This document shows positions 1 through 38,834 of a stretch of DNA of 38,834 bases, one piece after another; the stretch's first letter is position 1; each line of letters begins with the position of its first letter. Below the pieces are notes generated by a model. It was not told the DNA's origin. It was given only the letters and a program-made list of their open reading frames with translations, and made no database searches. The DNA is from Leptolyngbyaceae cyanobacterium MAG.088 (GTDB lineage Bacteria > Cyanobacteriota > Cyanobacteriia > Phormidesmidales > Phormidesmidaceae): assembly GCA_019634055.1 (NCBI GenBank), contig JAHQVZ010000093.1:1-38834 (forward strand), in the 5' to 3' direction. A program made the translations under genes and the position numbers.

Positions 1-812
1 ACTGTTACAGCTACCCAGCTTTGGTGGCCAACTGCTGCTAGAAACGTGCCCAGCCCACCAAAGAAGTAAATGCCTCCTTCTAAAACCTGTAGTTGCCGGT
101 CTAGTTGTTGGCTTTTGTTGCGATACCAGAAAAATTGGTCTCTTAAACGGAAGTGTAAATAGTCTTTAACAGTCAGGTCTGAAAATCCATCATCTCGAAC
201 AGACTGCCTTGAAGTTTGTTTCTCGATACCAAAAAGTTGATTCCAAAATGTTTTCCATAGCTTATTAATGAGCCTGATCACCAACACAATTATCGTTAGA
301 ATCCAACCAAGCTTGTAACGTGCTGGGGTTTCATCTTCATAGGGATTAAGGGCAGCTTGGTGCACCGCACTGCCTTTTAATCGTTCGCTAATAACTTTGA
401 TTTTGTGGGCTAAAACCTCATCTCGATTGTCTTTATATTCTCGAATATAAGGACAATAGCAATAGATTTCGCTCTTTAAGACTTCAGCGCTACCGCGTAA
501 GAGCAACCAATTATTGCCTCGATCGTGTTTGATCGCAAAAGCTAGCAGAGCAGATATTGTAATTGGTAGGATGATGAGAGAGTGTCGTAGTATGCCTGAA
601 GTGTATTGAAGCGTCTCTTGCATCTTACTAAGAGAAGCGTGAGCGACCGATAATGTCACAATGACGACGCTGAGAATTAATAATACATTCCGCAAAAATG
701 AAAATCTAGTCCGATAACGACTTGCATTTTTGCTGTATACATTATGGCGTTGCCATGCAAAGTTTAATAGGTTGCGATCAGGTGTGTCGGCGGATAAATT
801 TTCCTGACTCAT
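1..812 (-). CDS. SLATT/DUF4231-type two-TM membrane protein (3' end outside window)
   Basis: The minus-strand frame is open from an ATG to the window edge (270 residues, no stop), so the C-terminus is missing. Hydrophobic segments lie near residues 43-58 and 76-95, followed by a helical stretch with WLLLRGSAEVLKSEIY (about 102-117). Another hydrophobic segment is near 167-184, and a second unit begins at about 217 (DYLHFRLRDQFFWYRNKS) leading into a further hydrophobic segment. This layout matches the SLATT/DUF4231 group, apparently as two copies. SLATT domains were proposed as membrane pore-forming effectors paired with SMODS or SLOG nucleotide sensors. The start lies 29 bp after the LSDAT gene's stop, so the two form an operon. 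The family call rests on pattern recognition; the pore role is inference from the family. Confidence 0.72.
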   Translation of the reverse strand, partial: MSQENLSADTPDRNLLNFAWQRHNVYSKNASRYRTRFSFLRNVLLILSVVIVTLSVAHASLSKMQETLQYTSGILRHSLIILPITISALLAFAIKHDRGNNWLLLRGSAEVLKSEIYCYCPYIREYKDNRDEVLAHKIKVISERLKGSAVHQAALNPYEDETPARYKLGWILTIIVLVIRLINKLWKTFWNQLFGIEKQTSRQSVRDDGFSDLTVKDYLHFRLRDQFFWYRNKSQQLDRQLQVLEGGIYFFGGLGTFLAAVGHQSWVAVT

Positions 813-841
813 AACCTTATAGCTGATGGGAGTATGCGCTA

Positions 842-1642
842 TTAGATTACCTTAGGATTGAAGTGAGCCTGTAATTGTTTGCTCAAAAGATTTAATGGTT
901 TGCTTAAATTGAAGACTGATAGTTGACTTGGATAATAAGAGGCTGTTAGCTCTTGAATTATCGATTTATCAGAAGGGGGGATGCCATGGATAGTATTTGC
1001 GATATCATCTGCTAATCGTCCACTACCGGCAATGACGATTGTTGGCTGACCCACTGATAAGTTGAGGCGTAGGTCGGTCAGTGAAATTTTGCCACCGTTG
1101 ATCAAGATAGTAATGGAAGGGGATTGAGCTGCAAGGATAGCTGCACAATGCGCTAACCAAGGGGATTCGTTGCCCCAATTAATACCTGGAATTAGGGCGA
1201 AATGTGTGTGATGTTCTTCTAAATTAGTCAGCTCTCGGTTCTTAATATCAATGGCTAAGTTGAGGATGTGGCCTGGTAATTTAACTTTTGCTTTGGGTGC
1301 AACGCCTACTAAATTAAAACTTCCACCAATATGTCGGCGTGCCTGTCCCATCATTTGAATGACGCCGGCGTCTGTGCCACCATCAAAAACCGTAATTTTA
1401 TAGGCCTCTGCAATAGGAGCTAGGACTTTGGTAAATAGCTGGGCAACCCTGTTTCTACTTTCCTGACTCATATTGCTGGCCCCACCGATGACGACCATGC
1501 TGGGGGAAGGGGTCGTTAAGCCCAAGGCATCTAAAGATTTTGCATAGGTGAATGTAGCGGGCACATCCAGCACATGGGCTGTTTGGCCATTGGCAAACTT
1601 ATATCTGAAGACACCTGTAGCTTTGGTAGAGTTTTTAGTCAT
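842..1642 (-). CDS. LSDAT_prok (SLOG superfamily, TRPM-N-like) nucleotide-sensor protein
   Basis: This 266-residue protein carries the signature of the LSDAT branch of the SLOG Rossmann-like superfamily, known from the N-terminus of TRPM channels. Visible motifs are GGASNMS (53-59), VFDGGTDAG (85-93), LINGGKIS (180-187) and IAGSGRLADDIA (204-215); the last resembles the TRPM GSGR(A)(S/A)D loop. SLOG domains bind or process nucleotide-derived ligands. The gene is immediately upstream of a SLATT/DUF4231 membrane protein, the partner expected for a SLOG sensor with a membrane effector. The ATG is preceded by a modest TAGGA ribosome site. No signal peptide or TM segment is visible, so it is probably cytosolic. 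The ligand cannot be read from sequence. Confidence 0.82.
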   Translation of the reverse strand: MTKNSTKATGVFRYKFANGQTAHVLDVPATFTYAKSLDALGLTTPSPSMVVIGGASNMSQESRNRVAQLFTKVLAPIAEAYKITVFDGGTDAGVIQMMGQARRHIGGSFNLVGVAPKAKVKLPGHILNLAIDIKNRELTNLEEHHTHFALIPGINWGNESPWLAHCAAILAAQSPSITILINGGKISLTDLRLNLSVGQPTIVIAGSGRLADDIANTIHGIPPSDKSIIQELTASYYPSQLSVFNLSKPLNLLSKQLQAHFNPKVI

Positions 1643-2190
1643 ATATATTTCCTACCTAACGGTTCGCTTCAGATATAAGTTCTCTAAATGGATACCAAGA
1701 TAATATAGGTCCATAACATGCAAAATGCGCCAAGTGCCTAGGTGATTAATGATACAGAGCGCTATTATTGTCTAAAGTAAGAATGATATCCGGAAAATAC
1801 CATTAAACTTCTTTACATCCTGGTCGTAACCCGTAAACTTGACACAATTTTAACTGTCTCAAAAACTAATAAGTATTTATACGTTTAGTTCTATAGCCTC
1901 TAACTTCTCTTACTGAAGTCTTGGATTGTACTCTTTAAAGCAATTGAAACACTGTTTTGGTCAGTGGTATGTTTTGCGTACGCTGCTTGATACCTAAAAT
2001 TTTTGAGAGCTTTGTACTATTTCTAAATCAATACATGTGTATATGTCTTGATATTCTTTTGGCAGCAATAAAAACGTGCTTTATATCGAATTACACTGTG
2101 TATTTACGGAAAATAAGAGTATATACGCATATTTTAAATATCTCTAATGTATGTTTAAGAGGATGTCTGTAGATTGCTGAGTGAGTGTGT
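1643..2190. other. Divergent intergenic region of the immunity island
   Basis: This AT-rich spacer separates the LSDAT/SLATT operon from the divergent TIR-WD40 gene and should hold both promoters. A TTGACA hexamer occurs at 1839-1844 on the plus strand, but no well-spaced TATAAT-like partner is evident, so I do not call a promoter. A 71-codon TTG-started frame in the right half looks like noise. I see no repeat or RNA gene. Confidence 0.5.
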
Positions 2191-5100
2191 ATGAGTCTAA
2201 ATAATCCGATGACTCGACATAGGTTACGCCTTGCTTATCAGCGGCCTAAAGAAGATCGTCTCAGGCGTATTGCTGTGGTTAAGCCACGGGATAACGATAT
2301 TTTTATTAGTTATGCTGCTCAAGACGGGGAATTTGTTCGGTGTTTAGATAAGGCAATTCGGGATCAAGGCTTTGATCCCTGGATTGATTTTGACGATATT
2401 CCGAATTTTAAGCAGCTGTCGGATAATGAACATTATAAACAGCATATTAAAAATGGCATCTTGGGAGCAGATGTTTTTGTTTTAGTGCTTTCTGATGCAG
2501 CCCTTGCTTGCCAAAAAACGACAGAAGAGCTTAGATTAGCCCAACGCTTAAATAAGCTGATTGTTCTTTTAAGTAAGGATGTGAGTAATGAGTTTGAGCG
2601 TCTCAAGGATGAGTTTTATGATTTGCAGTATTTAGAGTGTGTTTCTCCAGTCATAGAGCAAGCATTTGAACAGGTTGCTCGTAATATTATTCATTTGCAG
2701 ACTTATATAAGACTGTTGGCACGGGCAAAAGAATGGGATCGACAGGGACGTCCTAATCAGTATTTGCTCACTCCGGAAGATCTGAAAGAGGTTAAAAAGC
2801 AAAAGCAGTGGATTGAAACTCACAAGTTGGGTGAGCAGTTTAAATTTACAGATTTGCAGAAAGTATTTTTAAAGACGGTTAATACGGTCCATGAAACGTC
2901 TGAATATTTTCGTAAAAGCCCACCTGATATTTTTATGTCTTATGCTCGTAGTAATCAGAAGTTTGTTGAGCAACTAAACAAGGCCCTTAAGAAAGATCGC
3001 TGGAGAGTGTGGATTGATCGAGACCGAATTCCAGTAGCTGCTAACTGGCGTACTGAAGCTGAGGAAGGGATACGTTATGCTCATACTGTGATTTTTGTTA
3101 TTTGTGCTGACTCTCTTATTTCAAACAATTGTCGATGGGAGTTTGAGAAGGCGAGAGAGTACAACAAGCGTATTATTCCGGTGATTAGTCATAGTGCTTA
3201 TGATCGTGATGTCTTCTATTCTATGGGGCTCCAGTCAGTACAATACGTGTCATTTGTTCGCAAGAACCAATCATTTGAAAAATCTTTGACGACGTTGTTG
3301 GATGCTCTTAAAGAAAATTTGGATGATCTAAAAACCTATAGAAGGCTCTTACTCAAGGCCTATGAGTGGTCTGAGAGCGATCGATTAGACACGCTTTTAA
3401 TGTCTCGCCATGAGTATAAAGGCATTGAAAATTGGTGTAAACAGCGTAAAAGTGTACAAAAAAACGATAATCGTGAGTTGGAGCCTCTTCTCTCTCGTCA
3501 GAAAGAGTATATTCGAGCAAGCCAACGTTATTTAGCTTTGCAACGTAAGCGCCAGAGCTTATTTTTATCTGCGACAGTGGGGATTGTTAGTGGTCTTTCC
3601 TTTCTATTGTTGACTACAACATTTAGTGAAATTAGAGCACTGGTGAGATCTCTGGATGATCTCAATGGCTTAGATGCATTGGTGACAGGATTGCAGGCAG
3701 GTCAACGGGTTCAGCGTCATGCCTTTTTTATTGATTTGTTAGGTTCTAGATTAGATGTTAGGGCAACAACAGCACTGCATAGAACAGCACTTGAACTGAG
3801 AGAGGTGAATCGTTTTGAGGAGCATGGTGGGAAGGTTTTTGCTGCTGTTTTTAGTGCGGATGGTCAACAACTAGTCTCAGTAGGACGTGATAAAACGGTT
3901 CGCTTCTGGAATTTGAGTGACTATGAAACAATCGAAAAAAAACAAGAAGATATTTCATCTTGCCCAGCAGCTGAGAAGAGAAATATTGGATTTCATGGGG
4001 ATCCTATTATCACGGTTGACTATAGTTCGGATCAAGAATATGTAGCGACTGGAGATATAGAGGGATTTGTGAAAATATGGACATGTTCTGGTCAACTCTA
4101 CAAAACATTGCCTAAAAGACATCAATTTCTAGATTCTGACGATAAAATTCAGGGGGCTCGAGTGAGTCGTGTCTCATTTAGTCCAGGTGGTTATTATCTG
4201 GCATCTGCTGGAACAGATAGTCAAATTTTTCTCTGGACTCGAGGTGATGATTTTACAAATCCGATTAAGCTTGAACATCCCAAACAATCTGACAACTCAA
4301 AACGGCCTGAGATTACTGCTATGGCCTTTAGCCCTAACGGGAAGTATCTTGCGTCTGCTGATTCACAAGGGCATGTCTATTGGTGGGAATTAAAGCATCA
4401 GCCTAACAAACCGCCTGCAGTTGAGCTTCTAGATGTTTTTCAATACAAAGCACCTGAAGGTCCACTTCCTCCTCATCTGACAACTGTAACATTTAGTCCG
4501 AATAGTTCTTTATTGGCCTTTACAGGTCTGAGAGCTTCTATCCAAGTTCAGGATTTAAAGCAAGAAACTGGGCGATTGTTAACAGGTCACGATGGTTTTG
4601 TTTATAGTCTCTTATTTAGCTCTGATGGAAAAACGTTGGCATCTGCCAGTGCTGATGCTACGGTAAAACTTTGGAATCCTAGAAATGAACAGGGTAAGGA
4701 ATTAGTGCATACGCTAAGGGGACATCAAGGCCCAGTATATCGATTGGCATTTGGACCGCAGGATGATGTTCTGGCTACCGGTGGAAAAGATGGGATTATA
4801 CGGTTATGGTTGCGGGAAAAGGGTATTCAAATAGATTCTTTTGAAGGTCATAAGGATGAAATTTCTAGTCTTGCTTTTGCTCCTAAACCATCTTTAGGCT
4901 ATACGACACCCATCTTGGCTTCTGCTAGTGATGATGGCAGCATCAGGTTGTGGAATCTTGATAATCCGATTCAGCGATTACCTCATAATAATAATGTCTT
5001 TGATGTAGCATTTGGCAATGAAGGGAGAGTAATTGCTTCAGGGGGGATTTTTACAGTCAAATTGTGGCGACCGGATGGTACCTCAAAGTCTGACATTGAG

Positions 5101-6192
5101 TTTGCTAAGAATGTTAGGGTTTGGGCTGTTGACTATAGTCCTAATGGAGGAGAAATTTTGGCTGCAGGGGGTTCCAATGGGCAAATCAAACTTTGGAAGC
5201 CAGATATTGATACTCAAGCTCCTTTCCAAAGTCTGGATGCTCATGCTGCGTTAGAAGATTCGGAGATTCTTGAGCAAGGAGTTTTAGATCTTAGCTTTAA
5301 CCATGATGGTCAGTGGTTAGCGTCAGTTGGAACCGATAAAACGCTTAAATTATGGCGGGTTTCTAGCGAGGGTCTCTATAGATATATAACACTACCGCAT
5401 CCTAATGATGTGACAGCTGTCGGATTTAGTCCAAATAATCAATTTTTAGTTACTGGTACTCGGGCAAGAAGCACTAGTGATAAGCGAGGACTTTTTCTAT
5501 GGAAAATAACCCAGCAGTCGATGGCTAACAAGAGAATAGTTCTTAGCAAAACTGAGAGTCCTCTCAAAAAACATGAGGGAAGTATTTTATCAATCGCAAT
5601 TCAACCAAAGGGGAAAAGTTTAATTGCTTCAGGGGGAGAAGATGCAACCATTAACCTGTGGGAGCCGTCAGGAAAATGGCTAAGAACTCTTAGGGGACAT
5701 GGTGACGCGATCACTCAGGTAAGTTTTAGTGCTGATGGGGAATTTTTAGCCTCATCTAGCAAAGATGGCACTATTAGACTCTGGACTGCTCAAGGAGAGC
5801 TAATTTCGATGCTAGAACGACACAATCGTTCTGTATCTAGTGTGGAGTTTGGACCTAAGTCAAACAATATTCTGGCATCATCCAGTGCAAGTGAGGATGT
5901 TTTGATTTGGGACTTATGGAAGGTGCCGACTTCTGAGCTAACCGATCAAAACCAAAAGAGTGTAGTCTTGGATGTTTTGATGTCTGATGGTTGTGCAACC
6001 ATATTGCCGTTTCTAGAAAATTATTATCCTTCTTCTGATCCTGCAAAAGCTAATAAGAAGAATACTGATAAAACAATTAGGATTAAAAAACCTATAACCG
6101 CCAGTAATGAGGACAAAGATTGGCTGAAAGATATTGAGAAATTGAAAGATTTCTGTAGTAGATCCTCAATTTTGCCTAAAGTAATAAGGTGA
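2191..6192 (+). CDS. TIR-TIR-TM-WD40 repeat protein, putative NADase-type immune receptor
   Basis: A 1333-residue multidomain protein. TIR domain 1 spans about 34-140 (DIFISYAAQDGEFV; Glu pair near 112). TIR domain 2 spans about 246-370 (DIFMSYARSNQKFVEQL; NNCRWEFEKA with the candidate catalytic Glu near 317). A linker of the kind found in cyanobacterial STAND/WD40 proteins follows (YEWSESDRLDTLL...EYIRAS), then one hydrophobic segment at about 456-478. About 15 WD40 repeats fill residues 541-1247, enough for two seven-bladed propellers. The last ~85 residues are polar. TIR domains in bacterial defence cleave NAD+; WD40 propellers bind proteins. No NTPase domain is visible between them. An in-frame GTG lies 6 bp upstream; I prefer the ATG, though no strong ribosome site decides it. 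NADase activity is inferred. Confidence 0.88.
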   Translation: MSLNNPMTRHRLRLAYQRPKEDRLRRIAVVKPRDNDIFISYAAQDGEFVRCLDKAIRDQGFDPWIDFDDIPNFKQLSDNEHYKQHIKNGILGADVFVLVLSDAALACQKTTEELRLAQRLNKLIVLLSKDVSNEFERLKDEFYDLQYLECVSPVIEQAFEQVARNIIHLQTYIRLLARAKEWDRQGRPNQYLLTPEDLKEVKKQKQWIETHKLGEQFKFTDLQKVFLKTVNTVHETSEYFRKSPPDIFMSYARSNQKFVEQLNKALKKDRWRVWIDRDRIPVAANWRTEAEEGIRYAHTVIFVICADSLISNNCRWEFEKAREYNKRIIPVISHSAYDRDVFYSMGLQSVQYVSFVRKNQSFEKSLTTLLDALKENLDDLKTYRRLLLKAYEWSESDRLDTLLMSRHEYKGIENWCKQRKSVQKNDNRELEPLLSRQKEYIRASQRYLALQRKRQSLFLSATVGIVSGLSFLLLTTTFSEIRALVRSLDDLNGLDALVTGLQAGQRVQRHAFFIDLLGSRLDVRATTALHRTALELREVNRFEEHGGKVFAAVFSADGQQLVSVGRDKTVRFWNLSDYETIEKKQEDISSCPAAEKRNIGFHGDPIITVDYSSDQEYVATGDIEGFVKIWTCSGQLYKTLPKRHQFLDSDDKIQGARVSRVSFSPGGYYLASAGTDSQIFLWTRGDDFTNPIKLEHPKQSDNSKRPEITAMAFSPNGKYLASADSQGHVYWWELKHQPNKPPAVELLDVFQYKAPEGPLPPHLTTVTFSPNSSLLAFTGLRASIQVQDLKQETGRLLTGHDGFVYSLLFSSDGKTLASASADATVKLWNPRNEQGKELVHTLRGHQGPVYRLAFGPQDDVLATGGKDGIIRLWLREKGIQIDSFEGHKDEISSLAFAPKPSLGYTTPILASASDDGSIRLWNLDNPIQRLPHNNNVFDVAFGNEGRVIASGGIFTVKLWRPDGTSKSDIEFAKNVRVWAVDYSPNGGEILAAGGSNGQIKLWKPDIDTQAPFQSLDAHAALEDSEILEQGVLDLSFNHDGQWLASVGTDKTLKLWRVSSEGLYRYITLPHPNDVTAVGFSPNNQFLVTGTRARSTSDKRGLFLWKITQQSMANKRIVLSKTESPLKKHEGSILSIAIQPKGKSLIASGGEDATINLWEPSGKWLRTLRGHGDAITQVSFSADGEFLASSSKDGTIRLWTAQGELISMLERHNRSVSSVEFGPKSNNILASSSASEDVLIWDLWKVPTSELTDQNQKSVVLDVLMSDGCATILPFLENYYPSSDPAKANKKNTDKTIRIKKPITASNEDKDWLKDIEKLKDFCSRSSILPKVIR

Positions 6193-6212
6193 TATTGCTC
6201 GTATATTCTTCT

Positions 6213-6383
6213 TTACGAAGGAGTACAGCTCGAAGGATCGTTGGAAAAATCACAGCTCTCAAAGTACGCATAAATTATATAGTTTGTACTCCTATCTGCG
6301 TTCAATTGTACTAATTTGGGTGCAAGAGGAAGTATTATGCTGGTAGAGATTAAAGCAATATGAAACCATGCAGACATTTTCAT
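6213..6383 (-). CDS. Small ORF with signal-peptide-like N-terminus (56 aa)
   Basis: A 56-codon frame convergent with the TIR-WD40 gene, ending 20 bp past its stop. It starts ATG with a GGAG ribosome-site match about 7 bases upstream. The N-terminus is MKMSAWFH followed by a hydrophobic stretch (about 9-20), as in a secretion signal or membrane anchor. The C-terminal half is polar with two Cys (44 and 52) and a Ser/Pro-rich end. I recognise no family. Its length is within chance range, so the ribosome site and hydrophobic start are the only support. Confidence 0.3.
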   Translation of the reverse strand: MKMSAWFHIALISTSIILPLAPKLVQLNADRSTNYIIYAYFESCDFSNDPSSCTPS

Positions 6384-6639
6384 AATAGAGTCTCCGGAAT
6401 AATTACTTACTGCATACGTGCTTCAGAAATCTAGTGACTTTCTAGATACTTCCATTGAAACACGCAATTTCCGGGAATGCACAAACTTTATAGACGCTTT
6501 GAAGGCTGTCATAGAAGGTGTAGTTGACGTTTACACCGCCTCGTGATGGTTGTACTCGGTTGTGTCTGGTCAGTTGTAGCTATTGGTCCCTATTGTGGAC
6601 TGGATTTTAGCTGCAGGAACTGATGTAGATATTGCCATG

Positions 6640-7152
6640 CTACTCATGCCAGGAGTGAGGCATGATATTGCGCTTGATGTATAAAGGATGACTCGGTTGG
6701 CCAGAATGATTACGGGCTAAGCAATAGAGTTTTTGACGATGACGGCTCAGCAGTTCTAACACTGTTTGGGCACGGTTGAGGGTAGTGCCCCAGTTGCCCC
6801 AGGCTAAAATGGCCTTTTCTGCTGATGTAATTGCTTCTAGCAGATAACGATTATTTTCAGGACCGATCGGATCGGTGACTGTTTTCAGTACTGATGGGTG
6901 GGGTGTGCGATAGGCAAATAGATTGACGACATTCAACTGGTTATATCCCCAGCGTTGGGCAAACTGTGAGCAAGCCCGAATCGTTGGATCGTCTTGTTCT
7001 GCATCCGCTGTACTGGGGTTAAGCATAATAAACGTCACTTGATGAGCAGGCTCATTAACCTCTGCCCAAGAGCGAGTAAGACAATAACGGTAGCGCTGTG
7101 AACTATCGAAGATAGCCGAGCCATTGGAGGAATTCGTTACAATCGTTAACAT
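6640..7152 (-). CDS. DUF1643 family protein
   Basis: This 170-residue protein matches DUF1643 in length and core motifs: RYRYCLTRSW (about 20-29), FIMLNPSTAD (about 41-50), DDPTIRACSQFAQRWGY (54-70), VVNLFAYRTP and DPIGPENN. The C-terminal half (AILAWGNWGT, LYCLARNHSGQPSHPLYI) also fits the family. The biochemical function of DUF1643 is not known to me; it is small, soluble and widespread. The ATG start is followed directly by the conserved region and there is no signal peptide. It stands alone, between the immunity island and a divergent MFS gene, and shows no visible operon partner. Confidence 0.85.
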   Translation of the reverse strand: MLTIVTNSSNGSAIFDSSQRYRYCLTRSWAEVNEPAHQVTFIMLNPSTADAEQDDPTIRACSQFAQRWGYNQLNVVNLFAYRTPHPSVLKTVTDPIGPENNRYLLEAITSAEKAILAWGNWGTTLNRAQTVLELLSRHRQKLYCLARNHSGQPSHPLYIKRNIMPHSWHE

Positions 7153-7289
7153 CGTGCTGTCAGCCCATCAGTGTTACTGTATCTCGGCGATGTGCTGCCT
7201 GTTTTAGGTTGAGAGGAGCAGGTCTGAAAGCGGCTCAGTCTTGGGAGTGAGAGTTGATGAGCGTTGTGCTGAGAGGCACATCTTCCTTT

Positions 7290-7295
7290 AAGGAG
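7290..7295 (+). promoter_or_regulatory. Shine-Dalgarno site selecting a TTG start
   Basis: AAGGAG lies 7 bases before the TTG codon at 7303. No ATG or GTG in frame is better placed, so this site decides the non-standard start of the MFS transporter. Confidence 0.65.
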
Positions 7296-7302
7296 CATTA
7301 TT

Positions 7303-8595
7303 TTGAGCCTATTTGTCGGTTTAGAGCCTGTTCTCAGGCGGAACTTGGTAGCTATTTTTGTGGCTGGGTTATGTTTTTGGGCTGGTTTAGCCGGGTTGTT
7401 GCCAACGTTGCCTTTATATATTGAACAGTTTGGTGCAACGGGGCAGCAGATTGGTTGGGTGATGGCAAGCTTTGCGATCGGACTATTGGTAATGCGTCCG
7501 GTGATGGCTCGAATGACGGATGAGCGTGGACGTAAGCCGGTATTGTTGCTTGGCTTATTGGCGATCGCAATTGCTCCCTTACTTTATTGGTTAGTGCCTT
7601 TTTTACCTGGGCAAACCTGGCAGCTCAATCTTGGTCCTTATCGGTGGCAGATCGAGTCGGCTATCGTTTTCATGATGGTCTTTAGGGCATTCCATGGGTT
7701 AAGTATTGCTTCGTTTATGACTGCCTATAATGCGTTGGTGGCAGATGTTGCTCCACCGACTCAGCGGGGTGAATTAATTGGTTATATGAGCTTAGTCAAT
7801 CCTATTGGGATGGCCTTGGGGCCTGCATTGGGCGGGTATTTACATGCTGTCTCAGGATTTGTGCAGGTATTTATATCGATGGCAATCTTGGGGGCGGTGG
7901 GGCTAGCCTGTGCGGTTACGATTACAGAGCCGCAGCGGGAGATGTCACAAGTTCCTCGTCAGGATGTATTTTGGTCGTTGCTATGGATGCCGGCTGTACG
8001 CATACCAGCCTTAATGTTGTTGTTAGTGGGTTTGGCGTTTGGTGGATTAGCAACATTTGTGCCTTTGTATGCCCGTGAGTCTAATTTGCTGATTAATATT
8101 GGCTTTATCTATACGGCATCAGCAATCTGTAGTTTTATCATCCGGCTTTTGGTAGGCAAGGCGTCTGACCGCTATGGTCGGGGCCCATTTATTACGTTGG
8201 GATTGGTGTTTTATTCCCTGTCTATGATTGCTCTTTGGCTGGCTGATAGCGAGGCGACTGTGTTGCTAGCAGCGGCTATGCAGGGTATGGGTGGTGGCAT
8301 GTTGATCCCTATGGTGGCCGCGCTGATGACGGATCGCTCAAGACCTACCGAGCGAGGGCTTATGTTCGGTCTGTGTTTAACTGGGTTTGATGTAGGTATT
8401 GCTCTGGCAGGTCCCTTGATGGGACAAATTGCTGATCTAACCAGTTATCGAGATATTTTTGGAGTAGCGGCTTTGATGACTATTATTGGGTTAATCGTCT
8501 TTGTAACGACTTCGAGTAAAGACGTCACCCACTCTCTTGAGTTCTCACTCAGAGGGGGAAAAGACATATATGCCATACCGCATTCGACAACTTAA
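7303..8595 (+). CDS. MFS family transporter
   Basis: A 430-residue integral membrane protein with about 12 hydrophobic segments. The MFS signature between TM2 and TM3 is present (RPVMARMTDERGRKPVLLLG), and a second, weaker copy occurs in the C-terminal half (RLLVGKASDRYGRGPFITLG), as expected from the two-fold MFS repeat. Such proteins export drugs or small molecules by proton antiport, or take up solutes; the substrate cannot be told from sequence. The start is TTG with a strong AAGGAG site. The last ~25 residues are a hydrophilic tail, and the stop codon almost abuts a tRNA on the opposite strand. A HIP1 site lies inside the gene, consistent with resident DNA. Confidence 0.87.
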   Translation: MSLFVGLEPVLRRNLVAIFVAGLCFWAGLAGLLPTLPLYIEQFGATGQQIGWVMASFAIGLLVMRPVMARMTDERGRKPVLLLGLLAIAIAPLLYWLVPFLPGQTWQLNLGPYRWQIESAIVFMMVFRAFHGLSIASFMTAYNALVADVAPPTQRGELIGYMSLVNPIGMALGPALGGYLHAVSGFVQVFISMAILGAVGLACAVTITEPQREMSQVPRQDVFWSLLWMPAVRIPALMLLLVGLAFGGLATFVPLYARESNLLINIGFIYTASAICSFIIRLLVGKASDRYGRGPFITLGLVFYSLSMIALWLADSEATVLLAAAMQGMGGGMLIPMVAALMTDRSRPTERGLMFGLCLTGFDVGIALAGPLMGQIADLTSYRDIFGVAALMTIIGLIVFVTTSSKDVTHSLEFSLRGGKDIYAIPHSTT

Positions 8596-8596
8596 A

Positions 8597-8669
8597 CGAG
8601 CCTGGAGGGATTCGAACCCCCGACACCCTGGTCCGTAGCCAGGTGCTCTGTCCACTGAGCTACAGGCTC
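8597..8669 (-). tRNA. tRNA-Arg (anticodon ACG)
   Basis: The minus-strand sequence folds into a full cloverleaf of 73 nt. The 7-bp acceptor stem is GAGCCTG with CAGGCTC and discriminator G. The D-arm holds AGCTCAGTGGACAGAGC. The anticodon stem CCTGG/CCAGG encloses the loop CTACGGA, giving anticodon ACG, read as ICG after A34 deamination. The T-arm contains GGTTCGAATCC. The 3' CCA is not encoded. It lies between the MFS gene and moaC on the opposite strand. Confidence 0.97.
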
Positions 8670-8719
8670 TAACAGAACTAAACTTTAACATACTGTTGAG
8701 GCGCTATTCAAAAATTTAG

Positions 8720-9229
8720 ATGGTAATTTCAGACGACAGCGACTTTCGACAACAGCCTGCTTTAAGCCACTTGGATAGTGCTGGTGCTGCTTATATGGTG
8801 GACGTTTCGGGCAAGGCTATAACCCAGCGCGTAGCCGTGGCCGAAGGCTATGTGCGGATGGACCTTAGCACTCTGGATGCAATTCGTCAGGGCAATCTCC
8901 CCAAAGGGGATGTGTTGAGTACTGCTCGAATTGCAGGGATTATGGCTGCTAAACAAACGTCTACATTGATTCCTTTATGTCATCCGTTACCCATTAAGAA
9001 AGTGGAAATTGAGTTAGAAGCGGATGAGTTACGACCGGGGTATCGTATTCAGGCTTTGGTAAAAACTACTGGACAAACAGGGGTAGAAATGGAGGCACTA
9101 ACGGCAGTATCGGTAGCAGCGTTGACGCTTTATGACATGGCCAAGGCACTGCAAAAATCAATGCAAATTGAAGATATCCGTTTGATGAGAAAAACTGGTG
9201 GTAAGTCGGGCGACTATACTATTGATTAG
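8720..9229 (+). CDS. moaC: Cyclic pyranopterin monophosphate synthase MoaC
   Basis: MoaC converts 3',8-cyclo-GTP (made by MoaA) to cyclic pyranopterin monophosphate, the second half of the first step of molybdenum cofactor synthesis in the cytosol. The 169-residue protein has the expected motifs: [18 protein letters not shown] (15-32), [19 protein letters not shown] (62-80), [10 protein letters not shown] (83-92), [20 protein letters not shown] (114-133), and the active-site helix [10 protein letters not shown] (137-146) with Asp139 and Lys142. It ends with the family's [11 protein letters not shown]. Length is normal for the family, with a ~13-residue N-terminal extension. No other moa gene is adjacent. 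The next gene follows after a short gap and may be co-transcribed. Confidence 0.96.
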
Positions 9230-9252
9230 GTTATCTCTATCAATAATTTGCT

Positions 9253-9522
9253 ATGCCTCCTAAATGGCCACGAAAACCTGATCGAGCTGATCCGGCCTAT
9301 CGAAAGTTGGAGGATCGCATTAACTTTGCAGTCCACGTTGCGGCATTTATGGCAGTGAATTCAGTGCTGTGGTTTTTGCATGAGCTAAGGCACGACACGC
9401 TATTGTGGTTGCCGATATTCTCTGGCATTTTGGTGGCGCTTTTAATGGCTCATGGAGTTTGGGTGTTTGCGATCGCATCGTATGCTTTGCAAAGTGATTC
9501 TCCAGGCAAGTCATCGTCATAA
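9253..9522 (+). CDS. 2TM domain-containing small membrane protein
   Basis: An 89-residue protein with a charged N-terminus (PKWPRKPDRADPAYRKLEDRINFAVH) and two hydrophobic helices at about 29-45 and 53-77. This is the pattern of the cyanobacterial 2TM-domain proteins, where a short cytosolic start with a conserved Asp-x-x-Tyr/Leu-Asp-Arg segment precedes two helices. No biochemical role is known to me. It lies 23 bp after moaC in the same direction, so read-through from moaC is likely; the ribosome site is weak. It carries a HIP1 site near the 3' end. Confidence 0.78.
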   Translation: MPPKWPRKPDRADPAYRKLEDRINFAVHVAAFMAVNSVLWFLHELRHDTLLWLPIFSGILVALLMAHGVWVFAIASYALQSDSPGKSSS

Positions 9523-9621
9523 AACGAAAAGTTTGTTACTGCATTTTACAAACGGATCATTTCGGTAACGAGACCTTTTACCCTAAGGCATTGAGACTTT
9601 CCTCTAAAAAGAGAATTAACC

Positions 9622-9930
9622 ATGGCTTATCCTGGTGCAGCAGCAGTCATTGAAGCGTTAGCAGCGGATATTGGCGATACGGTTTATATCGATGTAGCAA
9701 AGTGGCATTTATATCTTCGTGATACGTCGTTCCATACAATTTTGGCGGAAAGGTTTTATCCGATGGTGACTGATAGTGATCTGTCTGAGACAGTGGTAGT
9801 TCAAGTTTTACAAGACATTACCGTTAAGTTGGGAGGTGGGCGTCGGTCGTTACCTCTCAGTGAGCTTGTACCCATTCAATGCCAGGTAGATTTACTGGAT
9901 CTTTTAGAACGGCATCGTAGTGAGTTGTAA
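9622..9930 (+). CDS. DUF3181 family protein
   Basis: A 102-residue soluble protein that I recognise as the cyanobacterial DUF3181 type. Features are AIEALAADIGDTVYIDVAKWHLYLRD split across residues 8-34, a central AERFYPM, and a C-terminal half with ITVKLGGGRRSLPLSELVP and a Leu-rich end. No function is known for this family; it is close to restricted to cyanobacteria. The ATG is the only plausible start. A short inverted repeat sits right after the stop. It may be co-transcribed with the 2TM gene 100 bp upstream. Confidence 0.78.
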   Translation: MAYPGAAAVIEALAADIGDTVYIDVAKWHLYLRDTSFHTILAERFYPMVTDSDLSETVVVQVLQDITVKLGGGRRSLPLSELVPIQCQVDLLDLLERHRSEL

Positions 9931-9932
9931 CT

Positions 9933-9949
9933 AAGTCAGTGGGTGACTT
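9933..9949 (+). terminator. Weak hairpin after DUF3181 gene, possible terminator
   Basis: AAGTCA and TGACTT form a 6-bp stem around a 5-nt loop, starting 3 bases past the stop. There is no clean T-run after it, so intrinsic termination here is uncertain. Confidence 0.25.
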
Positions 9950-10301
9950 GAAGCTTGTTTCGTGAGTATTGCTGCATTGTGAGTGAGTGCTAAATTTTTC
10001 TGGTGGAAGGGATGTTCCAAACTAAGGATAACTGATTTGAGTGAGGTACATTTTGCCTTCACGCTTAACATTCGAGATGATTGCATTCATAAAATGGCGA
10101 ATTATTGGGCGCAAAATAATTTTATTTAATCACCTAAAAAACATAGCTTAATGCCTTATAGAGCAAAGCTTTCAGTGTATTTCGACTTTGCTGATTTATG
10201 ATAATGTTTACGAAACTTAAGAAAAATACCGTTTCTGAGAAGGGCTAGTAAAAGTTAATATAAAAGAACCTAATGGCTACCATTCGTTACATAAAAGGAT
10301 C
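9950..10301. other. Intergenic region, AT-rich
   Basis: No coding frame, RNA gene or repeat is evident. It should contain the promoter of the Pro/Ala-rich protein gene downstream, but I could not pick a well-spaced -35/-10 pair. AAAAGGA just before the ATG is the likely ribosome site, unusually close to it. Confidence 0.5.
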
Positions 10302-10745
10302 ATGGGATTATTTGATTTCTTAGGCCTCAATAAAAATCAAGGCCCCCAGTCAAAAGAAGCTTATTTCTTAAATGAAGATGATGCTAAAAGTTTTGGCGAT
10401 ATTGACTTCATGCGTAAGGAAGTCGTAGTTCGTCGCACCTTTGCTAAGAAGAAGGGGCAAGAAGAGGAGCTGGAGAGTGTTAAGAGCATTTCTTCTAGTA
10501 CTAGCAAAGAGGTTGGAGAGGTCGTGAAGCCTGCAGCTGCGAGTTTTACTCCTACCTTTAGTGCGCCTACGCCTCCTGCGCCTACCCCTGCTCCTGTAGC
10601 TGAGACTGCGCCTGCTCCTGTAGCTGAGACTGCGCCTGCTCCTGTAGCTGAGACTGCGCCTGCGCCTGCTGAGCCTGCAGTCCGTCGGGCACCTGACACC
10701 AGTATGGATATGTTTCGCAATATGGCTAAGAATATTCGTCGTTAG
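10302..10745 (+). CDS. Conserved cyanobacterial hypothetical protein with Pro/Ala repeat region
   Basis: A 147-residue protein with three parts: a short N-terminal segment MGLFDFLG, a conserved-looking core YFLNEDDAKSFGDIDFMRKEVVVRRTF (about 22-48, read in two halves), and a low-complexity Pro/Ala/Val region (about 80-125). The end is basic (MFRNMAKNIRR). The core resembles a short cyanobacterial protein family whose role I do not know. The low-complexity region comes from three exact copies of a 24-bp unit encoding an eight-residue repeat with APVAETAP periodicity. No signal peptide or TM segment. The gene is monocistronic: a 370-bp spacer precedes it and a strong intrinsic terminator follows. 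Confidence 0.75.
   Translation: MGLFDFLGLNKNQGPQSKEAYFLNEDDAKSFGDIDFMRKEVVVRRTFAKKKGQEEELESVKSISSSTSKEVGEVVKPAAASFTPTFSAPTPPAPTPAPVAETAPAPVAETAPAPVAETAPAPAEPAVRRAPDTSMDMFRNMAKNIRR
10587..10658 (+). repeat. Three exact 24-bp tandem repeats inside a gene
   Basis: The unit starts CCTGCTCCTGTAGC and is repeated three times without change at 24-bp spacing, then decays. It encodes an in-frame eight-residue Ala/Pro/Val/Glu/Thr repeat. Exact DNA identity suggests recent slippage expansion, and copy number probably varies between strains. Confidence 0.9.
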
Positions 10746-10818
10746 TGAGTTGCGTTTAGCTGTTTGGCTGGCTGGCTGAGCGGTGAATGTTACGTCTTCT
10801 TGGTATTTGGTCAATGTG

Positions 10819-10847
10819 GCACTGGGGTTTTCCCCGGTGCTTTTTTT
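10819..10847 (+). terminator. Rho-independent terminator
   Basis: GCACTGGGG pairs with CCCCGGTGC (9 bp, one G-T wobble) around a TTTT loop and is followed by seven T residues. It is a textbook intrinsic terminator for the Pro/Ala-rich protein gene, 74 bp past its stop, and insulates the decarboxylase gene downstream. Confidence 0.93.
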
Positions 10848-10879
10848 GATGGTTGAGTTGGTGATGGGTAAGGTTGGCT

Positions 10880-12313
10880 ATGGTATCCCAAGCTGATGCG
10901 CCGTTGGTCAATGCGCTAAAAGAATGTTCACGGCGTCAACAGGCGGTGTTTTATGCGCCTGGGCATAAGGGTGGGCGAGGTATATCGTCGTTGCAGCAGA
11001 CGGTGTTTGGTCAGCAGATTTTTCAAGTAGATTTGCCTGAGCTGCCTGAATTGGATGATTTATTTGCGCCAGAGTCCGTTATTTTAGCTGCGCAAACCTT
11101 AGCCGCTGAGGCCTTTGGTGCTGAACAAACCTGGTTTTTGGTCAATGGTTCTACCGGTGGTATCGAGGCTGCGATGCTGGCTTTATGTGGTCCAGGTGAT
11201 GAGGTGATTGTGCCGCGCAATGCTCATCAATCAGTTCTATCTGGACTGATTTTGTCAGGGGCAATGCCTGTGTGGGTGGCTCCAAGCTATGACCCGCAGT
11301 GGCAGCTGTGCTTAGGAGTAGATGTGGATACAATAGCCGCTACTCTAAGGCAGCATCCGCATGCTAAGGCTGTCGTTGTGGTGTCTCCTACCTATGAGGG
11401 GGTGTGCAGTGATATTGCTGGTCTGGCGACTCTGGCCCATGGGTATGGCATACCGGTCATTGTAGATGCCGCCCATGGGCCTCATTTTGCCTTTCATCCT
11501 GAATTGCCCACAGCTGCCCTTGAGGCGGGTGCTGATGTGGTTATTCACTCGGCACACAAGGTCTTATCGGCATTTACCCAGGCTGCGTTACTGCATGTGC
11601 AGGGACAGCGGTGCGATCGCGCTCGATTACACCAGGCACTGCGAATAATACAATCTAGTAGTCCTAACTATCTGCTCTTAGGGTCTTTAGATGCGGCTCG
11701 TCACCAGATGGCTAATCAGGGGGCATTGCTGATGGAACGTACGTTAAAGCTGGCCCAATCGGCTCGCAGGCAGTTACAGGATATAGGGTTGCCGGTTTTA
11801 GATGCATCTGCGGTGGGGATTTTCCAGCAAGACTTAACCCGTCTAACTGTTGATGTTTCCGTTTTGGACACGACTGGATTTGCAGCCGATGTCTGGTTAC
11901 ATGAACGAGGGGTGACTGCTGAATTACCAACGTTACATCAGCTGACGTTTATTATCAGCCTGGGTAATTCCATGGGAGATATTGATCAATTGGTGCATGG
12001 CTTGCAACACCTGCCTGCCACGGAGGCAGTCTCTAAATCTCAGCTGATGCTTACCTTGCCAGTGGCGGGGACATCTCCCCGTGAGGCTTTTTTTGCTGAT
12101 GCAGAACTCTGTGCTGTGGAGGATGCCATTGGTCGGCTGAGCGCTGATACTGTCTGTCTGTATCCTCCTGGGATTCCTAATTTGATGCCAGGAGAAGTGA
12201 TTACGGCGGGCATTGTGGAAATGTTAAGGCTTGCCCAAACGGTGGGTGCCCATGTCAGTGGGCTAGTAGATCCAACCCTGCAAAAGTTCAGGGTTTTGCG
12301 CGTGGATGACTAA
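10880..12313 (+). CDS. PLP-dependent Orn/Lys/Arg decarboxylase family protein
   Basis: A 477-residue fold-type I PLP enzyme of the short Orn/Lys/Arg decarboxylase group. Signs are FYAPGHKGG near the N-terminus, WFLVNGSTGGIEAAM (about 85-99), the PLP-ring Asp in VDAAHGPH (about 195-202) and the Schiff-base Lys at about 227 in SAHKVLSAFTQ. The C-terminal domain ends with YPPGIPNLMPGE. Members decarboxylate arginine, lysine or ornithine, feeding polyamine synthesis; substrate cannot be assigned here. I choose the ATG because AAGG lies 6 bases upstream; an in-frame TTG sits two codons earlier. It is followed by cbiT after 79 bp, probably in one transcript. Confidence 0.88.
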   Translation: MVSQADAPLVNALKECSRRQQAVFYAPGHKGGRGISSLQQTVFGQQIFQVDLPELPELDDLFAPESVILAAQTLAAEAFGAEQTWFLVNGSTGGIEAAMLALCGPGDEVIVPRNAHQSVLSGLILSGAMPVWVAPSYDPQWQLCLGVDVDTIAATLRQHPHAKAVVVVSPTYEGVCSDIAGLATLAHGYGIPVIVDAAHGPHFAFHPELPTAALEAGADVVIHSAHKVLSAFTQAALLHVQGQRCDRARLHQALRIIQSSSPNYLLLGSLDAARHQMANQGALLMERTLKLAQSARRQLQDIGLPVLDASAVGIFQQDLTRLTVDVSVLDTTGFAADVWLHERGVTAELPTLHQLTFIISLGNSMGDIDQLVHGLQHLPATEAVSKSQLMLTLPVAGTSPREAFFADAELCAVEDAIGRLSADTVCLYPPGIPNLMPGEVITAGIVEMLRLAQTVGAHVSGLVDPTLQKFRVLRVDD

Positions 12314-12392
12314 TCTGACGCCAGGGACTGCTAGCCAGCCTTAAAAAACAGCGTTATCCTCAGGCTATTCCAATGTTTTAAGGCAAGTTTTC

Positions 12393-12989
12393 ATGGAGTC
12401 TCTTTGGCCCTATGCTACCCCCGGTATTTCGGATCAATTATTTGAACGGCTACCTGGTATTCCCATGAGCCAACGTGAGGTGCGCTTGGTGTTGCTGAGT
12501 GTGCTCAGGTTAGGACCTCAGGCTGTGCTGTGGGATGTTGGGGCAGGTACGGGGACGATTACGGTGGAAGCTGCGCTGCTTTGTCCCCAAGGTGTGATCG
12601 TGGCTGTGGAACGAGATGAAGATGTCGCAACCCTGATTAAGAAGAACTGTCAACGGTTTGGTGTGTCTAATGTAGAAGTTGTCGTAGATAATGCACCTGA
12701 GTGTTTTGATAGCTTGCCCCACGTACCGGATTCTATTCTGGTGGAGGGAGGTCGCGATTTAAAACCGCTATTAGCTTATGCCTGGCAAAAGTTAGCTGCC
12801 GGTGGTCGGCTAGTGGCTACTGCGGTCAATTTTCAAGCACTCTATGCAATTTCTGAAAGTTTTGCTGAGCTGCAGGTGCGTAACATTGAGGTGGTTCAAA
12901 CGGGGGGTAGCCGTCTAGAAAACCGTGGGTCTAACCAGGTTTTGAAACCGATTGTGCCCACATTTATTCTCAGTGGAGACAAGTTTTAG
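12393..12989 (+). CDS. cbiT: Precorrin-6Y C5,15-methyltransferase (decarboxylating) subunit CbiT
   Basis: CbiT is a SAM-dependent methyltransferase that methylates C15 and decarboxylates the C12 side chain of a precorrin intermediate in cobalamin synthesis. The 198-residue protein begins with the family's GIPMSQREVRLVLLSVLRL (about 22-40). SAM motif I is LWDVGAGTGTITVEAA (about 46-61), then VIAVERD (motif II), a typical DSILVEGGRDLKPLL segment and LAAGGRLVATAVN (about 133-145). Length matches stand-alone CbiT; the CbiE half is not adjacent, which is common in cyanobacteria. AAGG 9 bases upstream of the ATG is the likely ribosome site. Confidence 0.92.
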   Translation: MESLWPYATPGISDQLFERLPGIPMSQREVRLVLLSVLRLGPQAVLWDVGAGTGTITVEAALLCPQGVIVAVERDEDVATLIKKNCQRFGVSNVEVVVDNAPECFDSLPHVPDSILVEGGRDLKPLLAYAWQKLAAGGRLVATAVNFQALYAISESFAELQVRNIEVVQTGGSRLENRGSNQVLKPIVPTFILSGDKF

Positions 12990-13400
12990 GGGATCGCTAG
13001 CCTGCTGGGCATGAATGACTTCATTGCTTCTGGCAATAGTATGGGCTGTTAAAGGTAACTTGCAGGATCGTCATCAGTCTATACGAGTCTGGTGGTGATA
13101 GCAGTGTCGCAGTTCGTTTCTGGTTTGTGTCTTGTATGAAGTTATTGCTGCTACTTTTATTGGGCTGAGCCCTGTGTTGTAATAAATCTAGGGGGAGGTT
13201 TAGTTACGACCTTTGAAGTTACATATTGCAAACTCGTATTTGCTTAGAGTATCTGCTTAATTATCCAGGAGGGTGGACTATCTTTAGGATGTGCAAGCAT
13301 TTGATTAGCATATGCGTTTAGTTGCTTTATCTCTGGAATTTTAGGTAACGGTATTGGAGCCTGTAATCAATGTTGCTTATAAAAATTTCGGTTTCTAGTC
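12990..13400. other. Intergenic region upstream of the glycosyltransferase cluster
   Basis: No convincing ORF on either strand, no RNA gene and no long repeat. It separates the cbiT transcript from the polysaccharide cluster and should contain that cluster's promoter. I looked for a c-di-GMP riboswitch, because the next gene carries an EAL domain, and did not recognise one. Confidence 0.5.
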
Positions 13401-15218
13401 ATGATGACTGTTGATTATCAACCGAATAGGGCTACTGAAGACTCTGTTGTTTCTCAGCAGCCACCCTGTTTGGATATTACTGTTGTTATTCCTACCTATA
13501 ACGGTGCTGAACGTATTGCTCAAGTGCTTGGTGCTCTCAGGCTACAAGAGGATACGGATTGTATTACTTGGGAAGTAATTGTTTGTGACAATAATAGTTG
13601 CGATCGCACCGCCGACATCGTTGCAGACTATCAACAAAGTTGGCTTCAGGATGTTGCTTTACGATACTGTTTTGTTGCGGAACAAGGAGCAGCTTTTGCT
13701 AGACAGCGTGGTGTCGTTGAAGCCCATGGTGAAATTGTTGCCTTTTTGGATGATGACAACATTCCAGCCCATGATTGGCTGAAAAATGTCTATGACTTTG
13801 CTGCATCGTACCCTCAGGCCGGAGCCTTTGGCAGCCAAATTCATGGTGATTTCCAAGGTGATTTACCCGAAGGGTTTGGACATATTGCCTGCTTTTTAGC
13901 AATTGTGGAGCGAGGCAATCAACCCCACCTATATAAACCAGAGTCAAAGATTTTACCGCCAGCTGCTGGCGTGGCTGTACGTCGATCAGCCTGGCTTGAG
14001 GCCGTGCCAGAACGTTTGTTTCTAAACCATAAAGGTAAATCTGCCGGTCTTGCCAGCGAAGATTTAGAGGCGATGCTACATATTCAAAAAGCCGGTTGGG
14101 AAATTTGGTATAACTCTGACATGGTGGTGACCCATATAATACCGGGTAAGCGCCTGCAGCAAGACTATTTGGTTACCTTGTTGCGTTGTGTAGGGCTGAG
14201 TAAATTCTATATCCGCTGGTTGGGCACCAAAGATTGGCAGCGATTCTTTAAAGTTCCTGCCTATGTTGCTAACGATCTGCGCAAGCTGGCACTACACTAT
14301 CTGAAAAATGGTCCTCGTACCCAATTGAATACGGTTGATGCCTGCGAAAGGTCTCTATTAGCCAGCACTGTAGTTAGTCCTGCTTTTTTGCTGCGCAAGG
14401 CATTTCATGATTTTTGGCAAAGACGTATCGATAATATGCAACTGCCTGAACGTCAGCAGTGGCTGCAGCGATTGACCAATGCTCTTGAAAACTGTCAGCT
14501 AGACTTGTATCAACAGGAAATCATTTTTCTCGGGGCAGCTACTTCAGCTATCGAGGATACTCACGGAGAGGCTACTCCCCAGTTTGAAATCTTACTAAGA
14601 TTGGGGCCAAGTTTGTCAGGTCAGTTACCAGCTTCACCTGCATCGTTCTTTCCTACAGCACAGCGCTATGGTTTGATGCGAACGCTTGACCGTCGTGTGA
14701 TTCAGCAGGTTTATCAGACTTTGACATCCCAACGATCAGATGCTATTTATTCTGTAAATCTCTCGTCAGCTAGTGTTAGTGATCCTAGTTTCTCTCACTT
14801 TTTAGAAGAACAACTGCGATATTACCACGTGTATCCTGAGCACCTGTGTTTTGAGATTTCTGAGCATGTTGTGATTGATGCCTGGCAGCAAGTGCAAGAA
14901 CTGATTACGCAGATGCAACGATTGGGATTTCGGGTGACGATTGACGAAGTTAAAAATGTATCAGCCATTGACAAATATATGACTCAGCTGTCTGTTGATT
15001 GTCTCAAGTTGAGTCAAGATGTTGTTAATACTCCCGATCGCTTAGAGTTGGTTTTACCTGCCTGTTTAAAGCTAGGTAAGCAAAACAGGGTTCAACTGGT
15101 TGCTAAAGGGGTAGAAACATCAACAAGATTAGAGCAATTGCAGACCTTGGGTATTCAATATATTCAAGGGTATCAACTTTCCAAACCGATTCCGTTTACT
15201 GAAGGTATTCGTGTGTAG
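13401..15218 (+). CDS. HpsE-like GT2 glycosyltransferase fused to a degenerate EAL domain
   Basis: The 605-residue protein joins two domains. Residues ~25-345 are a GT2 glycosyltransferase like HpsE of hormogonium polysaccharide synthesis: VVIPTYNGAE (28-37), VIVCDNNS (59-66), the nucleotide-sugar/metal motif FLDDDN (115-120), QIHGDF, and EDLEAMLHIQKAGWEIWY (220-237). Residues ~372-605 are an EAL fold: FEILLR (395-400), VNLSS, FEISE (484-488), then TIDEVKNV where active enzymes have DDFGTG, LKLS in place of LKID, AKGVE in place of AEGVE, and IQGYQLSKP. Loss of several metal ligands argues against c-di-GMP hydrolysis and for ligand sensing or a structural role. The fusion suggests c-di-GMP control of sugar transfer, which is inference. 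No clear ribosome site; two ATGs in tandem. Confidence 0.9.
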   Translation: MMTVDYQPNRATEDSVVSQQPPCLDITVVIPTYNGAERIAQVLGALRLQEDTDCITWEVIVCDNNSCDRTADIVADYQQSWLQDVALRYCFVAEQGAAFARQRGVVEAHGEIVAFLDDDNIPAHDWLKNVYDFAASYPQAGAFGSQIHGDFQGDLPEGFGHIACFLAIVERGNQPHLYKPESKILPPAAGVAVRRSAWLEAVPERLFLNHKGKSAGLASEDLEAMLHIQKAGWEIWYNSDMVVTHIIPGKRLQQDYLVTLLRCVGLSKFYIRWLGTKDWQRFFKVPAYVANDLRKLALHYLKNGPRTQLNTVDACERSLLASTVVSPAFLLRKAFHDFWQRRIDNMQLPERQQWLQRLTNALENCQLDLYQQEIIFLGAATSAIEDTHGEATPQFEILLRLGPSLSGQLPASPASFFPTAQRYGLMRTLDRRVIQQVYQTLTSQRSDAIYSVNLSSASVSDPSFSHFLEEQLRYYHVYPEHLCFEISEHVVIDAWQQVQELITQMQRLGFRVTIDEVKNVSAIDKYMTQLSVDCLKLSQDVVNTPDRLELVLPACLKLGKQNRVQLVAKGVETSTRLEQLQTLGIQYIQGYQLSKPIPFTEGIRV

Positions 15219-15220
15219 CT

Positions 15221-16162
15221 ATGGTTGACTTTACTGTTGTTATCCCTACCTATAATGGTGCTCAGCGATTTCCTAGGGTACTGGATGCGTTGCGATCGCA
15301 ATTAAATACCGAAAGCTTTCAGTGGGAGGTCGTAGTTGTCGACAATAACAGCAGTGATTCAACTTCAGATGTTGTTCAGACGTATCAAGCAGATTGGCTG
15401 ATTGATGTACCTCTACGATATGTAACCGAGTCTAGGCAAGGGTTAGCCTATGGCCGCCAGTGTGGAGTAGAAGCTGCTAGCGGCATGTGGGTTGGTTTTT
15501 TAGATGATGATACGGCTCCTGATGAAAACTGGGTAGCCGCGGCGTATCGGTTTGGTCAGGCCTATGATCGTGCCGGAGCTTTTGGGGGGCAGATTCACGG
15601 TGACTTTGAAGTGCCTCCACCCAAGAATTTTGAACGGATCAAATCTTTTTTAGCCATTAAAGAGCGAGGGCCTGAGCCTCATCTCTACCAGCCTGAGGTG
15701 TTAATTTTACCCCCAGGCGCAGGACTAGTGATTCGTAAACAGGCATGGTTAGAAGCTGTGCCAGCGCAGTTACAGCGAACCACTCGCGGTGGCAATGACT
15801 TTGAAATCTCCATTTGTATGCATCGTGCTGGCTGGGAAATTTGGTATAACCCGGACATGCACATTTACCACCATATTCCTAAAAGACGATTAGAACGGGA
15901 TGCTTTAATTTCCTTATCTCATACAGTCGGTAGCTGTATTTGCGAACTTCGCTTAATTAATGTAGCTACCATGCAAATACCCGTTATTGTAGGTCGCATT
16001 TTACTGGGAAATTTACGACGTACGGTCGCTCATCTTTTGACATACCGCCTGCAAATTAAGCACGATGTTGTTTTAATGTGTGAATTAGTCTTTTTTATGG
16101 CGGGCTTTATGAGCCCATTTTATTTTCTAAAAAAAAGGTTGTCCAGGTCTCTGAATTCTTAA
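15221..16162 (+). CDS. hpsE: HpsE-type glycosyltransferase family 2
   Basis: A 313-residue GT2 enzyme close to HpsE, a sugar transferase of hormogonium/exopolysaccharide synthesis. It shows VVIPTYNGAQRFP (6-18), VVVDNNSSDST, FLDDDTAPDENW, GGQIHGDFEVPPP, FLAIKERGPEPHLYQPE, LPPGAGLVIRK, and FEISICMHRAGWEIWYNPDM followed by HHIP. The C-terminal third has hydrophobic stretches that may anchor it to the inner membrane. It starts 2 bp after the stop of the paralogous GT-EAL gene, so translation is coupled. The two align through the whole GT domain and most likely arose by tandem duplication; this copy lacks the EAL domain. Acceptor and donor sugars are unknown. Confidence 0.85.
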   Translation: MVDFTVVIPTYNGAQRFPRVLDALRSQLNTESFQWEVVVVDNNSSDSTSDVVQTYQADWLIDVPLRYVTESRQGLAYGRQCGVEAASGMWVGFLDDDTAPDENWVAAAYRFGQAYDRAGAFGGQIHGDFEVPPPKNFERIKSFLAIKERGPEPHLYQPEVLILPPGAGLVIRKQAWLEAVPAQLQRTTRGGNDFEISICMHRAGWEIWYNPDMHIYHHIPKRRLERDALISLSHTVGSCICELRLINVATMQIPVIVGRILLGNLRRTVAHLLTYRLQIKHDVVLMCELVFFMAGFMSPFYFLKKRLSRSLNS

Positions 16163-16199
16163 AACATATAGTAATAGTGTAGTCTATGAATTCATTTCT

Positions 16200-17186
16200 A
16201 TGGCTTTGATTTCTGTTATTGTGCCGGTTTATAACAGTGAGAAAACGATTGTTGAAACGTTGCAATCGGTTATTAATCAAACTTATACAGATTTTGAAAT
16301 TATTGTTATCAACGATGGTTCACAAGATTCTACCTTAGACGTTTTAAGCACAATTACCGATTCACGGTTGCAGGTATTTTCCTACGACAATGCTGGGGTT
16401 TCAGTCAGTCGTAATCGAGGAGTGGAAAACGCATCAGGTGAATTTATTGCATTTTTGGATGCGGATGATCTATGGACTCCAACTAAATTGGAGTCTCAAC
16501 TAGCATTGCTTCAGAGTCATACCCAGGCGGCCGTTGCGTATAGTTGGTGTGATTATATTGACGATGAAGGCAACTTTTTGCGCAAAGGTGGACATGCTAA
16601 TGATGCAGGAAATGTTTATAAGCGTTTACTCGTGGGCAATTTTTTGGAATGCGGATCGACTTCATTAGTTAATAGACAAGTATTTGAATCTGTTGGTGGT
16701 TTTAATTCGTCGTTGTTGACCAATGAAGATTGGGAATTGTGGGTCCGTTTAGCCCGTGACTATGAATTTGTTGTGGTGCCTGAGGTTCAAGTCTTTTATC
16801 GAATCTCTGGTAATTCTAAATCCTTTAACTTGACGAGACATGAAAACACCCGTTTGCAGGTCATTGATCAAGTTTTTGATCGTGTTCCAGCAGAGTTGCA
16901 GTATCTGAAACAATCATGCATTGCTAATTTCTATCGCTACTTAGTTTTTAAGGTGGTAGATGCTCCTCAAAATAACTTCAATGGCGATCGCAGCAAAAGT
17001 TTCTTAGTCAGTAGGTTTTTATGGAATTCTTTACTACATGACAAGACATTATTGCAACGGCCCAAGTTACTGTTTTCAGTTAGTTTGAAGATAATGCTCC
17101 TCGCGTTATTTCCATCACGTTCGCCACGCCTTTTGCTAGAACACTATAAATTGAAACTTAGGGGGCTGCGTCAATCAGTTCTTTAA
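16200..17186 (+). CDS. Glycosyltransferase family 2 protein
   Basis: A 328-residue GT2 enzyme of the common EpsJ/WcaA-like type, more distant from the two HpsE-like genes upstream. Motifs are ISVIVPVYNSEKTI (4-17), IIVINDGSQDST, FIAFLDADDLW with the DxD (about 86-96), a central ECGSTSLV and NEDWELWVRLAR, the catalytic-base segment. The C-terminal ~100 residues contain a hydrophobic segment (about 285-298). It follows 37 bp after the upstream stop and continues the operon. It likely adds one sugar to a lipid-linked or surface polysaccharide; the substrate is not readable. No good ribosome site precedes the ATG. Confidence 0.9.
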   Translation: MALISVIVPVYNSEKTIVETLQSVINQTYTDFEIIVINDGSQDSTLDVLSTITDSRLQVFSYDNAGVSVSRNRGVENASGEFIAFLDADDLWTPTKLESQLALLQSHTQAAVAYSWCDYIDDEGNFLRKGGHANDAGNVYKRLLVGNFLECGSTSLVNRQVFESVGGFNSSLLTNEDWELWVRLARDYEFVVVPEVQVFYRISGNSKSFNLTRHENTRLQVIDQVFDRVPAELQYLKQSCIANFYRYLVFKVVDAPQNNFNGDRSKSFLVSRFLWNSLLHDKTLLQRPKLLFSVSLKIMLLALFPSRSPRLLLEHYKLKLRGLRQSVL

Positions 17187-17231
17187 TTCAGATGAGTAAG
17201 GTGCTGTACTTGATTTTTTAGAAATTTTCTT

Positions 17232-18386
17232 ATGTCGATTACTAAAAAGCGTCTCAAAGTTTTCTTGTATGGCAACTTTTTTGGAGCTTATCGCTCTGAA
17301 AACTTGGTGAAATACTTGCTAGATAAAGGGTATCGGACTGCTATTGTTGCACCTGAATTTTATTATGAGCGTGGTGAGAAAAAAGATCTATTGACTAAAG
17401 TCATGCGGTTACTCTTCTCTGGTTATTATTTTATTGAGCTATTTATTTATGCTGCCCTGGCTGATGTTGTTTATTTATTGCCACTAAATAGTAGTTTAAT
17501 TCGTCCGGTTGTATGGGCAAGTCGTTTATTTAAAACCAAGCTAGTCGTTGAAATGTATGTGTCAGCTTACGATACGTTAGTACGTGAGCGAAAGGAAATT
17601 GAGAAAGATAGTGCGGCAGCTCAGAAACTGCGAAAAAATGATTCTCTGGCGCTTTCTGCAGCCGATTATGTTGTTCATTTAGCACGCTATGAGTTGAGCT
17701 ACTGGGAGCAACTTTTCGAGATTACTTTGGCAGACGATAAGATTGCGATCGCACCACTTTTCTGTGAACCTAGTTTAACCAAGATGCAACATCAGGCAAA
17801 GCGTGAAGGCTGCTTACGAATTTGTTGGTGGGGCACACTAATTCCAACCCATGGAATGTCAAATATTCTACAAGCTCTGCATCAGCTTCAAAAATCTGGT
17901 ATTGATTTTTCTTGTCAGCTGTTTGGAGCACCGCCCAAGGGTAAAGAATTTCTACTTAAGAAATATCAATCTGAGATTGATTCTCTAGGAATTGCCGAGA
18001 GGGTATCGTTACGTCAAGACTTAAAATTTTCTGATGATACATTGCCACGTTATCTCGTTGACAATTGCGATCTTGCCTTGGGGACATTTGGGAATACGCA
18101 AAAAGCCCAAGCGTCTGTGCCTAATAAGTTAATTGAAGCACTCATTTTAGGGATTCCAGTGTTGACGATGCGTACCCCTGCGCTCGAAGAGTTCTTCACT
18201 CCTGGTGTAGACTTTTGGTCCTGTGAGGCCACTCCAGAAGCAATGGCTGATGCGATTACTAAAATTGATGCCCAGACTGCATATTCAGTTGATTGGCCCA
18301 AAACGCGACAGCAAACCCTGGAAATATTTTGTTTAGATAATTACCGCCGGGCTATTGATCAGAGTCTTAAGGCAATGTCTCAATAA
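17232..18386 (+). CDS. GT4/GT1-like (GT-B fold) glycosyltransferase
   Basis: A 384-residue protein with the GT-B two-domain layout. The N-terminal half begins with a Rossmann-like strand (LKVFLYGNFF) and holds hydrophobic segments (about 60-80) that could associate with the membrane. The C-terminal half has CWWGTLIPTHGMSNILQAL (about 199-217), the usual start of the donor-binding domain, and the E-x7-E type region NKLIEALILGIPVLTMRTPALEEF (about 299-322, quoted in part), typical of retaining GT4 enzymes. It is the last of four glycosyltransferases in one direction, 45 bp after the previous gene, and a ~520-bp spacer follows. Donor and acceptor are unknown. Confidence 0.82.
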   Translation: MSITKKRLKVFLYGNFFGAYRSENLVKYLLDKGYRTAIVAPEFYYERGEKKDLLTKVMRLLFSGYYFIELFIYAALADVVYLLPLNSSLIRPVVWASRLFKTKLVVEMYVSAYDTLVRERKEIEKDSAAAQKLRKNDSLALSAADYVVHLARYELSYWEQLFEITLADDKIAIAPLFCEPSLTKMQHQAKREGCLRICWWGTLIPTHGMSNILQALHQLQKSGIDFSCQLFGAPPKGKEFLLKKYQSEIDSLGIAERVSLRQDLKFSDDTLPRYLVDNCDLALGTFGNTQKAQASVPNKLIEALILGIPVLTMRTPALEEFFTPGVDFWSCEATPEAMADAITKIDAQTAYSVDWPKTRQQTLEIFCLDNYRRAIDQSLKAMSQ

Positions 18387-18909
18387 TAGTTAACGTAAGC
18401 AACTCACGTTGTTCAGTACTGATGAGAAGGCTATAGTCAGACGTTGGATAGTCTAATATTCCGAAATACTCTGCCATAGTAATGTAGTATTTGACAGCTC
18501 ATGCAATACTTTGAAAGTGCTGAAAACCTTCAGTAGCAAGGTCTAATCTGGGAAGCAGTGGCTTAATGCGTGAGGATATCTTTATCTTTGTTATGTAGTA
18601 GTCTGCAAAAGGCTGATTGTCCGAGTGAATGCCTGAAAATGAGTAAAAACAAGTTTTTCTCATTATTTTGTTTAGCTGAGCAGCACACCAATTTGACGTA
18701 ATTTAAGACTGATCGTAACAGGGAAATATGAATTTTTCGTAAACTTTCCTGATGGCTTTTCATCTAAACTTTTGAATCGTCCAGTTTAATCCCTTTGGGT
18801 ATACGGTGAATTTCTTTATCATTTGAGGTAAATAAGAAGTAATACATCTCTGTGTTTTTATTGAGTCTCTAGTGCTTTTCTAGTTGCGTTTAAGAAGTGG
18901 GTGCAGATT
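18387..18909. other. Intergenic region between glycosyltransferase cluster and unknown gene
   Basis: No recognisable gene. A 66-codon minus-strand frame in the middle has no ribosome site or family-like features and I treat it as noise. A TTGACA at 18491-18496 has no suitably spaced -10 partner. No repeat or strong terminator was seen after the last glycosyltransferase. Confidence 0.45.
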
Positions 18910-19491
18910 ATGAGTGTATTTGACAAAGCAGTTCGTAAATTAAAGCGAATTTTTTTGCGTTTTCACCTGGATGAAAAATTATGGTTGCTAGCGCTCGATT
19001 GCCTTCCTCAAAGGTATGTGTTCGCTCTTTGGCATAGGTCTTTGCCTAGAAAACTTGATTTTCATATTCAAAAGGTTGGTGCTACAACCATTAAGTTTCA
19101 GGATGCTCATTTGATTGTGCATTGGTCGGATTTTCCACCTGTTGGTTCAGGTCCTTCTGCATCACTCTATATTCTCCAGCAGGAGGTTATGCGTCTCGAT
19201 TGCTTTGGTGGTGATGATGGTCATATGCACTTTAATCCTGAGCAATGCTATCTAATTAATCGTTTAGATAAATCTACAATCCCTAGAATCTATTTCCCTG
19301 CAGGTAGTCGTCAGGACCATATTGCGAGGGCAACGTTTGAACTCAAGTACAATTTTCATACGGCCTTAGCGACCAACGTATTGCTTGAAATTCAGAATTA
19401 TCCTTTGGATGCTAACCAATTGGCTGCTGCCGCCGATGATATGCATCGCCTCATGACTGAAATGTTGGTCAAGGATTTGGTGGCGGTGTAA
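18910..19491 (+). CDS. Hypothetical protein, about 193 aa
   Basis: I do not recognise this protein. It has a basic N-terminal helix (FDKAVRKLKRIFLRFHLDEK), a central part rich in aromatic and Gly residues (LIVHWSDFPPVGSGPSASLYI, in part; then FGGDDGHMHFNPEQ), and a mostly helical C-terminus. There is no signal peptide or TM segment. The start could be this ATG or an in-frame GTG three codons upstream; neither has a clear ribosome site. It lies between the glycosyltransferase operon and the megasynthase, all in one direction, so a role in the same surface-molecule pathway is possible but unproven. Confidence 0.7.
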   Translation: MSVFDKAVRKLKRIFLRFHLDEKLWLLALDCLPQRYVFALWHRSLPRKLDFHIQKVGATTIKFQDAHLIVHWSDFPPVGSGPSASLYILQQEVMRLDCFGGDDGHMHFNPEQCYLINRLDKSTIPRIYFPAGSRQDHIARATFELKYNFHTALATNVLLEIQNYPLDANQLAAAADDMHRLMTEMLVKDLVAV

Positions 19492-19560
19492 GGGCCATCT
19501 TATAAATTGGGTGCTTTCTCATTAAGGGTGAGTATTATTTGATACAAATTATGGCTGCCT

Positions 19561-19777
19561 ATGGTGGTTAACAATATCTACCTTTTCAAGGGTCATGGGT
19601 TTGGTGCATTCTTATTGGCTAATGGTGTAAGCGTTATTTTCACACTTGTAGGGCTGATATCACGAAGGTATCGCTAAGAAGTTTGGTGATGTGCTGTTGA
19701 AGGTTAGGGCTAACAAGGATATTGTTCTTGCTGGGCTTGCTGGGTGCATGTTGCATGTATTTTTCGGTGTATTTTAA
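19561..19777 (+). pseudogene. Possible frameshifted small membrane protein gene
   Basis: Two short frames abut with a +1 shift. The first (ATG at 19561, 38 codons) encodes a hydrophobic stretch GFGAFLLANGVSVIFTLVGLI. The second, open from about 19659 to a TAA at 19775-19777, encodes GIAKKFGDVLLKVRANKD followed by VLAGLAGCMLHVFFGVF. Read together they resemble a ~70-residue protein with two hydrophobic segments and a basic loop between them. I know no family for it. The evidence is protein-like composition only; it could be chance. It ends 15 bp before the megasynthase start. Confidence 0.28.
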
Positions 19778-19792
19778 GTTTTTCAAGACAAC

Positions 19793-22700
19793 ATGGGTTC
19801 TCAATCTTCTGTACTTGAGTATCAGTTAATGGCTGCTTTTCTGAAGCAGGAGTCTATTGTTGATTGCGTTGTTCGTTTTCAACATCGTGAACCGCCTTTA
19901 CAACCAGTGATTGTTGCTTATGTTGTGATTTTAGGGATCTTTAGTGAGCAGCGTCTTAAGGCCCATTTACAAGCAGAGTTTCCCGATGAGCTTGTTGCTA
20001 GTCTACGTATTGTGCCTATTAACCATATTCCTCTGACAGATGCGGGCGAGATTGATCATGTGGCACTGGCAAAACTTCCCCTATTCGATGCAGATCTGTT
20101 GGAGTGTTGGCAGCGCTATTGGGTATCTAAGCCTGAGGTAGAACAGGTGGCGATGAGCGTAGAGGCGAATGCTGGTAGTTTAGATATTTTGCATCTTTCA
20201 GATATGTTGCCAGATATGCAACCTGTTCAACGGTTGTTGTCTGAGCTGCCTAGGAGGGTAGATGAGCCTGCATCGTCTGAGTCGTCAGTGGTGGTCGCTG
20301 CGCACTCTGACGTTTTAGCCATTGCTAAAGGTCCTGCTTTGCACTTGGATGAAGCATTGCCTCTGAATCTAGCTATATCTTTGCGTCGCACGGCTCAGGC
20401 ATGCCCTTTACAAGGTATTACTTACATTCAGAATGATGACACTCATCGGGTTCAACGTTATCCTGCGCTGTTATCTCGGGCAGAAAGTATTTTGTTTGGC
20501 CTGCAACAGTTGGCTTTAGCACCTAAAGCGAAGATAATTTTTCAGTTTGATGAGAATCAGGACTATATTCCTGCTTTTTGGGCTTGTATGTTGGGAGGGT
20601 TTGTTCCTGTCCCAGTTGCGATCGCACCTATCCATGAAGCAGGTAATCCAGTTGTTCAAAAGCTATGTAATATCTGGCAGCAGTTAGAGAAACCACTCAT
20701 TTTTACGAATAAGCGAGTGGGTAGTCAATTGACAAAGCTCAGTGTCGATCTGAATCTTGATGGCTTCCAGATTCAAACCCTGGAAACATTGCCAGAACAG
20801 GGTAATATCGCACCTACCAGCGAAATGGATCCGGCGGGTTATCACAGTCATCCTGATGATCTAGCCGTGTTGTTATTTACATCAGGCAGTACAGGACAAC
20901 CCAAAGGCGTGGGACTTACCCACCACAATATCTTAAGTAATGTGGCCGCCAGTGCCCAGGTGAATAATTTTACCAGTCAGGATATTTCCCTTAACTGGTT
21001 GCGTTTAGATCATGTGGGTAGCCTGGTGAGATGTTCTATTCGGGATGTATATGTAGGGTCTCATCAAATTCATGCTCCAGCTGAACTAGTCTTAGAAAAT
21101 CCGCTGACGCTGCTTGATTGGATTGAACGCTATCGAGTCACCTTTGCCTGGGCACCTAACTTTGCACTAGGGTTAATGAATGATCGTGCCAGTGACATTC
21201 AGCAGCGCCAATGGGATTTGTCGTCATTGAAGTCAATGCTGAGTGTGGCTGAGGCGATTGTTCCAAAAACCGCACAGCGTTTTGTTACTCTCTTCTCACC
21301 CTTTGGTTTAACCCCAGAGAAAATGCATGCCGCTTGGGGCATGTCTGAAACCTGTGCAGCTGTAACGTTTTCTCATAATTATTTATGTTCTTTGTCTGCT
21401 GAGGCGACTGCAGTGGAGGTCGGTGCTCCAACGGCAGGGTTTCAAATGCGAATTGTAGATGCTCAAGATAATGTCTTGTCAGAAAACGCAACGGGCCGTT
21501 TACAAATTAAAGGTCCTATGGTGCTCTCCGGGTATTATCAAAATCCTAGTCTCAATCAAGAGGCCTTTACCCAGGATGGATGGTTTAAGACAGGGGATCT
21601 TGGGTATTTAAATAATGGCCGACTAACGGTTACTGGTCGTGAGAAAGACATTATTATTATTAACGGTCTCAACCATTACTGCTATGAGATTGAGTCTCTT
21701 GTGGAGACCCTTGATAGTGTAGAGATTTCTTATACGGTTGCCTGTGGAATTCGTCAGGTGGGGCAAAACACTGATTTATTGCTTATTTTCTTTAATCCGA
21801 CGGAGAGTGATGACACTTGCCTAGGGCAGCTCTTGCGAAAAATTCGAAGTCAAGTAGTTCGTGCTCTTGGTATTAGCCCAGACTTTTTGGTCCCTGTGCA
21901 GAAGCACGAAGTTCCTAAGACATCTATTGGAAAGTTGCAGCGCTTAAAGCTTAAACAACAATTTGAAGCCGGTCATTTTGACGAACGACTGAAACAGATA
22001 GATCTATTATTGGCTAATGATAAGACTCTGCCTGATTGGTTTTATGAGAAAGTTTGGCTATCTAAGATTAGTCCTCCTCTGCTAAAACAACTTGTCGGCA
22101 ACACGATTATTTTTACGGATGACTTGGGCTTAGGCGAGATTCTGGCGCAGAAATTATCAGGGCAGGGGGTTCAGTGCTTTTTAGTACAGCCAGGGCCTGA
22201 ATTTAAGCAATTAACACCCAATCGATATGAGATTAATCCGCAGAACTCTGATGACTATCGTCAGTTATTGACTGTTTTCTTGGAGCAGCATCAGTCAGTG
22301 ACGCAAATTCTTCATCTTTGGCAATATCGCGAGTGGACGCCTGTTGAGTCCTTGGCAAGGCTAGAGGAAGATCAATTAAGTGGTTTGTACAGTATCTTAT
22401 GGCTAGTACAGGCATTAGCTGATTGCCAAGCAGCTACTAGCGCTGCTGACTCTATGCGCTTGCAAGTAGTGGCTAACAATGTACAGGCAACGGTCCCCCA
22501 TGAGTCAGTTGCCTATGAAAAAAGTCCACTTTTGGGCCTAATTAAGACTTTTCCTAAAGAGATTCCCTGGTTGGACTGTCGTCACCTTGATTTAGAGCTG
22601 ACCACAGTGGAAGAGAATGCCGCTTATGTATGGGATGAGCTTCAGGTATTACAAGCAGAACGCGAGGTTGTGGTTCGGCGTGGTGTGAGGCGAGTTCCGC

Positions 22701-25048
22701 GCTTAAGGTCTGCACAGTTAGTGGGGCAAACGACCCAGGATATTCCGCTTCAGACCGGGGGCCTATATCTTATTAGCGGTGGATTAGGGGGAGTCGCATT
22801 TGAAATTGCTCAATATCTGATGCGTCATCATCAGGCTCATTTGTTACTGTTAGGCCGTTCTCCCCTGCCTAATCGATCAGAATGGCCATCTTATTTAGAC
22901 ACTGATGATAAAGTAGCAACTCAGATTCGTAATCTGATGACCCTAGAAGCTATTAATTGCGATCGCGTTTGCTATAAGGCAGTTGATATCTGTGATTTTG
23001 AGCAGCTAGCAGCCACGGTTAATGATGTACAAGCTTCCTGGCAATTGTCCTTAAACGGTATTTTTCATCTAGCAGGTATTGCTCCAGAAAGAGTATTGCT
23101 ACAAGAGAATCAGGTGTCACTAGCAGCCACATTACAGCCAAAAATGCAAGGAACATGGTGTTTACATCAGTTGGCAAAACGTCAGCCAGATTGTCTTTTT
23201 GTGAGCCTATCATCTGTGACCAATTTATTTGGTGGTGCTACGGTTGGAGGCTATGCAGTTGCCAATAGCTTTTTAGAAAGCTTCAGTCAATACCAGCGAG
23301 TAGATGCGAACCTGCAAAGTTATTGTTTGGGGTCTAGTACCTGGTCACAAATTGGCGTCAATAAAGGCTATCAGGGGACGGATGTCCGCCGCGCTCAGGG
23401 ACAGATGGCCATGTCAGCCCAACAAGGATTGAATTCTTTGTTGATTGCTCTGAAATATCGTAAACAGCAATTAATTTTTGGTCTGGATGGCACTAAGCCA
23501 ACTATTCAATGCTATCAAAATGAATCTTTGACATTGATGCATCAGCTTAAGGCCTATGGAACTCTGTCTGCCTCTGCCCAAACCTCAGTTATGGAAACCG
23601 CATCTCTGGTAGATAGTCGGTTTGGTACGACAAGTCAGTGCGCATTTACAGTGTTGTCTAAACTTCCCTTAACAATTTCAGGTGAACTGGATCGTGAACA
23701 ACTCGAAATTCTAGTGAAAGGAAGCAGTCCTAGCCAAGTTCTACCGAGTAACCCAACTGAGCAAGCATTAGCCGACATTTGGTGCGATGTTTTAGATGTA
23801 GATGCTGTTGGCATTCATGATAACTTTTTTGAGTTAGGCGGTACGTCTATTTTGGCGGCACGACTTTTTTTGAAAATTGAACAATCATTTGGTCGCATGT
23901 TGCCGTTAGCAACCTTGTTTGAATCATCTACGATAGAGCAACTTGCAACAGTTTTAAGTCAGTCAGACGGGACCCATGATTGGTCTTCACTAGTCCCTAT
24001 TCGTAGGCAAGGGCACAAGAAACCTTTCTTTCTTGTGCATGCTGGCTTTGGCGATGTGGTGACTTTCGAAACCCTGGTGCGATGCCTTAAGAACGATCGG
24101 CCTTTTTATGCCTTGCGTCCAGTTGATTTAGACGGTGTGAGTGAGCCATTAGAGACAATTGAGGCGATGGCCGCCCACTACGTTACTGAATTATTGCAGC
24201 ATCAGCCCCAAGGACCGTACTTAATAGGTGGTCAGTGTACCGGAGGAGTTGTTGCCTATGAAATGGCTCAGCAGTTGAGGCAACAGGGGCATGAAATAGA
24301 GCTTTTAGGATTGTTTGACACCACCTTTCCAGAGTACAAAAATTATTGGCTACCTCGGGTAAGATATTATTTCCATAAACCTGCTTTTAAGCCAGGTCCG
24401 CTAGATTTTTGGCATAACGCTTCCTTAGCACTTTACTGGTGGCGTAGACTTGGCTATGCTATCGAATTTTACTCACGTAGGATACCTAAAACGCAATTTT
24501 CCCCATGGTTTCTTGCTAGGGTTCAAGGGTATGCAGAAAGACTACTGAAAGTCTTTAATCGTCAGACCGGTTTAGAAAACAAGAAGCCGCAACGTTTAAC
24601 AGAATCTGCCCGGACGTCTCAATCTGATGAAATCACGAATGAAGACGCCCCACAATCCAGTGCCAATGACCCTGTTTCGAGTCTGTCAAGTTCAGCCATT
24701 GCCTCAAAGGACGTAGAGCAACGTAATGCGTATATTAAAGATCGATTTTTTGAGGTGTTTTTACGGGCTCAATCTGTGTACACACCTCAGCCATATGATG
24801 GGAATGTTGATTTTTTCTTGTCAACTATGGACACGTATGTGCCAACTGCAAGACCCTATTCTCTTGCTTCCTTTAGAGCAAGGAATCCAGTAACTGATAT
24901 GAAGGATCTTCTCTGGGGATGGGATACATGTGTAGAGCATGAATTTAGAGTGCATGCGTTTGAAAGTCCACATCAAGAGATGTTGGATGAACCGTATGTT
25001 GAGCGTTTGGTGGAAAAACTTCAACCTATTCTTGATCGCTATTCTTAA
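19793..25048 (+). CDS. Adenylation-ketoreductase-carrier-thioesterase megasynthase (NRPS/PKS-like)
   Basis: A 1751-residue enzyme. Residues ~15-97 look like a detached adenylation C-terminal subdomain (IPLTDAGEIDHVAL, with Glu where the catalytic Lys is expected). Residues ~185-725 are an adenylation/acyl-AMP ligase domain: LLFTSGSTGQPKG (~360), WGMSETCAA, GWFKTGDLG (~595), and a terminal TSIGKLQRLK with Lys (~712). Residues ~740-1225 are a ketoreductase with NADPH loop SGGLGGV (~993) and SLSS/YAVAN catalytic residues (~1153). A carrier domain (~1310-1385) has Ser in ELGGTS (~1351). Residues ~1400-1745 are a thioesterase with GGQCTGG (Cys nucleophile, ~1481) and His near 1726. No condensation or ketosynthase domain is present. 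A-KR-carrier order suggests activation of an alpha-keto acid and reduction to a hydroxy acid, as in AerA-type loading modules; the substrate is inferred. Confidence 0.9.
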   Translation: MGSQSSVLEYQLMAAFLKQESIVDCVVRFQHREPPLQPVIVAYVVILGIFSEQRLKAHLQAEFPDELVASLRIVPINHIPLTDAGEIDHVALAKLPLFDADLLECWQRYWVSKPEVEQVAMSVEANAGSLDILHLSDMLPDMQPVQRLLSELPRRVDEPASSESSVVVAAHSDVLAIAKGPALHLDEALPLNLAISLRRTAQACPLQGITYIQNDDTHRVQRYPALLSRAESILFGLQQLALAPKAKIIFQFDENQDYIPAFWACMLGGFVPVPVAIAPIHEAGNPVVQKLCNIWQQLEKPLIFTNKRVGSQLTKLSVDLNLDGFQIQTLETLPEQGNIAPTSEMDPAGYHSHPDDLAVLLFTSGSTGQPKGVGLTHHNILSNVAASAQVNNFTSQDISLNWLRLDHVGSLVRCSIRDVYVGSHQIHAPAELVLENPLTLLDWIERYRVTFAWAPNFALGLMNDRASDIQQRQWDLSSLKSMLSVAEAIVPKTAQRFVTLFSPFGLTPEKMHAAWGMSETCAAVTFSHNYLCSLSAEATAVEVGAPTAGFQMRIVDAQDNVLSENATGRLQIKGPMVLSGYYQNPSLNQEAFTQDGWFKTGDLGYLNNGRLTVTGREKDIIIINGLNHYCYEIESLVETLDSVEISYTVACGIRQVGQNTDLLLIFFNPTESDDTCLGQLLRKIRSQVVRALGISPDFLVPVQKHEVPKTSIGKLQRLKLKQQFEAGHFDERLKQIDLLLANDKTLPDWFYEKVWLSKISPPLLKQLVGNTIIFTDDLGLGEILAQKLSGQGVQCFLVQPGPEFKQLTPNRYEINPQNSDDYRQLLTVFLEQHQSVTQILHLWQYREWTPVESLARLEEDQLSGLYSILWLVQALADCQAATSAADSMRLQVVANNVQATVPHESVAYEKSPLLGLIKTFPKEIPWLDCRHLDLELTTVEENAAYVWDELQVLQAEREVVVRRGVRRVPRLRSAQLVGQTTQDIPLQTGGLYLISGGLGGVAFEIAQYLMRHHQAHLLLLGRSPLPNRSEWPSYLDTDDKVATQIRNLMTLEAINCDRVCYKAVDICDFEQLAATVNDVQASWQLSLNGIFHLAGIAPERVLLQENQVSLAATLQPKMQGTWCLHQLAKRQPDCLFVSLSSVTNLFGGATVGGYAVANSFLESFSQYQRVDANLQSYCLGSSTWSQIGVNKGYQGTDVRRAQGQMAMSAQQGLNSLLIALKYRKQQLIFGLDGTKPTIQCYQNESLTLMHQLKAYGTLSASAQTSVMETASLVDSRFGTTSQCAFTVLSKLPLTISGELDREQLEILVKGSSPSQVLPSNPTEQALADIWCDVLDVDAVGIHDNFFELGGTSILAARLFLKIEQSFGRMLPLATLFESSTIEQLATVLSQSDGTHDWSSLVPIRRQGHKKPFFLVHAGFGDVVTFETLVRCLKNDRPFYALRPVDLDGVSEPLETIEAMAAHYVTELLQHQPQGPYLIGGQCTGGVVAYEMAQQLRQQGHEIELLGLFDTTFPEYKNYWLPRVRYYFHKPAFKPGPLDFWHNASLALYWWRRLGYAIEFYSRRIPKTQFSPWFLARVQGYAERLLKVFNRQTGLENKKPQRLTESARTSQSDEITNEDAPQSSANDPVSSLSSSAIASKDVEQRNAYIKDRFFEVFLRAQSVYTPQPYDGNVDFFLSTMDTYVPTARPYSLASFRARNPVTDMKDLLWGWDTCVEHEFRVHAFESPHQEMLDEPYVERLVEKLQPILDRYS

Positions 25049-25107
25049 AGTCTGGGTTGTTAGACGTAGTATTTAATTAGGCTCTTAACTATAACTTGTC
25101 AGACGAT

Positions 25108-26016
25108 TTAACAGGTTTCAGCTACCTCAATTAAGTGATCTATACAATTCTGGTATGTACGATAAACTAATTCTTTTTCTTCTTGATTAAAGATATGAGT
25201 GTGTTCCTTATGAGTATTCTGTGGACGTAATATTTTTCCTGATTTCAGAACGTTTGAAGGATCTCCATATCTAAGAGATCCCGTAGTTTTAGAAACTTTA
25301 TATTCCTCAAAAAAAGCAGTTTTGGTGTCTAAAAATGATTGAAATCTTTGAAGAGACACTTCTGTCTGATACAGTAAGGCTTCGTATTGTATAAATAAAC
25401 AACGATGCTTATCATCAATTGTTTGGGCTGTCTTTTGTAAGAAGTTTAAGCGTTCTTGATAGTACTCGAACCAGTGATCAAAATAGTTATATTCTTGGAG
25501 AAGAGGATAGTTTTTACCTAATTGGGCAACACTTTTGAATGAAGCCTCTGGATCTCGTAATAAAAAGATGAATTTAGTGTTTTTGTCTTTGAGAATCTCC
25601 TCTGAGATATCATGATTTCTAACGATCTTGTCCATAACATAGCTGGCATTTTTAAAGTCAAAAGAATTTTGGATGACAGCTGTTCTATAAATAAGATGTT
25701 CTAAATCTTGGCAATTCGAATAGGCACAATGACTTTCGCCAAAGCCTTCAATTTCAGAATTGCTGTTGAGCAAATGGACCAGTAAAGAAGAGCCAGAGCG
25801 CATTGGTGATAATACGAACAAGTACTTTAGAGGATGACTGCGCTTGCTCAGTTGATATTGAAAATATGGTCTTAAAAGCTTATGGCTGTAAAACTCGAAT
25901 GAAGCTTTTATGGTTTTTTTGACAAAATTAGAACGTGGGCTGTTGGCCAAGAATAAATGTACTCTTTCAGTCATTCGAATTCGAATATCTGACGTTCGCG
26001 TTCTTGTCGTGCTCAT
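25108..26016 (-). CDS. Sulfotransferase family protein
   Basis: About 302 residues from this ATG; an in-frame TTG 42 bp upstream would add 14. The PAPS 5'-phosphosulfate loop is LSPMRSGSSLLVHLL and the 3'-phosphate motif is FIFLLRDPEASFKSV about 75 residues later. These two motifs at this spacing define cytosolic-type sulfotransferases that move sulfate from PAPS to hydroxyl groups of sugars or lipids. Neither start has a clear ribosome site. It is the last gene of a three-gene minus-strand unit and converges with the megasynthase gene, their stops being 60 bp apart. Sulfation of the polysaccharide or megasynthase product is a reasonable guess. No HIP1 site was seen across this unit. Confidence 0.82.
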   Translation of the reverse strand: MSTTRTRTSDIRIRMTERVHLFLANSPRSNFVKKTIKASFEFYSHKLLRPYFQYQLSKRSHPLKYLFVLSPMRSGSSLLVHLLNSNSEIEGFGESHCAYSNCQDLEHLIYRTAVIQNSFDFKNASYVMDKIVRNHDISEEILKDKNTKFIFLLRDPEASFKSVAQLGKNYPLLQEYNYFDHWFEYYQERLNFLQKTAQTIDDKHRCLFIQYEALLYQTEVSLQRFQSFLDTKTAFFEEYKVSKTTGSLRYGDPSNVLKSGKILRPQNTHKEHTHIFNQEEKELVYRTYQNCIDHLIEVAETC

Positions 26017-26094
26017 AGCATTTTTCAGTGAGTATGCGGACTCATATGTAAGTCTCAACCATATATCGTCAGCTTACGTTTCTCCTTTGTGCCT

Positions 26095-27240
26095 TCACTC
26101 TGAATTTTGTTTTTTGCTTCCTTCTAGGAAGTAATCGAGTTTGCCAGTCGTAATGATCCAGATAAATAAATAAAGACAGCAGATCCATAGAACGCAGCTG
26201 GCTAATAACGTGGCTGTGGGAATGTTTAGACTTTCTCCCAGGTAATAGGCTAACCCATTAAATGCATGGCCGACGGAAAGGCTTAGGCTTAGGGTAAGAG
26301 TCCAGAGAACGATTAGCAGCCATATCCACCGACGGAAAGAATGAATCAGCACACGGTTAAATGAACTCAGCTGCGACCAAGGGATAAAGGCCAAATAGGC
26401 AATAGCATTTGTATTAAAAGGGATGTTAAGTAGTAAACCGTTCGATAGATGAAAGAAACACGCGATAGCTAGCCATACGTACCAGGCCCTGCGCCAGAAC
26501 ATGGCTATTAAAAACCCTAGTTCAAAGATGACGGCAGAGAAATCAACCAGTTCCCATAACAATGGAACGTTGATACCAATGATAAATGGTGCAAGCAGGT
26601 GGGTACGACCATAACTGAAGTAGCCAGAATATAGCCAGCTGAGAAAACCGCTGGTAGACAGATCAAAATCTATCCAAGTGAGGGCTTTGCCAAAGCCTGC
26701 TGTGAAAAAGCTAAAGGATATTAACACAGCTAGCAGCCAGAGATTTTCTTGAGGCTTGGAAAACGGCGACAAATTCTGTTGTTTATGAAATAGGAAATAA
26801 TCAACTGAAAGATATCGCCCCCAATCTTTCAATGCCATAGTTAGCAGTACGCATAGGTAAAGTACTGAGCCATGATCAATTTTGCCTAGGGAATATTGAA
26901 AGTTGTTTGCAACGATCAATATCACCAATAAGGCAATAGTAGAAAACCTTGTAAAAAAACCTATGAGAAGGGTAATGGTAAAAATGGCCAGACAGAAATC
27001 GATGGTGTAGAAAAAAAATGGATGGGGAAAGCTAGAGAACAGAGACGATACACTCACAATGGGTGGATTGTAAAATGCGTCGGGAACGCTACCAATCCAG
27101 CGAAAGCTTTGCCAGCGAAAGCATAAAGTAAATAGACCAAAGACAATGCGAAACAGGCAGAGTGAAAGAGAATCAATATGGGTTACCTGTTTGATCCGGT
27201 TTTCTAGAAAATCTAGTGAGTTGCTAATGAAGTTCAACAT
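26095..27240 (-). CDS. HTTM-type polytopic membrane protein
   Basis: About 381 residues with roughly 8-9 hydrophobic segments, an N-terminal helix before the first TM, and the layout of HTTM-domain (vitamin K gamma-carboxylase-like) proteins: LFRIVFGLFTLCFRW near the start, IDHGSVLYLCVLLTMAL, FSFFTAGFGKAL and a late WELVDFSAVIFELGF. Many bacterial HTTM proteins have no defined activity. I choose the ATG, which overlaps the upstream gene by about 17 bp; a GTG seven codons earlier is possible. The overlap indicates translational coupling. The final residues are polar. Its place beside a sulfotransferase suggests a membrane step on the same surface molecule, which is inference. Confidence 0.72.
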   Translation of the reverse strand: MLNFISNSLDFLENRIKQVTHIDSLSLCLFRIVFGLFTLCFRWQSFRWIGSVPDAFYNPPIVSVSSLFSSFPHPFFFYTIDFCLAIFTITLLIGFFTRFSTIALLVILIVANNFQYSLGKIDHGSVLYLCVLLTMALKDWGRYLSVDYFLFHKQQNLSPFSKPQENLWLLAVLISFSFFTAGFGKALTWIDFDLSTSGFLSWLYSGYFSYGRTHLLAPFIIGINVPLLWELVDFSAVIFELGFLIAMFWRRAWYVWLAIACFFHLSNGLLLNIPFNTNAIAYLAFIPWSQLSSFNRVLIHSFRRWIWLLIVLWTLTLSLSLSVGHAFNGLAYYLGESLNIPTATLLASCVLWICCLYLFIWIITTGKLDYFLEGSKKQNSE

Positions 27241-27745
27241 CTGATTGTGCAATAATCTCACTTTTTATCGTTATTCTTTTATCAAGATTGAATACAGTTT
27301 TTACTTGTTGAACTCTTAGTGTCTCTGCATCTTCTATGTCGAGGTTTTTCAGTTGCTTATGCATCCATTCTAAAGCAGCTTTTTTGTCTTCTGGGGAAGC
27401 TTTTAGTACAGTAGTAGTTTGTAGTGTCCAAATGCCTAATGAAACGCTTTTAGACTTTGGCTCATTAAAGCCAAAACCGTTGCGGGCAATGTGAGTCCAA
27501 TATTGGGTAGGAATGGTGTCAAAAAATTGATTTGGGTCTAGTGACTTTTCAGAACCATTACTGCAGATGATGATGAGTTCGGTTCTAGAGAACTTGAGCA
27601 GCCCTTCTGAGGTAGATATTTTTGTAGCACCGGATGGCTGCAGGACAGCTGGATATGGCTCAAGGCTATTATTCATTTCTCGTAGAAGAAATGGCACGAT
27701 TAAGCCTAAGAGAAGAATTAGACGGATAACGAGTTTTTTAGTCAC
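27224..27745 (-). CDS. Membrane-anchored hypothetical protein (173 aa)
   Basis: A 173-residue protein with an N-terminal membrane anchor or signal (VIRLILLLGLIVPFLL, about 6-21) and a soluble extracytoplasmic-looking domain. The domain has FSRTELIIICSNGSEKSLDPNQFF and YWTHIARNGFGF; the C-terminal part is charged, with VQQVKTVFNLDKRITIKSE. I do not recognise a catalytic motif. Its stop overlaps the start of the HTTM gene, so the two are coupled and the proteins probably work together. The start is GTG; it is favoured because the hydrophobic segment follows at once. A 350-bp spacer lies upstream. Confidence 0.7.
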   Translation of the reverse strand: MTKKLVIRLILLLGLIVPFLLREMNNSLEPYPAVLQPSGATKISTSEGLLKFSRTELIIICSNGSEKSLDPNQFFDTIPTQYWTHIARNGFGFNEPKSKSVSLGIWTLQTTTVLKASPEDKKAALEWMHKQLKNLDIEDAETLRVQQVKTVFNLDKRITIKSEIIAQSDVELH

Positions 27746-28094
27746 AACCTATATCTGTACATGATTTTTTACTCGGTAGATTGCCCTAATTAACTATTAG
27801 GTATTGATGCCCCGTCCGCTACCTTTTGATTATTGGATGCTCCTTTGGGCTATATGACGGGGGCTTTAGACTCAAAGTCCTTAAATTTTTGGTCTGTGCA
27901 CATAATCTATGAAGTAAAATAGCTTGTTCATATTGTATATAATATCCAAGCTATCCACTTATACTAATCTGTCTAATTGGTTATGGTGGAGATAGCAGAA
28001 TAAGAATTTAAAGAGATAATATCGGCATGTGTAGAGTGCATGCTACATTTTGTGTTTGAGCATTTGTAGAAAAACCAGCAGAGTGTGCGTCCGA
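27746..28094. other. Intergenic region between two minus-strand units
   Basis: It should hold the promoter for the sulfotransferase operon. Two arms, CCCCGTC (27810-27816) and GACGGGG (27856-27862), are complementary but separated by a 39-nt loop, so a leader structure is only possible. A near-palindrome of A and T bases lies at 27930-27945. I see no gene. Confidence 0.45.
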
Positions 28095-29603
28095 CTACCC
28101 TATGTTGGTCCTATGGTCTAACCACTGCTGCCAACGGCGTTCACACCAGGTGAGTACACGGTCAATCCAGCGTAGGATTCTTTCTAAAGGATGTTCTAAA
28201 TAGCTGGCATCATTAACGTCGGTTTCAAATGCGTGGGGACTTTTGCTGGATAATCGACGGGTGTGATTGGCTTGGGACGATTGACTTGATAACCGATGGG
28301 TACGTGCTTTAAAAGTCTTGGCGTTGACTGACGATGGATAAAAAACGCGAGAATTGGGTTGAGGACTATTGGTTTTTAGAGGAGGAAGGCTAAGGGACTT
28401 GGCTCTTGGTGCTATGTTTGACCATGCTTTGTGAAACTCTATGGGCAGTGCTTCTATAAACGCTGCACCAATGGTCAAAATGGTCTGAGCAGACAGGGGC
28501 TTAGCTTGATGACGTACTATAGTCTTGCTTTGCCTATAAGTACTCATGACCTTTGCAATATAGCGATTGATGTCTGTCTGTTGCTCAGGGGTAAAGATAT
28601 CAAAAACCTCGTTCTTGAGATTTACTAATACGAGCTTTCGAGTTTGTAGGGACGAGGCCAGAGTGGTTCCATTCTGAGTGAGCTCTGCTGTTTCATTGCT
28701 ATGGTTAGATAAACTGTTTTTCCCTTTGCTGATCAGCCTATATTGAGGTGTAATTGCCAGCTGTCCTTTTTGTTCTGAGGAGAGAAGCTGTTGAGTGTGC
28801 CTAAGAATTGCTGTATGAGAGTGACTAGGATGTGTTAGTTGGCCTTCGATAGTCAGCTGGGGTGAGCCATAGAGCTTTTGTGAGTGTCGAGGCACTATTG
28901 TTTGTGTTGGATTGCGTGATTGCTCATAGGCAGTGATAATTCGTGTGATGTAATATTGCAGGTCTGACTGTTGTTCAGGGGTAAAAATATCAAAGATCTC
29001 ATTTTTGAGGTTCACTAATACCAGTTTTCTACTGTTTAGTGCAGAGGCTAGGGTTGTTCCATTCTGTAACAGATTTGATGTATTTCTACGATTAATATTA
29101 GCTTGACTACTCGGAGTTAGGTGCTCTGGTATTTGACGCAGTTTATGCTGTAAAAGCTTAGTTCTTCTAGGACTGTGAGTCATAGAAGATGGTTTGTCAG
29201 TCAGTTGTTGTTTGATTTGGTGGAATACGTTTGAGAGGCGATAGCTAGTCTGCCTAATGAGACTACGTCTGGGGGCAATAGTAATCTGTCTCTTTTGGGT
29301 TGGGGAGAGCAATTGTTGAGTGTGACTTAGGATAGCTGTCAGCGAGTGCTCAATATCAGTGACATGAGCTTTGGCAGGATTTTGAGTGGGTGTTTGGGAA
29401 GACTTGCTGCTATCAATGGCAAACCTTGCCCGTTCTACTGCTCGTATGATGACGTAGATGGGGAATATAGCCACCTGCGCTCCCCACGTGGTAGTTGACT
29501 GTAGCTGTCGCCAGGCCCGATCTTGTCGCTCTAATCCTTGCTGCCATTGCTGCAGCACAAACGTGAGTAATTTGCTTTTGTAGGGTCGAGACGACGATGG
29601 CAT
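28095..29603 (-). CDS. Cyanobacterial hypothetical protein with internal duplication
   Basis: About 502 residues from the chosen ATG. The N-terminus (SSRPYKSKLLTFVLQQW, then TTWGAQVAIFPIYVII) resembles a cyanobacterial protein group of unknown role. Two repeated segments occur at about 86-230 and 262-360. Each begins with HS-TAIL-HTQQLLS, and each contains QNGTTLAS, then RKLVLVNLKNE(I/V)FDIF and TPEQQ. The second has a shorter linker. The C-terminus is basic and Trp-rich (HPLERILRWIDRVLTWCERRW), possibly membrane-associated. An ATG 39 bp upstream also opens the frame, but its 5' side is a 59-nt hairpin leaving no room for a ribosome site. Divergent from the mannosidase gene. Confidence 0.72.
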   Translation of the reverse strand: MPSSSRPYKSKLLTFVLQQWQQGLERQDRAWRQLQSTTTWGAQVAIFPIYVIIRAVERARFAIDSSKSSQTPTQNPAKAHVTDIEHSLTAILSHTQQLLSPTQKRQITIAPRRSLIRQTSYRLSNVFHQIKQQLTDKPSSMTHSPRRTKLLQHKLRQIPEHLTPSSQANINRRNTSNLLQNGTTLASALNSRKLVLVNLKNEIFDIFTPEQQSDLQYYITRIITAYEQSRNPTQTIVPRHSQKLYGSPQLTIEGQLTHPSHSHTAILRHTQQLLSSEQKGQLAITPQYRLISKGKNSLSNHSNETAELTQNGTTLASSLQTRKLVLVNLKNEVFDIFTPEQQTDINRYIAKVMSTYRQSKTIVRHQAKPLSAQTILTIGAAFIEALPIEFHKAWSNIAPRAKSLSLPPLKTNSPQPNSRVFYPSSVNAKTFKARTHRLSSQSSQANHTRRLSSKSPHAFETDVNDASYLEHPLERILRWIDRVLTWCERRWQQWLDHRTNIG

Positions 29604-29644
29604 AGTGGGATGACAAGTATCCGCAGACGCTTGATATAACATCT

Positions 29645-29703
29645 GTCAGGTTTGTTTAGGATCATAGTTGTCCTTAACAGCTGTGATCCTAAACAAACCT
29701 GAC
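29645..29703. repeat. 59-nt near-perfect inverted repeat between divergent genes
   Basis: Two perfect 20-nt arms (outer ends GTCAGG and CCTGAC) flank a 19-nt centre that itself pairs with two G-T wobbles, giving a stem of about 27 bp and a 5-nt loop. It lies between the start codons of two divergent genes. No T-run follows on either side, so it is not a standard terminator. It could be a small mobile palindrome, a transcript-stabilising hairpin or a protein site. Confidence 0.85.
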
Positions 29704-29709
29704 TCGTAA

Positions 29710-29739
29710 TCGACGAATGCATCCGCCGATTACTATAAT
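29710..29739 (+). promoter_or_regulatory. Predicted sigma-70-type promoter for the mannosidase gene
   Basis: A perfect TATAAT (29734-29739) is preceded by TCGACG, a partial -35 match, 18 bp upstream. Arms GTAATCG and CGATTAC (29706-29712 and 29727-29733) form an inverted repeat overlapping the spacer, a possible operator. The predicted transcript start is about 15-18 bp before the ATG. Confidence 0.5.
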
Positions 29740-29762
29740 CCTAGTCCGATATTAGCGGAACT

Positions 29763-32966
<3,204 letters not shown>

Positions 32967-33227
32967 AGCTTTAAAGGTTAGAAGCCGGACTGTTGTTACC
33001 AACAGCCCAGCTAGTTTCTGTATATTAACGTAGCCGATAAGGGGTGGGTTAAATATAGTTCGTTTATCTACACACTACATTCATCCCAAATTAGGGTCGT
33101 CAGATAACAGTTCTGCGAAGATATTTTGAACTTTCTTTGAAGTTTTGTCTTAAGCTTTTTTTAAGCATAAAAAGATACCTGAAAGTACCCATAAAAGATA
33201 CAAAATATCTCCGCAAAACTACGTGTA

Positions 33228-33629
33228 TCAAGCCGCTACAGGAGTTTTGTTATCAGCCGTAGAATTGTTGCGACCCGTCTCTCCATCAGGGTCTCGCACC
33301 ACATCTAGGTCAATATCTAGTACGTTCATGGTGAGTCCAGCTTTAGGAGAACCATCGGCTTTGGACACGTAGGGTGTGGGCTCTACACTGCCAGTACAAA
33401 TAATCAAGGAACCTTTTTTCAAAAAATTTAGTTTTCTCCAGCCAGCGGATCCTTCCCAGATACTAAGGCTGACCGTGAAGGATTCATTGCGATCTTTAAC
33501 TCCACGGACATAAATTGTGGCATCGGCCACCTTTGCTTGGCGACCATCGCGTAAATCAACCGTTTTGACTGCAGCGTCAGCGGCCAAATTACCGCTGACG
33601 GTCCACTTATTCAGACCAACGCTGGACAT
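33228..33629 (-). CDS. Single-stranded DNA-binding protein (OB-fold), cyanobacterial type
   Basis: A 133-residue OB-fold protein. It begins LNKWTVSGNLAADAAVKTVD (6-25), then VADATIYVRG, FTVSLSIWEGSAGWRKL (about 51-67), FLKKGSLIICTGSVEPTPYVSK and GLTMNVLDIDLDVV. This is the shorter cyanobacterial SSB-like form, distinct from the longer main SSB with an acidic DDIPF-type tail. The C-terminus here (NNSTADNKTPVAA) lacks that acidic tail, so interaction with the usual SSB partner proteins is not expected. It probably binds single-stranded DNA. It is 84 bp downstream of glgA on the same strand. Confidence 0.8.
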   Translation of the reverse strand: MSSVGLNKWTVSGNLAADAAVKTVDLRDGRQAKVADATIYVRGVKDRNESFTVSLSIWEGSAGWRKLNFLKKGSLIICTGSVEPTPYVSKADGSPKAGLTMNVLDIDLDVVRDPDGETGRNNSTADNKTPVAA

Positions 33630-33713
33630 GGAAAATACCCCTATAAAACATGAGTGTGTACTATCTCAGTTTGCCCAGGTGTTAGCCAGGTGTGGGTATT
33701 GAGACTGCTTTTT

Positions 33714-35189
33714 CTATTGATGACGGATAGAATCGTAGATTTTGATGTATTGCTCTCCAGGGATATTCCAGGAATAATCACAGGCCATACCCTGGCGCTG
33801 CACTTGTTCGAATCCTTCTCTGTCTGTATACCAAAGGTCTAAAGCTCTATCTAGAGCTGACTCTAGGGCATAGTTATCAGACTGGTAGAACACAAAGCCG
33901 TTGCGCTTTTCAGGTGGTTTATTTTCGTCATAGTCGATATCAAAGACGGTATCTACTAGACCACCCACACCTCTTACTACGGGCACTGTGCCGTACTTAA
34001 AGCTAATCAGCTGAGTCAAACCGCAGGGTTCAAAATTACTAGGTACGACGATGATATCTGCACCAGCGTAAATCAAGTGAGATAGTTCCTCATCAAAGCC
34101 CAGCTCTAGATGACAGTTAGGATTGTCATTTTGATGAGTTTTTTCATACTGGAAATGATCGTTAATGCTGGCACTAGTCGCTGAACCTAGCAGAACGAAT
34201 TGAGCACCCCGATTGAGGGAACGGTACATGGCATGGTGTACTAGATGCACACCTTTTTGCTCATCCAGACGACCAATAAAGGCGACCAGCGGTTTGTCAT
34301 CATGCCCCAGCATCAGTCGTTCACGCAATGCTTTTTTGTTGTAAAGCTTCTGGTCTAGCGTGTCGGGGGTATAGGGGTCAGAAATGTAGGCATCATTCTT
34401 TGGATTCCAAAGGTTGTAGTCGATGCCATTGAGCACGCCCTTAAACTTATGCTGATTGACATGAAGCGTGTGGCCTAGACCATAGCCAAAGTCTCCATGG
34501 TGAGCTTCCCAGGCATGGTGGGGTGACACGGTGGTGACCGCATTGGCAAAGGTAATGCCCCCTTTCATATAGTTCAGGGAGAAGGGGTTGAAGTTATCCT
34601 GCAAGCGCTCCAGGTTGAAATAATACTCTGGGCGGTTGAGTCCGGTGGCGTAGAGGACATCGGTGCCTGCATTACCCTGGTGCTTGAAGTTATGGATGGT
34701 ATAGCACACGCGTTGGTGCTCCATACCGTGGTACTTATAAATTTCAAACAGCATCACAGGTATCAGACCTGTCTGCCAGTCGTGGCAATGAATAACGTCA
34801 GGGCGCTTGTTGCTCTGCTGTAAAAATTCTAGGGCCGCCTTACTAAAGAAGGCAAAACGCATGGGGTCATCATCACAGCCATAGTATTTGCCACGGCGGA
34901 ACCAATTATCCTTATCGTGGGGTTCAATAAAAAAGCATAGACGGCCATGAACCCAGCCACAGTGGACATCACAGTGAACTTCAGCCCCGTGCCAGGGGAC
35001 CTTTAGATCTTTATAGGCATCGTGTAGACCCCAAATGTGGTCATACCGCATGCAATCGTATTTGGGCAGAATCAGCTCTACTGTATGGCCGCGTAACTCT
35101 AGCTCGCGACTGAGACCATAGACTACATCTCCTAGACCTCCGGCCTTAATCACCGGAGCGCACTCAGAGGCGATTTGTACGATATACAT
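33714..35189 (-). CDS. glgA: Glycogen/starch synthase, GlgA2 type
   Basis: GT5 glycogen synthase moving glucose from ADP-glucose to alpha-1,4 chains; cytosolic. At 491 residues it has normal length. The ADP-glucose motif is KAGGLGDVVYGLSREL (15-30), with KAGG instead of the KTGG of many bacterial GlgA1 enzymes, typical of cyanobacterial GlgA2. Other motifs are HCHDWQTGLIP, CYTIHNFKHQG, TVSPHHAWEA, GVLNGIDYNLWNP, FIGRLDEQKGVHLV, and the C-terminal SNFEPCGLTQLISFKYGTVPVVRGVGGL, quoted in part, with the catalytic Glu. It ends YDYSWN-like (CDYSWNIPGEQYI). A GAGGGG ribosome site precedes the ATG. It sits downstream of a truncated polyphosphate kinase on the same strand. Confidence 0.95.
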   Translation of the reverse strand: MYIVQIASECAPVIKAGGLGDVVYGLSRELELRGHTVELILPKYDCMRYDHIWGLHDAYKDLKVPWHGAEVHCDVHCGWVHGRLCFFIEPHDKDNWFRRGKYYGCDDDPMRFAFFSKAALEFLQQSNKRPDVIHCHDWQTGLIPVMLFEIYKYHGMEHQRVCYTIHNFKHQGNAGTDVLYATGLNRPEYYFNLERLQDNFNPFSLNYMKGGITFANAVTTVSPHHAWEAHHGDFGYGLGHTLHVNQHKFKGVLNGIDYNLWNPKNDAYISDPYTPDTLDQKLYNKKALRERLMLGHDDKPLVAFIGRLDEQKGVHLVHHAMYRSLNRGAQFVLLGSATSASINDHFQYEKTHQNDNPNCHLELGFDEELSHLIYAGADIIVVPSNFEPCGLTQLISFKYGTVPVVRGVGGLVDTVFDIDYDENKPPEKRNGFVFYQSDNYALESALDRALDLWYTDREGFEQVQRQGMACDYSWNIPGEQYIKIYDSIRHQ

Positions 35190-35488
35190 GCTTACCCCTC
35201 ACTGCTTATAAAAGTAGATTTTTAATGTATAGGCATTGCCCAAGCAAGAACAAATGCACTAGATGTCTAAGCATTTATTCCTATTAAAAGAATATTGTAT
35301 AGAAACATGAAGCGTTCTGCAGCTTCTATTTCTATACAGTTTGATATGGAAAAGTAATGGGTCAGTTGTAAGGCAGTCGATGGTCAGTAATCTCTGGGGC
35401 ATAGATGGGGGATTGGAGGGCTTGAGTTCGTAGGACTATGGTTGCCGCTCTTGCCTCAGTGTTAAGGTTGACTCTGAAGGCGACGTAT
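35190..35488. other. Spacer between truncated ppk and glgA
   Basis: On the minus strand, a +1 frame relative to the ppk-like gene stays open for about 57 codons across its stop and ends with TGA at 35362-35364. Its protein-like string (KYVAFRVNLNTEARAATIVL) does not resemble polyphosphate kinase. It may be the tail of an unrelated gene joined by deletion, or chance. The glgA promoter should lie to its left. Confidence 0.35.
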
Positions 35489-36460
35489 TTAATCTTGGGT
35501 TGGCAATAGGCAGAAAAAATATAAATCTCGCAAATTCAGATGTCCATCGAGTTGATAGACATCATCAGGGGTAATTTGGAACTCTTGGATTAAAGAGTCC
35601 TGTAAGTTTTTAGGAAAGGTTGATGCTACTTCAAGGCGGACAACAGATCCATCTAATTGTCGTTTGGTACTGTCTTGTTGGATAGCAAGTAGGTGATTGT
35701 CAGGTTTGTTTTTTTGTGTAGGAACCTCAGTGGCTCTAGTGATGCGAAACGGATGGCTGTTGAGAATGGCCATGCCTGGGAATAGAGATGCTAGGTGACG
35801 GATAATAATGTCTTCTAGGGCAATGCCTGCCCAGGAAACTGGTTGGTGGTCGACAGTTTTGAGGTTGTCGGGAAAACTGATAAACCTGGGTAAATTGTTG
35901 GGAACTTTGATTCTAACGAATCGAGGGGTTTGTGTTTCGGGATCTTCTATCTCGGCTGCGATATTGAGGCTGAGGTTAGACATTCTGGGGAATGGGTGGG
36001 CCGGGTCAACGCCCAAGGGGGTCAAAATTGGGAAAATGTGGGATTCGAATAACTCGGTTAAATGAGATTGTTGTTGTTGGTTGAGTCGATCGTAGGTGAG
36101 GAGGTAGATGCCTTCAGTTTCCATGTGCGATCGCATTTCACCAAAGAAATACGTATGTTGTCGTTGCACAATGGGTAATAGATGATCATGGATGTGCTCC
36201 AGCTGTTGCCGAGGAGTAATGCCATTCCCTGGAGTGTTTGTAATATTGGTTTGTGCTTGATCTAACAATTCTGGCACCTGGACCATAAAAAAATCATCTA
36301 GATTGGTACTGAATGTGGCTAATACGTTAAGGCGTTCTAGTAAGGGTGTGCGTTGGTTAAATGCTTTGTGGAGCGCCCGGTTGTTAAACTGCAGCCAGTT
36401 GAGTTCCCGCTTGTAGTATTGCGGGGTGCGCAGCGTTGGCTTGTCCATAGAAATGGTCAT
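35489..36460 (-). CDS. Polyphosphate kinase 1 N- and H-domain fragment (C-terminal catalytic domains missing)
   Basis: At 323 residues this is under half of normal Ppk1 (about 700). It begins with the N domain: YYKRELNWLQFNNRALHKAF (15-35, in part), PLLERLNVLATFSTNLDDFFMVQVPEL. The H domain follows: ILTPLGVDPAHPFPRMSNLSLNIA (in part), RFVRIKVPNNLPRF, HPFRITRATEV. The protein stops at LNLRDLYFF, just before the C1 domain, so the phosphorylated His and the nucleotide site are absent; polymerase activity is not expected. Translation signals are intact (AAGGAG 7 bases before the ATG), so it may be a decaying paralogue or a deliberate short form. A HIP1 site lies inside. A direct repeat of Pho-box-like sequences lies about 95 bp upstream. 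Confidence 0.85.
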   Translation of the reverse strand: MTISMDKPTLRTPQYYKRELNWLQFNNRALHKAFNQRTPLLERLNVLATFSTNLDDFFMVQVPELLDQAQTNITNTPGNGITPRQQLEHIHDHLLPIVQRQHTYFFGEMRSHMETEGIYLLTYDRLNQQQQSHLTELFESHIFPILTPLGVDPAHPFPRMSNLSLNIAAEIEDPETQTPRFVRIKVPNNLPRFISFPDNLKTVDHQPVSWAGIALEDIIIRHLASLFPGMAILNSHPFRITRATEVPTQKNKPDNHLLAIQQDSTKRQLDGSVVRLEVASTFPKNLQDSLIQEFQITPDDVYQLDGHLNLRDLYFFCLLPTQD

Positions 36461-36467
36461 GCTGGGG

Positions 36468-36473
36468 CTCCTT
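36468..36473 (-). promoter_or_regulatory. Shine-Dalgarno site of the truncated ppk
   Basis: AAGGAG on the minus strand, 7 bases before the ATG. It shows that translation initiation of this shortened gene is intact. Confidence 0.65.
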
Positions 36474-36539
36474 GAGTTGATGCTTGACTGATTGGTGGCT
36501 TTTTCCTTAATACCGCAGATCGGAGTAGCTGCAACGATA

Positions 36540-36578
36540 GGATCAAATAGCTTAATTAGGGATCAAATAGCTTAATTA
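36540..36578. promoter_or_regulatory. 20-bp direct repeat with Pho-box-like cores
   Basis: Two 19-nt identical copies (each GGATCAAATAGCTTAATTA) are spaced 20 bp apart. Each contains CTTAATTA, which fits the cyanobacterial SphR/PhoB half-site PyTTAAPyPy(T/A). Classic Pho boxes have an 11-bp period and these lack the middle copy, so a phosphate-response role is tentative. It lies 80-118 bp upstream of the ppk-like gene. Confidence 0.35.
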
Positions 36579-36753
36579 TCGTGGTTGCTAAGAAAACGGT
36601 ATTGAGGAGGATGTCAGCAGATCACTTGCTGGTCAAGGAAAGGGTATGAATGAGCTATGGGTTTGGGTGGGGTGCGATCGCGCGTAAAACCTCTATGGAT
36701 ACGCTATGGGTATCACTGTATGAGGAGAGTGTTGTTTTATCTAGTGCTGACTC

Positions 36754-37443
36754 TTACTGTTGTGCAGCTGAGTGTTTGGCATAGCGCTGCTGCTGATAAT
36801 GCTTTCGCTTTTTTGCGGTGGCTTGAGCTGCAGGCGTTTTAGAAAATTGTTCAATAACTGCATAGCTTGCGCCCAGATATATCAGCATCAGTTCTTGTAT
36901 GTGAGTACTGTTGATTAAGTCTGATGGCAAACTATTAAAAGCTTGAGAGAGCGTTTGCTGTGTTGCTGGGGAACTGACTTGCTCGGGCTGAGTTAAATCT
37001 GCGTCGAGGGGTATTTCAGCGGGCCATTGATAAAAGGCTTGTTCGACAAGAGCCGTTAGCCATGGGGCGAATTCAGGATGGTGCCAAAGGGTGATTTGGT
37101 TTTCTAATAGGGAGTTGACCAGGTCGGTTGGCTCTAGTGGCTGTGAGTCTGATGCAGGGTCGGCAGTATAGAAGTCATTGATATTATCTTCGAACCAGGC
37201 GTACCAGGTAGAGCTGCTATCGTGATCTGCAAATTTTGTAGGATCCGTCGCGTCTTCGGACTCGGTACTGATAGCTAGTTGACGAGTTAAGTCAATCGTT
37301 TTTGCTTGGATGTAGTGGCGGATTAGCCATGTTACCAACGACATCAATTCCAGTTTTATCGATATGGTTAGGATGATGTTCCGTAATGTCGATAATGGGC
37401 GACTCACTTTGGATGACATTGACTCTACGTTCCTGTAAGACAT
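36754..37443 (-). CDS. Hypothetical protein (229 aa)
   Basis: I do not recognise this protein. The N-terminal ~50 residues are basic/amphipathic with an aliphatic stretch (LRNIILTISIKLELMSLVTWLI) that may be a membrane-association helix. The middle is acidic (about 60-110: ESEDATDPTKF, then WYAWFEDNINDFY). The C-terminal third is helical, ending in a basic Gln-rich tail (KKRKHYQQQRYAKHSAAQQ). The start is uncertain: ATGs at residues 9 and 34 are also possible, and the 5' ends have no strong ribosome site. It lies upstream of the ppk-like gene on the same strand, separated by about 290 bp with a direct repeat. Confidence 0.6.
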   Translation of the reverse strand: MSYRNVESMSSKVSRPLSTLRNIILTISIKLELMSLVTWLIRHYIQAKTIDLTRQLAISTESEDATDPTKFADHDSSSTWYAWFEDNINDFYTADPASDSQPLEPTDLVNSLLENQITLWHHPEFAPWLTALVEQAFYQWPAEIPLDADLTQPEQVSSPATQQTLSQAFNSLPSDLINSTHIQELMLIYLGASYAVIEQFSKTPAAQATAKKRKHYQQQRYAKHSAAQQ

Positions 37444-37781
37444 CGACTATTACGGTCTAAGGGATGCGGGCATTGTCCTGAAGTTGGGTGATTTATCCGA
37501 GAAGGGGCATAGTCCAGATTTATCTAGGTGCTGAAATACTTTCCTTATTGAATCAGAGATTATGCAGTCAAGGTCTATCTTTAGTGAAAAGTTAATGCAG
37601 ATAGGGATTGGCAAAGATCAGCTATTTGTAAGGATATGATGGTGGGGCTTACGGAGACGAATAAGCTGGTGGAGGTTGGTCAGAAACTGTTGCCTGCGAT
37701 TGGGGCTTTGTTTTTATTGTGAGGGGTGGTTTAATAGCATAATGGGTTGTACGGGGATTTCCTCCCCGCGCCCCTCCATGA

Positions 37782-37809
37782 CGTGGGGAAGTTAGGTCCC
37801 CACACCCCT
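37782..37809 (-). repeat. Intergenic repeat copy A (inverted relative to copy B)
   Basis: The minus strand reads AGGGGTGTGGGGACC then CTTCCCCACG. It shares most of its length with the copy about 310 bp to the right, in the opposite orientation. Its arms GTGGGG and CCCCAC can pair into a hairpin. Confidence 0.6.
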
Positions 37810-37996
37810 CGAAAGTAGGTTGTTAATGGTAGCAATAATGCTGGTGCAGAAGGAGTTACGGCTAGGGGATTACGCTGCTCCGCGTTCGCTACACATCGTA
37901 AAAGAACAAAGTGCATACGAAATCTGTGCAGATATTCCCCATATCCAAAGACTATTTGTCTTTCAATCTTTTAGCGGCAGGGAGATAATCTCTGTT

Positions 37997-38030
37997 TTTA
38001 GAATTTTGTCGCAACGCGCAAAATTCTAAA
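37997..38030. repeat. Inverted repeat with 12-bp perfect arms
   Basis: TTTAGAATTTTG and CAAAATTCTAAA are perfect inverse complements around a 10-nt loop. No T-run follows. It could be a hairpin in a transcript or part of a dispersed element. Confidence 0.8.
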
Positions 38031-38091
38031 CTACCTAGCCAACCGCTTTTTGTCGCAATTTGCCAATAGTTTCATATTTTTTCGTTGGGTT

Positions 38092-38160
38092 GTAGGGCGG
38101 CGGAACGCCCTACCCAGGGGGTGTGGGGAACTCGGTGGGACCCCACGCAGCTGGTTTTGC
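38092..38160 (+). repeat. Intergenic repeat copy B with 8-bp hairpin
   Basis: GTAGGGCG and CGCCCTAC (38092-38113) form an 8-bp hairpin with a 6-nt loop. It is followed by AGGGGGTGTGGGGAAC and GGGACCCCACGCAG, related in sequence and inverse in orientation to copy A. Confidence 0.6.
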
Positions 38161-38186
38161 TTCCCTACCCAAACCTTTCTAATTCC

Positions 38187-38834
38187 TTACGCCATAACAG
38201 TCTTAATCACCCAATCTCTAACTAACGGATTCACCAACTCAGGCCGATCATCATGGGGACAATGCCCCGCCTCCAAAAAATGTTCTTCAATATCGCTGTA
38301 ATACTTCCTAAATAAATTACTGCGCTCCTCACAGTTCATCCAAGGATCCTTTGTGCCCCACAACAACAATAAAGGCCGCTCCAACTGCGACAACAACACA
38401 TCCACTCGCTCACCTCTCGGAGCCTTAAATAAAGCCGCAAACGCAGCCGGAGCCTCTGGCTCAGTCGCCGGACGATAAATATTCTCAATCAGCTCCTCAG
38501 TCACCGCATCCTGGTTTACGTAGACCTGCTTGAGCGTCTTGCGAATATAAGACTTCTTTTTTACAAACTGGAAAACAAACCAGCTAGGCACTGGACTGAG
38601 AATAATATTTTTAATCGTATTGCCAATCGCTTTTTTCAGTGGACTGGCTTCTTTAGCAGGCATCTGATCCTTAAATGAGCCCACCCCATTCAATAACACC
38701 GCACCCTTCACCCATTGAGGCCGAGTCGCCGCCGTAAACAAACAGCTATAACCACCGATGGAGTTACCCGCAATCACCGCTGGACGGCCAACAATCTGCT
38801 CGATAAAATCGCTTAGCTGGTCGCGCCATAGGTC
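38187..38834 (-). CDS. Alpha/beta hydrolase (5' end outside window)
   Basis: The minus-strand frame is open to the right edge, so the N-terminus is missing; 215 residues are visible. The nucleophile elbow is GNSIGG (Ser), preceded by FIEQIVGRPAVIA, which is normal for the fold. The acid is probably Asp in LLLWGTKDPW and the His is in AGHCPHDDRPELVN, near the C-terminus. A cap domain with basic helices (KKAIGNTIKNIIL, VFQFVKKKSYIRKT) lies between. This matches cyanobacterial alpha/beta hydrolases of the type that includes chlorophyll-related esterases, though the substrate is unknown. A GTG within the elbow region could be mistaken for a start; the frame continues beyond it. Confidence 0.88.
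   Translation of the reverse strand, partial: DLWRDQLSDFIEQIVGRPAVIAGNSIGGYSCLFTAATRPQWVKGAVLLNGVGSFKDQMPAKEASPLKKAIGNTIKNIILSPVPSWFVFQFVKKKSYIRKTLKQVYVNQDAVTEELIENIYRPATEPEAPAAFAALFKAPRGERVDVLLSQLERPLLLLWGTKDPWMNCEERSNLFRKYYSDIEEHFLEAGHCPHDDRPELVNPLVRDWVIKTVMA

Follow-up and report, generated by a model that had tools for sequence, protein, structure and literature searches.

At the start of the 38,834-nt window analysed here (contig JAHQVZ010000093.1 of Leptolyngbyaceae cyanobacterium MAG.088), genes for an LSDAT protein and a SLATT-type membrane protein lie next to a divergent gene encoding a TIR-TIR-TM-WD40 protein. We consider it somewhat probable that these genes represent a signalling module composed of a TIR receptor, a nucleotide sensor and a membrane effector, probably an abortive-infection or regulated-death system, in which LSDAT and SLATT form the core and the TIR receptor is exchangeable.

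Gene organization of the locus

Open reading frames and profile matches placed the three genes as the first-pass annotation had described them (Table 1). Since base 1 of the window is also the start of the contig, the SLATT gene is cut; it is separated from the LSDAT gene by 29 bp. On the TIR side, the trio is flanked by genes for DUF1643, MFS and MoaC proteins (profile search). The intergenic region between the divergent genes showed a mean column identity of 57% in an alignment of the six orthologues of the genus, in which no interpretable element pointing to shared regulation of LSDAT and TIR was found.

Table 1 Features of the LSDAT-SLATT-TIR locus (window positions)
Feature	Position	Strand	Remarks
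Gene for SLATT-type membrane protein, truncated 3' by contig/window edge	3..812	-	270 aa visible
Second SLATT domain, start only (SLATT_1 positions 1-45 of 122), residues 218-262	27..161	-	profile match
DUF4231 (SLATT-like) domain, residues 23-132, two hydrophobic segments	417..746	-	profile match
LSDAT (TRPM-type SLOG) sensor gene	842..1642	-	266 aa
LSDAT Arg209 codon	1016..1018	-	aligned to TRPM2 Arg358 (meets phosphates); Arg in 68/68
LSDAT Trp156 codon	1175..1177	-	aligned to TRPM2 Tyr295 (clamps ADP-ribose); Trp in 68/68
Intergenic region, LSDAT and TIR genes divergent	1643..2184	.	542 bp
TIR-TIR-TM-WD40 receptor gene	2185..6192	+	1335 aa; GTG start 2185, in-frame ATG 2191 also possible
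TIR1, residues 36-168, probably non-catalytic	2290..2688	+	catalytic Glu position varies
TIR2, residues 246-375, candidate NADase domain	2920..3309	+	Glu319 codon 3139-3141
Predicted transmembrane segment, residues 459-477	3559..3615	+	hydropathy 2.03; sole hydrophobic segment after TIRs
WD40 repeats, about residues 542-1263, putative ligand sensor	3808..5973	+	limits approximate

Co-occurrence of LSDAT, SLATT and TIR genes

The first-pass annotation had made its proposal depend on the trio recurring in other genomes, and it does recur. The TIR-TM-WD40 gene adjoins LSDAT divergently in all six genus orthologues (one of them interrupted), and rows of LSDAT, SLATT and TIR on one strand were found in six other genera. 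At seven g3/g11 loci, the TIR gene lies on the same strand as LSDAT, about 70-340 bp downstream. The presence of TIR changed at least eight times on the LSDAT tree, as estimated by a quick method. TIR-LSDAT adjacency was observed in 20 of 42 cases against 0.39 expected and, with genera collapsed, in 7 of 10 against 0.375, under a chance model that placed TIR genes uniformly, ignored relatedness and counted the LSDAT fragment of genome G040 as a miss.

Neighbourhoods were counted for 68 LSDATs of at least 200 aa, with TIR sought within 1.6 kb and SLATT within 600 bp. SLATT accompanied 40 and TIR 25 of them. TIR without SLATT was seen at 12 (4 near a contig end), and 16 had neither, including five near contig ends and two with TPR-S neighbours. 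SLATT without TIR was seen at 27 of the 68, many of them in family f7, and it follows that SLATT is the more constant partner of LSDAT and TIR a frequent, exchangeable input. Outside the order, TIR was found near LSDAT in only 5 of 27. The first-pass annotation had held that the link would be fortuitous if the LSDAT/SLATT pair was common without TIR. The 27 pairs without TIR bear this out in part, and the share of LSDATs with a TIR neighbour is far above chance in the tested sample.

To compare neighbours, ORFs of at least 90 aa within 2 kb of LSDAT were clustered by their first 700 residues. Counted by genus label (n=27), two SLATT families recurred in 15 and 5, TIR in 12 and the next family in 4. 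A mere defence island was considered and judged unlikely, because only SLATT and TIR recur widely near LSDAT.

These counts also bear on a different reading, in which LSDAT-SLATT is self-contained and draws its ligand from elsewhere in the cell, while the TIR-WD40 gene belongs to a different system, brought close by the clustering of conflict genes. The many pairs without TIR suit this reading, and some f7 LSDATs fall together with that of the Nostoc locus L043. These genomes are also rich in TIR, with 17 matches in the window genome and 57 in one relative. However, genome G010 has a single TIR match genome-wide (E up to 1e-5), which sits inside an LSDAT-SLATT-TIR-TM-WD40 row. Furthermore, no other family turns up around LSDAT in the way TIR does, and the arrangement is kept within clades, being divergent throughout the genus and same-strand at the g3/g11 loci. 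We regard a self-contained LSDAT-SLATT pair as unlikely, though it is the strongest of the alternatives.

The SLATT partner and the state of the locus

The visible part of the SLATT protein matched DUF4231 (E 1.9e-8, 35.1 bits against a curated cut-off of 24.7) and SLATT_1 (E 1.3e-8, 35.3 bits against 26.3), both for the cut gene; the NCBIfam SLATT_1 model gave 46.1 bits against a cut-off of 41. The label "two-TM" given at first was inaccurate, as a second SLATT_1 domain follows DUF4231 and the visible part holds three hydrophobic segments. Complete relatives with DUF4231 and SLATT_1 adjoining LSDAT include proteins of 409-453 aa. A phmmer search of solved structures (E up to 1) returned no sequence match to the visible part, and the proposed pore formation draws on the published prediction of SLATT as a pore-forming effector, as given in an excerpt of PMC7159879.

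LSDAT-DUF4231-SLATT_1 fusion genes were found on one Chloroflexota and one Bacteroidota plasmid, and these sequences support a functional pairing of LSDAT with SLATT. In addition, seven g3/g11 genomes have an LSDAT-TIR pair with no adjacent SLATT, and six of them hold an unlinked SLATT nested in the clade of LSDAT-linked SLATTs. Both findings argue against TIR being the effector, acting by NAD+ depletion, with LSDAT-SLATT as its regulator that might, for example, sense a rise in ADP-ribose or a loss of NAD, or relieve the stress: the fusions point to a sensor-effector pair, and a SLATT of the LSDAT-linked clade is present in those six genomes. Such a role for TIR would agree with eight LSDAT-TIR loci that lie clear of contig ends and still have no adjacent SLATT. 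It would also agree with the excess of TIR matches over LSDAT genes in most of these genomes, where many TIR proteins must therefore work with no LSDAT beside them. On this evidence, we find TIR as the effector improbable.

A whole SLATT gene was seen in none of the six genus loci. In neither of the two genus genomes with the locus on a long contig is SLATT intact: in Leptolyngbya PCC 7375 it is split by an IS1595-type insertion, and the TIR gene is interrupted as well, while Adonisia retains a SLATT remnant of 78-83 residues. Of the four draft genomes, two have a contig that stops within SLATT (the window and L054) and two have one that stops at the SLATT-facing end of LSDAT, leaving SLATT off the contig (L047 and L052). 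This pattern could indicate that the locus is decaying in the genus and is no longer a working trio, which would be compatible with the signalling module in other genera. However, the window retains intact motifs in both LSDAT and TIR2, and five of the six orthologues have a TIR-WD40 gene encoding 1303-1335 aa, making decay rather improbable.

The TIR-TIR-TM-WD40 receptor

The 1335-aa protein contains two TIR_2 stretches (whole-protein value 3e-37) and 13 WD40 stretches (6.6e-105), and related propeller models also match. The catalytic Glu position of TIR1 is occupied by E, R, G, Q, E and G in the six genus orthologues, suggesting that this domain is probably non-catalytic. The Cys-x-x-Glu motif of TIR2 is kept in all six, and its Glu319 aligns with the catalytic-site Glu position of AbTIR; this conserved Glu makes TIR2 a candidate NADase.

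The predicted transmembrane segment is flanked by six K/R residues on the TIR side and two on the WD40 side. An excess of K/R on the TIR side was found in 24 of 30 cases, with the opposite in two and equal numbers in four, and the WD40 propellers are probably located across the membrane from the TIR domains. The TIR-TM proteins of L048 and L082 carry CHASE2 instead of WD40.

Predicted resemblance of the LSDAT protein to the TRPM2 sensor

LSDAT_prok (PF18171) matched residues 47-220 of the 266-aa protein with an E value of 1.7e-58 (197.6 bits against a curated cut-off of 25.4), and LSDAT models alone exceeded their cut-offs. The protein is homologous in sequence to TRPM2 across residues 26-249. 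Its predicted model agrees with the N-terminal sensor region of TRPM2, consistent with a TRPM-type SLOG fold, for which VIA-align served as a second look. The proposed mechanism gains from this predicted likeness to the ADP-ribose sensor of TRPM2.

LSDAT shares with TRPM2 the MHR1/2 sensor homology and the predicted fold, and has Trp and Arg at the positions of Tyr295 and Arg358. In contrast to TRPM2, it is a separate protein without a TRP channel domain, its membrane partner is SLATT, and Arg302, which meets the adenosine ribose in TRPM2, is not kept: the position is Leu163 in the window LSDAT and Leu, Ile, Met or Gln in all 68. The absence of an Arg302 equivalent may indicate that the ligand is not linear ADPR but, for example, a cyclic isomer. 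That LSDAT is an enzyme making or destroying the signal, like the LOG-type SLOG glycosidases, is very unlikely: SLOG-class domains include nucleotide-cleaving enzymes (excerpt of PMC9503650) and all 68 LSDATs keep a number of glycine and acidic positions unchanged, but TRPM channels are the nearest relatives of known structure, the domain acts as a ligand sensor in TRPM2, and fusion with a membrane domain suits a sensor.

Proposed circuit and its significance

In the proposed module, the C-terminal WD40 propellers would sense a trigger, upon which the TIR domains would cluster, with TIR1 serving as a structural partner of TIR2. Judging from its conserved Glu, TIR2 may then cleave NAD+ to an ADP-ribose-type molecule (ADPR, a cyclic ADPR isomer or an ADPR conjugate). 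LSDAT, in which the fold of the TRPM2 MHR1/2 sensor and some of its ligand pocket are predicted, would bind this molecule, as its homology and conserved residues suggest, and the ligand-bound LSDAT would open or assemble the SLATT membrane protein as a putative pore. The whole would resemble a TRPM2 channel split into separate genes and equipped with its own signal-making receptor, the TIR receptor being one of several exchangeable inputs to the LSDAT-SLATT core.

For the bacterial LSDAT proteins, which are kin to the sensor of TRPM channels, a literature search turned up no ligand. The link to TIR-TM-WD40 receptors suggests ADP-ribose derivatives as the ligand class, and membrane permeability through SLATT as the output. 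If true, this would add a membrane effector to the repertoire of TIR signalling and give the TRPM2-opening sensor of animals a bacterial context. More tentatively, we suggest a split bacterial NAD-ADP-ribose-TRPM2 axis, in which a transmembrane TIR receptor with extracytoplasmic WD40 or CHASE2 would produce an ADP-ribose-type messenger, through which a free-standing TRPM2-type sensor would gate a SLATT pore for immune permeabilisation; in early eukaryotes, the sensor would later have become joined to a TRP channel.

Relation to known systems

LSDAT-SLATT and SLOG/SMODS-SLATT modules were reportedly described by Burroughs et al. 2015, with the SLATT membrane protein put forward as an effector triggered by nucleotides. 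The window likewise has LSDAT adjoining a SLATT membrane protein, but its set is linked to TIR-TM-WD40 receptors and has a tandem DUF4231-SLATT_1 partner. Among the matches listed in a search of titles and abstract openings, no LSDAT-TIR or LSDAT-SLATT-TIR system appeared; an earlier mention in Burroughs et al. 2015 is possible.

In Thoeris, the product of a TIR protein switches on a partner effector, with types I, II and IV treated in an excerpt of PMC12847820. The window locus is similar in having a TIR gene beside genes for a predicted ADP-ribose-type nucleotide sensor and an effector, and type II Thoeris is also membrane-acting. However, as far as that excerpt describes Thoeris, the window differs in its sensor (a TRPM-type LSDAT rather than the SLOG of ThsA or Macro), its partner (SLATT rather than SIR2, TM-Macro or a caspase-like protease) and the placement of TIR in a putative transmembrane WD40 receptor. 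No ThsA-type effector (SIR2-SLOG, TM-Macro or caspase-like) lies beside the window TIR, where LSDAT, SLATT and the flanking genes named above are the neighbours. The NCBIfam model of the type III protein ThcB4 reached 30.4 bits, below its cut-off of 220. In PADLOC, whose table gives no cut-offs, the best ThsB match to the receptor (1.8e-10) ranked behind HEAT-ARM_XIII (6.7e-37, over WD40) and PDC-S66 (2.8e-16), and the window SLATT, LSDAT and DUF1643 had no matches. TIR-SLATT gene pairs in Firmicutes phages, and TIR and SLATT in GAP1-N1 GTPase systems, also place TIR and SLATT in one neighbourhood (PMC9503650, PMC7159879); however, the excerpts of these sources describe no LSDAT mediator, and hosts and receptor architecture differ.

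Distribution outside cyanobacteria

No LSDAT match was found by tblastn in 50,697 phage records, and a scan of viral contigs gave 65 pattern matches with no relative among them. Plasmid records provided our view of LSDAT outside cyanobacteria. For the two Embleya loci, the feature table lists no annotation. Neither SLATT nor TIR was detected at the Embleya locus L113 by local profiles, or by Pfam in four of its proteins; Embleya L126 was left out. Four plasmid records carried LSDAT relatives, two of them being the LSDAT-SLATT fusions described above, and the Chloroflexota fusion has a TIR-NACHT-FGE gene 1.2 kb away.

Architecture of the locus

The first-pass annotation had placed an LSDAT (SLOG-type) sensor gene, a SLATT membrane protein gene and a TIR receptor gene at the start of the window, and gene calls together with profile matches confirmed all three as genuine at those positions. 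The SLATT gene is cut because its contig, C46, begins at window base 1; relatives adjoining LSDAT with DUF4231 followed by SLATT_1 include proteins of 409–453 aa. The host is a cyanobacterium belonging to the same group as Leptolyngbya sp. PCC 7375 and Adonisia turfae, the LSDATs of which share 78% identity with that of the window.

Genes of the LSDAT locus and other features of the window
Feature	Position	Strand	Remarks
LSDAT gene	842–1642	-	PF18171 match, E 1.7e-58
SLATT gene	3–812	-	Downstream of LSDAT, 29 bp away; DUF4231 and SLATT_1 matches
TIR receptor gene	2185–6192	+	Divergent; TIR_2 matched twice, WD40 13 times
DUF1643 gene	6640–7152		Opposite strand, beyond TIR receptor gene
EAL domain fused to glycosyltransferase family 2 domain	13401–15218		Three further glycosyltransferase genes after
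1751-aa biosynthetic enzyme	19793–25048		AMP-binding, ketosynthase-like N-terminal, KR, carrier and thioesterase domains

Co-occurrence of LSDAT, SLATT and TIR

LSDAT was present in 36 of the 63 genomes of the order and in 29 of 386 phylum-wide genomes, 26 of these 29 lying outside the order. LSDAT surroundings were retrieved (fragment G040 was not included), and local profiles were made for TIR, SLATT, SLATT_1 and LSDAT. Among 70 ORFs with an LSDAT match, the 68 of at least 200 aa were kept and two pieces of locus L081 were excluded, as were loci L039–L042, which come from the same genomes as loci already included. Of the 68 LSDATs, the order contributed 40 and genomes outside it 27; the remaining one is the Nostoc locus L043. 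Neighbours were counted within 600 bp of LSDAT for SLATT and within 1.6 kb for TIR.

The trio was found to co-occur in other genomes, as the proposed link between the genes would have it: both SLATT and TIR were near 13 of the 68 LSDATs. SLATT was near 40, TIR near 25, and at least one of them near 52; neither was near the other 16, five of which were close to contig ends. A divergent TIR-TM-WD40 gene was found in all six members of the window's LSDAT clade (interrupted in one), while in seven loci of genera g3 and g11 such a gene lies downstream of LSDAT on the same strand. Six loci have the order LSDAT-SLATT-TIR on one strand (L071, L074, L077, L095, L102, L103), with a small ORF interposed in L095 and a short TIR ORF in L103. 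Outside the order, the same distance limits gave TIR near 5 and SLATT near 20 of 27 LSDAT genes. The LSDAT tree showed at least eight changes of TIR label, gains and losses not being distinguished.

The proximity of LSDAT and TIR is not explained by chance. TIR was within 1.6 kb of 20 of the order's 42 LSDAT genes, versus 0.39 expected under uniform placement with per-genome TIR counts (these count domains and so can only overestimate gene numbers); collapsed by genus, the test gave 7/10 versus 0.375 expected. The 4.2-Mb genome G010 has a single TIR match (E ≤ 1e-5), inside an LSDAT-SLATT-TIR row. To control for gene islands, we clustered 252 ORFs lying no more than 2 kb from LSDAT. By genus label (27, with L043 labelled separately), SLATT families reached 15 and 5 and TIR 12, and the next family 4.

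Association of SLATT with LSDAT

SLATT is tied to LSDAT by plasmid-borne fusions and by the placement of unlinked SLATTs. LSDAT, DUF4231 and SLATT_1 form a single protein on a Chlorohelix plasmid (Chloroflexota) and on a Hymenobacter plasmid (Bacteroidota), with a domain order equal to the transcription order of the window's LSDAT and SLATT genes. On the Chlorohelix plasmid, a TIR-NACHT-FGE gene lies 1.2 kb from the fusion on the opposite strand, two small genes intervening; a search for TIR in the Hymenobacter plasmid stretch gave no match. Of the seven g3/g11 genomes whose LSDAT-TIR is without an adjacent SLATT, six have an unlinked one (some matches fell below the Pfam cut-off; the local profile confirmed them). 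In a quickly built tree that contains some long branches, these unlinked SLATTs nest within the LSDAT-linked SLATT clade.

The state of the orthologous locus in the window's genus speaks against a functional trio there. In Leptolyngbya PCC 7375 (L039, which shares its genome with L050), an IS1595-type insertion divides the SLATT gene, and the TIR-WD40 gene is interrupted by ORFs that match transposases weakly. In Adonisia, SLATT is reduced to 78–83 residues. The contig end falls inside SLATT in the window and L054, and at LSDAT in L047 and L052. Uninterrupted SLATT partners occur in other genera (e.g., L057, L059–L062, L080). The genus-wide damage or contig ends at SLATT could reflect effector cost and frequent loss, or decay of the locus.

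The TIR receptor

The second TIR domain of the receptor has a Cys-x-x-Glu motif, of which Glu319 aligns with a Glu of AbTIR that we take to be catalytic. This Glu is conserved in all six genus orthologues, in which the equivalent position of the first TIR domain reads E, R, G, Q, E and G; across all TIRs of the retrieved loci, Glu was found in 62 of 72 aligned. A hydrophobic segment lies C-terminal of the last TIR in 30 of 34 TIR proteins. In these 30, Lys plus Arg was higher on the TIR side of the segment in 24, lower in 2 and equal in 4, an excess that favours a predicted cytoplasmic TIR and extracytoplasmic WD40. The TIR-TM proteins of L048 and L082 carry CHASE2, an extracytoplasmic sensor, instead of WD40. 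A winged-helix-like stretch is present at the N-terminus of the g3 TIR-TM-WD40 protein (L067:8200-8586; TrmB 3.3e-5, below cut-off), and L076 has a shorter TIR protein preceded by a separate 112-aa ORF whose winged-helix matches are weak.

Comparison with known systems

Thoeris links TIR products to effectors, namely SIR2, TM-Macro and caspase-like proteins in types I, II and IV, according to PMC12847820. These effectors are absent from the window locus, and the ThcB4 model of type III scored far below its cut-off on it; the locus is therefore not a Thoeris member, and it likely works like Thoeris. The locus has a sensor of the TRPM kind, yet it is no TRPM channel. Published work already covers the kinship of the TRPM sensor with bacterial proteins (PMC13143021), the prediction that SLATT is a membrane effector responsive to nucleotides, and the occurrence of TIR together with SLATT in Firmicutes phages and GAP1-N1 systems (both PMC7159879, PMC9503650). 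No description of LSDAT with TIR was among the literature matches listed, a coverage outside which Burroughs et al. 2015 falls.

Other LSDAT neighbourhoods

The genus has a second LSDAT locus (L044 on G000:C327, L046, L048, L049, L051, L056); five of the six have a SLATT gene of 509–530 aa upstream of LSDAT and in the same orientation. A five-TIR receptor gene lies 3.5–3.8 kb from LSDAT in L048, L049, L051 and L056, separated from it by SLATT and one more gene (M15 peptidase in L049); the L048 receptor, the one scanned of these, has a CHASE2 match. The L044 and L046 sequences stop short of the receptor position.

In L009 and L065, where no SLATT or TIR match was found nearby, LSDAT adjoins TPR-S proteins, possibly another input to the sensor; L065 also has a guanylate-cyclase-type domain. 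In L105 (7493-12043), LSDAT is followed by a patatin-like phospholipase and then by a receptor with three TIRs, TM and WD40, a possible exchange of the membrane effector from SLATT to phospholipase.
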